Positions 1 through 64,000 of a stretch of 64,000 bases of DNA are shown here, piece after piece (the first letter of the stretch is position 1; each line of letters opens with the position of its first letter). The notes under the pieces are model-generated. The model was not told where the DNA came from. It ran no database searches and was given only the letters and a program-made list of their open reading frames with translations. The position numbers and the translations under genes are program-made. The DNA is taken from contig LWTK01000049.1 of assembly GCA_003326205.1 (NCBI GenBank), positions 13,819 to 77,818 of the forward strand. The letters run 5' to 3'. Origin of the DNA: Nostoc sp. ATCC 43529. GTDB taxonomy: Bacteria > Cyanobacteriota > Cyanobacteriia > Cyanobacteriales > Nostocaceae.

Positions 1-180
1 CCAGAAGCAGCATCTTATAACTACACTGCACCAGAATCGGCAGCATCTTATAACTACACTGCACCAGAATCGGCAGCATCTTATAACTACACTGCACCAG
101 AATCGGCAGCATCTTATAACTACACTGCACCAGAATCGGCAGCATCTTATAACTACACTGCACCAGCAATAGTAAGTTAA
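1..180 (+). CDS. 3' end of a protein with an 11-residue tandem repeat (5' end outside window)
   Basis: The frame is open from the first base and stops with TAA at 178-180. It encodes about five copies of an 11-residue unit, PESAASYNYTA, followed by a short tail (PAIVS). The first visible copy lacks the Ser codon and is 10 residues long. The repeats are rich in Ala, Ser, Tyr and Pro, with no hydrophobic segment, so this is probably a disordered or surface-exposed tail. The family cannot be recognised because the N-terminal part lies outside the window. Confidence 0.6.
   Translation, partial: PEAASYNYTAPESAASYNYTAPESAASYNYTAPESAASYNYTAPESAASYNYTAPAIVS
31..162 (+). repeat. 33-bp tandem repeat, four exact copies
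   Basis: Four head-to-tail 33-bp units (31-63, 64-96, 97-129, 130-162) look identical base for base. They are preceded by a 30-bp copy lacking the TCG codon. The unit length is a multiple of three, so copy-number change keeps the reading frame. Identity including third codon positions points to recent expansion. Confidence 0.9.
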
Positions 181-368
181 ACCTGCACCGTTATGGTATT
201 GTAAGTCAGAATAATCTGCTATTGGAAAGTTTTGACCTACAACTAACTAATTTGGTTTACCTATTTTATCTAGAAAGGCAAAGGGCAAAAGAGATTTTTC
301 CTTCTTTGATTGTCCTAACTATCTATTGGACTAAAGGCTTAAAACACCCACCAAGTTTTCAAATTACT

Positions 369-413
369 GGTTCTCGTTGAGATGAGGTTTGAATCCCCAT
401 ATCAACGAGAACC
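369..413. repeat. Hairpin with 12-bp arms and GTTTGAATCCCC loop
   Basis: GGTTCTCGTTGA (369-380) is the exact reverse complement of TCAACGAGAACC (402-413). The loop contains GGTTTGAATCCCC. A hairpin near 52653-52685 carries the same loop core, so both look like members of one dispersed family. It could also end transcription of the upstream gene, although no clear U-tract follows. Confidence 0.6.
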
Positions 414-470
414 TGATAATTTTACCTAATCTTATAACTATTGCCGTCTTGGTGAGAATTAAATAGATTC

Positions 471-587
471 AGGACTTACGCAAAATCATGAAAAAACGTA
501 GACGCGTAGCGGCTTGCCGCAGGCTACCACAGAGGACGCAGAGGGCACGGAGAAATAAGAGCAAGAGAGAGTTCTTGCGTAAGTCCT
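471..587. repeat. MITE-like element with AGGACTTACGCA termini
   Basis: A 117-bp non-coding element is bounded by the perfect terminal inverted repeat AGGACTTACGCA (471-482) / TGCGTAAGTCCT (576-587). Inside are an imperfect palindrome around GTAGCGGCTTGCCGC and a CAGAGGACGCAGAGGGCAC tract related to other tracts near 23660, 27680 and 47760. It encodes no protein and looks like a non-autonomous mobile element. Confidence 0.7.
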
Positions 588-862
588 AAGATTGTTAAAC
601 CAGGCAGAGTTAATAATTAAATCGAGAAGAAAAATAAAAAAAGCTAAAGCTGCTGTTGTAAGGGAAGTGTAGAACAGCCTAAGTAATTAGTATAGACCTA
701 AATGAATTATAGTTTTTAGAGTAATAAAAATACTAAATGAGTGATGAATTGCTCTTGATCGAACAGGATTTTATTTTATGTTGAATTATAGCTACCTACT
801 TATCAATATAATGGAGCGGTTGAACTCAACAATTTGCATAACTACTAACTGAAGTTGAATTT

Positions 863-2185
863 ATGTGTTTAGATAACAGACAAAGCGTTTTAGAGGAGGC
901 AGACAATCTAGAAAAAAAGATTACTGCTATGAAAACGGGATTTGAGTTGATTCCACCAGGAACAATAAAAGATAAAAAGGACTATGTAACGTTTTACTTA
1001 AATTTGAGTCGGACTAATGAAGAAATAGTGCCTTACTTGGTAGATGGGAGAACAGCTTTTCTGATAAATCGACCAGAACACGCTGAATATGTACTGGCCA
1101 AAAATCAAAATAACTACAAAAATCCATATCACCAATACGCGGAGTTGCTGGGACAATATAGACCAACAGGTGCATTTTTGCTGAATTTAAATAGAACCTC
1201 TGGAAATCAAGCGGAAATATTTGAAGGCATAGTCAGCGAACTAGCGAAAGCAGCGACAGTAACTGTTTGGCAATGGCAAGAATGTTCGAAAGTAGCACCT
1301 GTTGAGATTGATACTGAAACAAAAAAAATGATGTTTGCTGTCTATGTCAAAATTCTGTTTAACATAGACGCTGAAGATTGGAGCGAAGCATTTGTCAGTG
1401 CAACGAATTTTATAGAAGAATACTGCGCCAATCAATCATACTTGGTGCAAAATCTTTCAGTCACGGAACTAATGCCTCTAAAACAAAGCTATCAAGAAGC
1501 TATTGAAGTGCAGAATGCAATAGCAGCAAAAATTGGGCGGTGTGCTGGGTTAGTAGGGCTTGATAGCGAGGTATCGAAGCAGTTAAAAACAACCATCGTC
1601 CGAACATTGTTGAATAGTTACAATGGCATGGCAACTGCACTGTGCTGGATAATTTATCAATTAGTGCAGTGTCCAGAAGTGCTAGAACGAGTATACAGTG
1701 AAGTCGATCGCGTTATTGGCGATCGCCAACCCACAGTTAAAGATATTCCCAAATTATCTTATATGCGATTGGTGGTCATGGAAGTGTTGCGTTTATACCC
1801 ACCTGCATGGATGTTAGGCAGGCAAGCAATTAATTCAGACCGAATAGGAGAAACACCAATTCCGCCCGGAGCAATTATTTCTATATCACCGTACACAATG
1901 CATCGAAAGACCCAACTATGGGAACGACCAAAAGAGTTTATTCCAGAACGCTTTGCATCAGAGAACTCACAAGCACGGCAAGCGTTCGCTTACTTTCCGT
2001 TTGGAGGGGGAACACGTAAATGCCCTGCTGGGCAATTAGTCTTTAGCCAGCTACAAATTATTTTAGCGGCGATGCTGCGCTTGTGTAGTTTGGAATCAGC
2101 CTCAAACGAGATTTTAAAACCACGCGGTCTGGTATCACTGCGTCCTCATCCAGGAGTATCGATGAGGATAACTATTAGGAAATAG
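863..2185 (+). CDS. Cytochrome P450
   Basis: This is a soluble heme-thiolate mono-oxygenase of 440 residues with no membrane anchor, which is the usual bacterial length. The K-helix ExxR motif is in EVLRLYPP, the PERF-type motif is FIPERF, and the heme loop FPFGGGTRKCPAG supplies the cysteine ligand at about residue 387. The I-helix reads YNGMATAL, so the common acidic residue before the conserved Thr is missing; this may affect proton delivery or mark an unusual reaction. Substrate is unknown. An alternative ATG lies at 929. It sits near a 2OG oxygenase, a MATE exporter and an O-methyltransferase, which would fit tailoring of a small molecule (inference). Confidence 0.92.
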   Translation: MCLDNRQSVLEEADNLEKKITAMKTGFELIPPGTIKDKKDYVTFYLNLSRTNEEIVPYLVDGRTAFLINRPEHAEYVLAKNQNNYKNPYHQYAELLGQYRPTGAFLLNLNRTSGNQAEIFEGIVSELAKAATVTVWQWQECSKVAPVEIDTETKKMMFAVYVKILFNIDAEDWSEAFVSATNFIEEYCANQSYLVQNLSVTELMPLKQSYQEAIEVQNAIAAKIGRCAGLVGLDSEVSKQLKTTIVRTLLNSYNGMATALCWIIYQLVQCPEVLERVYSEVDRVIGDRQPTVKDIPKLSYMRLVVMEVLRLYPPAWMLGRQAINSDRIGETPIPPGAIISISPYTMHRKTQLWERPKEFIPERFASENSQARQAFAYFPFGGGTRKCPAGQLVFSQLQIILAAMLRLCSLESASNEILKPRGLVSLRPHPGVSMRITIRK

Positions 2186-2250
2186 GGAGTGCTGACGAGT
2201 GTTTGCCGACAACTGACGCTGGTGAATTTTTGCTTTATTGGTAGAGTATT

Positions 2251-2281
2251 CTGAATTCTGAATTCTGAATTCTGAATTCTG
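2251..2281. repeat. Heptanucleotide tandem repeat (CTGAATT)x4
   Basis: Four copies of CTGAATT followed by CTG lie between the convergent P450 and 2OG-oxygenase genes. This is a 7-bp short tandem repeat of the kind typical of heterocystous cyanobacteria. It contains overlapping palindromic GAATTC sites. Confidence 0.85.
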
Positions 2282-2284
2282 TAT

Positions 2285-2938
2285 TTAAATTTTGTCAGAA
2301 TTTCCAGAAGAATAAGGGCGCAAGGTAACGTCTAGGTTGATTGATATACGTTCGCCCGCAGTTTCTACTTGATTAACTCTATGGGGTAAGAAACTTGGAA
2401 ATAAAAGAAACTTACCGGGTTTTGGGGAAATAGAATAGTGGGCAGTTTCCCAATTAGAACGAGAAGTAACTCGTCCACTACGGGGATCGACAAGAGTTAA
2501 GTTACCAGATGTTTTGGTAGAGGGGGCTGTGGGAACTTCTACATAGTAAATACCAACAAGGTCAGTTTTAGTATGAATATGTTCGTGTTGAAAACCACCC
2601 TGTCTCAAAATCACTGCCCAACTTATATAGTTGTATTGAAAAGCTGAAGGAGTAGAGGAGCTAAAACTGACTTTTCCCCACTCTTTCAAAAAAATTTCGA
2701 TTTGATCGTTGATAAAATGTTTAAGGGTTTTAATAGCAGGAAAGTCAGAATTTAAGAAATTTAAGCTGGATTGCCAGCCATTATTAACTGAAGTTAATTG
2801 TGAGTAATTACGCCCGTTTTGCTCTTGATTGCGAACATAAGCTGCTAAATCACGATTGAGGGCTTCACAGTCGGGAAACTCTGCTTCTCCTACTAAGGTA
2901 GGAAACAAAACATTTATTTTTAATCCTTGATATTTCAT
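2285..2938 (-). CDS. Putative 2OG-Fe(II) oxygenase (TIGR02466-like)
   Basis: A 217-residue cytoplasmic protein resembling the TIGR02466 family of 2-oxoglutarate/iron oxygenases. Seen in order are HEHIHTKTDLVGIYYV (proximal metal-binding His region), a GNLTLVDPR strand, LLFPSFLPHRV with the distal His, and ERISINLDV with the Arg expected to bind 2-oxoglutarate. Family members are thought to be hydroxylases, but their substrates are mostly unknown. It is divergent from the MATE gene, with 63 bp between them, so they may share a promoter region. The metal ligands are assigned by pattern only. Confidence 0.75.
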   Translation of the reverse strand: MKYQGLKINVLFPTLVGEAEFPDCEALNRDLAAYVRNQEQNGRNYSQLTSVNNGWQSSLNFLNSDFPAIKTLKHFINDQIEIFLKEWGKVSFSSSTPSAFQYNYISWAVILRQGGFQHEHIHTKTDLVGIYYVEVPTAPSTKTSGNLTLVDPRSGRVTSRSNWETAHYSISPKPGKFLLFPSFLPHRVNQVETAGERISINLDVTLRPYSSGNSDKI

Positions 2939-3001
2939 GATTTAAATCTTAGTGTTTGCTGAGATATAATATCAGAAAATTGTTAATTTTATACCAATTT
3001 A

Positions 3002-4402
3002 ATGAAACAAATAAGCTTAACAGAATTTAAGTCAGAGCTTTTATCAGAAGCGAAAGTTAGCCTGGGATTGGCAATTCCTTTAGCAATTGCTCAACTAGCT
3101 GAAGCTGGTATCCCTGTTGTGAATTCAGTGATGATGGGCTTACTTGGCACTCAAAATTTAGCTGCGGGTGCTTTAGGCACAATCACTTTTGTGACATTAT
3201 TAGTTGTTTGTGTTGGTACTCTCACCGCCGGAGGAGCGTTGGCTGCCGAGGCTTTTGGAGCTAAAGATATAGATCGTGTCAGCCGGATTAATTCTGGAGG
3301 GCTGTGGTTGGCGATCGCTATCTCTTTACCTGCAATACTTATAATCTGGAACTGTGGCGCTATCTTACCGTTATTAGGTCAAGAAGAAAGTACCGTAGCA
3401 TTGACAAAAAGCTATTTACATGCTCTTGTTTGGGGATTACCTGCTGCCCTCTGCTTTTTACATTTAAAACGCATGGCTGCTGCGATTAACTTTCCCCAAT
3501 TTGGCATAGTAATTATAGTTACTTCTTTACTCTTGAATGTGCCTGCCAATTACGTGTTGATGTTTGGCTACCTGGGTTTTCCTGCCCTTGGTTTAGCTGG
3601 TATCGGTTGGGGAAGTACCCTTGTTTATTGGGTTAGTTTCTTAGCATCAGCAATGGTATTTTATTTCCATCCCAAAAGTAGAGATTACAAGCTTTTTCGC
3701 CATCTAAATAAGTTTGAACTAGAGCTATTTATCAAAATTTTCCAGACTGGATGGCCGATGGGAATCCAATTAGGAATGCAACTAGGTTTGTTCATGGTTA
3801 CGGCTTGGTTGATGGGAAGCTTGGGAACGGAAACTTTAGCAGGTCATGAAATTGCTATTCAGACATCAGACCTTTTTTTGACAATTCCAGTGGGAGTTTC
3901 TTCTGCGGCTACAACGAGGGTAGGGCAGATGATGGGAGAGAAAAATCCTTTGGGATCGACCAGGGCAGTATTTGTCAATATCGCATTCTACGTAATGTTT
4001 GCCAGCGTTGTGGCCTTCGGTTTTGAGTTGTTTTCCCAGCGAATTGCCGGCATTTATTTGGACATTAATAATCCCGATAATGCTGTGGCCATTAGTCAAG
4101 CTATTTCTTTTCTGAAATTAGCAGCAATTTACCAACTTTCTTGCGGTATTCAAATAATCGGAGTCGGCGCTTTGCTTGGATTACAAGATACTCGCGTACC
4201 TATGCTAATTAACATATTGATATTTTGGGGTATTGGGTTAGGTGGAGGATATTTAATGACAATGATTTTGGGTTGGGGAGGGATTGGTTATTGGTATGGT
4301 TTAATTCTGGCTACGGCAATTTCGGGGATAATTTTAATAGTGCGGTTTTATCTCGTGAATTTTAACAAGATTAGTAACAGTGAAGTTTCATCTTATATGT
4401 AG
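3002..4402 (+). CDS. MATE family efflux transporter
   Basis: This is a 466-residue multi-pass inner-membrane protein with about 12 hydrophobic helices. The N-terminal part is typical of NorM/DinF-type MATE proteins: a helix containing IPLAIAQLAEAGIPVVNSVMMG, then a second half repeating the pattern (GWPMGIQLGMQ...). Such proteins export cationic or hydrophobic compounds in exchange for Na+ or H+. The length is normal and the frame intact. It lies between oxidative tailoring genes and an O-methyltransferase, so export of a product made by its neighbours is possible (inference only). Confidence 0.9.
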   Translation: MKQISLTEFKSELLSEAKVSLGLAIPLAIAQLAEAGIPVVNSVMMGLLGTQNLAAGALGTITFVTLLVVCVGTLTAGGALAAEAFGAKDIDRVSRINSGGLWLAIAISLPAILIIWNCGAILPLLGQEESTVALTKSYLHALVWGLPAALCFLHLKRMAAAINFPQFGIVIIVTSLLLNVPANYVLMFGYLGFPALGLAGIGWGSTLVYWVSFLASAMVFYFHPKSRDYKLFRHLNKFELELFIKIFQTGWPMGIQLGMQLGLFMVTAWLMGSLGTETLAGHEIAIQTSDLFLTIPVGVSSAATTRVGQMMGEKNPLGSTRAVFVNIAFYVMFASVVAFGFELFSQRIAGIYLDINNPDNAVAISQAISFLKLAAIYQLSCGIQIIGVGALLGLQDTRVPMLINILIFWGIGLGGGYLMTMILGWGGIGYWYGLILATAISGIILIVRFYLVNFNKISNSEVSSYM

Positions 4403-4505
4403 CGGTTATTTAATATAAAGCTAAATTTTTATCTGCTGAAAATTTTTGCTTTTGACATATATGATTTCATAGGATATAAACTATCAAAAATTTTAGCTAA
4501 ATGTA

Positions 4506-5543
4506 ATGTCTCAACCAATAACGGCTCAAATTGCAAGTGATTTTTCCCCAGAAATAGTTTTACTACAAATGAGATATGGCAGTTGGATCTTCCAGTCAAT
4601 TTATGCAGCCGCCAAGCTAGGGATAGCCGATTTGTTAAAGGATGGTTCTAGGAGTTGTGAGGATTTGGCAAGTGTAACTTCAACTCACGAAGGTTCCCTC
4701 TATCGCCTTTTACGGGGACTTGCGAGTATGGGAGTTTTTGCGGAAACAGAACCCAGTTTTTTTACGCTCACACCACTGGGAAATTATTTACGGGGTGATG
4801 TCCCTGGCTCCCTAAAGGCGAGAGTAATTATGAATGGTGAGGAACAGTATCGAGCTTGGGGTGAAATAATTTACAGCATACAGACTGGGAAGAGTGCTTT
4901 TGAGCATTTGTATGGGATGAATCTTTTGGATTACTATGCTCAAAATCCAGAAGCCGGAAAAAACTTTAACCAGGCTATGACTAGTAGTTCAACCCTTCAA
5001 AACCCAGGGATAGTTTTAGATTATGACTTTTCTGATGTCCAAACTTTGGTAGATGTTGGTGGCGGACATGGGAAGTTATTAACCGACATCCTCAAAGCCT
5101 ATCCCAAAATGAAGGGAATTTTATTTGACCAACCGGAGGCGATTAAAGGAGCAAAATCACTCATTGAACAAGCCGGAATTTTAGACCGCTGTCAACTAAT
5201 AGCAGGTAACTTTTTTGAATCTGTGCCAGCAGGAGGGGATGCTTACATACTTAAGTATGTTATTCATGATTGGGATGATGAAAGAGCGATCGCTATCCTC
5301 AAGTGTTGTTACGAGGCAATGCCAAAGCATGGGAAACTCTTACTTGTAGAGCAAGTCATTCCATCCGGGAATCAAGGCTCTTTTAGCAAGATGCTCGATC
5401 TACAGATGTTAGTGCTTTGTCCGGGCGGGCGCGAACGCACAGAAGCAGAGTATCGCATCCTGATGGAGAAATCAAAATTCCAGCTGATTAATATTGTTCC
5501 TACCCAGTCCTCTCTAAGGGTGATAGAGGGAGTAAAGGTTTAA
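4506..5543 (+). CDS. SAM-dependent O-methyltransferase (plant OMT / acetylserotonin OMT type)
   Basis: A 345-residue class I methyltransferase. The N-terminal third (about residues 15-100) is a helical dimerisation domain of the O-methyltransferase type. The SAM-binding glycine loop is VDVGGGHGKLL, followed by an acidic strand end (LFDQPE). ILKYVIHDWDDE contains the His-Asp pattern whose His is the catalytic base in plant-type OMTs. The acceptor is unknown. The gene follows the MATE gene by about 100 bp on the same strand. Its position beside P450 and 2OG oxygenase genes fits small-molecule tailoring. Confidence 0.88.
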   Translation: MSQPITAQIASDFSPEIVLLQMRYGSWIFQSIYAAAKLGIADLLKDGSRSCEDLASVTSTHEGSLYRLLRGLASMGVFAETEPSFFTLTPLGNYLRGDVPGSLKARVIMNGEEQYRAWGEIIYSIQTGKSAFEHLYGMNLLDYYAQNPEAGKNFNQAMTSSSTLQNPGIVLDYDFSDVQTLVDVGGGHGKLLTDILKAYPKMKGILFDQPEAIKGAKSLIEQAGILDRCQLIAGNFFESVPAGGDAYILKYVIHDWDDERAIAILKCCYEAMPKHGKLLLVEQVIPSGNQGSFSKMLDLQMLVLCPGGRERTEAEYRILMEKSKFQLINIVPTQSSLRVIEGVKV

Positions 5544-6286
5544 TTTAACTTAGAAGATGCTTGAATCTTTAAAACTGAATATCAAGCTATGCATTAGTGA
5601 CATCTTGCTGAATCAAAGAGTGGAGGGCTGTGAAGTAGACATAGCAGAGTTTTGAGGAATCCAAGGTGACAATGCAAGAATTAGCGATCGCTCAAGCTAG
5701 ATTAGATTTAAGTAACAAAAAGCTTTGTTGTCAGGAATCTTGCAATTAAGCCTCTCATATTTTTTTGAGCCGCAATTCCAGTTGCGTTATATCAAGCGAT
5801 TCTGTCATTTAGTCTTAACTCCGGTCGGTATTTACTGATAAAATTAATAATCCTTAAAATTAGCGGTCTAAAATTAGTCTCAAAAATACTTAAACCAGAT
5901 GAGGAGCGAATTCGCAAATGATATCCTGTTCATCTCAAACAAAATAGCCCAATTAACACCGACAAGCTATCCTAAGTTATAAGAATAATTAGGAGTATTT
6001 GTACTTAATGAAAATTTATCAAGGTGCAAGAGACTCTTGACTTGATTGCAAAAAAGTGCAAAACATCAAGAAAAGTGAATGCGGAGGGATATGGACAAAA
6101 GTCCAAGGATCGATAGGCTAATTTGGAAATTCCGGGGAGATTAATTTCAATCCCGCAATCCCGAAAATTAGTCGTCACTCCGATATTGCCCTATTGATTT
6201 GGGGAAAACATTTACTACACCGCTATTTTGCTTAACAACATCCAGCCAAGCCAGACTTTTCAGGATTACAAGGTCAGTAAGCATCA
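5544..6286. other. 743-bp non-coding stretch
   Basis: No gene is supported. A 25-codon frame starting near 5672 (MQELAIAQARLDL...) has no clear ribosome site and was not called; it may be a remnant. A small hairpin TGGAC-AAAA-GTCCA lies near 6092-6105. The rest is AT-rich and includes the presumed promoter of the aminopeptidase gene. Confidence 0.5.
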
Positions 6287-8929
6287 ATGTCGCAGTCTTA
6301 TTTTGATACAGATAATAATGGACACAAACCTTTTGAGTTACCAGGAGCAAAACCCCACTACAGCCCCGACCGTCCTGGGCAAGTAGAGCATATTTTTCTC
6401 GATCTGAGCTTAGATATTCCTGGGCAAAGCTGTCAGGGCAGTTGTAGCATTCGCCTATTGCCAATTCGTAATGGCATTGACCGTTTGACTTTGGATGCTG
6501 TCAACCTAAATATCGAGTCTGTGCAGGTAGACGAGGTGTCACAAAATTTTGATTACGATGGCGAACAGCTTTCGATTCAACTTTCTCAAGGCACTCAAAT
6601 TGGTAAACGCTTGCTGATTGCGATCGCCTACTCGGTGACCAAACCACAACGCGGTATTTACTTTATTCAACCAGACAAACATTACCCAAACAAGCCCACC
6701 CAAGTCTGGACTCAGGGAGAAGACGAAGACTCTCGTTTTTGGTTCCCCTGCTTTGACTATCCAGGACAACTCTCGACCTCGGAAATTCGCGTTCGTGTCC
6801 CCAACCCTCTAGTGGCAATTTCCAACGGCGAACTGATTAACACCACAGAAGATGGCGATTACAAAATCTACCACTGGTCACAACAACAAGTTCATCCCAA
6901 TTATTTGATGACTTTGGCAGTAGGTGATTTTGCGGAAATCCGCGATGACTGGAAGGAAAAACCAGTCACTTACTACGTAGAAAAGGGACGGGAGGAAGAT
7001 GCTAAACGCAGCATGGGCAAAACTCCCCGGATGATTGAATTTTTGAGCCAAAAGTATGGTTATGCATACCCTTTTCCTAAATACGCCCAAGTTTGCGTCG
7101 ATGACTTTATCTTTGGTGGAATGGAAAACACTTCCACAACTCTGTTAACAGATAAATGCTTGCTCGATGAACGCGCAGCTTTAGATAATCGCAATACTGA
7201 GGGTTTAGTCGTCCACGAACTCGCGCACCAGTGGTTTGGCGATTTGGTAGTGATTAAGCATTGGTCTCATGCTTGGATTAAGGAAGGTATGGCTTCCTAC
7301 TCTGAGGTAATGTGGACAGAACATGAATATAGTCTCCAAGAAGCAGCTTACTATCGTTTATTGGAGGCTCGTCGCTACCTCAGTGAAGACAGCAGCCGCT
7401 ATCGTCGGCCGATGGTCACAAATGTTTACCGAGAACCAATTGAACTTTTCGATCGCCACATCTACGAAAAAGGATCTTGTGTCTATCACATGATTCGCGC
7501 CCAATTGGGAGATGATTTGTTTTGGCAAGCAATTCAAACATTTGTCCAAGATAATGCTCACAAAACTGTAGAAACAATAGACTTACTCAGAGCAATTGAA
7601 AAAGCAACGGGACGCAATCTTTTGTTCCTCTTCGACCAGTACGTTTATCGTGGCGGTCATCCCGAATTTAACATAGCTTACTCTTGGGATGGAGATGCTA
7701 ATTTAGCAAAAATTACAGTCACTCAAACCCAAGCAGGTGAAGGTAAAAATGGCACTAAAGATTTGTTTGATTTAAAAATTCCTATTGGTTTTGGCTATAG
7801 CCAACAAGAAAAAGTTAGGAGTGAGGAGTTAGGAGTTAAAAATAATTCCAAACTCCAAACTCCTAATTCACAACTCAAAACTTTTACAGTGCGTGTGAAT
7901 GAACGCGAGCAAAGTTTCTATTTTCCACTCGAAAATAAGCCGCAATATATTAGTTTTGATGTTGGGAATAATTATCTAAAAACAGTATCTTTAGAGTATG
8001 CACTACCAGAATTAAAAGCACAGCTAGAATTCGATCCCGACCCAATTTCCCGTATCTATGCAGCAGAAGCCTTAGCAAAAAAAGGTGGGTTAGAAGCAAC
8101 CAAAGCACTGTCTAAGGCATTAAAAAATGACCCATTCTGGGGTGTGCGGGTACAAGTGGCGAAACAACTAACGCAAATTAATTTAGACCAAGCATTTGAT
8201 GGCTTAGTTGTGGGGTTGAAAGATCCAGACGCTTACGTGCGACGTGCTGTAGTGGAAGCACTTGCTCAAATCAAAACCAACGAAAGCTATAAGGCTGTCA
8301 AAGATCTGCTACAGAAAGGCGATCCCAGCTATTATGTCGAAGCCGCAGCTTGTCGCGCGGTGGGAGCGATCGCTTCTGCGAACTTGCAAGAAAAACCCAA
8401 GGAAGACAAGGTATTAAAGCTGCTGAAATCAGTTTTAGAAGAAAAGGCGGGTTGGAATGAAGTCGTCAGGAGTGGTGCAATTGTTGGTTTAGCTGAATTC
8501 AAAACCTCAGAAGCAGCTTTAAATCTGCTAATGGAATACACGAAACTAGGCGTACCACAAGCTTTGCGTTTAGCTGCTATTCGCGCTTTAGGACAGATTT
8601 CTGTTGGTCAAAGTCCGGTTAATTTAGAACGAATTTTAGAAAGATTGACAGAACTAGCCAAAGAAACCTTCTTTTTAACGCAAGTGTCAGTAGCCACAGC
8701 ATTAGGGCAAATGGAAACATCCAAAGCAATTGGAATTTTGCGATCGCTAGCTGACCAAACATCTGATGGTCGTGTCCGCCGCTACGCTGAAGAAGAAATT
8801 TCCAAGGTGCAAAATAATATTGGTTCAGAAAAAACACTGCGCCAATTGCGTGAAGAATTCGACCAACTCAAACAACAAAATCAGGAATTGAGAAGCCGCT
8901 TAGAAAATTTGGAGGCCAAATCTAAGTAA
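6287..8929 (+). CDS. M1 family aminopeptidase with C-terminal HEAT repeats
   Basis: This is an 880-residue zinc metallopeptidase. The exopeptidase motif GGMEN is at about 277-281. The zinc site HELAH is at 310-314, and the third ligand is the Glu in WIKEGMASY (about 333). The N-terminal ~450 residues form the catalytic core. From about 560 to 840 there are helical HEAT/lyase-type repeats (AAEALAKKG, RRAVVEALAQI, RLAAIRALGQI). The last 30 residues are a heptad-like coiled coil. Residues of roughly 511-532 derive from a dispersed DNA repeat inserted in frame. It probably cleaves N-terminal residues from peptides in the cytoplasm; the HEAT part may bind partners. Confidence 0.93.
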   Translation: MSQSYFDTDNNGHKPFELPGAKPHYSPDRPGQVEHIFLDLSLDIPGQSCQGSCSIRLLPIRNGIDRLTLDAVNLNIESVQVDEVSQNFDYDGEQLSIQLSQGTQIGKRLLIAIAYSVTKPQRGIYFIQPDKHYPNKPTQVWTQGEDEDSRFWFPCFDYPGQLSTSEIRVRVPNPLVAISNGELINTTEDGDYKIYHWSQQQVHPNYLMTLAVGDFAEIRDDWKEKPVTYYVEKGREEDAKRSMGKTPRMIEFLSQKYGYAYPFPKYAQVCVDDFIFGGMENTSTTLLTDKCLLDERAALDNRNTEGLVVHELAHQWFGDLVVIKHWSHAWIKEGMASYSEVMWTEHEYSLQEAAYYRLLEARRYLSEDSSRYRRPMVTNVYREPIELFDRHIYEKGSCVYHMIRAQLGDDLFWQAIQTFVQDNAHKTVETIDLLRAIEKATGRNLLFLFDQYVYRGGHPEFNIAYSWDGDANLAKITVTQTQAGEGKNGTKDLFDLKIPIGFGYSQQEKVRSEELGVKNNSKLQTPNSQLKTFTVRVNEREQSFYFPLENKPQYISFDVGNNYLKTVSLEYALPELKAQLEFDPDPISRIYAAEALAKKGGLEATKALSKALKNDPFWGVRVQVAKQLTQINLDQAFDGLVVGLKDPDAYVRRAVVEALAQIKTNESYKAVKDLLQKGDPSYYVEAAACRAVGAIASANLQEKPKEDKVLKLLKSVLEEKAGWNEVVRSGAIVGLAEFKTSEAALNLLMEYTKLGVPQALRLAAIRALGQISVGQSPVNLERILERLTELAKETFFLTQVSVATALGQMETSKAIGILRSLADQTSDGRVRRYAEEEISKVQNNIGSEKTLRQLREEFDQLKQQNQELRSRLENLEAKSK
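7813..7881. repeat. Dispersed AGTTAGGAGT-type repeat inside the aminopeptidase gene
   Basis: The segment contains GTTAGGAGTGAGGAGTTAGG and, after a short spacer, ACTCCAAACTCCTAATTC, an imperfect inverted repeat. The same sequence type occurs between genes near 55350-55430. Here it is read in frame as SEELGVKNNSKLQTPNSQ, a low-complexity insert between the catalytic core and the HEAT region. Confidence 0.75.
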
Positions 8930-9847
8930 CATCACATGTTAACAAAAAAGGTATAATTCGCAGTAGCTATTTGGTAATTCGTAATGTTTTTAGAAAAATT
9001 ATTAATTACCGAATAGCGAATAATATTTTAGATTTTAGGTTTAACCGCCATCGCGCAGCGTCTCGTTAGAGAAGGACGCCAAGAACAGAAGGAAAGAGAA
9101 TACTTAACTCAATTGTATTGAATTATATAGGAATGCGATTTGATTTCTGAAAAAATCTAAGTACGGCACCAAAGCCTTTGGACGGTGCGTTAGCCTACGG
9201 CATAACGCACCCTACGTATTTTTCAAAAATCAAATAAGAGTCCTATACCAAGAAATGTTCTTTTCCCAGTCCCTATTTTCAAAATAGACGGTCATGTAAT
9301 AAATCGCACTAAGATGCATGACAATATTTTTTTTACACTCAACAGTCAACATTTCTCTTTGCAAGTTATCATCTATACAATTTTATTTTCCAGTCACAGT
9401 ATCTATCTTTAGGAATACAACAAATTGAAGAGGTAATAAAGTTCTGATGTAGATACAACAAAGATTACCTCTGTCTTTGTTGAATGTGAGTTTGATGAAT
9501 CAAAGCTCAAAGGTTTATTTAGAAATAATTCGTAAATTCAAAATGCACATGTAGTGTCAATTGAGATATTGTATTGAGAATTTTCTCAAGAAATTAGCTT
9601 TTTTGGCTGTAAAACGTGCGATACCTGACCACAAATCTTTTTCGACAACCCTAACAGGGAACATAGTCGATTGGGTTAAGCGAAACCTCTTGAAAATTTG
9701 ATGTTTTACGAGCTTCAAACATCTGTGGGGATAAGCTAAGAAGGTTATTGTACAAAGGTTTGACAGCTATTTTGCTGCTCTAATTCACATTGTTGAATAT
9801 GGAAATATATCTGGGTGTTTCCATGCAAGTTGTGTTGGGTTGACTTC
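8930..9847. other. 918-bp non-coding stretch upstream of the polysaccharide locus
   Basis: No gene is supported. It holds an imperfect inverted repeat near 8971-9026 (TTGGTAATTCGTAAT versus ATTAATTACCGAATAGCG) and the MITE-like element at 9126-9247. The remaining AT-rich 600 bp before the first glycosyltransferase probably contains the locus promoter, but no specific site could be identified. Confidence 0.5.
9126..9247. repeat. MITE-like element, TATAGGA...TCCTATA
   Basis: A 122-bp non-coding element has long imperfect inverted ends. TATAGGAATGCGATTTGATTT with TGAAAAA is mirrored by TTTTTCAAAAATCAAATAAG with TCCTATA. The centre holds GGTGCGTTAGCC and GCATAACGCACC, a further palindromic part. 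Related half-copies are seen near 14857-14882 and 60478-60515. Confidence 0.75.
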
Positions 9848-11059
9848 ATGCGTAAACCAATTCTAACAATTTTTTATCAATTTAATCCTTGGAACAGTAG
9901 TATCGGAGGAATTCAGACGCTAATCAAAATCTTTATTAAATACGCACCCAGGGAATTTGAGGTGCGGCTTGTAGGAACAGGAGATGATAAATTTCAGCCT
10001 AGTCAAAAGTGGCAAACAGCAGAAATCGCAGGTAGAGAAATTAGTTTTTTACCTTTATTTTCCTTGAAAAATGATAATGTTAGAAGCCTGATTCCCACCA
10101 CACTCAAATATACGGCAGCCCTTTTAGGACGTTCCTTGTCCTCAGATTTTATGCACTTTCATCGTCTAGAACCAAGCTTGGCAACTTGGAATTGGCAGGG
10201 AGAAAAAACTTTGTTTATCCATAATGATATTCACACGCAGATGCAAGCTGTGGGTGAAAAAAAAGCGATTTTGTGGCGAAGATTTCCCGCAGCATATTTC
10301 ACTTTAGAAAGTTTATTACTTCGCCAATTTAGCCAAATTCTTTCATGCAATACTGATACAATTCAATTTTATCAACAGCGTTATCCTGACTGGCAAAATC
10401 GCGTTGCATACATCAAAAATTCCTTTGATGGCGAAATTTTCTATCCCTTAAGTTATTTACAACGACAAGCTTATCGGCGGGAATTAGCTATCAAATTGGG
10501 TTTAGATGAAGAAACACGTTTTATTCTATTTGCAGGTCGTTTGCATCCTCAAAAAGATCCGCTATTGTTAGTCCGTGCATTCGCTGTTTTAAATCAACCG
10601 CAGACTCATTTATTAATAGCAGGTGATGGAGAGTTAGCAGCAGAAATACGTGGGGAAATTGCTCGGTTGAGATTATCTGACCGGGTGACAATGTTGGGGG
10701 CAATTGGTATGGAAGAACTGGCAAAGTTACATCGGATATGCAATGTTTTTGTTCTATGCAGCGCTTACGAAGGTTTACCCTTGGTAGTTTTGGAAGCGCT
10801 GGCTAGCGGAACACCAGTAGTTACCACTATATGTGGTGAAACCCCAAAATTATTAGCTGCTGATAATGGTGTTGTTTGTAAACAGCGTACACCAGAGTGT
10901 GTGGCAGATGCCTTACGGCAAGTAATACTACATCCGGAAAACTATCCAACTGCATCCTGTGTGGCGACTGCACAACCTTATAGCGCTCACACTGTTATTG
11001 AGGATGTCTATAGCAAAATGCTAAGTCGTTGGAAGTTAGCAGGCCATTCAGTTGGTTGA
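9848..11059 (+). CDS. Glycosyltransferase, GT4 family
   Basis: This GT-B fold enzyme has 403 residues from the ATG at 9848. An upstream in-frame ATG at 9815 would add 11 residues that do not look like a GT4 N-terminus. The glycine-rich start is SSIGGIQTLI. The donor-binding half contains FAGRLHPQKDP, IAGDGELAAEI and YEGLPLVVLEALASGTPVV, with the Ex7E pattern of retaining GT4 enzymes. It would transfer a nucleotide-activated sugar to a growing lipid-linked glycan at the cytoplasmic membrane. It is the first gene of a same-strand locus ending with a flippase; the sugar is unknown. Confidence 0.88.
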   Translation: MRKPILTIFYQFNPWNSSIGGIQTLIKIFIKYAPREFEVRLVGTGDDKFQPSQKWQTAEIAGREISFLPLFSLKNDNVRSLIPTTLKYTAALLGRSLSSDFMHFHRLEPSLATWNWQGEKTLFIHNDIHTQMQAVGEKKAILWRRFPAAYFTLESLLLRQFSQILSCNTDTIQFYQQRYPDWQNRVAYIKNSFDGEIFYPLSYLQRQAYRRELAIKLGLDEETRFILFAGRLHPQKDPLLLVRAFAVLNQPQTHLLIAGDGELAAEIRGEIARLRLSDRVTMLGAIGMEELAKLHRICNVFVLCSAYEGLPLVVLEALASGTPVVTTICGETPKLLAADNGVVCKQRTPECVADALRQVILHPENYPTASCVATAQPYSAHTVIEDVYSKMLSRWKLAGHSVG

Positions 11060-11196
11060 TGATGTGATTTTGGATTTTGGATTGGGGATCGCCTTGGTGT
11101 ATTTGGGTTTTAGCAATCCAGATGTTGCAACACATTGCAATTAGTTTTCAAATTGTTATGACTTGAACAAACATTTTTCAGAAAATAACTATTGCC

Positions 11197-12408
11197 ATGA
11201 AAATAGCCGTCATTGGTGTGAAAGGTTTACCTCCCAAACAAGGAGGAATTGAGCATTATTGTGCAGAAGTGTATCCTCGCATAATCGAACAAGGACATTG
11301 TGTTGATTTATTCGCTCGATCTTCTAATATCAATTATCCTTGGTTTAACCATTATGATTTTTGGGGTGTTCGAGTCATTTCCTTACCCAGTTGGGGTTTG
11401 CGTGGGGTTGATGCTTTTATTACCTCGGCACTAGGAGCGATCGCTGCATGTGGTCAGCAATATGATATTGTTCATTTTCAAGCTCTAGGCCCATCTCTAT
11501 TTAGTTGTTTACCCAGAATTGCTAACTCTACAAAGGTTGTAGTTACCTGTCACGGCTTAGACTGGCAACGCGCCAAGTGGGGTAATTTATCCAGTAACCT
11601 AATTCTTTTAGGCGAAAAAGCAGCTGTGCGTTTTGCCCAAGGTCTAGTTGTGGTGTCAAAAGACCTCAAATCCTACTTCCTGGAAACCTATAATCGAGAG
11701 ACAGTCTACATCCCCAGCGCTCCCGCTAGCTACGGTACCTCAGACCCCAAATTTCCCTACGCTACCTCTTTGGGTTTGACACCAGGACGCTACATTCTCT
11801 TTTTAGGCAGACTCGTACCAGAAAAGCGTCCTGACTTGCTCATCGATGCTTTTTGTGCATTGAAACCAAATGGATGGAAACTGGTTTTGGCTGGAGGTGT
11901 CAGCGATACCAGATCCTTCAGTGCCAAGCTATTAGAAAAGGTTGCTAATCATCGAGATATTATTTTTGCAGGCGAACTCCAAAGAACTCGTCTTTGGGAA
12001 ATTGTACGCGGGGCGGGGTTATTCGTCCTTCCTTCTGATGTCGAGGGACTGCCTTTAGCAATGTTAGAAGCAATGCGCGAAGGTATACCAGTCCTGGCAA
12101 GTAACATTCCACCCCACCAGCAATTGATTAATGATAATCGCGGCATACTTTTTAGAGCTGGAAACCTAGACTCTTGTGTACATTCCCTCAACTGGGCAAT
12201 TAATCATCTGGCTGAAATGGCGGTAATGGCTAAAAATGCACAAAGACATGTGCAGCTTAACTATGGTTGGGATTGCATTACTTCTGAAACCTTAAAACTA
12301 TACACAACAATTCTGAATTCGCCCGATCCAGTAGGGGTATCGGAGCCTAGTAATCTGTCAAGCCGGGTGATAACTGATACTTTGACGCGGGGACGGGGAG
12401 ACAAATGA
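11197..12408 (+). CDS. Glycosyltransferase, GT4 family
   Basis: A 403-residue GT-B enzyme. The N-terminus MKIAVIGVKGLPPKQGGIE is a classic GT4 start with an acceptor-side Gly-Gly turn. The C-terminal half has FLGRLVPEKRPDLLIDAF and VEGLPLAMLEAMREGIPVL, with the Ex7E pattern. The protein ends in a polar tail rich in Ser and Thr. It follows the previous GT4 gene by 137 bp and precedes the Wzc-like gene by 91 bp filled with heptamer repeats. It probably adds one sugar to the repeat unit of the locus polysaccharide. Confidence 0.88.
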   Translation: MKIAVIGVKGLPPKQGGIEHYCAEVYPRIIEQGHCVDLFARSSNINYPWFNHYDFWGVRVISLPSWGLRGVDAFITSALGAIAACGQQYDIVHFQALGPSLFSCLPRIANSTKVVVTCHGLDWQRAKWGNLSSNLILLGEKAAVRFAQGLVVVSKDLKSYFLETYNRETVYIPSAPASYGTSDPKFPYATSLGLTPGRYILFLGRLVPEKRPDLLIDAFCALKPNGWKLVLAGGVSDTRSFSAKLLEKVANHRDIIFAGELQRTRLWEIVRGAGLFVLPSDVEGLPLAMLEAMREGIPVLASNIPPHQQLINDNRGILFRAGNLDSCVHSLNWAINHLAEMAVMAKNAQRHVQLNYGWDCITSETLKLYTTILNSPDPVGVSEPSNLSSRVITDTLTRGRGDK

Positions 12409-12439
12409 ATTCAAAATTCAAAATTCAAAATTCAAAATT
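12408..12439. repeat. Heptanucleotide tandem repeat (AATTCAA)x4
   Basis: Four copies of AATTCAA plus AATT begin at the last base of the preceding stop codon and fill part of the gap before the Wzc-like gene. Confidence 0.85.
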
Positions 12440-12499
12440 AAAGAACTTCTGCCTTCTCTTTTCCCATGCCCAATGCCCAATTAGACAAAGGTATATGTA

Positions 12500-14650
12500 A
12501 TGGAGAAAAGTATTTCATCTTTAGTAGTGGTCTTGAAGCGGCGAAGTTGGCCGGCTTTGGCGACGTTTGCTGCTGTAATTGGGGGAGCAGTAGCTTACTT
12601 AGTTTTTGCTCCAAGTTTATATCGAGCATCAGCACAATTGATATTGGATGACAGACGGGTGAGTGTTTCTGAGTTGGGGCGCGACCTTACACAATTACCT
12701 GCTGGTGTACCTGGCGGCCCTAGCCCGTTGGCTGAGCAGGCAGAATTAGTCAAATCAGTGCCTATCTTGGAGCGATCGCTGGCTAAGGTTTTTCCTGTTC
12801 CTCAAAACAAGTTGACAACTAAAAAATTCAGTAAAGGTTTGCGAGTCAAAATTGTTCCAGCGACGAATATCTTGGTTATTAGCTATCAAACCCAAGACCC
12901 AATTCTGGCTGCTAAACTCGTCAATGCTGTTTCTCAAACAATGGTTGAGGAAAGTGCCGAACAAATCCGCAAAGAAGCTGCAAATGTCAGGAAATTTTTG
13001 GAAAAGGAGGTTCCTTTGGCTCGTCAGAGGCTGCAACAAGCGGAGGTTGTGGAAAACAAATATAAACAAGCTACTGGTTTAATATCTTTTGCTGACCAAA
13101 GTAAAAGTTTAGTGGATAGTTTAGCCACCCTAGAAGACCAAGAGGGGGCTTTATTTGCTCAACTCCAAGAAACGCGATCGCGTGATGCATCCCTACGGGA
13201 AATTACTACTACTAAAAGCCTCGGCAATGCTTATGCATCCATACGGGGCGGTCAAGATGAACAACTCCAGAAGTTACGCACCAAGTTGGCAGATTTACAA
13301 ACCCAGATAGCTACTACACGTCTGCGCTTCACAGAGAACCATCCAAGTTTGATATTGCTCCTACAACAACAGCAAGCTCTCAATGCTTTGTACAATCGGG
13401 AATTAGCTAGTCTTGCGCCTGGAGATCGAGCTATTTCTCCCAATCATGTCGCATCCGATCCTCTGAGTCAGGATCTAACTTCTCAACTGATTGGCAATCA
13501 CATTGAAAGCTTGGCATTGGAAAATAAGCTCAAAGTTGTTCAGTCTTTAAAAGCTAATCTCCAGGCTCGTTTAGCACAACTACCAATTCAACAACAACCT
13601 CTGACTGTACTTACTCGCCAACAAGAAGAAGCAGCAGCATCTTTAAAGTTGTTGCAAAGCAAACTCGAAGAAGCGCGGATTGCGGAAGCCCAATTAGTTG
13701 GCAATATCCGAATTATTGAAGAGGCTAAACCACCAACTTCTCCCAGTTTCCCCAAACCTGCTTTGGTATTGGCACTAGCTATTGTGGTGGGAAGTGTCTG
13801 TGCTGTTGGTGTGGTATTGCTTTTAGAAGCCACGGATAACACCATACACGATACTTCCGAAGCCGAAGAAATACTGACAAAAATTCCCATGTTAGGAACA
13901 TTACCATCTCTGCCTACCACAGCACTCAGCCTGGAAGCAGCAGAAGGATTTTTAGACGATATTGCTTTGGTTGAACCTTATCGGATGTTGCTCAAGACGT
14001 TAGAGTTTCGCAGTTCTAAAAAGTTGCGGAGCATTGTGATTAGTAGTACTAAATCTGGGGAAGGGAAATCAGTAGTTGTATCCCATCTAGCGGCTGTTTG
14101 TGCGATGTTATCTCGGCGAACCTTAATTATAGATGCCGACTTACATCGTCCGATGCAGCACAAGCTGTTTAACTTACCTGCCAAACCCGGACTTAGCGAT
14201 GCGATCGCCAAACAGCGATCGCTATTAAATGCCGTGCAAATTGAAGATATTGAAAACCTTTCGCTGCTGACTTCTGGCGAATCACACCCAAGACCCTCAC
14301 AGCTACTAGAGTCTGAGGCGATGAAGTCGTTGATCGCAGATGCTACAGAAAATTATGATTTCGTAATCATAGATACTCCACCTCTAAGTGTCAGCGCTGA
14401 CGCAGCTACCTTGGGTCGCTATACTAATGGCGTTGTGCTAATTACACGTCCCAGTTTTACTATCAAAGATTTTCTGAAAAAAGCAGTATCAGAACTTACA
14501 CAAAATCGAATACCAATTCTTGGAGTAGTAGTCAATGGGATGGCAGTTCAAACTGACAAGTCTTACCGCTATTTATCGCGTCCTGTGAAACATTCAACTC
14601 CTGCAAGAGATACCGTCAATTCTGGAAACGGTTCGAGGAACAGGCAATAG
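12500..14650 (+). CDS. Wzc-like polysaccharide co-polymerase and BY-kinase
   Basis: A 716-residue inner-membrane protein. Residues ~1-45 hold the first transmembrane helix of a Wzz domain. A long periplasmic helical region follows (about 150-400, Gln/Leu/Glu-rich and coiled-coil-like). The second transmembrane helix is near 420-440. The cytoplasmic kinase has Walker [10 protein letters not shown] (~517-525), Walker A' [10 protein letters not shown] (~540-549) and Walker B FVIIDTPP (~619-626). Bacterial tyrosine kinases of this type set chain length and export of Wzy-dependent polymers. The C-terminus has only two nearby tyrosines (YRYL), far fewer than the tyrosine cluster of E. coli Wzc. Confidence 0.9.
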
Positions 14651-14970
14651 GCAATAGGCAAAAGGTAATAGGCAAAAGGCAAAAGGCAAAAGGCAAAAAG
14701 CAAAAGGTAATAGGCAATAGGCAATAGGCAAAGAAAGTCTGTTTGTATCTGAATTTTACGAGCGGTTTATGTCCCAAGTACCTAGCAACTGTTATGAATC
14801 GGCTGTAAGAGCATAAGCTGTACGCCTATACCTTTATCTATATATGGATATGGGATATAGAAATCCTATTTGATTTTTGAACGGAATTCCGTACAGTTGA
14901 TTCTTCCATAACCCCATTGCCTATTGCCTTTTGCCTTTTGCCTATTGCCTTTTGCCTCTTGCCTCTCGCC
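14641..14970. repeat. Inverted pair of heptamer arrays (GGCAATA/GGCAAAA) flanking a 180-bp spacer
   Basis: At 14641-14733 there are about a dozen head-to-tail heptamers of GGCAATA, GGCAAAA and GGTAATA. At 14916-14970 the complementary heptamers (TATTGCC, TTTTGCC, CTCTTGCC) follow in inverted orientation, so the arrays could pair into a long stem. The spacer holds a half-copy of the TATAGGA element (near 14857-14882). These are typical short tandemly repeated repetitive sequences of heterocystous cyanobacteria. The array separates the Wzc-like from the Wzy-like gene and may weaken read-through. Confidence 0.85.
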
Positions 14971-15020
14971 TACTTACACAGGCCAATTCATGAATCAAAT
15001 GATAGTCCTATTGAAATGTT

Positions 15021-16439
15021 ATGAAGATGTTGACGAGTCAACGCTCCTTGATACCGAAGATTGGGTTGGCAGGTGTGGGAATTGGATTACTCACAGCATT
15101 TATGCCTGTTTATCTGGGGTTGATGGTGGGCGCGATCGCAGTAGTTTTTTTGTTCTTTGCCAGCTTCGAGCAAACCGTACTCGGATTATTAATCTTGCGT
15201 AGTGCGCTCGATCCTTTTTCTGCTCGACAAATCCCTTCTCTATTCGCAATTGGTGTGGATGTCCTAACTTTACTTTATGTGGTAGTCACATTACTAACTG
15301 GTCGGACAGTACGTACTGATAAGTTTTGGTGGTTTTTTGCAGGCTGGGTAGCTCTCCAAGCCTTGGGAGTCATACTCATACCTTTGGGAGAACAGGATTT
15401 AGATGCTGGCGCTTTCGTAGATAGTATCCGTGAGTGGGTGCGCCTTTTTTCTTCCCTAATGGTCTACTTGCTAGTAATGCAACTGCAAGACCGACTCCAT
15501 CCACAAAAGATTATTTCTGCATTATTTTTCGCTCTCATCTTACCTTTGACGGCAGCAACAATGCAGATGGTTGTTCCTGTTTCGATACTACCAGGCATAC
15601 TCCAAGCTACCAAAGACCCAATCTCTGGAGAGATTTCCCGAATTAATGGCACACTTGGTCTGGCTAATACCTTTGCAACTTTTTTGTTGCTGTTCATTGG
15701 TTTGACTTACTGGAAACTTAATCAGTCCCAGCGCCGTTGGCCTTGGCTAATACTGCTTGTTGTACTCGGCTTTTTCTATGTGAGTACTAAAACTTTGTTT
15801 AGCTTGATAATGCTGGGTATTTTCATTCTGGTTTTGATTGCGCCAAGATTGAGTCTGATTAATTTGATTGGCGGAGCATTTTTATTTGCAGTAGTTATAG
15901 GCTTATTTGGCAGCACTGAATTTGGACAACAACGCCTCGCCTCTTTAACTCAAACACCGTTGTTAAATCCAGATTTAGATATATCGCGGGCAATTTTGTT
16001 GTCGCACGGAGACGGTAATAGTTTTAACTGGCGGCTTGCTCAGTGGTCTTTACTCATACAGGCTTGGGGGCAGTCGCCTATTTTGGGTTATGGTCTAGCA
16101 ACTAGCCGCTATTTAACTATTTACAATAACTACGCCCACAATGATTATATCCGAGCCTTAGTAGAAGGTGGAATCTTTGGGCTTTTAGCTTTTCTATTGT
16201 TTCTTAGTATCCAAGCTACACATTTAATTGAGTTAGTTCGGCGCACTTCTTCTACTAAACCTCAGCGAGATTTGTGTCGGGTATTGTTAGCTATTCTTGC
16301 AGCTGTGGCTGTCGGTATGATTACTGAGAATATTTGGAGCCACACAACCTTCTTTTTCTATTGGTGGACTCTGTTTGCAGTTGCTACTTGGAATTGGGAT
16401 CGGCCAAATCTGAATTTCAGGAGTGGGGAGCAGATATAA
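15021..16439 (+). CDS. O-antigen ligase/polymerase-like membrane protein (Wzy/WaaL type)
   Basis: A 472-residue protein with about 11-12 hydrophobic helices. A large polar loop lies at about 300-370, before HNDYIRALVEGGIFGLLAFL, the conserved C-terminal pattern of the Wzy_C/O-antigen ligase family. Such enzymes join undecaprenyl-linked repeat units, or transfer polymer, on the periplasmic side. With Wzc-like and Wzx-like proteins in the same locus, polymerase is more likely than ligase. A second ATG at 15027 is an equally possible start. The downstream GT4 gene begins 23 bp after the stop. Confidence 0.85.
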   Translation: MKMLTSQRSLIPKIGLAGVGIGLLTAFMPVYLGLMVGAIAVVFLFFASFEQTVLGLLILRSALDPFSARQIPSLFAIGVDVLTLLYVVVTLLTGRTVRTDKFWWFFAGWVALQALGVILIPLGEQDLDAGAFVDSIREWVRLFSSLMVYLLVMQLQDRLHPQKIISALFFALILPLTAATMQMVVPVSILPGILQATKDPISGEISRINGTLGLANTFATFLLLFIGLTYWKLNQSQRRWPWLILLVVLGFFYVSTKTLFSLIMLGIFILVLIAPRLSLINLIGGAFLFAVVIGLFGSTEFGQQRLASLTQTPLLNPDLDISRAILLSHGDGNSFNWRLAQWSLLIQAWGQSPILGYGLATSRYLTIYNNYAHNDYIRALVEGGIFGLLAFLLFLSIQATHLIELVRRTSSTKPQRDLCRVLLAILAAVAVGMITENIWSHTTFFFYWWTLFAVATWNWDRPNLNFRSGEQI

Positions 16440-16462
16440 CTGTGTATTTAAATAAATTTCTT

Positions 16463-17653
16463 ATGATTCAGCGCTCGATTGATACTGATAATCACGCTCA
16501 GATGACAGCACGACATCAACGATCCTATCGAGTGGTTTTAGTGCATCCGAGTGCGGGAGTTAACTGGAGTGGTGGCTCGGAGATTTTTGCTATAGAACTT
16601 GCCTCACGCCTGGGCAGGTACTTTGATGTGGAATTATTGGCAGGCGATCGCTGTAGTCAGTTTTACTATCCAGCTGGTGGTATCGATCGCACAAAGGCGC
16701 GTGAGATTCTGAATAATTTAGCGATCGCTTCTCTATTGAAACGTTTTTTTACCCATTCTGATATTGCGATCGAACACTTGACAAGCTTTTTACCTTGTGC
16801 GTTTCGGCTACTCACACACCCTGCCGACCTAATTTTTCCCTGCAATGATTACGGAGGCTTAGCGATGGCAGCTTTTGTCCGTAGCCTGATTGGTACACCG
16901 ATGATTTATACCGAACATACTGGATTGTTGGCCCAAGGGCGAGTACTTGCACGTAATTTGCAATTTCGTCCCGATCATCTCGTAGTTTTTTCGGAAGCTA
17001 TGGCTAATTTTGTACGAACTTTACGACCTTCTCAACCTACTACCATTATTCCTAACGGTGTCGATAATAACCGCTTTACACCACAAGGAGAACATCTAGA
17101 CTTGGGTTTAAACAAACCTCTAGTTTTGTGTGTAGCTTCTCTCAATCGTCACAGTCACAAACGAGTTGAACTTGCAATCAAAGCTGTGGCATCGTTACCA
17201 AAAGTTAGTCTTCTCATTTGTGGAGATGGCATAGATCGAGCATACTTTCAATCTTTAGGCGATCGGTTGTTGGGAAGCGATCGCTTTGCTATCAAAATCT
17301 TTCCTAGTCATCAAATGCCCAAAGTTTATCGAAGTGTCGATGCATTCACTTTACCTTCGATTAATGAACCATGTGCGCTTTCTTATTTAGAAGCAATGGC
17401 TAGCGGTTTACCAATAGTTACCACAGACGATGAAATGCGTCGCTATATGGTTGGAGATGCTGGAATTCTGTGCGATGTCACAGATATAGAAAATTATGCT
17501 GCTGCTATTGCCAAAGTCTTGAGTGGAGATTGGCTGCAAAAAGCAGTTATAAATGCTTCGCGTTTTAGCTGGGATACTATTGCATTATCTTACCGTAATG
17601 TCATTTTACAAACAATTATTCAATCAGGTAAAACTCACTATAAAAATATTTAA
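16463..17653 (+). CDS. Glycosyltransferase, GT4 family
   Basis: With the ATG at 16463 this gives 396 residues and no overlap with the polymerase gene; the frame is open further upstream but only inside that gene. The N-terminal domain has VLVHPSAGVNWSGGSEIFAI, a GT4 acceptor-side glycine loop. The C-terminal domain has LICGDGIDRAYF and INEPCALSYLEAMASGLPIV with the Ex7E pattern (in this copy E-P-C-A-L-S-Y-L-E). It should act on a lipid-linked glycan at the inner face of the membrane. A 9-bp-like repeat tract separates it from the flippase gene. Confidence 0.87.
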   Translation: MIQRSIDTDNHAQMTARHQRSYRVVLVHPSAGVNWSGGSEIFAIELASRLGRYFDVELLAGDRCSQFYYPAGGIDRTKAREILNNLAIASLLKRFFTHSDIAIEHLTSFLPCAFRLLTHPADLIFPCNDYGGLAMAAFVRSLIGTPMIYTEHTGLLAQGRVLARNLQFRPDHLVVFSEAMANFVRTLRPSQPTTIIPNGVDNNRFTPQGEHLDLGLNKPLVLCVASLNRHSHKRVELAIKAVASLPKVSLLICGDGIDRAYFQSLGDRLLGSDRFAIKIFPSHQMPKVYRSVDAFTLPSINEPCALSYLEAMASGLPIVTTDDEMRRYMVGDAGILCDVTDIENYAAAIAKVLSGDWLQKAVINASRFSWDTIALSYRNVILQTIIQSGKTHYKNI

Positions 17654-17655
17654 AA

Positions 17656-17708
17656 TTATGAATTCTAAATTCATAATTCATAACTCATAACTCATAATTC
17701 ATAATTAT
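17656..17708. repeat. CATAATT/CATAACT tandem repeats between GT4 and flippase genes
   Basis: The gap consists almost wholly of alternating ATTCATAA and CTCATAA units running up to the flippase ATG. It leaves no recognisable ribosome-binding site for that gene, which may be translated weakly or by coupling. Confidence 0.75.
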
Positions 17709-17709
17709 T

Positions 17710-19275
17710 ATGTCAATTTCTCGGCGAATTGCTTTTGCAGTGAGTGTTTCTTGGCTAAGTCGGGTGTCGATAATTTGCTCAGGCTTAATTTTGACTCCGA
17801 CTCTTTTTCGATTTATGGGAAAAGAGGAATTAGGGCTATGGTATTTATTAGGTAATAGCCAATCTTTTTTATGGTTGTTGTCTTTAGGAATTACGCCAAC
17901 TTTGACGCGGCATATAGCTTTGGCGAAAGGAAAAAGTGGCTTCGATCCAGAAGTAGAATTAACAGATGAGACTCAGCAACATATTGGAGATTTAGTAGTT
18001 ACAGGTCGGTTAATTTTACAATGGTTGGCAGTAGCTGTTTTTTTGATAGCGTGGGTTTTGGGTTATGGTTTAATCAGTCAAATTGAGTTACATGAAATTT
18101 CTCAAGAACAAGTACTTTGGGCTTGGACTTTGATGTGTGCTGGTTACGCGATCGCAGTTTGGTTATCTTACTTTGACTGCTTATTGGCAGGTATGGGATA
18201 TGTTGGTTGGGATGGTTTGATTGCGGTTTTAAGCTATTTTTTAATTATATTTAGCAACATGGTTGCAGTCACGTTAGGGGGTGGATTATTAGCATTGGCG
18301 ACAATTTCTGTAGTTGCTGGTTTAATGCAGCGGCTAATATTTATCACAATTATTCGCTGGCGTTTTCCGAATTTATTACTTTTTCAGGGCAATTGGAATA
18401 TTCAATATGCTAAGGCACTATTTAAGCCTTCTTTATATTGGTGGTTAACTGATTTAGGAGCATTTTTAATTTTACGCACCGATACTTATTTTATTGCTCT
18501 ATTTAAGGGTTCTCAATATATTCCCAGTTATCAAGCTACCTATAATTTGATAGCCAATATTTCTCAAGCTGCTACTGCTTTTGCAGGTTCTTCGGCAGTT
18601 TTTATTAGTCAAGCATGGCAAGCCGGAAATTTAGCAGATATTCACCGAATGACTTTACGGAATGCACGCATAGGATTGTCCATTGTGGCAACGGGAGTTG
18701 CATTTTTGATTGTAGCAGGTGGAGATTTTATCAAATTGTGGTTAGGTCAGGGTAACTTTGTTGGTCTTGATGTCTTGTTGATTTTTTGTATTATCGTAAC
18801 TCTAGAAACGCAACATGTAATTTTGATCGCAAGTTCGCGAGCCACAGAGGATGAAAAGTATGCTCCTTGGTCTTTAACTTCCGGTGTTCTTAACTTAATA
18901 TTTACATGGATTTTGATTAAACCTCTGGGGTTACTTGGGGTAGCAATAGCAACAATGTTCGCACAGATACTAACAAACAATTGGTATGGAGTCTACAGAC
19001 CAATGGTGCGTTTGCATCTCAACTTTGGCATTTATTTACGCCAGGTAGTTGGTTTATGGGCTAGCGTCCTGGTATCCTGTTTGGGCCTGTCTTGGTTAGG
19101 GAAGAAAAGTCTGTTGCTGTTAGGAATAACTTCAGAATGGAGTGTAATTCTAACTACCGCAGTAATTTGTGGCGCTGTTTTATCAATTTCATTGTGGATG
19201 AGTGTTTTAGAAAACCATCATCGTAAAAGTATTCAGCGAAAGCTAAAAGCTTGGCTGAAGCTGCCTGAGTTTTAA
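17710..19275 (+). CDS. Wzx-like polysaccharide flippase (MVF/MATE-fold)
   Basis: A 521-residue integral membrane protein with 12-14 hydrophobic segments, resembling polysaccharide biosynthesis proteins of the Wzx/RfbX group. The N-terminal FMGKEELGLWYLLGNSQSFLWLLSLG and the mid-protein DLGAFLILRTDTYFIALFKG are typical positions with charged residues within helices. It would flip undecaprenyl-linked repeat units across the inner membrane before polymerisation. It is the last gene of the 9.8-19.3 kb locus. The upstream gap is made of short repeats, so regulation of its translation cannot be read. Confidence 0.87.
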   Translation: MSISRRIAFAVSVSWLSRVSIICSGLILTPTLFRFMGKEELGLWYLLGNSQSFLWLLSLGITPTLTRHIALAKGKSGFDPEVELTDETQQHIGDLVVTGRLILQWLAVAVFLIAWVLGYGLISQIELHEISQEQVLWAWTLMCAGYAIAVWLSYFDCLLAGMGYVGWDGLIAVLSYFLIIFSNMVAVTLGGGLLALATISVVAGLMQRLIFITIIRWRFPNLLLFQGNWNIQYAKALFKPSLYWWLTDLGAFLILRTDTYFIALFKGSQYIPSYQATYNLIANISQAATAFAGSSAVFISQAWQAGNLADIHRMTLRNARIGLSIVATGVAFLIVAGGDFIKLWLGQGNFVGLDVLLIFCIIVTLETQHVILIASSRATEDEKYAPWSLTSGVLNLIFTWILIKPLGLLGVAIATMFAQILTNNWYGVYRPMVRLHLNFGIYLRQVVGLWASVLVSCLGLSWLGKKSLLLLGITSEWSVILTTAVICGAVLSISLWMSVLENHHRKSIQRKLKAWLKLPEF

Positions 19276-19655
19276 AACCATGAAATCCTAGACTGTAATA
19301 GTACTGTGGTCATCTGTAACTGATAGTAAATATAGTTACTAAGTCTTGGGATCGCTATCGAATTTGTATATATAGATAGATATTTATATTTTTATAAACA
19401 ATAGTTAAGAAAAGATAAAATCATCTGAGAGATGGATAAGTAGTTGTAGTTTTATAAAGTATAATTAAGAAAATGATAAACAAATCTAAGCAGCAATAGT
19501 AGGCTAAATTTGCCTCGAACAGTATCCGAAAAGGATGAAGTTCCGATTGTTTTAGATAAAAGACTATCCCTATCCTGTACGTGCAGTTAATTTGCAGGTC
19601 AGGAGGAAAAGCAGCCAAAGTGTAAATTTCAACAGTTGAAGAGGCAAATAAAGCC
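19276..19655. other. 380-bp non-coding stretch
   Basis: No gene is supported. It contains AT-rich DNA with several TATATAGATAGATATTTATA-like tracts (near 19364-19393) and is the presumed promoter region of the ABC1 kinase gene. No terminator with a clear U-tract was found after the flippase gene. Confidence 0.5.
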
Positions 19656-21404
19656 GTGGGTCAGTATCAACCTGCTCAGCTAAAAGGCTACAATCCAGAA
19701 GCGATCGCTCGCTACTACCGTTACCGTCCCTGGGAAGCTTGGGGGCGATTGCTGAAAATTCTCTGGTCTTTTGCAGGATTTATACTTAGTATAAAGTTGG
19801 ACGAATGGGGAGATAAAGTTGAGCAGAACAAGCTAAAACGAGCTATCCAGCTGCGGAAACTGCTCACAGGTCTGGGGCCGACATTTATTAAAGTTGGTCA
19901 AGCCCTTTCCACTAGACCAGACCTGATACGCAAAGATTTTTTAGAAGAACTGGTGAAGTTGCAAGACCAGCTACCACCATTCGATAATGCGATCGCTTAC
20001 CAAATTATCGAAACCGAACTAGACCGCCCGATTCACGAAAGTTTTAGCGAACTGTCAGCGACGCCGGTAGCTGCGGCTAGCTTGGGTCAAGTATATCGCG
20101 GTCGTTTGATTACTGGGGAAGAAGTCGCAGTCAAAGTGCAACGCCCCAACTTACGCCCGGTTCTCACACGCGATTTATATTTGATGCGCTGGGCGGCGGG
20201 TTGGCTAGCCCCTTGGTTACCTCTAAATCTCGGTCACGACCTGACTTTAATTGTGGACGAGTTTGGCACCAAGTTATTTGAAGAAATTGACTATATTAAT
20301 GAAGGTCGCAACGCCGAAAAATTTGCCAGCAACTTCCACAACGACCCCCAAGTGAAAGTTCCCAGCATTTTCTGGCGTTACACCAATACCCACGTTTTAA
20401 CCCTGGAATGGATTAACGGCTTCAAGCTAACAGATACCCAACGCATCCGGGAAGCAGGTTTAGATCCAGAAGCCATTATTCAAATCGGCGTTACCTCAGG
20501 TTTGCAACAATTGTTAGAACACGGCTTCTTCCATGCAGACCCCCATCCAGGTAACTTGTTTGCTATGCCCGATGGTCGCATGGCTTACATAGACTTTGGG
20601 ATGATGGATCAGTTAGAAGAAACCACCAAAGAAACGCTAGTAGATGCACTAGTGGATTTGGTGAATAAAGACTACACTGATTTAGCCGAAGACTTTGTAA
20701 AATTGGGGTTTTTGACTCCAGACACAAATATTTGCCCAATTGTACCTGCATTAGAAGCGGTATTGGGAAACGCCATCGGTAAAAACGTCAGCGATTTTAA
20801 CTTCAAAACCATCACCGATGAATTTTCGGAACTGATGTATGAATATCCTTTCCGAGTTCCGGCGAAGTTTGCTTTGATTATTCGTTCCCTGGTGACTCAA
20901 GAAGGTATTGCCTTGAGCCTCAACCCGAATTTTAAAATTGTTGAGGTGGGTTATCCATACATAGCACGGCGATTGTTGACAGGAGAATCGCCAGCATTAC
21001 GGCGACGACTATTGAACGTGCTATTTAAAGATGGTAAATTCCAGTGGCAGCGGTTAGAAAATTTAATTGCGATCGCTCGTACTGATGGTAATTTTGATGT
21101 CGTACCCACAGCCCAAATGGGATTTCAATATTTGGTGTCCGAAGAAGGCAAATTTCTGCGGCGACAATTGGTGCTTGCTCTGACAGAAGATGACCGCTTG
21201 CACACCGAAGAAGTCCAACGCCTGTGGAACCTGGTTAAAGACGACTTAAAACCGAATCGTATATTCAATGTAGCGATCGGCATTTTAACAGAATTATCCA
21301 GAGAAGGTGCAGCTGCGATTTTACCAAAAGCTACATTTCTTGGGTCTTTTGTTGGAAACCAGCCGGTTCAGAATTCAAGAGTCAGAATTCACAATTCAGA
21401 ATGA
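19656..21404 (+). CDS. ABC1/UbiB family atypical kinase
   Basis: A 582-residue protein with all the ABC1 hallmarks. FIKVGQALSTRPDL is the KxGQ motif. AAASLGQVYRG is the alanine-rich nucleotide loop that replaces the usual glycine loop, and VAVKVQRP holds the ATP-site lysine. DYINEGRNAEKF, HADPHPGNL (catalytic loop) and YIDFGMM (metal-binding DFG) follow. Family members support quinone or lipid metabolism, and in phototrophs often sit at thylakoids or plastoglobules. The start is GTG, with GAGG about 12 bases upstream. The last ~12 codons run into a GAATTC-type repeat, so the C-terminus (QNSRVRIHNSE) is probably repeat-derived. Confidence 0.92.
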   Translation: MGQYQPAQLKGYNPEAIARYYRYRPWEAWGRLLKILWSFAGFILSIKLDEWGDKVEQNKLKRAIQLRKLLTGLGPTFIKVGQALSTRPDLIRKDFLEELVKLQDQLPPFDNAIAYQIIETELDRPIHESFSELSATPVAAASLGQVYRGRLITGEEVAVKVQRPNLRPVLTRDLYLMRWAAGWLAPWLPLNLGHDLTLIVDEFGTKLFEEIDYINEGRNAEKFASNFHNDPQVKVPSIFWRYTNTHVLTLEWINGFKLTDTQRIREAGLDPEAIIQIGVTSGLQQLLEHGFFHADPHPGNLFAMPDGRMAYIDFGMMDQLEETTKETLVDALVDLVNKDYTDLAEDFVKLGFLTPDTNICPIVPALEAVLGNAIGKNVSDFNFKTITDEFSELMYEYPFRVPAKFALIIRSLVTQEGIALSLNPNFKIVEVGYPYIARRLLTGESPALRRRLLNVLFKDGKFQWQRLENLIAIARTDGNFDVVPTAQMGFQYLVSEEGKFLRRQLVLALTEDDRLHTEEVQRLWNLVKDDLKPNRIFNVAIGILTELSREGAAAILPKATFLGSFVGNQPVQNSRVRIHNSE

Positions 21405-21528
21405 TTTCTGTATTATTACTCGCTGATGTAGTTTACTTCTTCATCAGAGAATAACTGAGTTTGAGTCCCCCATTAATTGATTCTGATTCTTGAATTCAGA
21501 ATTCTTCTTTTTATAACCAGGAGTTTCC

Positions 21529-21897
21529 ATGTACTATTTCCCCTTGCAACCACCTTATTTTCTGTTACTTGTAGGCTTTCTCACAGCCTTAACATCTGGT
21601 ATCGCATTATCTGGAACTTTGAAAGTAATTGTGCAGAAATGGGCAAGCGATCGCACAGAAAATACTAAGCCAAGTTCCTCATTAAAACAATTATTTGTGC
21701 CATTTCTCGGAATAACTGCTGGTGTTTGTTTATTTATGTCTTCAGGCTTAGAAATATTTGGTTTTCCCTCCTTGTTAGCTTTAGGAGTTGGTTTACCAAT
21801 TAGTCTGCTGACTTGTTTATTAGTATGGTTGCAGTTGGGAAGTATGCTCACCTTTGCCCAAACTAAAGGAATGCAATCTCTAGATTTAGATACTTAG
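21529..21897 (+). CDS. Small conserved-type membrane protein, function unknown
   Basis: This 122-residue protein has three hydrophobic segments (about 10-30, 57-75 and 80-105) and a polar loop at 35-55 (QKWASDRTENTKPSSS). An AGGAG five bases before the ATG supports the start. It ends with a polar stretch (MQSLDLDT). No catalytic motif was seen. It lies on the same strand between the ABC1 kinase and a Uma2 nuclease, but the gaps (124 and 74 bp) give no firm operon evidence. Confidence 0.75.
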   Translation: MYYFPLQPPYFLLLVGFLTALTSGIALSGTLKVIVQKWASDRTENTKPSSSLKQLFVPFLGITAGVCLFMSSGLEIFGFPSLLALGVGLPISLLTCLLVWLQLGSMLTFAQTKGMQSLDLDT

Positions 21898-21971
21898 GGA
21901 TGATTTAGAAGACTGAAATACAAATTCATTTGTATTACCATGTCAGTAATTAGCCATCATTCTAGAAAATT

Positions 21972-22655
21972 ATGACATTTACTGACACAAGTGCCCAAGT
22001 GTCAACAATTCCGCCTTTAGAAAATGGTGACAAGCTGACTCGTCGTGAATTTGAGCGACGCTATGAAGCAATGCCTAACGTCAAAAAGGCGGAATTGATT
22101 GAAAGAATTGTTTATATAGCATCTCCTGTACGAGCGAATAAACACGGCAAACCCCACAGCCACATTATGACTTGGTTAGGCAGTTACGAAGCCGCTACAC
22201 CAGGGGTAGAAACACTCGATAACACAACTGTGCGGCTCGATGCTGATAATGAACCGCAGCCAGATGCAATATTGAGAATACAACAAGGAGGGCGATCGAC
22301 GATTAGTAAAGATGATTATGTCGAAGGAGCGCCAGAATTAATAGTAGAAATTGCTGCTTCTAGTGCTTCCTATGATTTACATCAAAAACTAAAAGTTTAT
22401 CGTCGCAATGGAGTCCAAGAATATTTGGTATGGCGAGTTTATGACCGTCAATTTGATTGGTTTAAGTTACAAGAAGGTGAGTATATTCAACTTGAACCAA
22501 ATACAGATGAGATATTTTGCTCCCAAGTTTTTCCAGGTTTATGGTTAGCTAAATCAGCATTATTAGCACGAGATTTAGCTAAAGTTTTAGCCGTTTTGCA
22601 GCAGGGATTATCTACACCAGAGCATAAAAGTTTTGTGGAAAAATTATCTATTTAG
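21972..22655 (+). CDS. Uma2 family (DUF820) PD-(D/E)XK endonuclease-like protein
   Basis: A 227-residue protein of the Uma2 family, greatly expanded in cyanobacteria. The restriction-type fold is indicated by PDAILRIQQ (acidic residue) and APELIVEIAASSA, where E-x-A takes the place of E-x-K, as is common in this family. DLHQKLKVYRRNGVQEYLVW supplies the downstream Lys/Tyr positions. The biological role is largely unknown, and links to mobile DNA have been suggested from family distribution. It is not obviously paired with a toxin, antitoxin or methylase here. Confidence 0.88.
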   Translation: MTFTDTSAQVSTIPPLENGDKLTRREFERRYEAMPNVKKAELIERIVYIASPVRANKHGKPHSHIMTWLGSYEAATPGVETLDNTTVRLDADNEPQPDAILRIQQGGRSTISKDDYVEGAPELIVEIAASSASYDLHQKLKVYRRNGVQEYLVWRVYDRQFDWFKLQEGEYIQLEPNTDEIFCSQVFPGLWLAKSALLARDLAKVLAVLQQGLSTPEHKSFVEKLSI

Positions 22656-22674
22656 CAAATATTTTTCATAAACT

Positions 22675-23559
22675 ATGACTCAAGAAGATAAAGATTTCTG
22701 TTTTTGTACCTTAGCCTTGGGTGAGAGATATCGCTCTCATGCTTTCCTATTAGCTGAAGATATTGAAAAGCATTCACCTGGAACAAAGTTTGTAATTCTA
22801 ACAGATAAGCCACACAAATTTAATAAATATTCTCATGTTTTAGCTTTTCCCCATCAACAACAAAGCATTGGTTGTTATCACGATAAAAGATTTGTAATTG
22901 CCAAAGCATTATCGCTATTTCATACCTGCATTTTTGTTGATGTAGATCTCCGAATATTGGATAAAGTAACACCAAATCTCAAATTTCTTCCTGGAATCAC
23001 AGCAAGAAGTTGTGCCAGTATTGCCAAACATAATAAAATTTACGTTGATTCAGTCAATGACTTGCACAAGCCAAAAAGAATTAGAGACTTAGAAATTATT
23101 CACAAACTGGCACAAAAACTGGATTTGAATTTAGAAGATAATAATACCCAGTTTGTGATGGAAGTTTTATTTGCAGTCACACTACAAAATGGACGTGAAA
23201 TCGAATTTCTCAAGCACTGGGAAACCATTGCATATTATTGTGAGTTAAATGGTTTTACTTGTGCTGTAGGTTATGCAATAGGATTGGCTGCTGCTAAAAC
23301 AGGATTAGCAGTTAGATGGGATGCTATGGAGGATATTGTTTATTTTAAAGATTGGGTAGAAAAACAAAAAATTAGAAAAGGGCAAGCAAATCCAGAAGCA
23401 AGTTTGATATATTTTCAAGAGCATGAAGCAATTGAATTTCCCAAGCGTTCATTCGTCAAAAAGGTTGCAATGAAACTAGATAGAACTATCGGCTATTACT
23501 ATCGTTCTTTGCGCCTCAGACTTGCTACTTTGAGCAATTTTGATTTTTATTACAGATAA
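22675..23559 (+). CDS. Putative GT-A fold glycosyltransferase
   Basis: A 294-residue protein starting 19 bp after the Uma2 gene. CFCTLALGERYRSHAFLLAE is a GT-A type start, and CIFVDVDLRIL holds a DxD motif at about residues 88-90, expected to bind the metal-nucleotide sugar. A further polar half and a basic C-terminus (KLDRTIGYYYRSLRLRL) follow, possibly for membrane association. No known family could be named with certainty. It is convergent with the minus-strand glycosylation operon and probably belongs to the same pathway. Confidence 0.65.
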   Translation: MTQEDKDFCFCTLALGERYRSHAFLLAEDIEKHSPGTKFVILTDKPHKFNKYSHVLAFPHQQQSIGCYHDKRFVIAKALSLFHTCIFVDVDLRILDKVTPNLKFLPGITARSCASIAKHNKIYVDSVNDLHKPKRIRDLEIIHKLAQKLDLNLEDNNTQFVMEVLFAVTLQNGREIEFLKHWETIAYYCELNGFTCAVGYAIGLAAAKTGLAVRWDAMEDIVYFKDWVEKQKIRKGQANPEASLIYFQEHEAIEFPKRSFVKKVAMKLDRTIGYYYRSLRLRLATLSNFDFYYR

Positions 23560-23599
23560 AAGTGAGGATAGGGGAGTGTGGGAAGATTATAAAAAAAGC

Positions 23600-23710
23600 G
23601 GCGTTGCTGAATCTGAATATGAAATTCAAAAATCAACTCTTCTCAACTCTTACTCTCTGCGACTCTGCGGCTCTGCGTGAGGTAAATTCATATTTTAAAT
23701 CAGCAACGCC
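23600..23710. repeat. MITE-like element with GGCGTTGCTGA ends
   Basis: A 111-bp element has the perfect terminal inverted repeat GGCGTTGCTGA (23600-23610) / TCAGCAACGCC (23700-23710). Inner arms continue the pairing (ATATGAAATTCAAA versus TAAATTCATATTTT). The middle holds CTCTGCGACTCTGCGG, like other CAGAG-rich tracts here. Flanking A/T runs could be target-derived. It encodes no protein and sits between convergent genes. Confidence 0.75.
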
Positions 23711-23769
23711 AAAAAAGCTTTCCACTCCTCCCACACTCACATTACCCAATCCCTAATCCCCAGTCACTC

Positions 23770-24798
23770 CTACTTAGTAATTCTATCTTTGAAATTCCGA
23801 TAATTTAACTTAAAATTGTTGATTTTTTGCTGAATAAAACTGGTGGTAGATTTTTGTAGAAGTGTGAATTGGCTGGGGCGAGTAAAGGTTTGAGGGCGTT
23901 TTTCAGGGGATTTTAAATAGCGATAGTGTAAGAAAACATCGCGGTAGGGAATATCAACATCTTCACCTGCACAAAGCCGGGTAAAATCTGATGAAGATAC
24001 ACTCATATAGTGGAGATATGTTATGGGTGTTTCTTGGGCGTAAAGAATATTATCTACAACATTAAATTTAGAAGCCCAATGACAACCCGTAGCGCCTTCA
24101 TAATTGGCGTAGTTGTAGTAAGAAATTCCACTTTTTAAAACTAAATAATTAAGAACTGTTTGGTCGGAATCTGCCCATGCTAAGGCATCAGCTTCACCGG
24201 CTTCTAAACTTTCTAAAAGATTTGCTAAAGTAGCGTCATCAAAAATATTCTTTTTAGAAGCAAACCAACCAGAACAAAAAATGCGATCGCTAATATTTTC
24301 TTGGGGAAAAATTTGTTGGAGTTTATCTTCTGTCCAATCAAAAATATACTTCAACTCTGATTTATATTGAAAATCATTCGTAATCCAATCATATCGATCT
24401 AACTTTTCATAAACATCATCTAATGGTTTCATCAACAAGGTATCTCCATCAAAGAAGATAAACTTGTCAAATGGCCCATCTAGACAACAAAGTTTTCTAT
24501 GTCTTTCTATACGAAAATTCTCAGCTAAGCCATATTCTCTCCAGAGTTTTAATGCTCTGGGATGAGCTTTCCAGATACGAGTACCAAATTCTTCCCAGCG
24601 AGTTATTGAAGCATAATCTTCAAACAAGGTGACATTATCTCTAGTTGCTATTTCTGCCTTTACTTTGTCTAGTCGCTCATTATATGGAATTACACAAACA
24701 GGAATTTTTTTACCTGCATTCGCTTCGATACTGTTGAGCAAAGCAACTAGTTGGTCGTATACTACATCGTTTGCTAATGTATAAATACCATCAATCAT
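23770..24798 (-). CDS. GT-A glycosyltransferase-like protein, tandem paralogue 3
   Basis: A 342-residue protein if started at 24798, where AGGAG lies seven bases before the ATG. An upstream in-frame start at 24834 would overlap the preceding gene and is not supported by its paralogues. It begins MIDGIYTLANDVVYDQLVALLNSIE. GPFDKFIFFDGDTLLM contains the DxD-type metal site (DGD), and FCSGWFASKKN and DSDQTVLNYLV follow in the catalytic half. It ends with FLHYRYLKSPEKRP and a basic tail. It shares this motif order with the next two genes. It is last in the minus-strand operon; acceptor and sugar are unknown. Confidence 0.75.
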   Translation of the reverse strand: MIDGIYTLANDVVYDQLVALLNSIEANAGKKIPVCVIPYNERLDKVKAEIATRDNVTLFEDYASITRWEEFGTRIWKAHPRALKLWREYGLAENFRIERHRKLCCLDGPFDKFIFFDGDTLLMKPLDDVYEKLDRYDWITNDFQYKSELKYIFDWTEDKLQQIFPQENISDRIFCSGWFASKKNIFDDATLANLLESLEAGEADALAWADSDQTVLNYLVLKSGISYYNYANYEGATGCHWASKFNVVDNILYAQETPITYLHYMSVSSSDFTRLCAGEDVDIPYRDVFLHYRYLKSPEKRPQTFTRPSQFTLLQKSTTSFIQQKINNFKLNYRNFKDRITK

Positions 24799-24814
24799 TG
24801 GGGTACTCCTAATA

Positions 24815-25705
24815 TTAAGTGCGAGTAGCGACAAAGGGAAATAAACGGCGAGTTAATTTTGGAATAAAGGCAAATTTACCTTCGTGAAGATAGCGATAGT
24901 GTTCCCACAATTCCCAATAAGGACTACCAGCTTTAATCCGTGTCCCAGCCCAATGCAGATATTTTAGTCGTTGTCCCCGGTCATATAGCGCGTAATCTTG
25001 CTGTTGGAAATTTCGCGAACCCGCCCAACTACCAGGGCCACCTCCAGGAATTTTGACGAGATTACCACGTTTGTCAATCAGCTTAAGAACTAAAAAATTT
25101 AAAATTGGTTGGTCTGTAACTCCTTCGGAAAAATCAAAATATTCCCGATGCGCTGCACATTCGCGCAAAGTTTCATCCATTTGTTCTTCGGTGATTGTTC
25201 CTTTTTTAGAAGCCCAAAAACCGCTGTTGAAAACATCTTCAAGTTGAGCATCTGAAAAGATTTGCTGTTCTTTCACCAATGGCGAAAAAATATTTCGCAG
25301 CTTGTCATTGGCATAATGGTAATCACAACAGAAGAAATCGACTTCTGCAAGTTTGTCTAAATTGTCAGCAATTTTTTCAAAAACGACAATATCGGTATCA
25401 ATATAAATAAACTCATCCAAAGGGCCAAACCAGGCTACGAGTTTACGCATTTTGTTGGGTAAGGCGAGAAAATCTCGATCGAAAATTTCGCCGATGCGTT
25501 GAGTAAATTTATCAATTAAATCTAAATCTGGGAAAATTTGCACGTTGTGTAAAGTAGCAAGTTGTTCTGCTACCTTGTGATAATTTTCATTAAAAGGTAT
25601 GAGATAAACTGTTACTTCTGGGTCATAGTAACGAATACTATTGAGTAGGGCGATCGCATTATCGATTACCCGGTCGTTAGCAACAATATAAATTCCCCTG
25701 CTCAT
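24815..25705 (-). CDS. GT-A glycosyltransferase-like protein, tandem paralogue 2
   Basis: A 296-residue protein with AAGGA six bases before the ATG. The motif order matches its neighbours: MSRGIYIVANDRVIDNAIALLNS, GPLDEFIYIDTDIVVF (DTD metal site), FNSGFWASKKG, TDQPILNFLVLK and HYRYLHEGKF. It is the most divergent of the three, shorter at the C-terminus and with a different middle (GGGPGSWAGSRNFQ). It lies 16 bp upstream of paralogue 3 and 3 bp after the stop of paralogue 1, so they are surely co-transcribed. The likely role is adding a sugar from a nucleotide donor. Confidence 0.75.
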   Translation of the reverse strand: MSRGIYIVANDRVIDNAIALLNSIRYYDPEVTVYLIPFNENYHKVAEQLATLHNVQIFPDLDLIDKFTQRIGEIFDRDFLALPNKMRKLVAWFGPLDEFIYIDTDIVVFEKIADNLDKLAEVDFFCCDYHYANDKLRNIFSPLVKEQQIFSDAQLEDVFNSGFWASKKGTITEEQMDETLRECAAHREYFDFSEGVTDQPILNFLVLKLIDKRGNLVKIPGGGPGSWAGSRNFQQQDYALYDRGQRLKYLHWAGTRIKAGSPYWELWEHYRYLHEGKFAFIPKLTRRLFPFVATRT

Positions 25706-25708
25706 AAA

Positions 25709-26689
25709 TTATCCTTGCTTGATTAACTTAAGTTTTCGCAAAGCTCTTGTGAATAAATTTGGTGTCGGAGCGTCATTATAATTCTTCGGAGGAGTTGTAA
25801 ATACTGGACGCTTTTCCGGTTGGTGTAAATAACGATAATGCAGAAATAAATCTCGATAGGCAAAGTCAATATTTTCTCCAGCACAGACCGCTTGGGTGAG
25901 ATTCGGAGGAATACCAATATAATGAATGTAAGTTAGCCGATTGCCTTTGTCATATAAAATATTTTCTCGTTCTTCAAAGTGTTTTGAGGTTGCAGAACAT
26001 CCGGTTTTGAGATTATCTGGTAATTCGCGAGCAAAGTTATAACTAGAAAGTTTAGACCTCATCACCATGTAATTTAGCAGTGGTTGTTCGCCAGCACCTT
26101 CATATAAAATCTCTGCTTCCCCGTTTTTTAAATTGGATATCAGCCAATTCCTTTGCTCTGCATCAAATATTCCCCGTTTTGAACCATAAAATCCCGAACA
26201 AAATATTTCTGAATCAATACGTTGTTGTTCAAAAACTTCTAGCAATTTGGGAGACTTAACATTGTAGATTTTACTAACGTCTTTGAATTGGAAATCATAG
26301 ACCACAAAATCATGAGTATCTAGCTTTTCAAACACCGAATCAAGTGAATCCATCACCAAGGTGTCTGCATCTAAATAAATAAATTTATCGAAAGGCCCAT
26401 CAAAGGCGCAAAAACGACGATGAGCGCCATAAAGGCGGAATTTACTGCGATTTAATCGTTCTGGTGCTGCTGAGAGCATAAATTGATCCCAGCGATCGAT
26501 TGATTCTTGGTTATCGTAAATAGATACATTGGGGCGATTAGCTATTTCCTCAGCAATTCGCTGTGTGCGATCGTCAAAAGGATATATACAAACTGGAGTT
26601 TCTTTACCCAAAATTACATCAATACTGTTGAGTAAAGCCACCAGTTGATCGAAAACATAATCATTGGCTAGGGTACAAATACCATTCAT
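25709..26689 (-). CDS. GT-A glycosyltransferase-like protein, tandem paralogue 1
   Basis: A 326-residue member of the same trio: MNGICTLANDYVFDQLVALLNSID, GPFDKFIYLDADTLVM (DAD metal site), FCSGFYGSKRG, GEQPLLNYMVMRS and FLHYRYLHQPEKRP. It is closer to paralogue 3 than to paralogue 2. The ATG lies three bases after the stop of the GT10-like gene, so translation is probably coupled. The tail (ALRKLKLIKQG) is basic. The family resembles GT8-type GT-A enzymes, but specificity cannot be read. Confidence 0.75.
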   Translation of the reverse strand: MNGICTLANDYVFDQLVALLNSIDVILGKETPVCIYPFDDRTQRIAEEIANRPNVSIYDNQESIDRWDQFMLSAAPERLNRSKFRLYGAHRRFCAFDGPFDKFIYLDADTLVMDSLDSVFEKLDTHDFVVYDFQFKDVSKIYNVKSPKLLEVFEQQRIDSEIFCSGFYGSKRGIFDAEQRNWLISNLKNGEAEILYEGAGEQPLLNYMVMRSKLSSYNFARELPDNLKTGCSATSKHFEERENILYDKGNRLTYIHYIGIPPNLTQAVCAGENIDFAYRDLFLHYRYLHQPEKRPVFTTPPKNYNDAPTPNLFTRALRKLKLIKQG

Positions 26690-26692
26690 AAT

Positions 26693-27646
26693 TTATGAGT
26701 GTTTAACAACAAAGTCTGACAACCAGTTAAGCAGATTTAGTTTGTGTAAGATGATTTGACGTGCTTCAGCGATCGCATCTTTAGCCTGATACCAAAAATC
26801 AGGTGTTGCTGTCACTTCTTGAATGTAAGCAATGCCTTTTTCATCTAAACTAGGCAATCTTAAAAAACTACCAGGTGGCAACAATTTATCAGCAGCCGGG
26901 CCGCCATAATAAATTGGCAAACACCAAGCAAGTAAACTATCCCAAAGTTTCTCACTCACATACCAATTATTATCAGCATAGTTTTCAATTGCTAAATTGT
27001 AATAGTATGGAGCCATGCCATACCACTTATTACCCAATTCTCCCGACTTTTTCGACCATTCTGGTAAATTGCGCCCATACAAATCAAACTTAATTCCACT
27101 AGATTGTAGGGATTGCAAAAAATCTAAACGTTGGCGATGGTTGGCTGTGCGGTTAATTCCTGAAGTAATCCAACTACATGGCGCAACTTTTTGGGGAGGT
27201 GGCATTTCATTCAAATCTTGAAATGTATTTGAGTGGTACCAAATAGCGGGCATATAATCGGGAGTAGGAGCAAAATCATCAGGGCCAGAAATGTAACCGC
27301 AATATTTTTCGGCTTCTTGATAATTCCGTTTAGTTATTTCTACAACTTCATCTAAAGGTGGTTCTCTTAGTAGATAAATAATCCGTTCTTTGGGAACACC
27401 ACGCAGTAGAGAATCTACATTGACAACTGATTTTTGCTGGCGTTTGCGTAAACTATCTAACCAAGATTGTTGCGGGGCTGGTTGGGGAAAATCAAATTGA
27501 TACATTAGCAGAAAATCAGGTTTTGCTGCTATTGGTTGCATTTGCATATTGCCCCAAGTTCCAAATTGATGGGGGGTTTGTTGCCAAAGCCAATCGGCTC
27601 TAGTTTCTAACCCTCGATAGCTGCTAATCATTCCTACTGTTTTCAT
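26693..27646 (-). CDS. GT10-like (fucosyltransferase-type) glycosyltransferase
   Basis: A 317-residue protein. The C-terminal half has the signature order of GT10 alpha-1,3-fucosyltransferases: YYYNLAIENYADNNWYVSEKLWDSL, then WCLPIYYGG and PPGSFL. In GT10 these correspond to the FxLAFENS...YVTEKL...PVYYG donor-binding region. The N-terminal half (residues ~1-170) is variable, as expected for the acceptor domain. It may add fucose or a related sugar, but donor use cannot be proven. It sits in the middle of the operon, before the GT-A trio. Confidence 0.78.
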   Translation of the reverse strand: MKTVGMISSYRGLETRADWLWQQTPHQFGTWGNMQMQPIAAKPDFLLMYQFDFPQPAPQQSWLDSLRKRQQKSVVNVDSLLRGVPKERIIYLLREPPLDEVVEITKRNYQEAEKYCGYISGPDDFAPTPDYMPAIWYHSNTFQDLNEMPPPQKVAPCSWITSGINRTANHRQRLDFLQSLQSSGIKFDLYGRNLPEWSKKSGELGNKWYGMAPYYYNLAIENYADNNWYVSEKLWDSLLAWCLPIYYGGPAADKLLPPGSFLRLPSLDEKGIAYIQEVTATPDFWYQAKDAIAEARQIILHKLNLLNWLSDFVVKHS

Positions 27647-27716
27647 GGTTATTTGTTATTTTGAAATAAGAATTTTTTCACGCAGAGGCGCAGAGGCGCG
27701 GAGAGGAATGAGGAGT

Positions 27717-28934
27717 TTATGTGGTTTTTTCTAGCGGGGGAAGTAGGGATTTATCGACGTAAGTTAGGATTTTTGCGGCTCGATTTTCCCAAGAAAATTG
27801 TTTGACAAATTCGATGCTATCTGGATATCCTTCTATTTTTCGGGGATGAGTTTCTAAGACTCGCTTCAAACTTTCAGCGAATTTGTTGGGGTTATCTGGT
27901 TCGCACCAAGCAGCTATGGCTTGGGTATTTTGAAACTCAGTTAATGATGGAATTTCTGTGGCAACGATGGGAGTTCCAGAGGCGAAATAGTCAAACAATT
28001 TTAAGGGAGATGTGAAAGTTGCGGCTTTTCCTGAACAATGGGGATGAGCTAAAACATCGGCGGCTTGTAACAAAGATGCTAATTCATTGTGCAAGATATA
28101 GCCCAAAAATTTAATGTTGTGAACCTGCTTTTCTTGAATTAATTGCTGATAATGTTCTACTTCTGTTGGCTTACCACCTGCACAGACAAATTGCACATTT
28201 GGCATTTCTTGAGCTACATCAATTAGCACATCAATACCTTTAAATTGCTGTATAGCTCCTGCATAAACTACCAATTTTTGGCTTTCATTTTGCAAAAGTT
28301 TTTGACGCCATTCTGCTGCTTTTTCTGGTTGTCTTTCCATAAACAAGCGATTAAAACCGTTATGCAGCCTAATCACTTTTTCTGGCGGCATACCATTTTT
28401 AATCATGGTTTCGCGGATGGTTTCTACAACTGTGACGGCAATTTGTAACAGCGGATTGTTTACTATTTCTGGATCAAATGGTTTTTCTTCGTGATGGTGA
28501 TGTTCGTAAATGGCGGGAATGCCATTTTTAATGGCAGCTTTGACAAAATTCCAGTTGCGGCTGTGGACAAGTTTGGTAGTCGGAAGTATATGAAACGGTA
28601 AATAATATTTGCAGGCAATGGTGTTAGAATCTGTGAATTTGCTGGGGAAATGGTCAATTGGCCAAGGCATCGGCAAGGGGGCAACTTTTAATTTGTCATG
28701 GAGGTTGTAATACTTAATAAGTTCTGTTGGTGTTTTTTTAGGTTGAAAAGGACGCGCCAGATTAACTAGATTTTTGGGATTTGTTTTTTTGTCGAAGTAT
28801 ACCAAAACTGTAGAGTAACCCAAGTTAGCAGCAGCATTAGCAGCGTTTGTAGATTGCACTAAATGAGCCTCTGGCTGGGGCAATTCATCACCAATGAAGT
28901 AAATATAATGTTTTTTGTTATTAGTGTTTTTCAT
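27717..28934 (-). CDS. Glycosyltransferase, GT4-like
   Basis: A 405-residue GT-B enzyme if started at the ATG at 28934, four bases after the stop of the ABC exporter gene; the longer frame would need a TTG inside that gene. Visible parts are the N-terminal ELPQPEAHLVQSTNAANAAANLGY, then VVYAGAIQQFKGIDVLIDVA and VCAGGKP. FTSPLKLFDYFASGTPIVAT is the donor-binding end. The usual Ex7E is replaced by a SPLKLFDY variant seen in several GT4 subgroups. A short CGCAGAGGCGCAGAGG repeat separates it from the GT10-like gene. Confidence 0.82.
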   Translation of the reverse strand: MKNTNNKKHYIYFIGDELPQPEAHLVQSTNAANAAANLGYSTVLVYFDKKTNPKNLVNLARPFQPKKTPTELIKYYNLHDKLKVAPLPMPWPIDHFPSKFTDSNTIACKYYLPFHILPTTKLVHSRNWNFVKAAIKNGIPAIYEHHHHEEKPFDPEIVNNPLLQIAVTVVETIRETMIKNGMPPEKVIRLHNGFNRLFMERQPEKAAEWRQKLLQNESQKLVVYAGAIQQFKGIDVLIDVAQEMPNVQFVCAGGKPTEVEHYQQLIQEKQVHNIKFLGYILHNELASLLQAADVLAHPHCSGKAATFTSPLKLFDYFASGTPIVATEIPSLTEFQNTQAIAAWCEPDNPNKFAESLKRVLETHPRKIEGYPDSIEFVKQFSWENRAAKILTYVDKSLLPPLEKTT

Positions 28935-28938
28935 AATT

Positions 28939-31188
28939 TTAGGCGTTAATGCTATCCTCAAATTTTTCTAAGTTGTTAATTAGATATATGGCAGATTCAT
29001 AACTTTCAGAAAGGAATTGAATTTGTTCTTCGAGGCTGTAAATCAAATTATCAGATAGAGAGCGGAGAGAGCTAAGAATAAGATTTAGAGAAGTCCTAAA
29101 TTCAGCCGAAATTTGATTAAAATTTTGATAATGGCTACTGATAACATTCTGGTTTTGATCGGAAATTGAAAGAATTTGCCCACTAATTTGCGAGTTAATA
29201 ACATCATCAAAAATATCAATAGTATTGAGAATTCTCCAAGCTGATTTGTAAGAGTCTTCAATTAATTCTTGCCGTTCTTGGGCATCATCTACTAAATCAT
29301 CAAGTAATAAACGCAAAAATCCAATCATCGAGTTTAATTGTGTCCGAATTTCGTGAGAGATGCGGAGCAAGCTTTGATTTTGTTTGGTAACAGTTTCAGG
29401 ACGTTCGGCAAATTGCATTGAATAGAGGCGTGAGTAATAACCACCTTTTTGTAAAAGTTGTTCGTGGGTTCCCACTTCTACTACTCGTCCTTGATCTAAT
29501 ACGGCAATTTGATCGGCTTTTTGGACTGTGGAAAGGCGGTGAGCAATTACTAATGTGGTACGATCGCGGCTGAGTTCATCGAGTGCAGCTTGAACTAAAC
29601 GTTCGGAAACCGTGTCTAAAGCGCTGGTGGCTTCATCTAGAATCAAAATTTCGGGATTTTGGACTAATGCACGGGCGATGGCTAATCTTTGCCTTTGTCC
29701 GCCAGATAACATCACACCGCGATCGCCAATTAAGGTGTCAAATCCCTGGGGCAATTTGCTAATAAACTCATAAGCATTCGCCCGCTTGGTGGCTGTAATA
29801 ATTTCATCATCGGTAGCCTCAAGGCACCCATAGGCGATATTATTCTTTACCGAATCATTAAAAAGAAACGTATCTTGACTGACAATTCCCATCCGCCTAC
29901 GCAGGGATACCACATCAAATTGCCGTAAATCGATGCCGTCAATAGTAATAGCACCAGCGATGGGATCGTAAAATCTTGGCAAAAGATCTGCTACCGTCGA
30001 TTTTCCAGCACCAGAACCGCCTACCAATGCTAAAGTCGTGCCACGCGGTAAATATAAATTTACATCTTTGAGAACTAACTTTTCATGACCGGGGTAAGCA
30101 AAGCACAAAGAATTAAAAGATACTCCCTCTTGTAATTTTGTGTAGGCAAGCTTACCGTTGCCCATGAATGGCTTATCATCCAAACTTAAAAATTCATTTG
30201 CCACATCCACGCTAGCGGCGGTGCTAGCAAAGTTACTGCGAATTGTATTAAGTTGAGAAAGTAATGGCAAAACTCGCAGCAACACTAATAAATATGTCAA
30301 AAGTACGGTAGAAAGCGAAGAAACTTGATTCGCAAAAAAAGTTTTACTCAAAATTACAATCATCAGCAAAGCTGTAATCCCCATCACCTCGCCTATGGGT
30401 GTGATTGCTTCGGAATTAACCTGAGATTGGAAATCTGCTTTTTCGCGATCGCGGATTAATTTTTTAATCCGTTGAAATTCTTTCTCTTCATTTCCTGTGG
30501 CTTTAACTAACCGAATGCCGTTCAATGTCTCCAGCACAGAAATTGAATATGCTTTCGACATCTCACTGAGCATTTTGCCGAAAATTTTAGAACGGGAAAT
30601 AGTATACTGATTAACTAACGTCACTAATGACAACAAAAGTGTAGCGGCAATAGTCAATTGCCAAGAAATAGACAGCAATAAACCAACAAAAACTAAAATA
30701 GTAATTCCCAAAATCACTATTTTGACTGTACTACCTACAGCACTGGCAGCACGTCCAATTTCTCCACCCAGGCGGTTAATTAAATCACCAACCTTAGTTT
30801 TGGCATAATAATCTATATCAATTTCTAGTAATAGTTTTAATCCTGCTTCTCGCATATCGGCTGTCAGCTTGCGAGTTAGAGAACTCGACGCCAACGCACT
30901 AGCATAAGTAGCTAAATTTTTTAAAATAATTGTGAATATAATTGCCCCAGCCATTATCCCTATCCGATAATTTTCTGGAGCATTATCAAAGGGAGATATC
31001 ATTTTGCTGAGGATGGGAGGCGCAGTAGTTAAATCTACTTCTTGTCCGACAATTTTTAAAACCACCGGCACAATTAAAGCTGTGCTAATACCATTAAATA
31101 AAGCTCCAGAAAATCCTAACAATATTGTCAGCAGAATCAAACCTGGATAGGGTTTTGCGAATCTTAGTAGTAGTTTTCTGGTAGACAT
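28939..31188 (-). CDS. ABC exporter (MsbA/HepA type) with tandem C-terminal DHp-like segments
   Basis: A 749-residue protein. Residues ~1-330 form the six-helix permease. The ATPase follows with Walker A GGSGAGKS (390-397), signature LSGGQ (494-498), Walker B ILILDEA (D518, E519) and H550. A usual exporter would end near 595. Here ~155 residues follow, containing ISHEIRTQLNSMIGFLRLLL, an H-box-like stretch of a histidine kinase DHp domain with H612. A second, weaker copy, ISAEFRTSLNLILSSLRSL, has Ala695 in place of the His. No kinase ATPase domain follows. It probably exports a lipid-linked glycan made by the surrounding glycosyltransferases; the tail may dimerise or accept phosphate (inference). 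Confidence 0.88.
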   Translation of the reverse strand: MSTRKLLLRFAKPYPGLILLTILLGFSGALFNGISTALIVPVVLKIVGQEVDLTTAPPILSKMISPFDNAPENYRIGIMAGAIIFTIILKNLATYASALASSSLTRKLTADMREAGLKLLLEIDIDYYAKTKVGDLINRLGGEIGRAASAVGSTVKIVILGITILVFVGLLLSISWQLTIAATLLLSLVTLVNQYTISRSKIFGKMLSEMSKAYSISVLETLNGIRLVKATGNEEKEFQRIKKLIRDREKADFQSQVNSEAITPIGEVMGITALLMIVILSKTFFANQVSSLSTVLLTYLLVLLRVLPLLSQLNTIRSNFASTAASVDVANEFLSLDDKPFMGNGKLAYTKLQEGVSFNSLCFAYPGHEKLVLKDVNLYLPRGTTLALVGGSGAGKSTVADLLPRFYDPIAGAITIDGIDLRQFDVVSLRRRMGIVSQDTFLFNDSVKNNIAYGCLEATDDEIITATKRANAYEFISKLPQGFDTLIGDRGVMLSGGQRQRLAIARALVQNPEILILDEATSALDTVSERLVQAALDELSRDRTTLVIAHRLSTVQKADQIAVLDQGRVVEVGTHEQLLQKGGYYSRLYSMQFAERPETVTKQNQSLLRISHEIRTQLNSMIGFLRLLLDDLVDDAQERQELIEDSYKSAWRILNTIDIFDDVINSQISGQILSISDQNQNVISSHYQNFNQISAEFRTSLNLILSSLRSLSDNLIYSLEEQIQFLSESYESAIYLINNLEKFEDSINA

Positions 31189-31210
31189 GGGATATTTTAA
31201 TTAATATGAT

Positions 31211-32374
31211 TCACAACTGGGCAATTACTGATTTAAGTGTAGAAGCCATAGCCTCTATGCTATAGTGTTCGACACATCTTTGTCTTGCCTTAATACCTTG
31301 CTGGTTTGCTGATTTTAAATTGTGAAAAATAAATTGAATTTTTTCAGCAAGTTGTTCGGGACAAGCAGGCTCAACTAAATAACCAGTATCAGCTACAATT
31401 TCAGGAATATCTCCAACACGGGTTGATAATACAGGTTTAGCCATTGCCATTCCATCTGTCAACTTCAAAGGAAATTGAGCGCGAGTTTCTGGGGTATCTC
31501 GTTGGGGAACAACTACAATGTGAGCAGCTGCTACTAAATCAGGCATAACATCAGCTGGATACTTTGGTAATTTGATAATCCAACGTCCCCATTGTTGTTG
31601 AAGTTGGCGATCGTAATCATCATAAGGACTACCACCCACAATTACCAATCTCAAGTCTGGCTGATTAATTTTATCAAGGGCTGTGAGAATATCTTCTAAC
31701 CCTTTATAAGGTCTTGGCGCACCAGGAAACATTAAAATTCGATATTCAGATAAACCATAACGGCTTCTACTTGATTCAGCATCATATTGAGCCGGATCGA
31801 ATAAAGAAGTATCTTTGCCATTGGGAACAAATGCACCGCCAAATCGCTGCTGCAAAAATTTAGTATGCACTGTCACAGCATCAGCCTGATTTATCAAACC
31901 TTCCATCCATTTCACATACAAAGGATGATGAGGATTTCTGAGTGCGCCATCTGGTTTTAACAAGTCTCTCAGTAATTGTTTGGGTTCAGGATGATAACGC
32001 CAATTATCGCCACCGTGCCAACTCATTTCCCAATCATCTATATCTAGAATTAAGGGTTTTTTGCTGAATATTTTCTTGAGTATGGCAACTCCAAAACTGG
32101 CTACTTGCGGTTTGATAGCATAAATTATATCTCCATTAATTTTGGGTAAAAATTCGTGAATTTGTCCAAAAAAATCTGGAAAGTTTTTACCTGGAAAATT
32201 GTAAACTTTTAAATCTGTCGGCAAATTTCGATATAAATTATTTCCAAATAAAAACCCCATAATTTCAACTTCATATCCTAAAGTTATTAGGGCTGTTGCT
32301 ATCAAGTATGCACGTAAAATAGCTGCACTTGATAAGTCTGAAACCAACAGGGATATCTTTGAAAATTTTTTCAC
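31211..32374 (-). CDS. Glycosyltransferase, GT4-like
   Basis: A 387-residue GT-B enzyme with a GTG start at 32374; no better ATG lies nearby. The N-terminus ISLLVSDLSSAAILRAYLIATAL is the acceptor-side domain. Donor-side signs are MFPGAPRPYKGLEDILTAL, LVIVGGSPYDDYDRQL and FPLKLTDGMAMAKPVLSTRVG, followed by the EIVADTGYLV turn. As in the 27717 gene, the PLKLxDxMAMxKP form replaces the common Ex7E. It ends 22 bp before the ABC exporter gene and is part of the same operon. Confidence 0.82.
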   Translation of the reverse strand: MKKFSKISLLVSDLSSAAILRAYLIATALITLGYEVEIMGFLFGNNLYRNLPTDLKVYNFPGKNFPDFFGQIHEFLPKINGDIIYAIKPQVASFGVAILKKIFSKKPLILDIDDWEMSWHGGDNWRYHPEPKQLLRDLLKPDGALRNPHHPLYVKWMEGLINQADAVTVHTKFLQQRFGGAFVPNGKDTSLFDPAQYDAESSRSRYGLSEYRILMFPGAPRPYKGLEDILTALDKINQPDLRLVIVGGSPYDDYDRQLQQQWGRWIIKLPKYPADVMPDLVAAAHIVVVPQRDTPETRAQFPLKLTDGMAMAKPVLSTRVGDIPEIVADTGYLVEPACPEQLAEKIQFIFHNLKSANQQGIKARQRCVEHYSIEAMASTLKSVIAQL

Positions 32375-32445
32375 TATTTTTCTAATAACTTTTATAAAGA
32401 AGAATTCAGAACTCAGGAGTCAGAATTCTGTATTCTGACTCCTTT

Positions 32446-33288
32446 TTATTTAGTGCGCCAAGGATTTGTAACTTGATTCGGTAAAAATACTTTAGCCAAT
32501 CTATCAAAAATCCTTGTGTATAACGAACGGGTAATATTTTTGGCATACTGGGGTCGATAAGGATAGGTACAATGAAGGACTTTAATTTCATCCTCAACAT
32601 TATAAGCATCCTGCCATTTACTGAGATAATTATAGGTAGGCGGTAGTATTTTCATATGAGGGCGGACAGATGCGATCGCGGAAGCAAAAGCCCCTTGATC
32701 TTTTAAAAGCAATTTATCTTGATTATTTTTGACAATTTCAAAATAATATTGAAATTTATCAAAAAATACCTTGTTGATTTCTGCTTTCCGAAAAGCTATA
32801 AAACCGCCATTATATTGCACGCTATCTGCTTGTAAGGGTAAGCCTACAGATTGCAGAATTGGCAAGACATGGGGCAAAAGTTCTTCTTGTTTTCCACGCA
32901 ATAAATTTGTTGCTTTAGCAATCGAAGGTTGCACATCTTCAGTTAACAAAAAATCATATTCATCCATATACTCAAATACGTCGTTGATATCCGAAAGCAA
33001 ACAAATATCTGAGTCTAGATAAATAGTTCTATCAAATTCGGAAGCAGCATAGAGAGCCAGTTTTGCTTGTCTTGATGCTAAAACAGTATTTTCATTCGTA
33101 GGAACAGGCTTTAAAATTACATTTTTGAAAGCCTTAAGCAACGGATACAAAACTGGTGGAACTCGGTCAATTAAAATAATTATTGGTTCCTGATGAAACT
33201 TTCTAACCGCAGCTAAGAAATGAATACAATCTTGAAAAGGATAAAGTCCAGTTAAAATTGTAATAAATCCTCTAGTTTCTGTTGGCAT
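32446..33288 (-). CDS. Putative GT-A glycosyltransferase (GT8-like), first gene of the operon
   Basis: A 280-residue protein. FITILTGLYPFQDCIHFLAAVRK is the GT-A start, and RTIYLDSDICLL holds the DxD motif (DSD). YNGGFIAFRKAEI and LLKDQGAFASAI follow as in GT8-type enzymes, and HCTYPYRPQ near the C-terminus is a possible third metal-site His. No signal peptide is seen. It is the first gene of the minus-strand run 33288-23770, so the operon promoter should lie in the 400-bp gap upstream. A 71-bp repeat-containing gap separates it from the next GT4 gene. Confidence 0.75.
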   Translation of the reverse strand: MPTETRGFITILTGLYPFQDCIHFLAAVRKFHQEPIIILIDRVPPVLYPLLKAFKNVILKPVPTNENTVLASRQAKLALYAASEFDRTIYLDSDICLLSDINDVFEYMDEYDFLLTEDVQPSIAKATNLLRGKQEELLPHVLPILQSVGLPLQADSVQYNGGFIAFRKAEINKVFFDKFQYYFEIVKNNQDKLLLKDQGAFASAIASVRPHMKILPPTYNYLSKWQDAYNVEDEIKVLHCTYPYRPQYAKNITRSLYTRIFDRLAKVFLPNQVTNPWRTK

Positions 33289-33694
33289 AATTTCAATAAA
33301 TAAGATTATTACTTGTTGTTCATTTTCTAGATAAAGTGTCAGGAAAATTTACTCTAAATTTCGTTATAAGTAAATACGACAGGATACAGATTGGTAAAAT
33401 ATAAACTGGAAAATTTATTAATCTTAACAACCAAAAATAATCAATTAAATCTAGCTTTGTATTTGTAGATTTTCCCAGAGAAATTTTACTGATTAATTCA
33501 TCGTAAGTTGACTTTATTTAAGTATAATTACCGTAAAAGTACGGTTGTATATTATCATAGTTAAAATTGCATTAGAGCCATAGTGAATCAAGTATAAATA
33601 CTTGATATGGCTCCTACAGGTAGCATTATTACTTACTTAAATGTAGGATTGCTACTCAATACTAAACATTTATGTTGTAAGGGAGACAGAGGTA
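33289..33694. promoter_or_regulatory. Divergent promoter region between the glycan operon and gloB
   Basis: No gene is supported in this 406-bp gap, which must drive both flanking genes in opposite directions. It is AT-rich, and a hairpin lies at 33575-33613. GGGAGACAGAGG directly before the ATG at 33695 offers a ribosome site for the hydrolase gene. No NtcA-type GTA-N8-TAC site with a clear -10 was found by eye. Confidence 0.5.
33575..33613. promoter_or_regulatory. Bulged hairpin upstream of gloB
   Basis: GAGCCATA (33575-33582) pairs with TATGGCTC (33606-33613), and TCAAGTAT pairs with ATACTTGA inside it, leaving a GTGAA bulge on one side. It lies about 80 bp before the hydrolase start, so it could be in the 5' leader or be a terminator or repeat element. 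Confidence 0.45.
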
Positions 33695-34468
33695 ATGCAA
33701 GTAATCCGTCTGGAAGCACTCTCAGACAACTATATATTTTTGTTACACGACCCCAAACAAAACATCGCTGCTGTTGTCGATCCAGCGGAGGCTCAACCAG
33801 TATTAAAGAAACTGGCAGAGTTGAAAGCGGAGTTAGTAGCAATTTTCAATACACACCACCATAACGATCACGTCGGTGGTAACAAGCGGTTAATGGAACA
33901 ATTCCCGCAATTGATAGTTTATGGGGGAGCCGAAGATCGTGGTAGAATTCCCGGACAGCAAGTGTTTTTGCAAGAAGGCGATCGCGTGCAGTTTGCAGAC
34001 CGCATAGCTGAAGTAATCTTCGTTCCCGGACATACCCGCGCTCACATCGTTTACTACTTTCCCCCCGAAAAACCTGGTGAGACGGGCGAATTATTTTGTG
34101 GCGATACCTTATTTTCTGGAGGTTGCGGTAAGTTATTTGAAGGAACGCCAACACAAATGGTAGATTCTTTAAGCAAAATTCGCTCGTTGCCTGATAATAC
34201 ACGCGTCTGGTGCGCCCACGAATACACCTTAAAAAATCTGAAATTTGCTTTAAATCTCGATGGCGACAACACAGACTTACAAAAGTACTTCGAGCAAGTC
34301 CAAGCTTATCGGAATCGAGGAGAAGCCACCATACCCTCACTCCTGGGAGTTGAGAAGCGCACCAATCCCTTTTTACGTTGGGATAACCCATCATTACAAT
34401 CAGCTGTTAACAGGAACGATGCAGTCCAAACCTTTGCACGTATCCGGGAAATGAGAAATAACTTTTAG
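33695..34468 (+). CDS. gloB: Hydroxyacylglutathione hydrolase (glyoxalase II)
   Basis: A 257-residue metallo-beta-lactamase-fold hydrolase. It converts S-D-lactoylglutathione to D-lactate and glutathione in methylglyoxal detoxification. The metal-binding [10 protein letters not shown] is at ~54-63. [13 protein letters not shown] supplies the next His, [18 protein letters not shown] the bridging Asp, and [16 protein letters not shown] a further metal-ligand His followed by likely glutathione-binding residues. The length is normal for GloB. GGGAGACAGAGG upstream is a good ribosome site. It is on the plus strand, divergent from the glycan operon. Confidence 0.93.
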
Positions 34469-34470
34469 TT

Positions 34471-34572
34471 ATTGGGGACTGGGGACTCGGTATTGGGTAT
34501 TAGTTACTCAGACAATATTCCTAAATATTTATTTTCCTAGCCCCCAGTCCCCAGTCCCTAATCCCCAATCCC
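34471..34572. repeat. Inverted GGGGACT/AGTCCCC repeat arms after gloB
   Basis: GGGGACTGGGGACTCGG with ATTGGG (34474-34497) is mirrored by CCCCCAGTCCCCAGTCCC with CCCAAT (34541-34569). The arms could form a strong stem of about 20 bp in the gloB 3' region. This is a dispersed repeat type in this window (compare 59521-59570) and may act as a terminator. Confidence 0.65.
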
Positions 34573-34713
34573 TTCAACTTTCTCGCGCGAATAGTTGCGA
34601 TCGCCCCCTGCGTTTCGCTAGGATCTGTAAGCTTTAGGGTATTGGCAAAGCCGCTCTTAATACAGCACGGCGAAAGCCAAATTAATCATATCTTACAGGA
34701 AAAACAAAAAACG

Positions 34714-35172
34714 ATGGCGAAACGCGTGCAGTTAGTTTTAAATCAGGATATTAGCAAGCTGGGAAAATCTGGCGACTTAGTGGAAGTAGCTCCTGGCTAC
34801 GCTCGTAATTATCTGATTCCTCAGAAATTGGCTACCCATGCCACTCCTGGTATTCTCAAGCAAGTAGAACGCCGTCGCGAACAAGAACGTCAACGGCAAT
34901 TAGAACTCAAGCAACAAGCTGATGAACAAAAAGCAGCTATAGAAAAAGTTACCAACTTAACAATTGCCAAGCAAGTTGGTGAAAACGAAGCTATTTTCGG
35001 TACAGTTACCGCCCAAGATGTTGCAGATGCAATTAAAGCAGCCACCGGTCAAGAAGTAGATCGTCGCGGCATTACCATTCCCGATATTAACCACCTTGGT
35101 AATTATCAAGCTGAAATCAAGCTGTTCTCAGAAGTAACAGCGCAAATTGATATTCAAGTCGTGGCTAGCTAA
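34714..35172 (+). CDS. rplI: Ribosomal protein L9
   Basis: A 152-residue large-subunit protein binding 23S rRNA. The N-terminal domain [32 protein letters not shown] is diagnostic, with the conserved GYARNYLIP turn. A long connecting helix rich in Glu, Arg and Gln follows (about 45-75), then the C-terminal domain ending in the IDIQVVAS strand. The ATG at 34714 was chosen because the protein family starts with M-[AK]-x-x-VQLV. A longer frame from 34642 begins with TTG and adds unrelated residues. dnaB follows on the same strand, as is common in bacteria. Confidence 0.95.
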
Positions 35173-35229
35173 ATTAGGCGGGGGGATGAGGAGATGGGGA
35201 GAATAACTCCCAACACCTAAATCTTGTAC

Positions 35230-35249
35230 AGACGCGATTAATCGCGTCT
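35230..35249. repeat. 20-nt perfect palindrome AGACGCGATT/AATCGCGTCT
   Basis: A perfect palindrome lies between rplI and dnaB. A close variant (AGACGCTATT/AATAGCGTCT) is at 55326-55345, and a half-copy near 56251. It is a small dispersed element often preceded by GTA and followed by CTAC. Confidence 0.75.
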
Positions 35250-35296
35250 CTACTCCTAAATCTCAACTAGCAAAATTTCAACACTAAAATCGTTTT

Positions 35297-36676
35297 ATGG
35301 CTGAAGAACTGAGTTTTCAAGGGATAGGTAGCGAGCGCTTACCACCCCAAAATATTGAGGCGGAAGAAGCGATTTTGGGTGGTATTTTGCTAGATCCAGA
35401 AGCGATTAGTCGAGTTAGCGATCGCCTTGTTGCTGAAGCATTTTATATTAGCGCTCACAAAGATATTTATCAAGCAGCAGTTAGGCTCCACGCACAAGGC
35501 AAACCCACAGACTTACTGTCAGTTACAAGTTGGCTAACTGACCACGATCTACTAACTCGCATTGGTGGTAGAAATAAATTAGCAACTTTGGTAGACCGCA
35601 CAGTTTCAGCTGTGAACATTGACGCCTTAGCAGGGTTGGTGATGGAGAAATACCTGCGGCGACAATTAATTAAAGCTGGCAATGAAATTGTGCATCTCGG
35701 TTACGAAACAGAAACAGAATTACCAATTGTTTTAGACCAAGCAGAACAGAAAGTTTTTAGTATTACTCAAGAACGTCCGCAATCAGGTTTAGTTCATATT
35801 GCTGATACTTTAATTAATAATTTCCAGGATATTGAAGAGAGAAATCAAGGCGTTGCTTTACCTGGAATTCCTTGCGGATTTTACGATTTAGACGCCTTAA
35901 CCAGCGGCTTTCAGCGTTCTGATTTGATTATTGTTGCTGCTAGGCCTGCAATGGGAAAGACAAGCTTTTCGATGAATATTGCACAATATATTGCCAATTA
36001 CGAAATTAGTATCAAAGGTGATAATAATATTGACCAGCGAAAAAAACTACCAGTTGCTGTTTTTAGTTTGGAAATGTCTAAGGAACAGCTAACACAACGT
36101 CTATTAGCTAGCGAAGCACAAATTGAAAGTGCTTATCTACGGACTGGACGCCTTAGCCAAACACAATGGGAACCTTTAAGCCGTGCTATTGGTACCCTTT
36201 CTGAGATGGCAATTTATATTGACGATACGCCGAATATTACTGTTACACAAATGCGTAGTCAAGCAAGGCGGCTGCAAGCAGAACAAGGAATATTGGGTTT
36301 AATTGTAATAGATTACTTGCAATTAATGGAAGGTGCAGGTGATAATCGCGTACAAGAATTATCAAAAATTACGCGTCAACTTAAAGGTTTAGCGCGTGAA
36401 TTATCTGTACCAGTTATTGCTTTATCTCAGTTAAGTCGAGGTGTGGAATCTCGTACTAATAAACGTCCAATGTTGTCAGATTTACGCGAAAGTGGAAGTA
36501 TTGAACAAGACGCAGATTTAGTAATAATGCTTTATAGGGATGAATACTACTCTCCAGATACTCCCGATCGCGGCATTGCAGAAGTGATAATAGCTAAACA
36601 CCGCAACGGGCCTACAGGTACCGTAAAACTTTTATTCAACCCACAATTTACCAAGTTTCAAAATTTAAAAATTTGA
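35297..36676 (+). CDS. dnaB: Replicative DNA helicase DnaB, intein-free
   Basis: A 459-residue hexameric 5'-3' replication-fork helicase. The N-terminal primase-interacting domain (~10-115) begins LPPQNIEAEEAILGGILLD. The RecA-like motor has Walker A ARPAMGKTSF (~213-222), LEMSKEQLTQRLL, Walker B LIVIDYLQLM and ALSQLSRGVESR, with the arginine finger region near IMLYRDEYY. The length equals that of ordinary DnaB, so none of the inteins known in some cyanobacterial DnaB proteins is present. It follows rplI with a 124-bp gap containing a palindrome. Confidence 0.96.
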   Translation: MAEELSFQGIGSERLPPQNIEAEEAILGGILLDPEAISRVSDRLVAEAFYISAHKDIYQAAVRLHAQGKPTDLLSVTSWLTDHDLLTRIGGRNKLATLVDRTVSAVNIDALAGLVMEKYLRRQLIKAGNEIVHLGYETETELPIVLDQAEQKVFSITQERPQSGLVHIADTLINNFQDIEERNQGVALPGIPCGFYDLDALTSGFQRSDLIIVAARPAMGKTSFSMNIAQYIANYEISIKGDNNIDQRKKLPVAVFSLEMSKEQLTQRLLASEAQIESAYLRTGRLSQTQWEPLSRAIGTLSEMAIYIDDTPNITVTQMRSQARRLQAEQGILGLIVIDYLQLMEGAGDNRVQELSKITRQLKGLARELSVPVIALSQLSRGVESRTNKRPMLSDLRESGSIEQDADLVIMLYRDEYYSPDTPDRGIAEVIIAKHRNGPTGTVKLLFNPQFTKFQNLKI

Positions 36677-36830
36677 ATTGGGCATTGGGCATTGGGCATT
36701 GGACAGGGAAAAGGTTAAAGGGAAAAGGGAAAAGGAATAAATTTAATCTTTCCCCTTTTCCCCGGTTGGTGAGCTTGTCGAACCATACCCCTTTCCCTTT
36801 CCCCCTTGTCCTCTTCCATGCCCCATACCC
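36676..36830. repeat. TTGGGCA heptamers and GGGAAAA hairpin between convergent dnaB and FKBP genes
   Basis: Three TTGGGCA units (36679-36700) are followed by AAAGGGAAAAGGGAAAAGG and its near-complement CTTTCCCCTTTTCCCC (36748-36763), then more CCCTTTCCC units. The stem could end transcription from both sides. Confidence 0.65.
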
Positions 36831-36835
36831 AATTC

Positions 36836-37357
36836 CTACTTAACTCCTAGCAATTCCACATCAAACAGCAGGGTGGCGTTGGGTGGAATTACGCCACCTG
36901 CACCACGAGAACCATAACCTAACTCTGGCGGGATGATTAAGTTACGACGACCGCCTACTTTCATTGTGCTAAGTCCTTCGTCCCAACCTTTGATTACTTG
37001 TCCGACGCCGATTTTAAATTTGAAAGGTTGACCGCGATCGCGCGAACTATCAAACTTAGTACCATCTTCTAAAGTGCCGGTATAGTGAACCTCTACTGTT
37101 TGTCCGCGTTCAGGAGTCGCCCCAGTTCCCTCTTTTATCTCAACGTACTTCAATCCAGAGGGGGTAGTGACGGCATTAGCATCAGACATAGTATCACTCG
37201 CAATTAAGATATTGTTTTCAGTTAAAATTGTGGACGCTGGCGGCGTTGAGGTTAATTGGTCAGCAATGGCAGTATTCTGTTTACTGCCTACTTGCCCCAC
37301 AGCCAAAAGCACAACAAACACAGCTATGAACGCCACACTCAGGAAAATTGCTTTCAA
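36836..37357 (-). CDS. FKBP-type peptidyl-prolyl isomerase with N-terminal signal anchor
   Basis: A 173-residue protein. The first ~22 residues form a hydrophobic signal or anchor segment ([18 protein letters not shown]), so it should act in the periplasm or thylakoid lumen. The FKBP domain (~68-173) contains [43 protein letters not shown] and LLFDVELL, all typical of an active PPIase. The start is TTG, since an in-frame TGA lies two codons upstream (37361-37363) and no ATG occurs in the signal segment. GGGAG precedes it by about ten bases. It would catalyse cis-trans isomerisation of prolyl bonds in exported proteins. Confidence 0.9.
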
Positions 37358-37436
37358 AATTCAGTTCTCCCTACTTAGGTAGCCTGGTCAAAACATTACC
37401 AACAGAACACATTTAGTTTAAATCAGAAAGGGCAAC

Positions 37437-37760
37437 CTAGCGCCAAAGCTTATTTTCTAAATCGCGCACTTGACGCTCTAAACGGTCAATTCTACCCCGA
37501 AGTTCGTCCACTTCCGACTGCCGAGCCACCCCCAAATCCTGCATCATATTTCGCATTTGCCGTTGCATCTGGGCGTCCCAGTTTCCCTGTTCTGACTTTA
37601 ACTGCTGGGCAATATCATCTATAACCGCCTTGGCTTGTTCGGGATTGAGCTTACCATCTTTGACCAAATCATCACTGACTTCCCGCAGTTTTTCTGCAAC
37701 TAAAGACGTTGTGCCAATACCCATCATCATTAGTTGTTGCAACCAGTTGTTGCTGTCCAT
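37437..37760 (-). CDS. Small phasin/UbiK-like helical protein
   Basis: A 107-residue protein from the ATG at 37760, which is preceded by AGAGGATACGGAG; the longer frame needs TTG at 37778. The N-terminal half is helical (LVAEKLREVSDDLVKDGKLN). The C-terminal part (SEVDELRGRIDRLERQVRDL) is a clear heptad coiled coil like that of UbiK/BMFP and phasin-type proteins. It probably oligomerises, possibly at membranes or granules. The exact role is unknown. It lies next to FKBP on the same strand with a 79-bp gap. Confidence 0.75.
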   Translation of the reverse strand: MDSNNWLQQLMMMGIGTTSLVAEKLREVSDDLVKDGKLNPEQAKAVIDDIAQQLKSEQGNWDAQMQRQMRNMMQDLGVARQSEVDELRGRIDRLERQVRDLENKLWR

Positions 37761-37897
37761 ACTCCGTATCCTCTTCAATTTATTTCAAACAGCCGACCTT
37801 AGCTCCTGAGTGTACGCGATCGAGCTATGCTAAAAGCGTAGTTACTCTAGCCTACAACTCTATTCTGGCAAATTAGCGAATACAGGCATCAAAGGAC

Positions 37898-38206
37898 GTG
37901 GTGATAGAACTCCTCAAGTTTAAAGTTGCTCCTGATTTAAAGGAAAATTTCATCCAGAAAGATGCGGAAATTTGGACAACAGCACTAGCTGAGTATCCTG
38001 GATTTCTGGGTAAAGAGGTTTGGCTCAACCCCGACGACCCCTCAGAAGTTACCTTTATCATTCGTTGGGAAAGTTTTGAACACTTGGATGCTATACCCGA
38101 ACAAGAATTAGAAGCTATTGAAGCAAAGTTCGTCCAAGCATTGGGAAAATTCTATCCAATTGTGGAGTCTGCAAACTATCAAGTTTTAAAAGGATTGGCT
38201 GACTAG
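37898..38206 (+). CDS. TIGR03792-like small protein (ABM-type ferredoxin-like fold)
   Basis: A 102-residue protein starting with tandem GTG codons (37898 or 37901); AAAGGA lies just upstream, favouring the second one slightly. VIELLKFKVAPDLKENFIQKD, YPGFLGKEVWLNPDDPSEVTFIIRWES and ANYQVLKGL fit the cyanobacterial TIGR03792 family, related to antibiotic-biosynthesis-type mono-oxygenase folds. The biochemical role is unknown. The gene stands alone, divergent from the phasin-like gene. Confidence 0.78.
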   Translation: MVIELLKFKVAPDLKENFIQKDAEIWTTALAEYPGFLGKEVWLNPDDPSEVTFIIRWESFEHLDAIPEQELEAIEAKFVQALGKFYPIVESANYQVLKGLAD

Positions 38207-38379
38207 AAGTCGCTACTACACAAAGCTTAGTCCACAACAAATATTTAGCTAGATGCTGGTTGTAATACATTCTTTAACAACCTGTAGTCATTCGCACTAA
38301 TTATAGCTACGATAAAAACTGTGTAAATTTTTTATCTTCAAGCTACAGTATTGCTGATTATACAGGTAAAACTACTGGC

Positions 38380-39216
38380 ATGGAAACTAACGAGTTAAAG
38401 TTTGTCTTAAAGTTATTGGGATTTAATGATTATCGAGCAGGGCTTAATGCCTTTGATAGTTTTAAAACCGAGAAAAATAAAATTTGTAAAGCATTAGGCG
38501 ATCGCGAGCTGGTAGACTATACCCGCGAGATTACCGCAGTTAAAATTTTACCGCCTGGTCAAGCGGTACTCAAAAATCCCGGCGAAGTGCCCATTGCAGA
38601 CAAAGAACTCAAGGTACTAGAGCAAATCGCTAAAGCTTCCGGTAAAATCGCTCCCAGCAAAATCACTTCAGCAAAAAAAGCTGCGGAACGAGATGAGATA
38701 TTAAAGGTGTTGAGCGATCGTGGTTTGATTGAAGCTGAAAAAGGAATTAAAAAAAATAAACCTGAAGTTTGGCTGACTGAAAGAGCAATTGAGTATTTAC
38801 GGGATGACTATAACCCTAACAAAGGTGTTCAACCTGCCATTAGCTTAGAACTTCTGGGTAATTATCTACGCTTTTTACGAAAAACTCTGCGCGTGAAGCC
38901 AGAGGAAGTTTCTACTGCGCTACCTACCGTTAATACCGCTGATAAACAAATCAGCGATGAAGAAATTTTACAAATTATTGAGAAATTAGACCGAGAATTG
39001 GGTACTGACAATTATTTACCCATTTTTCATCTGCGGGATAAATTACAACCGCCATTTTCGCGAGATGAATTAGATAAGGCTTTGTATCGTTTGCAAGGGA
39101 GCGATCGAATTGATTTGAGTTCCCTATTAGATCCGACACCCTACACTCCAGAACAAATTGATGCTGGAATTTTACAAAAGGTGGGTGGTTCGCTGTTCTT
39201 TATCACTGTGAACTAA
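38380..39216 (+). CDS. Winged-helix-like protein, first gene of the ATPase/FtsK-nuclease operon
   Basis: A 278-residue soluble protein that I do not recognise as a named family. Several segments look like winged-helix or helical DNA-binding units: residues ~75-140 (KELKVLEQIAKASGKI, then DEILKVLSDRGLIEAEKGI and VWLTERAIEYL), and ~190-250 (SDEEILQIIEKLDRELGTDN, then FSRDELDKALYRLQGSDRI). It ends with a beta-like GGSLFFITVN. The gene is followed after 55 bp by a P-loop ATPase gene and then the triple-domain FtsK-nuclease gene. A DNA-binding or loading subunit is the simplest guess, and is inference. Confidence 0.7.
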   Translation: METNELKFVLKLLGFNDYRAGLNAFDSFKTEKNKICKALGDRELVDYTREITAVKILPPGQAVLKNPGEVPIADKELKVLEQIAKASGKIAPSKITSAKKAAERDEILKVLSDRGLIEAEKGIKKNKPEVWLTERAIEYLRDDYNPNKGVQPAISLELLGNYLRFLRKTLRVKPEEVSTALPTVNTADKQISDEEILQIIEKLDRELGTDNYLPIFHLRDKLQPPFSRDELDKALYRLQGSDRIDLSSLLDPTPYTPEQIDAGILQKVGGSLFFITVN

Positions 39217-39271
39217 AAATACAGAAACTTTTTTCGTCAACATTAAGTTTGCTCAATTATCCGAATTAATT

Positions 39272-41365
39272 ATGGCATCTATCAACGACATCATTAAACG
39301 CGAGGTTAACCCGTTTGACCTAGTAAATTTGAAGACAGGTAATTTTTGGGGTCAAAATCAAGAATTAGAGTCTGTGGTCGAGTCAATTCATCAAGAGGCA
39401 ATAACAGAAATTGAAGGATTTTTGGATTTAGTAGCTAAAGATAATTGTAGTCGTACTGTTTTACTTGTAGGTGATACTGGTTCTGGCAAAAGCTATCTTT
39501 TAGGTAGACTAAAACGTACCTTTAACTCAAAGGCTTTTTTTGCTTACATAGGCCCTTGGGTTGATAACGATTATATGTGGCGTCATCTGCTAAGGAATAC
39601 AGTTGATAGTTTAATTCAAGTACCAGAAGGACAAGAAGAATCTCAGTTAATACTGTGGCTAAAAAATTTATCTGTTTTCACAAAAACAAATCTGAAAAAG
39701 CAGCTTTTTAATGATAGTTTTTGGCAATTATTATTAGGCGATCGCCAAAAATTTGTTAACCATCTTAAAAAGACTTATTTAAAAGCAGGTATCTACAATC
39801 CTGATGTTTTTTTTGGAGTGTTACACGATCTTACAGATCCAGAACTGTACCCTTTAGCCTGTGAATGGTTAAGAGGAGATAATTTAAGCGAAGAGTCAAT
39901 GCAAGCTTTGAGACTTAGACACTGCATTGATGCAGAAGACGCAGCAAAGAATATTTTAGCTAATTTTGGTAAAATTTCTACTGCAACTCAACCCATTGTT
40001 TTATGCTTTGACCAAGTTGAAACCTTGCCAAATTTGACTTCTAATCCTCAACCTTTATTTAATATAAATACTACTATACATAGCGAAAATTTGAAAAATT
40101 TTCTCATTATTATCACTATAGTCACCAATATTTATAGGCAAATTTATCGTTACATTCAACAGTCAGACAAAGCCAGAATTGATCGATTAGTATCACTAAA
40201 ACCCATTAATTTTAATCAAGCAGAAGCACTTTGGACTTACCGATTACAAAGTATACATCAAGAAGCTGAGCCTAAGCCTGATTCACCTATTTTTCCTTTG
40301 AATAGACAATTGTTAGAGGAAAATTTTCCTGGTGGTAAAACTATGCCAAGAACTGCGTTTATTATTGGCAGGTTAGAGTATCAACAATATAAACTTTCTC
40401 TATTGAAAGAAATTATAGTAATTAATATTCCACCAAAAACGCCAAAACAGTCAGAAGGTCAACAAGGACTAATAGATATTAAAATAGTAAAAAATGACCT
40501 TACCTCAAATATTAGCGATGGACAAAAAGAACAAGCTGAATTTGAATTAATCTGGCAGCAAGAATATAAAAAAGTTCAGGATAAGCTAGCTAAAATATCT
40601 CTTTTAGCAGCACCTGACCTCATACGGATGATGCAAGAAGCTTTAGAGGCATCACAAGTAGAGGCAATTAAGCCTAAACTCATCAGTGGCACTTATGCCA
40701 GCTATTCCTTAAGTTATCAATCGCCATCTAAGCGAGAAAATATAGGAATAGTCTGGACAGAAGATGCTAATATGAATAGTTTTTATAACGTGATGAATGC
40801 TTGTCAAAAAGCTATTCAACAAAATGTTTGTCAAAGGCTTTATTTTATTAGACTTGGAAGTGTAGGAAATGCGAAACTTGCTGGATATAAAATCTATAGT
40901 CAGATTTTCACGGGTACTAAGCATATTCACATCAAACCAAATCTTGCTTCAGTTCACTATTTAGCGACATACCATAGCTTAGTTAATTCTGCACAGGCTC
41001 AGGAATTAGTTGTTGGTGGTAAAGTAATAACTTTATCAGCATTACAATCTTTAATTCGTGAGTCTAAAATTTTGGAACAATGTACTTTATTGCAAGAATT
41101 AGGAATTGTTGCTAAGCAAAAACCCGATCCAGATAAGAGAACTAAAGATTTGCGACCAGTCAAAGATTTCTTGTTGAATTTAGTAAAAACCCAAGGTTAT
41201 ATGGGAGTGCCTACTTTAATTTCACAAGGAGTTAGTCAATTTTCTTACGTGGAAGAAACTGAAACTCAACATTTAATTGACTTATTATGCCAGGAAAAGA
41301 AAGTAAAAATTATTAACCCTAAATCTAAGTTGGAAGACCAGTTAATCCGTTTACTCACTAACTAA
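39272..41365 (+). CDS. Large P-loop ATPase, second gene of the FtsK-nuclease operon
   Basis: A 697-residue protein. Walker A is GDTGSGKS (67-74). The likely Walker B is PIVLCFDQVE (241-250), with Asp247-Gln-Val-Glu250. It starts NPFDLVNLKTGNFWGQNQEL, an ORC/STAND-like opening in which the protein describes a region before the P-loop. The C-terminal half (~450-697) has no clear motif, but includes helical and winged-helix-like parts (LINLLCQEKK-like end, VKDFLLNLVKTQGYMGVPTLI). It may be an AAA+/KAP-like loader or sensor. Only 29 bp separate it from the next gene, so co-expression is very likely. Confidence 0.75.
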   Translation: MASINDIIKREVNPFDLVNLKTGNFWGQNQELESVVESIHQEAITEIEGFLDLVAKDNCSRTVLLVGDTGSGKSYLLGRLKRTFNSKAFFAYIGPWVDNDYMWRHLLRNTVDSLIQVPEGQEESQLILWLKNLSVFTKTNLKKQLFNDSFWQLLLGDRQKFVNHLKKTYLKAGIYNPDVFFGVLHDLTDPELYPLACEWLRGDNLSEESMQALRLRHCIDAEDAAKNILANFGKISTATQPIVLCFDQVETLPNLTSNPQPLFNINTTIHSENLKNFLIIITIVTNIYRQIYRYIQQSDKARIDRLVSLKPINFNQAEALWTYRLQSIHQEAEPKPDSPIFPLNRQLLEENFPGGKTMPRTAFIIGRLEYQQYKLSLLKEIIVINIPPKTPKQSEGQQGLIDIKIVKNDLTSNISDGQKEQAEFELIWQQEYKKVQDKLAKISLLAAPDLIRMMQEALEASQVEAIKPKLISGTYASYSLSYQSPSKRENIGIVWTEDANMNSFYNVMNACQKAIQQNVCQRLYFIRLGSVGNAKLAGYKIYSQIFTGTKHIHIKPNLASVHYLATYHSLVNSAQAQELVVGGKVITLSALQSLIRESKILEQCTLLQELGIVAKQKPDPDKRTKDLRPVKDFLLNLVKTQGYMGVPTLISQGVSQFSYVEETETQHLIDLLCQEKKVKIINPKSKLEDQLIRLLTN

Positions 41366-41394
41366 ATAGATTAACTTTGATACAATTTTAGCCA

Positions 41395-43953
41395 ATGCAC
41401 TACCTGACACAAGCTTCTGAAATCCAGACACAAATTGCAAAATTCGCCTTGGCTAAAGTGCTATGGCTGGATACAGAAGTAGCTAATTGGAATACTCCAT
41501 ATCCCAAGTTATCATTAATTCAGATATTAGCAGAACCCACAGACTCTACAGGAAAGTTTGCTTATATTCTTGATGTATTGAATAAACCTGATTTGATTGC
41601 ACTGTTTATTCAGCAAATCATGGTTAATTCTCAAATTGAGAAGGTATTTCATAATGCAAGTTTTGATTTAAAGTACTTGGGTGAAAAATCAGCACAAAAT
41701 ATTACCTGTACCCTGAAGTTAGCAAGAAAGATTACCCTGAAAAAGTTACAAACATCGAATTTAAAGCTGAAAACTTTAGCGGCGGAACTTTGTCAATTTT
41801 CTCATGTCGATTCAGAAGAAGGTAGAAGCGACTGGGGAAAGCGTCCTTTGAGTGACAAGCAGCTACATTATGCGGCTATGGATACAGTCTATTTGGCTGC
41901 TGTTCATCGCCGCTTATTAGAAATTGATAGCCCTAATTTTGTAACTAATATTTTTAATGTTATGTCTGATGATTCCAAAAATATATCTTTAACAGCGACT
42001 AAAGTCAGAGTTGCGTTTGAATGTCCTCGGCTATTTTATTTACATCAAAAATTTGGCGTAAATACTTTATTTATACCACAAAATAATCAAATTGGTATTG
42101 GTAATAGTTTTCATAACTTGGCTGATAGTTTTATTAAGTTAGCTGTTAGCGAATCAAGATTTACAGAAATATTCAAAACTAGTACATCTCAATTAAACAT
42201 AGACGAAATTGCCTCTCTTATGCAACAGCTTTTTTATGAAATTAAATTTTCTAATTATCTAGAAAAAGCTGTTGAACAAGATGCAAGTGCAGCACAACCA
42301 CTGTACAAAGTTTGGCAAGGATTACAAGGATTAATCAGACGCTTTGCAGAATTACTTGTTGTTAATCGACGTTATTGTGGTGCAGAAGCAGTTATTCGCA
42401 ACACTTTTGTTTCTCAAGAACGGAAGCTTGAGCATTATTTTCAATTACCTAATGGCACACAACAAAGGGTAGGAGGAGAATTTGATTGTTTGGTCTATAA
42501 TTTTGAAGTCAAGCGGTTATGCGTACTTGAATTTAAAACTTATCAACCAGTAGATCCATCAGCACAATTGGCTCAAGTTGCTCTTTATAGTTATATGCTT
42601 TGGCATCAGAAAAAGGTAGCGGTTGATTCGGCAGTTTATTGTGTTTTGCCAGAGTTTAAAGAGTATCAATATTCTTGGGAACAGCTAGAAAATAACGTGC
42701 ATCAATTGATTCCCTATAAATTACACCAGATGCAACAATGGTTAAGTTGGGAACCACCTCATCCTAATTCGCCACCGCCAACAACTCAGCCTCATCTATG
42801 TGAAATTTGTCCGCAGCAGCAAAAGTGTCAGACTTTTTTTGTTTCGCCTAGTTTACCATCTAAAGATAAGAATAATGGCGGGCAAGATGCCCACACCACA
42901 AGAGGAAATTCTGTTGATGCTGATGCTATTGGTGGAGAGTTGGTTACGACTTTGGAATCATTTGGTATTAGTGTAGATTATCACGGTGCTGCTGTTGGGC
43001 CGGCTTTTATTCGAGTGAAACTTAAGCCTCATTTGGGTGTGAAAGTTAATGCACTTTTGAAATTGTCAGCGGATTTACAAGTGCAGATGGGGTTAGCAAA
43101 TCCGCCGTTAATTGCGCCGCAAGCTGGTTATGTTAGCGTTGATTTACCTCGTCCAGATCGGCAAATTGCGAGTTTTGAAGAGTATATTCAGCCGCAATTT
43201 TTACCTCCAACAGTACCTATAAAAATTGCGATCGGGTTGAATATTGAAGGAGAATTGGTAGAGGCTGATTTATCTGATGCGAATACTTGTCATTTCTTAG
43301 TTGGTGGTACAACTGGTAGCGGTAAGAGTGAATTTCTGCGATCGCTCCTCCTCAGTCTCCTCAATCGTCACTCCCCAGAATATCTGAAAATCGCCCTAGT
43401 TGACCCGAAAAGAGTCACATTTCCAGAGTTTGAGAAAATGCCTTGGTTATATTCGCCAGTTGTTAAAGATGGCGATCGCGCGATCAAACTGATGGATGGA
43501 TTAGTTGCAGAGATGGAATTGCGTTATCACCACTTTGAAAAAGCTGGCTGTGCCGATTTAAGTACTTACAACCAACGCTCTACAAAGATTTTACCTCGAA
43601 TTGTCTGCATTTTTGATGAATATGCCGACTTTATGGCAGAAAAAGAAATCCGCACATCACTAGAACAAAGTATAAAACGACTCGGAGCAATGGCACGCGC
43701 CGCTGGAATTCATCTAATTATCGCCACCCAACGCCCAGAAGCCAAAGTTGTCACACCCATAATTCGCTCAAACTTACCAGGACGAGTTGCTTTACGTACC
43801 GCCAGTGAAGCAGACTCAGCTATTGTCTTGGGAGGAAAACAAACAGCAGCAGCTTATCTGCTGGGTAAAGGCGATTTACTCTACCAAATAGGCGCTCAAA
43901 TGCACCGTTTACAAAGCTTATTTGTTAAAAATATTCAGTTGCCATCAGCATAA
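41395..43953 (+). CDS. Fusion of DEDDy exonuclease, Cas4/AddB-like Fe-S nuclease and FtsK-type motor
   Basis: An 852-residue protein with three parts. (1) ~1-180, RNase D-like 3'-5' exonuclease: LDTE (D26, E28), HNASFD (N87, D91) and HYAAMD (Y159, D163) complete the DEDDy set. (2) ~195-480, PD-(D/E)XK nuclease: D364, E379-x-K381 and QVALY (Q394, Y398). Cysteines C210, C469, C472 and C478 match the 4Fe-4S pattern of Cas4/AddB/RecB-type nucleases. (3) ~510-850, FtsK/SpoIIIE motor: Walker A GGTTGSGKS (637-645), VDPKR, Walker B VCIFDEYAD (D741, E742), ATQRP and LLGKGDLLY. There is no membrane segment and no C-terminal gamma domain, so it is not a cell-division FtsK. A role in DNA processing, repair or defence is inferred. 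Confidence 0.9.
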   Translation: MHYLTQASEIQTQIAKFALAKVLWLDTEVANWNTPYPKLSLIQILAEPTDSTGKFAYILDVLNKPDLIALFIQQIMVNSQIEKVFHNASFDLKYLGEKSAQNITCTLKLARKITLKKLQTSNLKLKTLAAELCQFSHVDSEEGRSDWGKRPLSDKQLHYAAMDTVYLAAVHRRLLEIDSPNFVTNIFNVMSDDSKNISLTATKVRVAFECPRLFYLHQKFGVNTLFIPQNNQIGIGNSFHNLADSFIKLAVSESRFTEIFKTSTSQLNIDEIASLMQQLFYEIKFSNYLEKAVEQDASAAQPLYKVWQGLQGLIRRFAELLVVNRRYCGAEAVIRNTFVSQERKLEHYFQLPNGTQQRVGGEFDCLVYNFEVKRLCVLEFKTYQPVDPSAQLAQVALYSYMLWHQKKVAVDSAVYCVLPEFKEYQYSWEQLENNVHQLIPYKLHQMQQWLSWEPPHPNSPPPTTQPHLCEICPQQQKCQTFFVSPSLPSKDKNNGGQDAHTTRGNSVDADAIGGELVTTLESFGISVDYHGAAVGPAFIRVKLKPHLGVKVNALLKLSADLQVQMGLANPPLIAPQAGYVSVDLPRPDRQIASFEEYIQPQFLPPTVPIKIAIGLNIEGELVEADLSDANTCHFLVGGTTGSGKSEFLRSLLLSLLNRHSPEYLKIALVDPKRVTFPEFEKMPWLYSPVVKDGDRAIKLMDGLVAEMELRYHHFEKAGCADLSTYNQRSTKILPRIVCIFDEYADFMAEKEIRTSLEQSIKRLGAMARAAGIHLIIATQRPEAKVVTPIIRSNLPGRVALRTASEADSAIVLGGKQTAAAYLLGKGDLLYQIGAQMHRLQSLFVKNIQLPSA
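42871..42903. repeat. Dispersed GGCGGGCAAGATGCCCAC element inside the FtsK-nuclease gene
   Basis: The tract AATGGCGGGCAAGATGCCCA, with the following CACCACAAG, has the short palindrome GGGCAAGATGCCC. It is read in frame as NNGGQDAHTTRG. It falls exactly in the linker between the Fe-S nuclease and the FtsK motor. From memory this motif is a common dispersed sequence in Nostoc genomes; that was not checked. Confidence 0.55.
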
Positions 43954-44283
43954 AACAAATTTCAAAAGTTATATTGAATACTCGAATCCTGTTTTTAGAG
44001 GATACAGAGGGGAAGTTGCAGTAATTCTTCCGCCACTGCTTGTGATTGGAACTTTGTAAAAAACTAGTACCAAATCAGGCTAAAATTCAGTACAAGGTGA
44101 TGCACTATTTTTTGTCAAGATTGTCATATCAAGTTCGGATAATTACTTATTATTAAAATCTCTCCGCGTCCCCGTGTCCCCGTCTCCCCGCGTCAGTCTT
44201 AATGATAAGTCTTCAACCGAACATGATATCATTGGTCATTTGCAAAGGACAAAAGACAAGCTAAAAATATTAAATTTTGAATT
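43954..44283. other. 330-bp non-coding stretch
   Basis: No gene is supported. A CGCGTCCCCGTGTCCCCGTC tract lies near 44165-44190, one of the dispersed CCCCG repeats. The rest is AT-rich and probably contains the terminator of the FtsK-nuclease operon and the promoter of the molybdopterin enzyme, neither of which can be pinpointed. Confidence 0.5.
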
Positions 44284-45006
44284 ATGAGCTTATTTCGTGT
44301 CAAACCTCCGCAATTATCACGCCGGAAATTTTTACAAATATCTGGAGTTTCTGGGGTAAGTTTTCTTCTTGGTGGCTGTGGAACACCAATATTTGAAGAT
44401 GTCGTGGGTAAACTTTCCGAACCTCTCAATCAAAAGGTAGAAAAGTTAATCTTTCAACCACAAAAGCTTGTACCAGAATTTTCTTTTAATGAAATTGAGC
44501 CAGAAGCATTAATAGTTAATAGCTTTAGATATAATCCCATTATTGATTTAGAAAAATATCGTTTAATTGTTGATGGTGAGGTTAACAATCCTCTTAATCT
44601 CAGCATGACAGAAATTCAAAATTTGCCGCTGACTTCAATGATTATTCGCCATGTTTGTGTGGAAGGTTGGGCTGCGATCGTTCAATGGGGTGGTGTACGT
44701 TTGCAAGAAATTATTGCCCTTGCTCAACCTAAGCCGAATATCCAATATGCTTACTTTAAATCTGCTGATGGATATTATGAAAGTTGGGATATTGCTTCAG
44801 TGTTACATCCCCAAACTTTGTTAGCTTATCAAAAAAATGGTGATACTTTGCCAGTAGAAAATGGTGCGCCTTTGCGTTTAGCTTCACCAATTAAACTCGG
44901 TTACAAGCAAAGTAAATGGGTGACTCAAATTACATTGACTAGTTATTTATCTCCTTTTAAAGGTTACTGGGAGGATCAGGGTTATGAATGGTTTGCAGGA
45001 ATTTAG
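44284..45006 (+). CDS. Tat-exported sulfite-oxidase-family molybdopterin oxidoreductase (MsrP/YedY-like)
   Basis: A 240-residue protein. It begins with the twin-arginine motif SRRKFLQISG, then a hydrophobic segment and LLGGCG, a lipobox-like cysteine at ~36, so it may be a Tat-exported lipoprotein. The cofactor-binding cysteine is in IRHVCVEGW, followed by GWAAIVQWGGVRLQEII and YYESWDIAS, as in sulfite oxidase and YedY/MsrP. Only the Moco domain is present, with no heme and no dimerisation domain. It would reduce or oxidise a small sulfur- or carbonyl-containing substrate outside the cytoplasm; the true substrate is unknown. Confidence 0.87.
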   Translation: MSLFRVKPPQLSRRKFLQISGVSGVSFLLGGCGTPIFEDVVGKLSEPLNQKVEKLIFQPQKLVPEFSFNEIEPEALIVNSFRYNPIIDLEKYRLIVDGEVNNPLNLSMTEIQNLPLTSMIIRHVCVEGWAAIVQWGGVRLQEIIALAQPKPNIQYAYFKSADGYYESWDIASVLHPQTLLAYQKNGDTLPVENGAPLRLASPIKLGYKQSKWVTQITLTSYLSPFKGYWEDQGYEWFAGI

Positions 45007-45104
45007 ATAGTTCTAAAGTTGATTCTCTTTATTTCTATTACTTTATGCATAAAAAATATTATTTCTAAAATTTCAATATTAATCCTTCTTACACTTCTAA
45101 AAAT

Positions 45105-46538
45105 ATGAATTTTTTTGATAAATTGAATCAAAATATTTTGCAAAATCAAAGCTTACTATTTGTAGGACTCGATCCTAATCCAGAAATGATGCCTGCTCGT
45201 TATCAATCTGAAGATATCATTGCTGGTTTGTGGGAGTGGTTACAATTCATTATTTCTGAAACCTCTGATTTTGTTTGTGCTTATAAACCAACACTCGGCT
45301 TTTATGAAGCGCTAGGTATTCCAGGTTTAGAACTACTGCACAAAACTTTAGCAGCTATTCCATCTCACATACCAGTTATTTTAGATGCTAAACACAGTGA
45401 TTTAAATACGAGTAACATTTTTGCTCGTACTGTGTTTAGAGAATGGCAAGTAGATGCAATCACTCTCAGTCCCTATACAGGACAAGATCATGTAGTACCT
45501 TTTTTGGTCTATCCTGATAAAGCAGTGTTTATTTTATGCTGTACTTCTAATCCAGGAGCAGAAGCTTTACAACACTATCCAACAAAGGAATCACCTCTTT
45601 ATTTGCAGATAGTAAAAGAATCAAAAAACTGGGGAACTCCAGAACAATTGGGTTTGGAAGTGGGAACTACAAAATCTGAAGTTTTGGCTGGTATTCGAGC
45701 AGTTGCTCCTGAAAGAATTATCATGGCGCGTAGTATTTGGGCGGGAGGAGCAAACCTCAGGCAAATTTTAGAAGCAGGCTTGAATACTAACGGTGATGGT
45801 TTGCTGATTCCTGTTCCTCAAGATATGCTGGGAAGCCCACAATTATCTGAAGAAATTCAATCTTTACGTGCAGAAATTAATCAAATCAAAACTGAAATTA
45901 TTCACGAAAATTCTACTTGTTCTGTGTGGTTCTCTGATGTTTGTTTGCTAAATCAGCATCCCCAACAGGATTTGATTTTACAACTGTATGACATTGGCTG
46001 CATTATGTTTGGCAATTTTGTGCAAGCATCAGGAGCCGTATTTCCTTATTACATCGATTTACGCAAAATTATTTCCAATCCCCAAGTTTTCAATCAAGTT
46101 CTCACCGCTTATGAGGAGATTTTAAAGAATCTCAATTTTGATAGGTTAGCAGGTATTCCCTATGGTTCTTTGCCAACTGCAACTGGTTTGGCTTTACGCC
46201 TGAATTGTCCGATGATTTTTCCTCGCAAAGAGGTAAAAGCCCACGGAACTCGAAAAGTAATTGAAGGTAATTTTCATCCTGGTGAAACAGTTGTGGTAGT
46301 TGATGATATTCTCATCAGTGGCAAAAGTGTGATGGAAGGAGCAGAAAAGTTAGAATCAGCAGGATTAAATGTTAATGACATTGTAGTATTTATCGACCAC
46401 GAACAAGGCGTGAAAGATAGGTTACAGCAAAATGGTTATTACAGTTATGCAGTTTTAACTATTTCTGAAATTACTAACACTCTATATCAAGCAGGAAGAA
46501 TAAATGATGAGCAGTTTTTAGCTTTTACTGAAAATTAA
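45105..46538 (+). CDS. pyrF-pyrE: Bifunctional orotidine-5'-phosphate decarboxylase / orotate phosphoribosyltransferase
   Basis: A 477-residue fusion that makes UMP from orotate. The N-terminal half is a type 2 OMP decarboxylase: FVGLDPNPEMMP, CAYKPTLGFYEALG and the DAKHSDLNTS catalytic stretch. The C-terminal half (~285-477) is a phosphoribosyltransferase, with VVVVDDILISGKSVMEGAEKL as the PRPP-binding loop, preceded by FPRKEVKAHGTRK. The order decarboxylase then transferase matches the fusion known in cyanobacteria and is opposite to animal UMP synthase. The frame is intact. Confidence 0.94.
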   Translation: MNFFDKLNQNILQNQSLLFVGLDPNPEMMPARYQSEDIIAGLWEWLQFIISETSDFVCAYKPTLGFYEALGIPGLELLHKTLAAIPSHIPVILDAKHSDLNTSNIFARTVFREWQVDAITLSPYTGQDHVVPFLVYPDKAVFILCCTSNPGAEALQHYPTKESPLYLQIVKESKNWGTPEQLGLEVGTTKSEVLAGIRAVAPERIIMARSIWAGGANLRQILEAGLNTNGDGLLIPVPQDMLGSPQLSEEIQSLRAEINQIKTEIIHENSTCSVWFSDVCLLNQHPQQDLILQLYDIGCIMFGNFVQASGAVFPYYIDLRKIISNPQVFNQVLTAYEEILKNLNFDRLAGIPYGSLPTATGLALRLNCPMIFPRKEVKAHGTRKVIEGNFHPGETVVVVDDILISGKSVMEGAEKLESAGLNVNDIVVFIDHEQGVKDRLQQNGYYSYAVLTISEITNTLYQAGRINDEQFLAFTEN

Positions 46539-46605
46539 GGTTGGAGTAACGGCTGGGTTGAGGAGATTAGGGGAAGATTTTGTCGTTTTACCAAATTGAT
46601 TAAAT

Positions 46606-47706
46606 ATGAATTTTTCGCTCAATCAACTACTTAGATGGTTAATTTTGACGCTACTATTTCCTTTAGTTTTTCTCAATTGTTGGTTAGCATCTCGGCTTTT
46701 TCAAAGTTTGCAACCTGTGGTGACAATTCTTTTATTGGCTACTTTGCTGGCATTTATTTTAAACTTCCCTGTTTCAATTCTTCAACGACGAGGTGTCAAA
46801 CGCGGCTATGCGGTAGCTTTAGTTTTTATCACAGCATCAATATTTTTCATAGCGTTGGGTATTATTTTATTACCTATTGTGTTAGAGCAATTTAATGAGA
46901 TGGCTAAAGTCCTTCCCCAATGGATTGATTCTAGCGAAGAAAAACTAGAGATTTTAAATCAGTGGTTTTCTAGTCATAAATTAAATGTAAATCTCAGACA
47001 ATTATTAACACAATTTACTGAGCAATTGCCCCATGAATTAGAGTTTATTTCAGACAAACTTTTAAGTATTATTATTGATACAATTGATAATATATCTGAG
47101 GCATTAATTATTATAGTACTGGCTTTTTATCTGTTGTTAGATGGGCCGAGAATCTGGGAAGGATTATTTAAGAAATTACCTGGAAATTTTGCTCCCAAAG
47201 TCAGCCAGTCGATTCAGCAAAATTTCCAAAATTACTTGATTGGTCAAGGAACCTTGGCTTTGCTGATGGGAGTTTCAGAAACATTAATATTTTTAATTTT
47301 TCAAGTTCAGTTTGCTTTGCTATTTGGTTTGGGGGTTGGGCTTTTGAGCTTAATTCCTTTTGGTGATGTTGTCAGTCTTGTTGTAATAACTTTAATCATC
47401 GCTTCACATAACTTCTGGCTAGCAGTGAAAGTTTTTGTGCTAGCTGTGGTAGTTGACCAGTTGATCGATCAGGCGATCGCACCTCGTCTTTTAGGTAAAT
47501 TTACTGGCATTAGACCAATATGGGTATTAATTGCTTTGCTTGTCGGTACTAATATTGGTGGAGTCTTAGGTTTAGTAATTGCGGTACCTGTAGCTGGCTT
47601 TATTAAAGATGCAGCAGAGGGTTTTTCTAAACCTGGTGATTCCGAAAATGTCGTGGAAGCTGAACCGCCATCAGAATTGTTAGCAGAAGAATCAATATCG
47701 CAATAA
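46606..47706 (+). CDS. AI-2E family transporter (PF01594-type permease)
   Basis: A 366-residue membrane protein with about eight hydrophobic segments. The layout is typical: three N-terminal helices, a polar region at ~95-150 (WIDSSEEKLEILNQWF), then the helix block with LAFYLLLDGPRIW and the C-terminal FTGIRPIWVLIALLVGTNIGG and GLVIAVPVAGF, the best conserved part. Members include the proposed autoinducer-2 exporter TqsA and Na+/H+ antiporter-like proteins, so the substrate is open. It starts 67 bp after the pyrF-pyrE stop. Confidence 0.88.
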   Translation: MNFSLNQLLRWLILTLLFPLVFLNCWLASRLFQSLQPVVTILLLATLLAFILNFPVSILQRRGVKRGYAVALVFITASIFFIALGIILLPIVLEQFNEMAKVLPQWIDSSEEKLEILNQWFSSHKLNVNLRQLLTQFTEQLPHELEFISDKLLSIIIDTIDNISEALIIIVLAFYLLLDGPRIWEGLFKKLPGNFAPKVSQSIQQNFQNYLIGQGTLALLMGVSETLIFLIFQVQFALLFGLGVGLLSLIPFGDVVSLVVITLIIASHNFWLAVKVFVLAVVVDQLIDQAIAPRLLGKFTGIRPIWVLIALLVGTNIGGVLGLVIAVPVAGFIKDAAEGFSKPGDSENVVEAEPPSELLAEESISQ

Positions 47707-47739
47707 GTCGAATCTTTATTTTGGCGAAATTACCAAAAA

Positions 47740-47820
47740 ACCTCTTTCTGTGTGTGTTCTCTGCGTCCTCTGCGGTTTGAAAACAGACAGAATTTTTCAG
47801 CGAACCGCAGAGGCACAGAC
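47740..47820. repeat. CCTCTGCGGTT inverted repeat between convergent genes
   Basis: CCTCTGCGGTT (47767-47777) and AACCGCAGAGG (47803-47813) form a perfect 11-bp stem with a 25-nt loop. The flanking CTCTGCGTCCTCTGC belongs to the dispersed CAGAGGACGCAGAGG family. It may act as a terminator for the AI-2E gene. Confidence 0.65.
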
Positions 47821-47925
47821 AACTCACAGTCAAAGAATAGATAGGTAATCTGATAACGGGAAGTAAAAATGCCCAATAAATAACGTCAAACACCTTCTTT
47901 CCCGATTCCCCACTCCCTATCTTTC

Positions 47926-49437
47926 TTAAGAAAACTGAAGAACAGGACTGTTATTCGGATGGATATTTGTACTCACGTCAGCCTCGGTAAAAGTAGTACC
48001 AAAGAGGCTGAATAACAGCTGACCAGTACCAAAATCTGCGTTGTTAGCGATACCATCTCCTAATCGGAACTGGCTGTTACCGTTAACTACACGCACATCA
48101 ATTGCAGTAATACCGCTAAAAGAAAGGATATCTCCACCTACTCCTGTTACAAATCCGTTGATTCGGTCTTGACCATCACCCAAGCTATAGCGAATGGTGT
48201 CGCTGCCTAAACCTCCAGTGAGTGTGTCATTGCCACTGCCACCATTGAGATAATCATTACCTCCACCACCCGTGAGATGGTCAGCGCCAGCACCACCAAA
48301 TAGAGTGTCATTTCCACCACCACCAAATAGAGAATCAGCGCCCAAACCGCCGTCTAGATAATCATTACCTGCATCACCAATCAAGGTGTCATTGCCAGCA
48401 AAACCGAAGAGGTTATCGTTGCTGCTGGTTCCAGTGAGGGTGTTGTTAAATTCATCTCCAAGGGATAGACCAATTGCGCCATCCGCACTTGCACCAGTAA
48501 GATCTGCTCCCACAAAAATGGCATCGGTGAAGTTTGCTTGAGACAGGTTAGCGTTCCTCAGGTTGGCATTGGTGAAATTTGCACCAATGGCAAGTCCATT
48601 GAAGAAAAGACCTTCTGCGTTAGCTTGGGTAAAGTTAGCTCCACTTAAATCAGTATCAGCAAAGTTAGTCCCACTCAAATTTGTTACGGTAACGTTGCCA
48701 TTACCATCGATAAAGGGACTAAAATCAGCACCAGTTAAAATCAAATCTTCTGCGCTAACGTTGCTAAAATTCGCGCCACGAAACCTAACATTGCTAGGCT
48801 GTGTTGGATTTAGTAATTCTACATCACTGATTGAGAGATCGCTAAAATTAGCTAGGTCAAAAATAGAGTTTTGTAAGGTCAAATCCGTCAAGTTTGTCAG
48901 GCGAAAGTCAGCCCCCGTTGCATCGACGTTGACCAAAAGAGTACTATCCAATTCAGCCTCTAGCAGGCTAGCATTTACTAGTTTTGCACCTGTAAAATCA
49001 GCGGCTTTTAGCTTTGCTTTAAATAAATCTGCTCCAGTAAAATTAGCACCTCTAAGATTAGGACGCTCGGATTGTTCGCCACTAAGATTAGCTTCTCGCA
49101 GGTTAGCATTAGTCAGGTTAGCGTTTGATAAATTAATGAATTTTGTATTAATCAACGACAGATTAGCCTGTCTCAAATTTGCTCCACTAAGATTGACATT
49201 CTCTAATGTTGCCTTGAAAAAATTAGCTGGTTGAGTAAAGGTATTATTAGGGGCGAAAATTGCACCAGAGGCATTCACATTGTATAGTTTTGCTTCTTCA
49301 AAGTTAGTACCTCTCAGCGCTGTATTCACAAATTGCACATTGGTGAGGGTGGCTTTAAAAAAATTGGAGCCATTGAGGTTGCGATTGCTGAAATTATTTC
49401 CTACTAGGTTTTGTTCGCTATAGTTAAAAGCTGTCAT
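47926..49437 (-). CDS. Pentapeptide-repeat protein with RTX calcium-binding repeats
   Basis: A 503-residue protein. Residues ~1-330 are pentapeptide repeats of the A(D/N)Lxx type (for example LSGANLRQANLSLI and ANLTNANLREANLS), expected to form a right-handed square beta-helix. Residues ~335-430 are RTX nonapeptides (GNDTLIGDAGNDYLDGG and similar), which bind calcium after secretion. The C-terminal ~60 residues lack repeats and resemble a type I secretion signal region by position. AGGAG seven bases before the ATG supports the start. Such hybrids are probably secreted surface proteins; no enzymatic domain was seen. Confidence 0.87.
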   Translation of the reverse strand: MTAFNYSEQNLVGNNFSNRNLNGSNFFKATLTNVQFVNTALRGTNFEEAKLYNVNASGAIFAPNNTFTQPANFFKATLENVNLSGANLRQANLSLINTKFINLSNANLTNANLREANLSGEQSERPNLRGANFTGADLFKAKLKAADFTGAKLVNASLLEAELDSTLLVNVDATGADFRLTNLTDLTLQNSIFDLANFSDLSISDVELLNPTQPSNVRFRGANFSNVSAEDLILTGADFSPFIDGNGNVTVTNLSGTNFADTDLSGANFTQANAEGLFFNGLAIGANFTNANLRNANLSQANFTDAIFVGADLTGASADGAIGLSLGDEFNNTLTGTSSNDNLFGFAGNDTLIGDAGNDYLDGGLGADSLFGGGGNDTLFGGAGADHLTGGGGNDYLNGGSGNDTLTGGLGSDTIRYSLGDGQDRINGFVTGVGGDILSFSGITAIDVRVVNGNSQFRLGDGIANNADFGTGQLLFSLFGTTFTEADVSTNIHPNNSPVLQFS

Positions 49438-49498
49438 AATTATGCTCCTGAAAATTTAAGCGATTTCTGAGTTAAAGACTCAAGCTGGTTTTTGTAAT

Positions 49499-50038
49499 TC
49501 AATTTCTTGTTGCAGTTGCTCTTGTAACCAGGAAGAGAAAAGTTCGTTGAGCAACTGTTGTTCCATAGCTTCGTTCTGAATGTGTGAGTGCTTTTGTAAT
49601 GCGATCGCAAATTTCCTGGGGCGAAAAAAAGTCAACCAACAGACCATTAACAATTTCTTGAGCGTGAGTCAGGTCTAGATGGATGCGCGGGAGAATTAGT
49701 TTTGCTCCTCGCTTAGGGGAAAAAAATTCCGTATCAATGCCATCATGAAGCACTTTGATTTTATTGTGATATTCCGACGGAAATTGCTGGTGCTGCCAAG
49801 AAGTGGGAGAAAGACCGCCATCGCAACTATATAAATCCTGTAAAATCGGAGCATTTTTCATGCGAATCCGGGCTTCATCGTCAGCAGTTAAGGGTTCATG
49901 GCGATCGAAGTCGGCATCCGAGCCATTTAGTCTCCTGCCGTCTTGAACTAGTATTTGGCCAAGTTCTCTTGGCTCTTTAAAGGGTAAGGGGAAAAAGGGA
50001 AAGGGATTAAAAACCTTTCCCCAGGCCTCACCAAGCAT
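49499..50038 (-). pseudogene. Broken GT4-type glycosyltransferase remnant
   Basis: The 179-residue frame holds pieces of a family of ~400-residue GT4 enzymes. An N-terminal-half piece (NAPILQDLYSCDGGLSPT, then QFPSEYHNKIKVLHDGIDTEFF) runs directly into a C-terminal piece, NGLLVDFFSPQEICDRI. The donor-binding region that should lie between LTHAQEIV and NGLLVDFF is missing. The first ~30 residues come from a GGGGAAAGG/CCCTTTCCCC repeat. After KALTHSER the frame leaves the family; another frame there reads MEQQLLNELFSSWLQEQL, ending at a stop near 49492. It is probably non-functional. It lies between two RTX-protein genes. Confidence 0.7.
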
Positions 50039-50213
50039 TTTTGGCTTGGCAAAGGACTAAAAAGACAACAGGAGAAATAAGATCGAGACAATCAACCCCA
50101 AGAGTGGCTCACTACGTTATGGTGACGTTGCTGCTGCTCCGTTGATTTTGTGGGTACTATCAGGTGTGTGCTACTTGGCTGTCTCCCAAATACACTGCCT
50201 GGTTGCCCATTTC

Positions 50214-51533
50214 TTACGATACAAAATCGAATTCTGCGATCAGTGCTGGACGGACGTTAATTACGGTTGCTAGCAGTTCGCCAGTTTCAGTAATGGAGAT
50301 CTGACTACTAACTGAACCATTAACAACAACGCGGCTGATTGTCAGTTCCTCAAACGGCCGCTCAACCTCGAAGAAATCTACACCATCCTGAAAGTCAGTG
50401 ATGATATCGCCTACAGGAGCAGGTACAGGTGGCTCACCGGGATCTGGTGCTTCAAACCCTACTTCTTGCAACACAAATATGTCAAAGCCAGCACCGCCAG
50501 TGAGCGTGTCGGCTGCGGTTTGGCCTTCCTCAGCGTCTTCTCCACCAAAGAGGGTGTCATTACCAGCCCCGCCTGCTAGGCTATCAACTCCTGTTCCACC
50601 ATCAAGATTGTCATCACCACCTTGACCCAACAAGATATCATCGCCAGACCCGCCCACGAGGGTGTCAAAACCATTGCCACCAGCCACGGAGTCGTTGCCG
50701 TCAAGTTCTTCGGGCCCACCTTCTAAGAAGTCGGCTTCAGCACCTCCTTGGAGAGTGTCATTGCCAGTTCCCCCATAGAGAGTACTACTGCCAAGACCTC
50801 CATTAAGGCTGTCATTGCCATCCCCACCATCGAGGGTATCAAAACCATCTTCACCTAAGAGGATGTCATCACCAGCTAAGCCATCGAGGATGTCATCACC
50901 ATTTCCGCCAAGCAACGAGTCGTTGCCACCACCGGTTAAGCTATCAGCATCTCCGTAAAGTGTGTCATTGCCTTCTCCACCCAAGATGGTATCTGCACCA
51001 GCTGAACTTAAGGTGTCATCACCATAAAGCAGATCGTCACCAGCTAAACCATCGAGAAAGTCATTACCACCTCCCCCATCAAGGGTGTCACCCTCAGCAA
51101 AGGTGTCGCTACCAATCAGCGAGTCAGCGCCTGTACCACCGTTGAGATTGCTTTTACCAAAAGGGTTATTAGCAGTTGTCAGAGTGTCATTGCCAGCTCC
51201 CCCGAACAGAGTATCCTCGAAGCCACCAAACAGCCAGTCGTTAGCAGCACCACCATCAAGGAAGTTTTTCTGATCGAGAATATCGTCCTCGTTCTGGCCA
51301 CCATAAAGAGTGTCATTACCACCCTCACCAAAGAGGGAATCCTCACCGGCATCCCCAAATAGTCTGTCGGCACCGGCTCCACCAAACAGCGTATCCTTAT
51401 CTTCCCCACCTCGGATGAGGTCATTACCACCTAATCCAAATAACACGTCATCGCCAGCAAAGCCCCGAATAGTGTCAGCTGTACTAGTACCTTGAAGGGT
51501 CTCGGAATCGGCTGTTCCATTTCTGATTGCCAT
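50214..51533 (-). CDS. RTX (hemolysin-type calcium-binding repeat) protein
   Basis: A 439-residue protein made almost entirely of GGxGxDxLx nonapeptides (about residues 12-355; for example GAGNDTLFGG). These form a calcium-stabilised beta-roll outside the cell. The C-terminal ~85 residues have few repeats (DIITDFQDGVDFFEVERPFEEL...) and likely carry the type I secretion signal. No enzyme domain is present. An insert-like QKNFLDGGAANDWLF breaks the register near residue 90. AAGGA seven bases before the ATG supports the start. No secretion ABC/HlyD genes are adjacent. Confidence 0.88.
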   Translation of the reverse strand: MAIRNGTADSETLQGTSTADTIRGFAGDDVLFGLGGNDLIRGGEDKDTLFGGAGADRLFGDAGEDSLFGEGGNDTLYGGQNEDDILDQKNFLDGGAANDWLFGGFEDTLFGGAGNDTLTTANNPFGKSNLNGGTGADSLIGSDTFAEGDTLDGGGGNDFLDGLAGDDLLYGDDTLSSAGADTILGGEGNDTLYGDADSLTGGGNDSLLGGNGDDILDGLAGDDILLGEDGFDTLDGGDGNDSLNGGLGSSTLYGGTGNDTLQGGAEADFLEGGPEELDGNDSVAGGNGFDTLVGGSGDDILLGQGGDDNLDGGTGVDSLAGGAGNDTLFGGEDAEEGQTAADTLTGGAGFDIFVLQEVGFEAPDPGEPPVPAPVGDIITDFQDGVDFFEVERPFEELTISRVVVNGSVSSQISITETGELLATVINVRPALIAEFDFVS

Positions 51534-52538
51534 AAATTAATCCTTGCTTTTGGGTTTCAAAACAGTATTTGGCTTGTTTACAACAAAGTTAGTTGTTGTT
51601 TCTCTCATCACACCCCCTCTCCCAAGTTTGAGAGAGGGGCGATTAAGAAGTGATGAGAAGATATTCAAAAAAATCGTCAAATCTAGACTGCATAATTACA
51701 CGGTTAAGCATCGGCAAATCACATCCTTAAAAATTCAAAATTCATGCATTCCTTCTTGGAAAGTTATGATTGGAGGAAACCCACGCTCAGACTTTCCGCA
51801 AAATTAAAAATTAATAAAGTGAGACTTAGTATAGGTTTCAGGGTTTGCATTTGTATGCTTTTGAAGTATTTAATACAAGCGTTAATTAAATTCGCTCAAT
51901 ATTGTAAATGAAGGTAACAAGAGTTTATTTCGCAACTTGGGAAAATGCGGCAATGAAAAAATGGTCAATTGTAGCTCCTCAAAAGAATTAGAAGCAACAA
52001 TCACAGATATATCAAAATGTGGCGTGATTGCACGTCGTTACTTAATATCAATAGAATGTTAATTTTTAATCATTCAGAATTTAGATTCCGGATGAAGCAA
52101 AAATTAAGATTCTGACTTTAGGTAAACAGGTCTTTTAACTTTTGATTCTTGTGAACTACAAAAGCTTCTTTAACCTTGCTTAGGTGATGTGGATTCAGTA
52201 TAGGGCATATAGTAATTAATAATTTAGCCCCAATAGTAGAGAAGGAAGCTGTGATTTTACCGCCTGATTTTCCGAATACTCTGAATTTTCATAATTATGG
52301 TTTTGGAGATTAGATTTGAAATCGATACACCACTAAAAATTAGCCAATAGTCGAGATTAATAGACCACTGAAAATTAACCGAGAGCAGACATTAATGATG
52401 GGAAACGTAAGCTTTTAATTAGATGAATATCAGACAAAAATAGTATCTGCCAATATAATCATCTTTATATATTAGCACTTGTATAAAAACCGAAACATTT
52501 ACATTTTGACATTAGCAAATGAAAAGTTATCAAGAAAG

Positions 52539-52720
52539 GCAGAGGGCAGGAGGCAGGAGGCTTTTATGGAATTCTGGTTCCTGTCCTGGAGCCCGTGACG
52601 CCTTGGGAACAAGGGTTTAAGACCCCCACTGAACTCTTGTTCAGTGGCTCCAAGTCAGGAGGGGTTTGAATCCCCTTCTGACTTGATCCTTCTGCCCTCT
52701 GCCATCTGCCATCTGCCTTC
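52539..52720. repeat. Heptamer-flanked element with two hairpins and TTTGAATCCCC loop
   Basis: GGCAGAGGGCAGGAGGCAGG at the left end is mirrored by CCTTCTGCCCTCTGCC and CATCTGCC units at the right. Between them lie the hairpins CCACTGAAC/GTTCAGTGG (near 52628-52649) and AAGTCAG-AGGGG/CCCCT-CTGACTT (near 52652-52684). The second has a TTTGAAT loop shared with the hairpin at 369-413. Confidence 0.65.
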
Positions 52721-52806
52721 TTCAATCGATTTTTCAGCGCAAGATTTATCACTGTAGGCTGTCAAAAATCTATTAATAAATAAAAACTTTTCTTTGCATT
52801 CAATAG

Positions 52807-53262
52807 TTTTTAAGATGTTGTTGGCTTAATAAGCATAATTAGGTTTATATCTACATTACATATGTTTATATGAGAAAAGATATCTGTCAATAGAGGTATG
52901 AAAAATTATATCTAGAGATAGGGAACATAGCTAATTTGGTATCATTTGATATTAATTTATCGAAGAGATTATTCTTCAATTAAATAAAAAAATATGCACA
53001 AATTTAGCCGATAAACAGCGAATAAGTGCGTACATTTTTAAGATGTTGTTGGCTTAATAAGCATAATTAGGTTTATATCTACATTACATATGTTTATATG
53101 AGAAAGGATATGTTTCAATAGAGGTATGAAAAATTATATCTAAAGATAGGTGACAGAGTTAGTTTTGTATCATTTGATATTAATTTCTCGAAAAAATTAT
53201 TCTTCAATTAAATAAAAAAATATGCACAAATTTAGCCGATAAACAGCAAATAACTGCGTACA
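52807..53262. repeat. 228-bp tandem duplication
   Basis: Two adjacent copies, 52807-53034 and 53035-53262, share the full length at a constant offset of 228 bp, with roughly 15 mismatches by eye. The unit is AT-rich and starts TTTTTAAGATGTTGTTGGC. It carries no shared long reading frame. Mismatches cluster in the middle (after TCTAGAGATAGG), while the first 60 bp and the TTCAATTAAATAAAAAAATA block are unchanged. Confidence 0.9.
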
Positions 53263-53802
53263 TAGCTACTAAGTAAAACTCAAATTCTTACCTAGGGTTG
53301 ACAAGAGAGCAAAAAAGCAAAAAGCATTAAGATTTGCTCTGTGTGATCCCTAATAAATCAGTGAAGGTATTACTCAATAGATTGTGATTTTTATTTTTTG
53401 ATATGAAAAAAAGCGAAATAGGCGGCTAGAAAGTGCATCTACAAAAAGAAAACCCATCGATTGCGCTTGTGCTGTAGTTGGCGCACCAGATGAATTTTAA
53501 AACGTTGATTTTGCGTTAGTCTGCGGAGTTAGACTTTGCTTGCCTAGCCGCGAATTCATGCTTTCTCAAGCATCCAAACTTCTCCTCAAGGAGACGCTGT
53601 TGCTAGCAATATCGCCTTCACCTCTGGCGTCCCGTAGGGAAGGGTACAGAGAACAAGGGGGGCAAGGAGCAGGGGGAAAGAATTAGAGACTAGTAATTTA
53701 TATCAGGTATTCCGTGAAATGGTATCTGTCAACAGTTATCAGTTAACAGCCAACATCCACAAATGATATTTTTCTCAACTCAAATAAGATTGTGATATTT
53801 GC

Positions 53803-55278
53803 TTATTTTTCGGTTTTCAGTTGTTCTCGTTGCTTGCCATATTCGCGCAGCTGTTTCAAAAGATTTTCTTGGGATGAGTTAGAGATAGATGGACTAGGAA
53901 TTATTTGAGTGTCGCTGGTACTGTCAAAAGCTGGAGGTTGATTAATTGCATAAACGTTAGGATTTTTCTGAGATTCGATGTCCGGTAAAGGCAACTTAAA
54001 AGATGGTTTTTTATCAGAAATTTCCTCTTGAATTTGGACTGGGGTACGAATTATATTATTCGGTTTGTTCACAACAGTTTTTACTGAATCTAAAGTAGTA
54101 GCAACCTGCACTTGCTGTTGCATCTGTTGTGTAGAAGATACTAAACTACTTAGACCATTTACGAGTTGCCGGAGGTTTTGCCGGAAAGTAGGATCGCCAG
54201 TCAATTCATCCAAATCAGATGTAATTTTTTGCGTGTTTTCAAAAGTTACCCGTGCTGAATCTAAAGTTTGTTGCAATACTACGATATTGTTTGGATCGTT
54301 TAAGGTTTTAGAAGCATCACGTAAATTAGCTGAAGCTTGTGCCGCATTGTTGGAGAGGGCTTCTAAATTGTTGAGTAATTCTCCTTGAGTGAAGCGATTG
54401 ACAGCTGGTGATAGGCTACTAACTGTAACACGTAATTGATTGCTGGTTTCGGTAATATTGTTCAGCGCACCAACCAGTGAAGAACGGTTTGTTGTCAACA
54501 AATTATCTAGGTTGGTCAGCAATCGATTTGCTTGAATTGCAGTTGTACCGAATTGATCTACTGTTTCAGTCGCAGATACATTCAGTTCGTTAGTAGCGCG
54601 TTGGACTGAATTAGCAGTGGCTGAAAATGTATTTAATTGTTGTCGCAAACTTTTAGTTAAAGCTCTTAAATCTTGACTTAAATCTGTAAAACTAGTTGCT
54701 GCAACTGTAGTAGCTTCCAAAACTCCATTGACATTTTTATAAAATTTGGGGTCGTTGTATACATTAGTTAGTTCAGTTGAACTGCGAATTAGTTCATCAA
54801 CACTAATGCCAACCTGACCTTTTAAGCGAGAGCCATTACAAACTATCAGGCTATCATCACAATTTTTGTCTAAAGGTTTAGCGATCGCAACCCCAGTGGG
54901 AAGGGTTGTTTTGGGTGTGATGTCAATAATACTTTCGCTAATTAATCCGCTTTGATTAGCTTCTATTACCACATTACGGGGAATAACCAGGTCTCTTTGG
55001 ACAATTTGAATCTCGACATCTATGGCATTTGCTCCTGGTTTTATCTGGGAAATATTTCCTACTTTAACGCCACGATAGCGAACTGGCGTTCCCTTTTGCA
55101 TTCCTCCAGCGTTAGCAAATTCGACAATAGCTTTGTATGTACCGCTAGTAGCATTTAATCTATTTATCCACAGAAAGAGTATTCCAAATACCCCAAGTCC
55201 TAGTAAGAGTAACAATCCCACAGAACCTTCCCTAAATGTTCGCCCAGACGCGAAGCGGCTTGTCATTAAACCTCGCAT
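53803..55278 (-). CDS. Mce/MlaD family lipid-transport substrate-binding protein
   Basis: A 491-residue protein. An N-terminal membrane anchor (~18-37, VGLLLLLGLGVFGILFLW) is followed by the MCE domain (~45-125), with FANAGGMQKGTPVRYRGVKVGNI, its typical start. A long helical region follows (~160-400), rich in Asn, Thr and Leu, and it ends with a Pro/Ser-rich tail. GGAGG five bases before the ATG is a strong start signal. With the adjacent MlaF-like ATPase it should form part of an Mla/TGD-type importer or intermembrane lipid carrier. The MlaE-type permease gene is not next to them. Confidence 0.9.
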   Translation of the reverse strand: MRGLMTSRFASGRTFREGSVGLLLLLGLGVFGILFLWINRLNATSGTYKAIVEFANAGGMQKGTPVRYRGVKVGNISQIKPGANAIDVEIQIVQRDLVIPRNVVIEANQSGLISESIIDITPKTTLPTGVAIAKPLDKNCDDSLIVCNGSRLKGQVGISVDELIRSSTELTNVYNDPKFYKNVNGVLEATTVAATSFTDLSQDLRALTKSLRQQLNTFSATANSVQRATNELNVSATETVDQFGTTAIQANRLLTNLDNLLTTNRSSLVGALNNITETSNQLRVTVSSLSPAVNRFTQGELLNNLEALSNNAAQASANLRDASKTLNDPNNIVVLQQTLDSARVTFENTQKITSDLDELTGDPTFRQNLRQLVNGLSSLVSSTQQMQQQVQVATTLDSVKTVVNKPNNIIRTPVQIQEEISDKKPSFKLPLPDIESQKNPNVYAINQPPAFDSTSDTQIIPSPSISNSSQENLLKQLREYGKQREQLKTEK

Positions 55279-55325
55279 TTTTCCCTCCGTCCAATAATTA
55301 GTTATAAGTTAAAAGTTAAGAGTAG

Positions 55326-55432
55326 AGACGCTATTAATAGCGTCTGTAGTTAGGAGTTAGGAGTTAGGAGTTAGGAGTTGAATTTTACTTTTTATTTTTA
55401 ACTCTTCACTCTTAACTCCTCACTCCTAAGTT
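55326..55432. repeat. AGACGCTATTAATAGCGTCT palindrome and AGTTAGG heptamers
   Basis: The 20-nt palindrome at 55326-55345 is followed by about four GTTAGGA heptamers (55347-55378) and their complement CTTAACTCCTCACTCCTAA (55410-55428), giving a long inverted repeat between the two Mla-type genes. The same AGTTAGGAG sequence is inserted within the aminopeptidase gene near 7813. Confidence 0.75.
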
Positions 55433-55433
55433 T

Positions 55434-56216
55434 TTAACCCACGACTTGAATCGGCCCTTTGACACTTCCACTAATAAATTGTTTGATCAAAGGATGTTCT
55501 GTGCTGTATACTTCACTAACTGTACCCTGCCACTGTACTTTACCTTCATACAGAAATATAAGTCTATCAGTTGTACGGCGTATAGTGCTATCTTGGTGGG
55601 TAACAACAGCATAAGTGCTACAGACTCCATGCGTACATTGCAAAGAGCGGATTAAATCTTCTATTACTGTTGAAGCAATGGGATCGAGTCCGGCTGTTGG
55701 TTCATCGTAGAGTAAAACTTCTGCACCTTCTTTAGGATTATCGGGGTTAGCCATAATCGCACGGGCAAAACTGACTCGTTTTCGCATTCCCCCAGAAAGT
55801 TCTGCTGGGTAAAGGTCGCTGATTCCCGACAAGCCTACCATTTCTAATTTCTCTTTTACCAAATCTCGAATGCGCGATCGCGATAACTTGGAATTTTGAT
55901 AAAGTAAAAATCCGACATTTTCCTCCACAGTCAGCGAATCAAATAAGGCCGCCTGTTGAAACACCATACCAATTCCAACTGACTCGCCGCCATCCTCAAT
56001 CAAACCCTCTCGCCGCACTCCTTGAACATAAATTTCTCCTTCATCAGGAGCCAGTAACCCCGCTATTACCCGTAAAATTGTTGATTTACCAGTCCCCGAT
56101 GGGCCAATAATTCCTAGCGCTTCTCCTCGGTAAATTGTCAAATCTACATTATCTAGAACTTTATGGCTACCAAAGGACTTAGAAACACTTTTGAGTTCAA
56201 TTAATGGTTCAGTCAT
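55434..56216 (-). CDS. ABC transporter ATPase, MlaF/Ttg2A type
   Basis: A 260-residue cytoplasmic ATPase. Walker A is GPSGTGKST (~38-46), the Q-loop is VFQQAALFDSLTVEENVGF, the signature is LSGGMRKR, and Walker B is LLYDEPTAGLDP. The DSLTVxENV and SGGMRKRVSxARA forms are typical of the MlaF/Mkl lipid-transport group. The switch histidine is in AVVTHQDS. It would energise lipid movement for the Mce protein encoded just downstream. The gap of ~155 bp between the two genes is filled with repeats. Confidence 0.92.
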   Translation of the reverse strand: MTEPLIELKSVSKSFGSHKVLDNVDLTIYRGEALGIIGPSGTGKSTILRVIAGLLAPDEGEIYVQGVRREGLIEDGGESVGIGMVFQQAALFDSLTVEENVGFLLYQNSKLSRSRIRDLVKEKLEMVGLSGISDLYPAELSGGMRKRVSFARAIMANPDNPKEGAEVLLYDEPTAGLDPIASTVIEDLIRSLQCTHGVCSTYAVVTHQDSTIRRTTDRLIFLYEGKVQWQGTVSEVYSTEHPLIKQFISGSVKGPIQVVG

Positions 56217-56873
56217 TGGTCATTTGTCATTAGTTATTGGTCATTAGTAGAGACGCGATTAACCCTTGTCTGTACAATAGTTATTAGTCATTGGTTATTG
56301 GTCATTATTTCGTTAGTCATTATTTATTGGTAATTGACAAATAATAACGGGCTACGAATAAATGATAAACGATAAATTACCAATGATCCCTTGATGGTGC
56401 AGAGCAAGCGGATTGAGCCGTAAGCCAATCCAGAATCTCAAATCTCAAATCGAAAATTATCTGACAAATTACAAAGGAAAAATATGCTCGATGGTGATGT
56501 CATAGTTATTGGCAGGGGATTGGGTAGTACGCTAACGGTATATGATTAGTATTTTAATTAGCAAACTTTATTTTTTTAGCACAATATTCAGTTAAAAGGT
56601 TTAACATCGCAAAATACCTCAACGTCAGGTTGACCGAGATACCTTAGTACTTGAATGCCCCAAAGTAATTGGATTGGAAGTCTGAGTGATGATAAACTCA
56701 GACTCTAGTTTTTTCTGGACATTAGCAAACCAATGATTTAGCCAAAGCATGAAGCACAGGCTAAATGCCCCACTACTGCTAACAGCACCCTTGTTTAATC
56801 AAAATCTTGAGTTGGCAGGTGGCAAAAATATTCATTAACATTGGAAAAAATACTGAGAAAAATCAACTTAGAG
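56217..56873. other. Non-coding stretch with TCATTGG/TTATTGG repeats
   Basis: No gene is supported. Units like GTCATTAGTTATTGG recur from 56218 to 56330. A half-copy of the AGACGCGATT palindrome is at 56251. A possible hairpin AACTCAGAC...AGTCTGAGT is seen around 56681-56705 (AGTCTGAGTGATGATAAACT followed by CAGACT). The last 150 bp should hold the threonine aldolase promoter. Confidence 0.5.
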
Positions 56874-57917
56874 ATGATGACTATCGCCTCAGAACAGTTT
56901 GCAAGTGATAATTCCTCTGGTATATGTCCAGAAGCCCTAGAATATATGATTCGGGCAAATCAGGGTAGCGTTCCCGCCTATGGAAATGATGAATGGACTC
57001 AAAAAGCCGCAGATTATTTTCGGGAACTGTTTGAAATTGACTGTGAAGTATTTTTTGCCTTTAACGGTACAGCAGCAAATTCTTTATCTTTAGCCGCACT
57101 TTGCCAGTCATATCACAGTGTTATTTGTCATGAAACAGCACACATTGAAACAGATGAATGTGGCGCCCCGGAATTTGCCTCTAACGGTTCTAAATTACTA
57201 CTTGCTCAAGGAAAAAATGGGAAGTTAACATCACAAGCTATAGAGGCAGTTGTTACTCGGCGCAATGATATTCATTATCCCAAACCTAAAGTTATTAGTA
57301 TCACCCAATCAACTGAATTAGGAACTTTATATTCTATTGAAGAACTTCTGCAAATTAAAGAAGTTGCCAAAAAGTATAATTTAAAGGTTCACATGGATGG
57401 CGCTCGTTTTGCCAATGCAGTTGCGGCGATGAATAAAAGCCCTGCTGAGATTACTTGGAAATCTGGCATAGATGTGTTGTGTTTCTGTGGTACTAAGAAT
57501 GGAATGGCATTAGGTGAAGCGATTATTTTCTTCAATAAAGCATTAGCAGAAGATTTTGATTATCGTTGTAAGCAAGCAGGTCAACTAGCCTCAAAAATGC
57601 GGTTTATCTCGGCTCCTTGGTTGGGTTTATTGGAAACTGGTGCTTGGCTAAAAAATGCTAGACATGCCAACCAATGTGCTGAATATTTAGAAAATCAGCT
57701 ATTAAATATAGAAGGCGTTGACTTGATGTTTCCCAGAGAAGCCAATGCAGTGTTTGTCAAATTACCCGAACAAGTTATTCATAGTTTAAAAGTCAAAAAT
57801 TGGCAATTTTATACATTTATTGGTGTGGGAGGAGCGCGTTTTGTATGTTCTTGGAATACAACTAAATCCAGAATTGATGAATTGATTGATGATATTAAGA
57901 ATACAATTGTTTTGTAG
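56874..57917 (+). CDS. Low-specificity L-threonine aldolase-like PLP enzyme
   Basis: A 347-residue fold-type I PLP enzyme from the ATG at 56874 (the next codon is also ATG); a longer frame uses TTG at 56841. It cleaves L-threonine or allo-threonine to glycine and acetaldehyde. The N-terminus holds FASDNSSGICPEAL and YGNDEWTQKAA. The cofactor-stacking His is in CHETAHIETDECGAPEF, VHMDGARFANA carries the PLP-binding Asp, and CGTKNGMALGEA holds the Schiff-base Lys. The length is normal. It is convergent with the cobA gene, with only 37 bp between them. Confidence 0.9.
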   Translation: MMTIASEQFASDNSSGICPEALEYMIRANQGSVPAYGNDEWTQKAADYFRELFEIDCEVFFAFNGTAANSLSLAALCQSYHSVICHETAHIETDECGAPEFASNGSKLLLAQGKNGKLTSQAIEAVVTRRNDIHYPKPKVISITQSTELGTLYSIEELLQIKEVAKKYNLKVHMDGARFANAVAAMNKSPAEITWKSGIDVLCFCGTKNGMALGEAIIFFNKALAEDFDYRCKQAGQLASKMRFISAPWLGLLETGAWLKNARHANQCAEYLENQLLNIEGVDLMFPREANAVFVKLPEQVIHSLKVKNWQFYTFIGVGGARFVCSWNTTKSRIDELIDDIKNTIVL

Positions 57918-57954
57918 GCCTGTTGCCTGCTATCAACAAGCTTTGCACCAAGCA

Positions 57955-58734
57955 TTAAACTGGACGACAACCAGACAAAATTTCGTGCATCTTCACAACT
58001 TGTCCAATTACTGCGATCGCCGGCGCACCAAATCCTCTTTCCTCGACTTGCTGGACAATCGTCTCCAATGTCCCAATTAATTCTTCTTGTTCTGGGCGCG
58101 TACCCCAGCGCACCAAAGCGATGGGCGTTTCTAAATTCATGCCAGCCTTAGTTAATTCTTCCACAATGTAAGGCAAATTGTGAATTCCCATATAAATCAC
58201 AACAGTTTCGGAACCGTGGGCGATCGCACTCCAATTAACTAAGGGCTTATACTTACCCGCTGCTTCATGTCCAGTTACAAATGTTACCGATGAACTATAT
58301 AATCTATGCGTCAATGGTATACCTGCGTATGCAGCAGCAGCAATTCCCGAAGTGATACCAGGCACAACCTCAACTGGAATTCCAGCATTGACTAATTCTG
58401 CCATTTCTTCGCCACCACGACCAAAAATAAAGGGGTCGCCACCCTTTAGCCGCACTACAATTGCATAATCCTGGGCTTTATCAATCAGTAGTTGAGTAGT
58501 TTCTTCTTGGAACAGTGAATGTTTTCCTCTGCGCTTACCAGCGTTAATTTGCTCGGCTTGAGGATTAATCATTGCTAGAATTGCTGGACTCACCAAAGCA
58601 TCATAAATGACTACATCTGCACATTCTAATAAACCTTTCGCCTTGAGAGTTATTAGTCCTGGATCTCCTGGCCCCGCACCTACTAAATAAACTTTTCCCA
58701 AATATTTGTTCCTCTGTGTGACTGTGGGGTTCAT
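57955..58734 (-). CDS. cobA: Uroporphyrinogen-III C-methyltransferase (SUMT)
   Basis: A 259-residue SAM-dependent enzyme making precorrin-2 from uroporphyrinogen III, the first step to siroheme and cobalamin. VYLVGAGPGDPGLITLKA is the N-terminal SAM loop. VVRLKGGDPFIFGRGGEE is the family signature, followed by VVPGITSGIAAAAYAGIPLTHR. It lacks the CysG oxidase/chelatase domains. The ATG at 58734 overlaps the stop of the chelatase gene as ATGA, so the two are translationally coupled; the longer frame would need TTG at 58752. Confidence 0.95.
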   Translation of the reverse strand: MNPTVTQRNKYLGKVYLVGAGPGDPGLITLKAKGLLECADVVIYDALVSPAILAMINPQAEQINAGKRRGKHSLFQEETTQLLIDKAQDYAIVVRLKGGDPFIFGRGGEEMAELVNAGIPVEVVPGITSGIAAAAYAGIPLTHRLYSSSVTFVTGHEAAGKYKPLVNWSAIAHGSETVVIYMGIHNLPYIVEELTKAGMNLETPIALVRWGTRPEQEELIGTLETIVQQVEERGFGAPAIAVIGQVVKMHEILSGCRPV

Positions 58735-59477
58735 TTGTCTGTTAAATCCCAAATTAAATCGGCTAATTCTGCACTTGCTCCTAGAGGTTCTGCCAAGTGG
58801 AAAGTTACTGCCGAAAATTGTAATTTTAGCGCTTCTACTGAAGCGGCGATCGCATCGGTTATTCCACCTGGGAATAAAAAATATGGCAAAATTGCAATTT
58901 CCCGATAACCAGCAGCAACGAACTCTTTCACCCGTAATTCTAAACTATCAGGTACAGACCAATAAGCAATCACCGCTCCCAAACTCGCCGCCATCGCTTT
59001 CACTGGTTTTTGAGAATCAGGGCGACGGCTACCATGAGATAAGAGAATCCATGCTTGTGCTTCTATTTTAGCAACTTGCTTGGAGAGCAATTTTTTCAAA
59101 TCTGGGTGAGAACCCAAGTATGGTTGCAATTCAATGGCGATCTCTTCACCAGTCGCCTGTTGTGCCAAAGCTACTTCGGCGGGAATATCTGTCATTACAT
59201 GCACTCCCGGCAGCAGAAATAGCGGTAGAATCTTCAGATGATTTCGATTTTCAGACACTTTGCGAACGCCAAAAGCAGTCTTGGCAAATTCCTTAATCTG
59301 CTCGTGTAGAGGCTTTTGGCTCATTTCTAAAGTAGCTATACCTACCAGATGTTCGCTATTTGTTTGGTTGTGATTTTTTTCCAATTTCTTACATACCAGC
59401 CTTGCAAGTTCCTGCATAGCAATTTCTGGGCGCGGATCGCGACTTCCATGAGATACCAATAGATATGCAGATGACAT
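58731..59477 (-). CDS. Sirohydrochlorin chelatase, CbiX/SirB-like
   Basis: A 248-residue protein with two CbiX-like halves. LLVSHGSRDPRPEIAMQEL starts the first, and ILLSHGSRRPDSQKPVKAM the second. Metal-binding His residues are in the SHGSR loops and in LPLFLLPGVHVMTDIP; the second half has LPYFLFPGGITDAI without the His. It should insert Co2+ or Fe2+ into sirohydrochlorin. Gene order chelatase-methyltransferase with the ATGA overlap fits siroheme or cobalamin synthesis. The start at the ATG 59477 was preferred over a TTG two codons upstream. Confidence 0.9.
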   Translation of the reverse strand: MSSAYLLVSHGSRDPRPEIAMQELARLVCKKLEKNHNQTNSEHLVGIATLEMSQKPLHEQIKEFAKTAFGVRKVSENRNHLKILPLFLLPGVHVMTDIPAEVALAQQATGEEIAIELQPYLGSHPDLKKLLSKQVAKIEAQAWILLSHGSRRPDSQKPVKAMAASLGAVIAYWSVPDSLELRVKEFVAAGYREIAILPYFLFPGGITDAIAASVEALKLQFSAVTFHLAEPLGASAELADLIWDLTDK

Positions 59478-59673
59478 AGGCAAGCTTAAACTTTCAGTGA
59501 CCAGTTTTCATATTTTACGCGAGGGACTGGGCATTCGGAGTGTTGAGTTATTCTCCCAGTCCCCAGATTCTACCTCACAAGGAACTAGCGATCGCTACAA
59601 CTACATATCAATAACTACAAACCTTACAACATAAATGTTCTTTACTATTGCCTATTGCCTATTGCCTATTGCC

Positions 59674-60057
59674 TTATTGCTGTTCCGCAGTGAAAGTATA
59701 AAATTGATCGAAAGCTCCTACCGTTTCAAATTTGTAAGAAGGTACCCAAGAACTTAGTTTTAAATCTGTACGGTAGACACTAAAAAAAATATAATTTTGC
59801 CGTTCTGTAGTTCTATTAATAATTTCCTGCATTTGCGGGTTAGCTTGATCGACTAACTTCTCACAATTAAAACGAATCAAATTTTCGATGAAATTCGTAG
59901 TTTTCTTACATACATCGGTTTTTAAGTAGCTTGCTAGCCGTTGCACTGCATATTCCTCATAGGCAACTTCACCGGGATTAGTCTTCGCCATTGTCACACC
60001 TAAGGCGGCGAGTCCTGCTGCTGCTCCAGTATACGCGATGATGGTTAACTGTTTCAT
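59674..60057 (-). CDS. DUF4359-like small membrane-anchored protein
   Basis: A 127-residue protein from the ATG at 60057. An N-terminal hydrophobic segment (LTIIAYTGAAAGLAALGVTMA) acts as signal or anchor. The NPGEVAYEEYAVQRLASYL region and two cysteines (VCKKT and FNCEKL) follow. The C-terminal part (NYIFFSVYRTDL...FYTFTAEQQ) looks like beta strands. The pattern matches DUF4359, common in cyanobacteria and of unknown function. The stop codon borders a TTGCCTA heptamer array (59648-59675). A longer frame to 60111 was rejected because the family start is at MKQLTII. Confidence 0.8.
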   Translation of the reverse strand: MKQLTIIAYTGAAAGLAALGVTMAKTNPGEVAYEEYAVQRLASYLKTDVCKKTTNFIENLIRFNCEKLVDQANPQMQEIINRTTERQNYIFFSVYRTDLKLSSWVPSYKFETVGAFDQFYTFTAEQQ

Positions 60058-60180
60058 GTTTGCCAAGTGAAAGTCATTATAAATGTTAGATTCCAGAGAC
60101 TCTAAATGCAATTCTTCCGTTCCTAAAAGAAAAACTCTTGCTCGGTTTCCAAAAAATTGCTATAATTCAAATTGTCGAAT

Positions 60181-60254
60181 GGCGAGCGTAGCCAAGTGGT
60201 TAAGGCAGTGGTTTGTGGTACCACCATCCGTGGGTTCGAGTCCCATCGTTCGCC
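60181..60254 (+). tRNA. tRNA-His (GUG anticodon)
   Basis: A 74-nt cloverleaf. If G60181 is the G-1 found in histidine tRNAs, the acceptor stem pairs 60182-60188 (GCGAGCG) with 60247-60253 (CGTTCGC), with C60254 at position 73. T8-A9 follow. The D-arm is GCCAAGTGGTTAAGGC. The anticodon arm is GTGGT-TTGTGGT-ACCAC with GTG at the anticodon position. The T-arm has GGTTCGAGTCC. CCA is not encoded. The G-1:C73 pair is a strong identity mark for tRNA-His. Confidence 0.95.
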
Positions 60255-60526
60255 CTACTAATGTTTATAGACTTAAAACCCCAGCAAAACTAAATCAGGA
60301 TATCCATTAATTTACCTTATAAGTAATTATGTGTATATAAGCAAATTTACTTGCTTAAGTACATCAGCTACTTCTAAAGTTTTTGGAAGATTCCTGTGTC
60401 TATCAACGGTCTGACTCAACACATTCAATTCATTATCTAAATCGGACGAATGAAATTAATACTACGCCAAACTTTACTATAGGAACCCGATTTAATTTTT
60501 GAAAAATCTAAGTATATGTAGGGTGG

Positions 60527-60713
60527 AATGGCACTTACTTAAAGCTTTGTTGCTGCCCAGATCCCTTGAAGAAGTCGGGGATCTATAGCGGTTTTCAATT
60601 GAATGGAATACACCTATGAAAATCAAATCATTGTAGGGGCGCACAGGTGTGCGCCCCTACTGTAGCCTATTCAACTGCAAATTGCTATAAATCTGGGTTA
60701 AGTAAGTGCCATT
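60527..60713. mobile_element. Nested MITE-like element, AATGGCACTTACTTAA ends
   Basis: Perfect 16-bp terminal inverted repeats (60527-60542 and 60698-60713) enclose a second imperfect inverted pair: TATAGCGGTTTTCAATTGAA (from about 60586) and TTCAACTGCAAATTGCTATA (to about 60689). Inside this lies a palindrome, GTAGGGGCGCACA...TGTGCGCCCCTAC (60633-60660). Three nested levels suggest successive insertions or a compound structure. It encodes no transposase. Confidence 0.7.
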
Positions 60714-60720
60714 AATACAA

Positions 60721-60863
60721 CGTGAATTCGATGTATGGGATTTTGACCTCACCCCCAGCCCCTCTCCTTCAAGGATATGGGAGCAAAAAGCCTAATTTTT
60801 GGTTACTCCTCCCTCTCCTAGTAGGAGAGGGAGGCTGGGTGGGTGAGGTCTATCGAATTCACG
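60721..60863. mobile_element. MITE-like element, CGTGAATTCGAT ends
   Basis: The 12-bp perfect inverted repeat CGTGAATTCGAT (60721-60732) / ATCGAATTCACG (60852-60863) encloses a second pair, GACCTCACCC (60745-60754) / GGGTGAGGTC (60841-60850). Further inside, CTCCCTCTCCTAGTAGGAGAGGGAG is palindromic. It is entirely non-coding and directly abuts the preceding element. Confidence 0.7.
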
Positions 60864-60903
60864 TTAATACAGCACATTGCAAAGGAGTGAGGTACAGATC
60901 ATT

Positions 60904-60935
60904 GTAGGGGCGCACAGCTAGCTGTGCGCCCCTAC
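60904..60935. repeat. Perfect 32-nt palindrome
   Basis: GTAGGGGCGCACAGCT (60904-60919) is followed directly by its exact reverse complement to 60935, with no loop. It is nearly the same as the palindrome at 60633-60660 except for the centre (GCTAGC versus GGT), so both are copies of one small element. Confidence 0.85.
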
Positions 60936-61187
60936 CCATGTACCCATGTACTTCATTTACCTGAAAAACGCTGTATGTAGTAGTGTGGCAAGACTAAAAT
61001 CTAGTAAATTTTAAATGACGAAGAATGAAAGACGGTTTGTGTGCGATGTAAATAAGAAAAGGACACCTTTTCTTTACAACAGAACTCAGAATTTAGAATT
61101 CTCATATAAATATGAGATTCCCAATTTCTTTTGAGAAATCGGGAATTTAAACTGCGAGAATTGGGTTTTGTAAAGGACTTTCAACTG

Positions 61188-61304
61188 TTAGAAGATGCCT
61201 AAAAGAATGATCAAAGTCAACCCACAGAAGGCAAGCAGAGAAATAATCATAATGTTGCCTATACTGTGGTCAGAAGGTGTTAAGTTATGTGTATTGTCAG
61301 CCAT
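61188..61304 (-). CDS. 38-residue single-pass membrane microprotein (predicted)
   Basis: A short frame from the ATG at 61304 to TAA at 61188 encodes a polar N-terminus (MADNTHNLTPSDHSIGN) and then about 20 hydrophobic residues (IMIISLLAFCGLTLIILLGI) ending right at the C-terminus. AGG lies nine bases upstream of the ATG. The clean amphipathic split is what a real small membrane protein would show; photosynthetic complexes contain many of this size. I cannot match it to a named subunit. Confidence 0.55.
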   Translation of the reverse strand: MADNTHNLTPSDHSIGNIMIISLLAFCGLTLIILLGIF

Positions 61305-61793
61305 ATCAATCGACCTGATTTAAAAATCTTGATAGTGAAATTATAGCTAGGCTGAATTAAGATGAGTTGAACTTAAGTCAAAAGTTGATTTTAATTCATT
61401 TAAGTTTAAATCAAGATTAAGGTTTAAGGGAAAAAAATAACTTTTGTTTCAGCAGTTTGAATAATATCGTTATAAGAATCCCACAATTCACAAATTAGAG
61501 ACAATTTATTACAAATTGCAAATATAATATGAGTTGCTTTTTTAATGATTGTATCAGTTATTTAACAACCTCTATCAAAAGAAAGAACGATTGTATTCCT
61601 TTAGTGAGAGCCAAAAATACTGAGTAATAGATACTTTAAGTAAAGTAGAACATAATTTCAGTACTGCTGAAAAGTAGATACTCGTAGATACACAGATAAA
61701 CCATATTTATCTGTGTCGTTTTGTTTTTCTGTGCGGTTAAACAAAAGGTACTGAAAGTTAACAATGCAAACATCGTCATTTACTGGAGTTGCC
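61305..61793. promoter_or_regulatory. 489-bp region upstream of susA
   Basis: AT-rich DNA between the divergent microprotein and susA genes; no further gene is supported. It contains AAGTTGATTTTAATTCATTTAAG-like direct repeats near 61380-61412 and should hold both promoters. A 91-codon minus-strand frame at 61658-61933 overlaps susA and is a shadow. Confidence 0.45.
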
Positions 61794-64000
61794 ATGTCTG
61801 AATTGCTGCAAGCAGTCTTAGATAGTGAAGAAAAAAATGATTTGCGTTCCTTCATTAGTGAATTACGCCAACGAGAAAAGAAGTACTTGCTGCGAAATGA
61901 CATACTCAATGTATACGCTGAATATTGCTCCAAGTACCAGAAACCTGAGGAATTTTACACTACATCTGACTTAGGTAAACTCATTTACTACACTCAGGAA
62001 ATTATTCAAGAGGACTCAAACTTCTGTTTCATCATCCGTTCTAAAATTGCCAGTCAAGAAGTCTATTGGTTAACGTCAGACTTGAGCATTGAGCCGATGA
62101 CGGTGCAGGATTTACTCGATTTGCGCGATCGCCTGGTGAACAAATATCATCCTCACGAGGGCGACCTGCTAGAATTGGACTTCGGCCCGTTTTATGACTA
62201 CACCCCAGTCATCCGCGACCCGAAAAATATCGGTAAGGGGGTACAATTCCTCAACCGCTATCTATCCAGCAAAATATTTCAAGACTCCAAACAATTGCTG
62301 GAAAGCTTGTTGAATTTCTTGCGCTTGCACCAATACAACGGCGTGCAATTGTTGGTAAACGATCGCATTCAATCCCAACAGCAACTTTCCGATCAAGTGA
62401 AGAAAGCGATCGGTTTTGTTAGCGATCGCCCCGATGATGAACCCTATGAAAAATTCCGCTTCCAGTTGCAAACAATGGGTTTTGAACCGGGTTGGGGTAA
62501 CACCGCAGCACGCGTGCGAGACACCTTAAATATTCTCGATGAATTGATTGATTCTCCAGATCCTCAGACTTTAGAAGCCTTCATTTCTCGCGTTCCGATG
62601 ATTTTTAGAATCGTCCTCGTGTCAGCCCACGGATGGTTCGGCCAAGAAGGCGTTTTGGGGCGTCCCGACACTGGCGGTCAGGTGGTTTACGTCCTCGACC
62701 AAGCAAAAAGTCTAGAAAAACAGCTGCAAGAAGATGCTTTGCTAGCTGGCTTGGAAGGATTGAACGTCCAGCCAAAGGTGATTATTCTCAGCCGCTTGAT
62801 TCCTAATAGCGATGGTACCCTTTGTAATCAGCGACTAGAAAAAGTTCATGGCACAGAAAACGCCTGGATTTTGCGAGTACCTCTGCGGGACTTTAATCCA
62901 AACATGACTCAAAACTGGATTTCCCGATTTGAGTTTTGGCCTTATCTGGAAACTTTCGCCGTTGACTCAGAAAGAGAATTGCGGGCAGAATTTCAAGGTA
63001 GACCCGACTTAATAGTTGGTAACTATACTGATGGAAATTTAGTGGCATTTTTGTTGGCGCGGCGGATGAAAGTCACGCAATGTAATATTGCCCATGCTTT
63101 GGAAAAATCTAAATACTTGTTTAGTAACCTTTACTGGCAAGATTTAGAGGAAAAATATCATTTTTCCTTGCAATTTACAGCTGACTTAATTGCGATGAAT
63201 GCTGCCAATTTCATTATTAGCAGCACCTATCAAGAAATTGTGGGAACACCCGATAGTGTGGGACAGTACGAATCCTATAAATGTTTCACCATGCCGGAGT
63301 TATATCACGTAACCAACGGTATTGAATTATTCAGTCCCAAATTTAATGTTGTCCCGCCTGGAGTCAACGAAAATTACTACTTTCCCTACACGCGGACTCA
63401 AGATAGAGTAGAAAGCGATCGCCAGCGCCTTGCAGAAATGCTCTTTACCTTAGATGACCCCAGTCAAATCTTTGGTAAACTTGACGATCCTAACAAGCGC
63501 CCTCTGTTTTCAATGGCGCGTCTTGACCGCATCAAAAACCTCACAGGTTTAGCCGAATGCTTTGGTCAAAGTAAAGAATTACAAGAGCATTGCAACTTAA
63601 TTTTAGTAGCTGGTAAGTTGCGTGTAGAAGAATCCGACGATAACGAAGAACGCGATGAAATTGTCAAACTTTACCACACAATTGACGAATATAATCTCCA
63701 CGGAAAAATTCGCTGGTTGGGTGTGCGTTTGTCTAAAACTGATTCTGGTGAAATTTACCGAGTAATTGCCGATCGCCAAGGAATTTTTGTGCAACCAGCT
63801 TTATTTGAAGCTTTCGGTTTAACAATTTTAGAGGCGATGGTTTCAGGGTTACCCACTTTTGCCACACAGTTTGGCGGGCCGTTAGAAATTATTCAGAACA
63901 AAGTTAATGGCTTTTACATTAACCCGACAAATTTAGAAGAGACAGCAACAAGAATTGTGGATTTTGTCACTAAATGCGACCAAAATTCTCAGTATTGGGA
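61794..64000 (+). CDS. susA: Sucrose synthase (3' end outside window)
   Basis: At least 735 residues of a GT4-type enzyme that reversibly converts sucrose and UDP (or ADP) to fructose and the sugar nucleotide. The N-terminal regulatory half begins MSELLQAVLDSEEKNDLRSF. The catalytic GT-B part has VSAHGWFGQEGVLGRPDTGGQ, VGNYTDGNLVA, FSMARLDRIKNLTGL and QPALFEAFGLTILEAMVSGLP, with the Ex7E pattern. GGAG five bases before 61794 decides the start; an in-frame ATG at 61764 adds ten residues but has no ribosome site. About 70 residues are missing at the window edge. It links sucrose breakdown to glycogen, polysaccharide and, in heterocystous species, diazotrophic metabolism. Confidence 0.95.
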   Translation, partial: MSELLQAVLDSEEKNDLRSFISELRQREKKYLLRNDILNVYAEYCSKYQKPEEFYTTSDLGKLIYYTQEIIQEDSNFCFIIRSKIASQEVYWLTSDLSIEPMTVQDLLDLRDRLVNKYHPHEGDLLELDFGPFYDYTPVIRDPKNIGKGVQFLNRYLSSKIFQDSKQLLESLLNFLRLHQYNGVQLLVNDRIQSQQQLSDQVKKAIGFVSDRPDDEPYEKFRFQLQTMGFEPGWGNTAARVRDTLNILDELIDSPDPQTLEAFISRVPMIFRIVLVSAHGWFGQEGVLGRPDTGGQVVYVLDQAKSLEKQLQEDALLAGLEGLNVQPKVIILSRLIPNSDGTLCNQRLEKVHGTENAWILRVPLRDFNPNMTQNWISRFEFWPYLETFAVDSERELRAEFQGRPDLIVGNYTDGNLVAFLLARRMKVTQCNIAHALEKSKYLFSNLYWQDLEEKYHFSLQFTADLIAMNAANFIISSTYQEIVGTPDSVGQYESYKCFTMPELYHVTNGIELFSPKFNVVPPGVNENYYFPYTRTQDRVESDRQRLAEMLFTLDDPSQIFGKLDDPNKRPLFSMARLDRIKNLTGLAECFGQSKELQEHCNLILVAGKLRVEESDDNEERDEIVKLYHTIDEYNLHGKIRWLGVRLSKTDSGEIYRVIADRQGIFVQPALFEAFGLTILEAMVSGLPTFATQFGGPLEIIQNKVNGFYINPTNLEETATRIVDFVTKCDQNSQYW

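Follow-up and report, generated by a model that had tools for sequence, protein, structure and literature searches.

An operon of cyanobacteria that joins an apparently exchangeable Orc/Cdc6-like ATPase gene to a nuclease-motor fusion, a probable restriction-like defence system

The 64,000-nucleotide stretch of Nostoc sp. ATCC 43529 analysed in this study (the window) contains an uninterrupted frame of 852 codons, gene C (41395-43953, + strand), which raises the question of what a cyanobacterium does with two nucleases and a DNA motor on one polypeptide. A sequence-only reading had treated C as a stand-alone protein. It is instead the third of three genes that usually occur together, on the same strand and in the order A, B, C, and these genes probably constitute a modular restriction-like defence operon of cyanobacteria belonging to the Orc/Cdc6-coupled HerA/FtsK capture systems. 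The features of the operon were as follows.

38380..39216, + strand: gene A, 278 aa, winged-helix protein with a putative DndG-like role (HTH_45 matches, AF2 model)
39076..39213, + strand: C-terminal tail of A, about residues 233-278, exchanged with B (drop of DNA identity against locus L037)
39272..41365, + strand: gene B, 697 aa, Orc/Cdc6-like AAA+ ATPase, variable cassette (AF2 model, Foldseek, AAA_16)
39470..39493, + strand: Walker A of B, residues 67-74 (class tally)
39998..40021, + strand: Walker B of B, residues 243-250 (class tally)
40517..41071, + strand: alpha/beta domain of B, about residues 416-600, candidate inactive REase-like domain (AF2 helix/strand order)
41153..41362, + strand: C-terminal winged helix of B, about residues 628-697 (AF2 helix/strand order)
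41395..43953, + strand: gene C, exonuclease, nuclease and motor on one 852-aa polypeptide
41398..41919, + strand: DEDDy (RNase D-type) 3'-5' exonuclease domain of C, residues 2-175 (PF01612, DNA_pol_A_exo1, E 8.9e-26)
41989..42831, + strand: PD-(D/E)XK nuclease of C, predicted Fe-S, Cas4/AddB-like, residues 199-479 (PF12705, PDDEXK_1, E 5.8e-12)
42925..43149, + strand: FtsK alpha domain of C, residues 511-585 (PF17854, FtsK_alpha, E 7.6e-9)
43216..43737, + strand: FtsK/SpoIIIE motor of C, residues 608-781 (PF01580, FtsK_SpoIIIE, E 1.1e-38)
43303-43329, + strand: Walker A GGTTGSGKS, inside the FtsK/SpoIIIE motor of C

Domains and active sites of the C protein

The earlier description of C as an RNase D-type exonuclease, a four-cysteine PD-(D/E)XK nuclease and an FtsK motor was borne out by a Pfam search, in which PF01612, PF12705 and PF01580 were all matched, in this order, and by a residue tally over 47 aligned homologues that were 56-90% identical to the window protein. 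The exonuclease residues D91, Y159 and D163 were present in 47/47 homologues, N87 in 46 and D26 and E28 in 45 each. In the nuclease, C210, D364, K381, Q394, Y398, C469, C472 and C478 were invariant (47/47), and E379 was kept in 44 homologues with D in the remaining 3, so that position 379 was E or D in all 47. The tallied Walker A residues of the motor (G637, G638, G641, K644 and S645) and D741/E742 were likewise found in 47/47. The match to PF12705 together with D364, E/D379 and K381 indicates that the nuclease is, as predicted from its sequence, an active-type member of the REase fold. Its four cysteines are C210 and the cluster C469-x2-C472-x5-C478, and this spacing with a distant upstream cysteine is what we take to be the AddB/Cas4 pattern. 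Cas4 models matched the domain weakly (best E 7.7e-5), and no credible match was obtained when it was compared by sequence with the PDB.

The exonuclease profile matched the structures of diDNase, NrnC, RNase D and Rrp6, and the domain shared 51% identity across 179 residues with a free-standing frame of 307 codons in the same genome. The domain was missing from the C proteins of a Pseudanabaena plasmid copy and of locus L172 and was cut by an internal deletion in genome G278. The existence of C proteins without it marks the exonuclease as dispensable, which counts against the defence reading given below. The motor profile matched the FtsK structure 2iuu with an E value of 1.8e-64. Like division FtsK and SpoIIIE, C combines an alpha domain with a motor domain, and no FtsK membrane or gamma model was matched in C (Pfam, E up to 1), in agreement with the earlier claim that both are absent. 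The sequence-only reading had overlooked the FtsK-alpha domain, the partner genes A and B, and the class already in print that is discussed below. Among the PADLOC models, SspH was the best match of the motor (E 1e-66).

Partner proteins and related systems

HTH_45 was matched in 28 of the 56 homologues of A (best E 2.1e-4), and the AF2 model of A had a mean pLDDT of 83.9 and a pTM of 0.54. Foldseek returned no match to this model at E<=0.001, and its weak matches include wHTH proteins. The model of B had a mean pLDDT of 86.9 and a pTM of 0.85, and its top Foldseek matches were ORC/Cdc6 chains with E values from 1.6e-4 and low whole-chain TM. By these top matches, low in TM, B is a modelled member of the Orc/CDC6 family of AAA+ proteins. 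Moreover, AAA_16 was matched at E<=0.01 in 58/58 B homologues, the window protein falling below Pfam's own cut-off, and the B profile matched no PDB chain by sequence. At position 248 of Walker B, where the catalytic Glu is usual, 101 B proteins had Q (59), N (41) or H (1), and this replacement suggests that B may be a nucleotide switch and not a fast motor. The alpha/beta domain of B, placed between the AAA+ core and the C-terminal winged helix, had its helices and strands in an REase-like order in the AF2 model. It contained no conserved (D/E)xK, and Foldseek gave no match to an REase fold. In the capture systems discussed below, an inactive REase domain is described at this position.

Comparison of the 58 B homologues with PADLOC gave weak matches to mad8 (30), PtuA (12), Avs2 (11), SspF (4) and DndF (3), with best E values of 2e-4 for mad8, 3.1e-5 for SspF and 0.0019 for DndF. 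The mad8 model of MADS also matched the motor of C (E 8e-28), its matches to both proteins being confined, as tested, to P-loop regions. Like SspFGH and DndFGH, A-B-C is a three-gene set in which one product is a P-loop ATPase, another carries an FtsK-type motor at its end, and the remaining one is an additional component. However, only the motor of C matched SspH, covering just positions 1412-1742 of its 1766; A had no match in PADLOC, and SspF models matched at most 4 of the 58 B homologues. Furthermore, SspFGH and DndFGH have linked phosphorothioate (PT) modification genes, whereas none was present among the four typed neighbours of A-B-C (36836-45006).

A closer relative was found in the literature. 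Orc/CDC6-coupled HerA/FtsK capture systems were predicted to act against invaders by Rakesh, Aravind & Krishnan (2024, PMC10853773), and, according to the accessible text of that paper, they contain an active REase, in one set an FtsK-alpha domain, and in some cases a 3'->5' exonuclease fused to the motor. As far as that text describes them, they share with A-B-C an Orc/Cdc6 AAA+ protein with a C-terminal wHTH and a wHTH partner (multi-wHTH in PMC10853773). C itself has the HerA/FtsK motor, the FtsK-alpha domain, the active-type REase nuclease and the motor-fused 3'-5' exonuclease of the same description. By that description, C is set apart in that exonuclease, four-cysteine nuclease and motor form one polypeptide. 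The earlier statement that no protein with this domain order had been described is therefore weakened, since a class with exonuclease-motor fusions had already been predicted. The complete fusion was not described in the accessible parts of PMC8569181, PMC12839542, PMC7159879, PMC8195603 and PMC2743648. The Orc/CDC6-coupled class rests on prediction as far as the literature examined shows, and a search of titles and abstracts, with subscription papers mostly outside its coverage, found no experiments on a system of the A-B-C type.

In the proposed mechanism, A, B and C would act as a complex. B, which ends in a winged helix and is an Orc/Cdc6-like ATPase lacking the Walker B Glu, would serve together with A as a switch that selects DNA. 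C would assemble into an FtsK-type ring, which would pull the selected duplex through, and the duplex would be digested by the PD-(D/E)XK nuclease and, where present, by the 3'-5' exonuclease. The sequence-only reading had already imagined a motor feeding two nucleases in defence; its domains stand, and defence is the likeliest role. This reading is based on the domains and their invariant sites, the conserved operon, the exchange of B and the repeated loss of the operon. In addition, it draws on the plasmid copy, on SspH, a part of PT-linked defence, as the best PADLOC match, and on the independent prediction of an anti-invader function. The lack of a modification gene in the A-B-C operon counts against it, as the discrimination of self from non-self is left unexplained.

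Exchange of B together with the tail of A

The loci were compared in a survey of 66 relatives and the window. Among the 63 locus pairs whose C proteins were more than 82% identical, B was less than 70% identical in 29 and A in 6, the pairs being non-independent because one locus enters many of them. For example, identities for C, A and B were 95, 87 and 49 in L044/L082, 96, 83 and 54 in L054/L113, and 97, 89 and 64 in L053/L072. In five chosen pairs, DNA identity fell inside the last part of A and rose again near the start of C, and two of them, L053/L072 and L113/L054, also shared the final stretch of B. Between the window and L037, the stretch of low identity extended from about 39080 to 41380 with partial recovery from about 40880, and identity in the tail of A was 63-71%, down from about 90%. 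Upstream of A, the DNA was alike in L035/L037 and window/L037 and unlike in the other three scanned pairs. The unlike flanks place the block from A to C in different surroundings in three of the five pairs, and transfer of the whole block contributes there.

Synonymous divergence was in line with replacement. In four pairs with low B identity, dS was 1.24, 2.52, 1.03 and 1.06 for B against 0.15, 0.26, 0.07 and 0.15 for C, which is about 7-14 times higher in B, values of dS above 1 being saturated and the ratios rough. In four control pairs, dS was similar in B and C. The dN/dS of C was 0.10-0.25 in all eight pairs. Positive selection behind the divergence of B is disfavoured, as synonymous sites diverge too and the dN/dS of B was 0.07-0.36 over the same eight pairs. 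Furthermore, three Brasilonema loci (L044, L082 and L085), whose C proteins were 89-95% alike, carried B proteins from three clades that are shared with other genera. The dS contrast and the Brasilonema clades point to recombinational replacement of B and not to divergence in place.

Thus B and the tail of A, judged from the alignments, behave as a swappable cassette that is apparently new, and the accessible text of PMC10853773 makes no mention of such an exchange. The pattern would fit an exchangeable recognition subunit, and it is from the exchange alone that we infer a recognition role for B. The fusion in C is less novel than first thought, and the exchangeable B cassette is the feature most worth testing. 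Naturally occurring A-B-C alleles with B as their main difference offer ready-made material for swaps. In type I restriction, the specificity part, HsdS, is exchanged with the nuclease and motor constant. B, an ATPase, may be compared with HsdS by analogy and with no claim of homology. Should swapping B alter the choice of DNA for attack, this would show that an Orc/Cdc6-type ATPase can act as a specificity subunit, with C as a compact motor-nuclease machine on a single chain.

Distribution, genomic setting and phosphorothioate marks

Relatives of C were collected by peptide patterns of C in a single contig scan, and the best 80 of 142 were kept. A, B and C occurred together within length limits in 66 of these 80, in addition to the window, and the rest include contig ends and broken copies. 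Within the order, B was matched at E<=1e-10 in 51 of 100 genomes, some of the matches being weak. A and C lay far apart in three genomes (G051, G233 and G101), which counts against the defence operon. A ParA-like gene, with a second ParA type counted too, flanked 48 of the best 80 of 142 loci, in many cases as the gene immediately after C, with IleS next. The main ParA is a core gene (106 of 120 genomes of the order), and a functional link between C and ParA was dropped; ParA probably represents the neighbour of an ancestral site. In G024 and G042, only the end of C was left beside the core ParA, which suggests that the operon was probably once there and then decayed, and such remnants point to repeated loss of the operon. 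In the genome of the window, the operon lies between dnaB and pyrF/E, and no A, B or C was found beside its ParA on contig C55 (L165). A clean empty site corresponding to the window locus was not obtained, as four C-less genomes of the same genus align only on the pyrF/E side.

These settings bear on a housekeeping role in DNA-end processing or chromosome handling. HerA-NurA performs end resection with a nuclease coupled to a DNA pump. By comparison with HerA-NurA and AddAB, C would resect breaks and A-B would load it. C unites the same kinds of activity, a motor plus nucleases, its motor profile fits cellular FtsK structures best, and the chromosomal neighbourhood beside the core ParA is recurrent. 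However, C differs from HerA-NurA in that its two nucleases belong to other families and are fused to a motor of the FtsK-alpha/FtsK type. Moreover, the operon belongs to a minority of genomes: across the phylum, A was found in 45 of 373 genomes, and C-like matches in 46 of 386, with partial-domain matches (FtsK-only and RNase D-only) included. A-B-C is also absent or decayed in some close relatives, and in a repair enzyme one would not ordinarily expect B to be exchanged wholesale while C stays the same. A housekeeping role is accordingly considered unlikely. As a separate observation, the commonest chromosomal site, adjoining ParA and IleS, is no known defence island, which counts against the defence reading.

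A selfish or mobile-element module, whose role would be competition or plasmid maintenance and not defence of the host, is very improbable. It would agree with the A-B-C copy on a conjugative plasmid of Pseudanabaena, in which A and B share about 40% identity with members of the family, and with the ParA/ParB modules near several loci. Nevertheless, B was found in one of 72,556 plasmid records, no mobile-element gene was present among the typed recurrent neighbours (part of the neighbours being typed), and the usual ParA neighbour is the core gene described above. On viral contigs, no relative of B was found among 92 pattern matches, and C had two distant FtsK-type matches. The viral result for B and its single plasmid record also count against the defence reading.

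A further reading keeps the restriction function and would pair A-B-C, as the missing restriction component, with the orphan Dnd modification of Cyanobacteriales, PT-marked DNA being spared. Because SspH was the best PADLOC match of the C motor, dndC was sought in hand-picked sets of 38 C-positive genomes and 60 genomes chosen as C-negative. It was found above the curated cut-off in 36 of the 38, but was about equally common without C (54/60, p 0.48). The C-negative set was impure: C is present in G391, G406 and G407, some of the other members have B or remnants, and the earlier screening for C covered genomes below G386. With these three genomes moved, dndC was present in 39/41 C-positive and 51/57 C-negative genomes (p 0.46). 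Sorted by B in 58 genomes, with weak B matches (E above 1e-100) scored as negative, the counts were 29/30 and 23/28 (p 0.097). PT dependence was therefore not upheld by co-occurrence, no association of C with dndC being seen. The model TIGR03238, which we take to be DndF, matched 0 of 66 genomes and was also silent in 14/14 controls, and is thus uninformative.

In favour of the partnership, cyanobacterial dnd clusters, according to the accessible text of PMC8569181, occur only in Cyanobacteriales and lack dndFGH there, and A is nearly restricted to the order of the window (43 of its 45 genomes in this order or closer, the remaining 2 being partial matches elsewhere in the class). Conversely, C is present in G051 and G159, yet dndC was unmatched in both and dndD did not exceed the cut-off, and in the window's own genome dndC and dndD are on contig C32 and the operon on C49. 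Furthermore, the Pseudanabaena plasmid copy lies outside Cyanobacteriales, and this plasmid, its chromosome aside, was not among the 38 plasmid records with dndC at E<=1e-60. A link between A-B-C and PT marks is possible, whereas a partnership with the orphan modification is doubtful. The widest form of the idea is likewise improbable, namely that A-B-C is a targeted DNA-shredding immunity in which B and the tail of A form an exchangeable specificity module, a counterpart of HsdS derived from a replication-initiator ATPase, and that it serves as a so far unrecognised restriction arm by reading the orphan PT marks of Cyanobacteriales. A-B-C nonetheless makes a restriction partner of cyanobacterial orphan phosphorothioation testable.

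Returning to the capture-system defence operon, twelve regions chosen for their B copies included sister operons. Five of these regions (L171, L174, L175, L180 and L181) had A-B-B without C in the stretch, L177 had B-B and A-B, also without C, and L176 had A-B alone. A-B-C stood beside extra B copies in L172, L173 and L182 and was found in L178 and L179. The accessible text of PMC10853773 describes operons with a second Orc/CDC6 gene and a KAP NTPase. The A-B-B operons may be a form of these, unlike which they had no KAP gene directly adjoining in the partly typed flanks. In the B tree, the first and second copies of A-B-B formed two clades, apart from most B proteins of A-B-C.

Forms and disruption of gene C

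A form of gene C of 1540 aa in locus stretch L179 (2810-7432) carried TPR and pentapeptide repeats followed by the exonuclease, nuclease and motor. The homologue in L170 (6925-14873) comprised 1121 aa, and an additional gene upstream of A encoded a Cas4-like nuclease on its own there. A conjugative Pseudanabaena plasmid (NC_019690.1; L114:5253-14058) bore A-B-C without the exonuclease, and a nearby SNF2 helicase gene matched the ZorD and DpdE models.

In L169 (3216-13079; genome and contig G305:C16), an insert of ~7.1 kb split gene C near the Walker A codons (residues ~637-638), and both halves were open. The insert, which encoded two phage-integrase-family proteins and one DUF6262 protein, resembles a Tn554-type element.

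Separation of A and C

A and C lay far apart in three genomes, which indicated that adjacency of these genes is not obligatory.

Positions of A and C (genome, contig)
G051, C1:1450778 and 2399619
G233, C1:1478908 and 3622836
G101, C12:219386 and 367223

Neighbouring and co-resident genes

A long ParA and a ParB-type protein, at times with a winged-helix protein, recurred beside A-B-C remnants or A-B-B loci, and this set may be a further defence module.

Long ParA module (locus stretch:positions)
L175:6573-8836, long ParA with HSDR_N-like N-terminus, ParB-type partner with Rho_N
L166:11028-13908
L167:9979-12095
L171:10427-12836, partner a 312 aa protein

DndC of phosphorothioate modification was encoded in the window's own genome (G000:C32:114913-116247; L207) and, of 98 genomes of Cyanobacteriales selected by hand, 90 carried it (36/38 C-positive and 54/60 chosen as C-negative).
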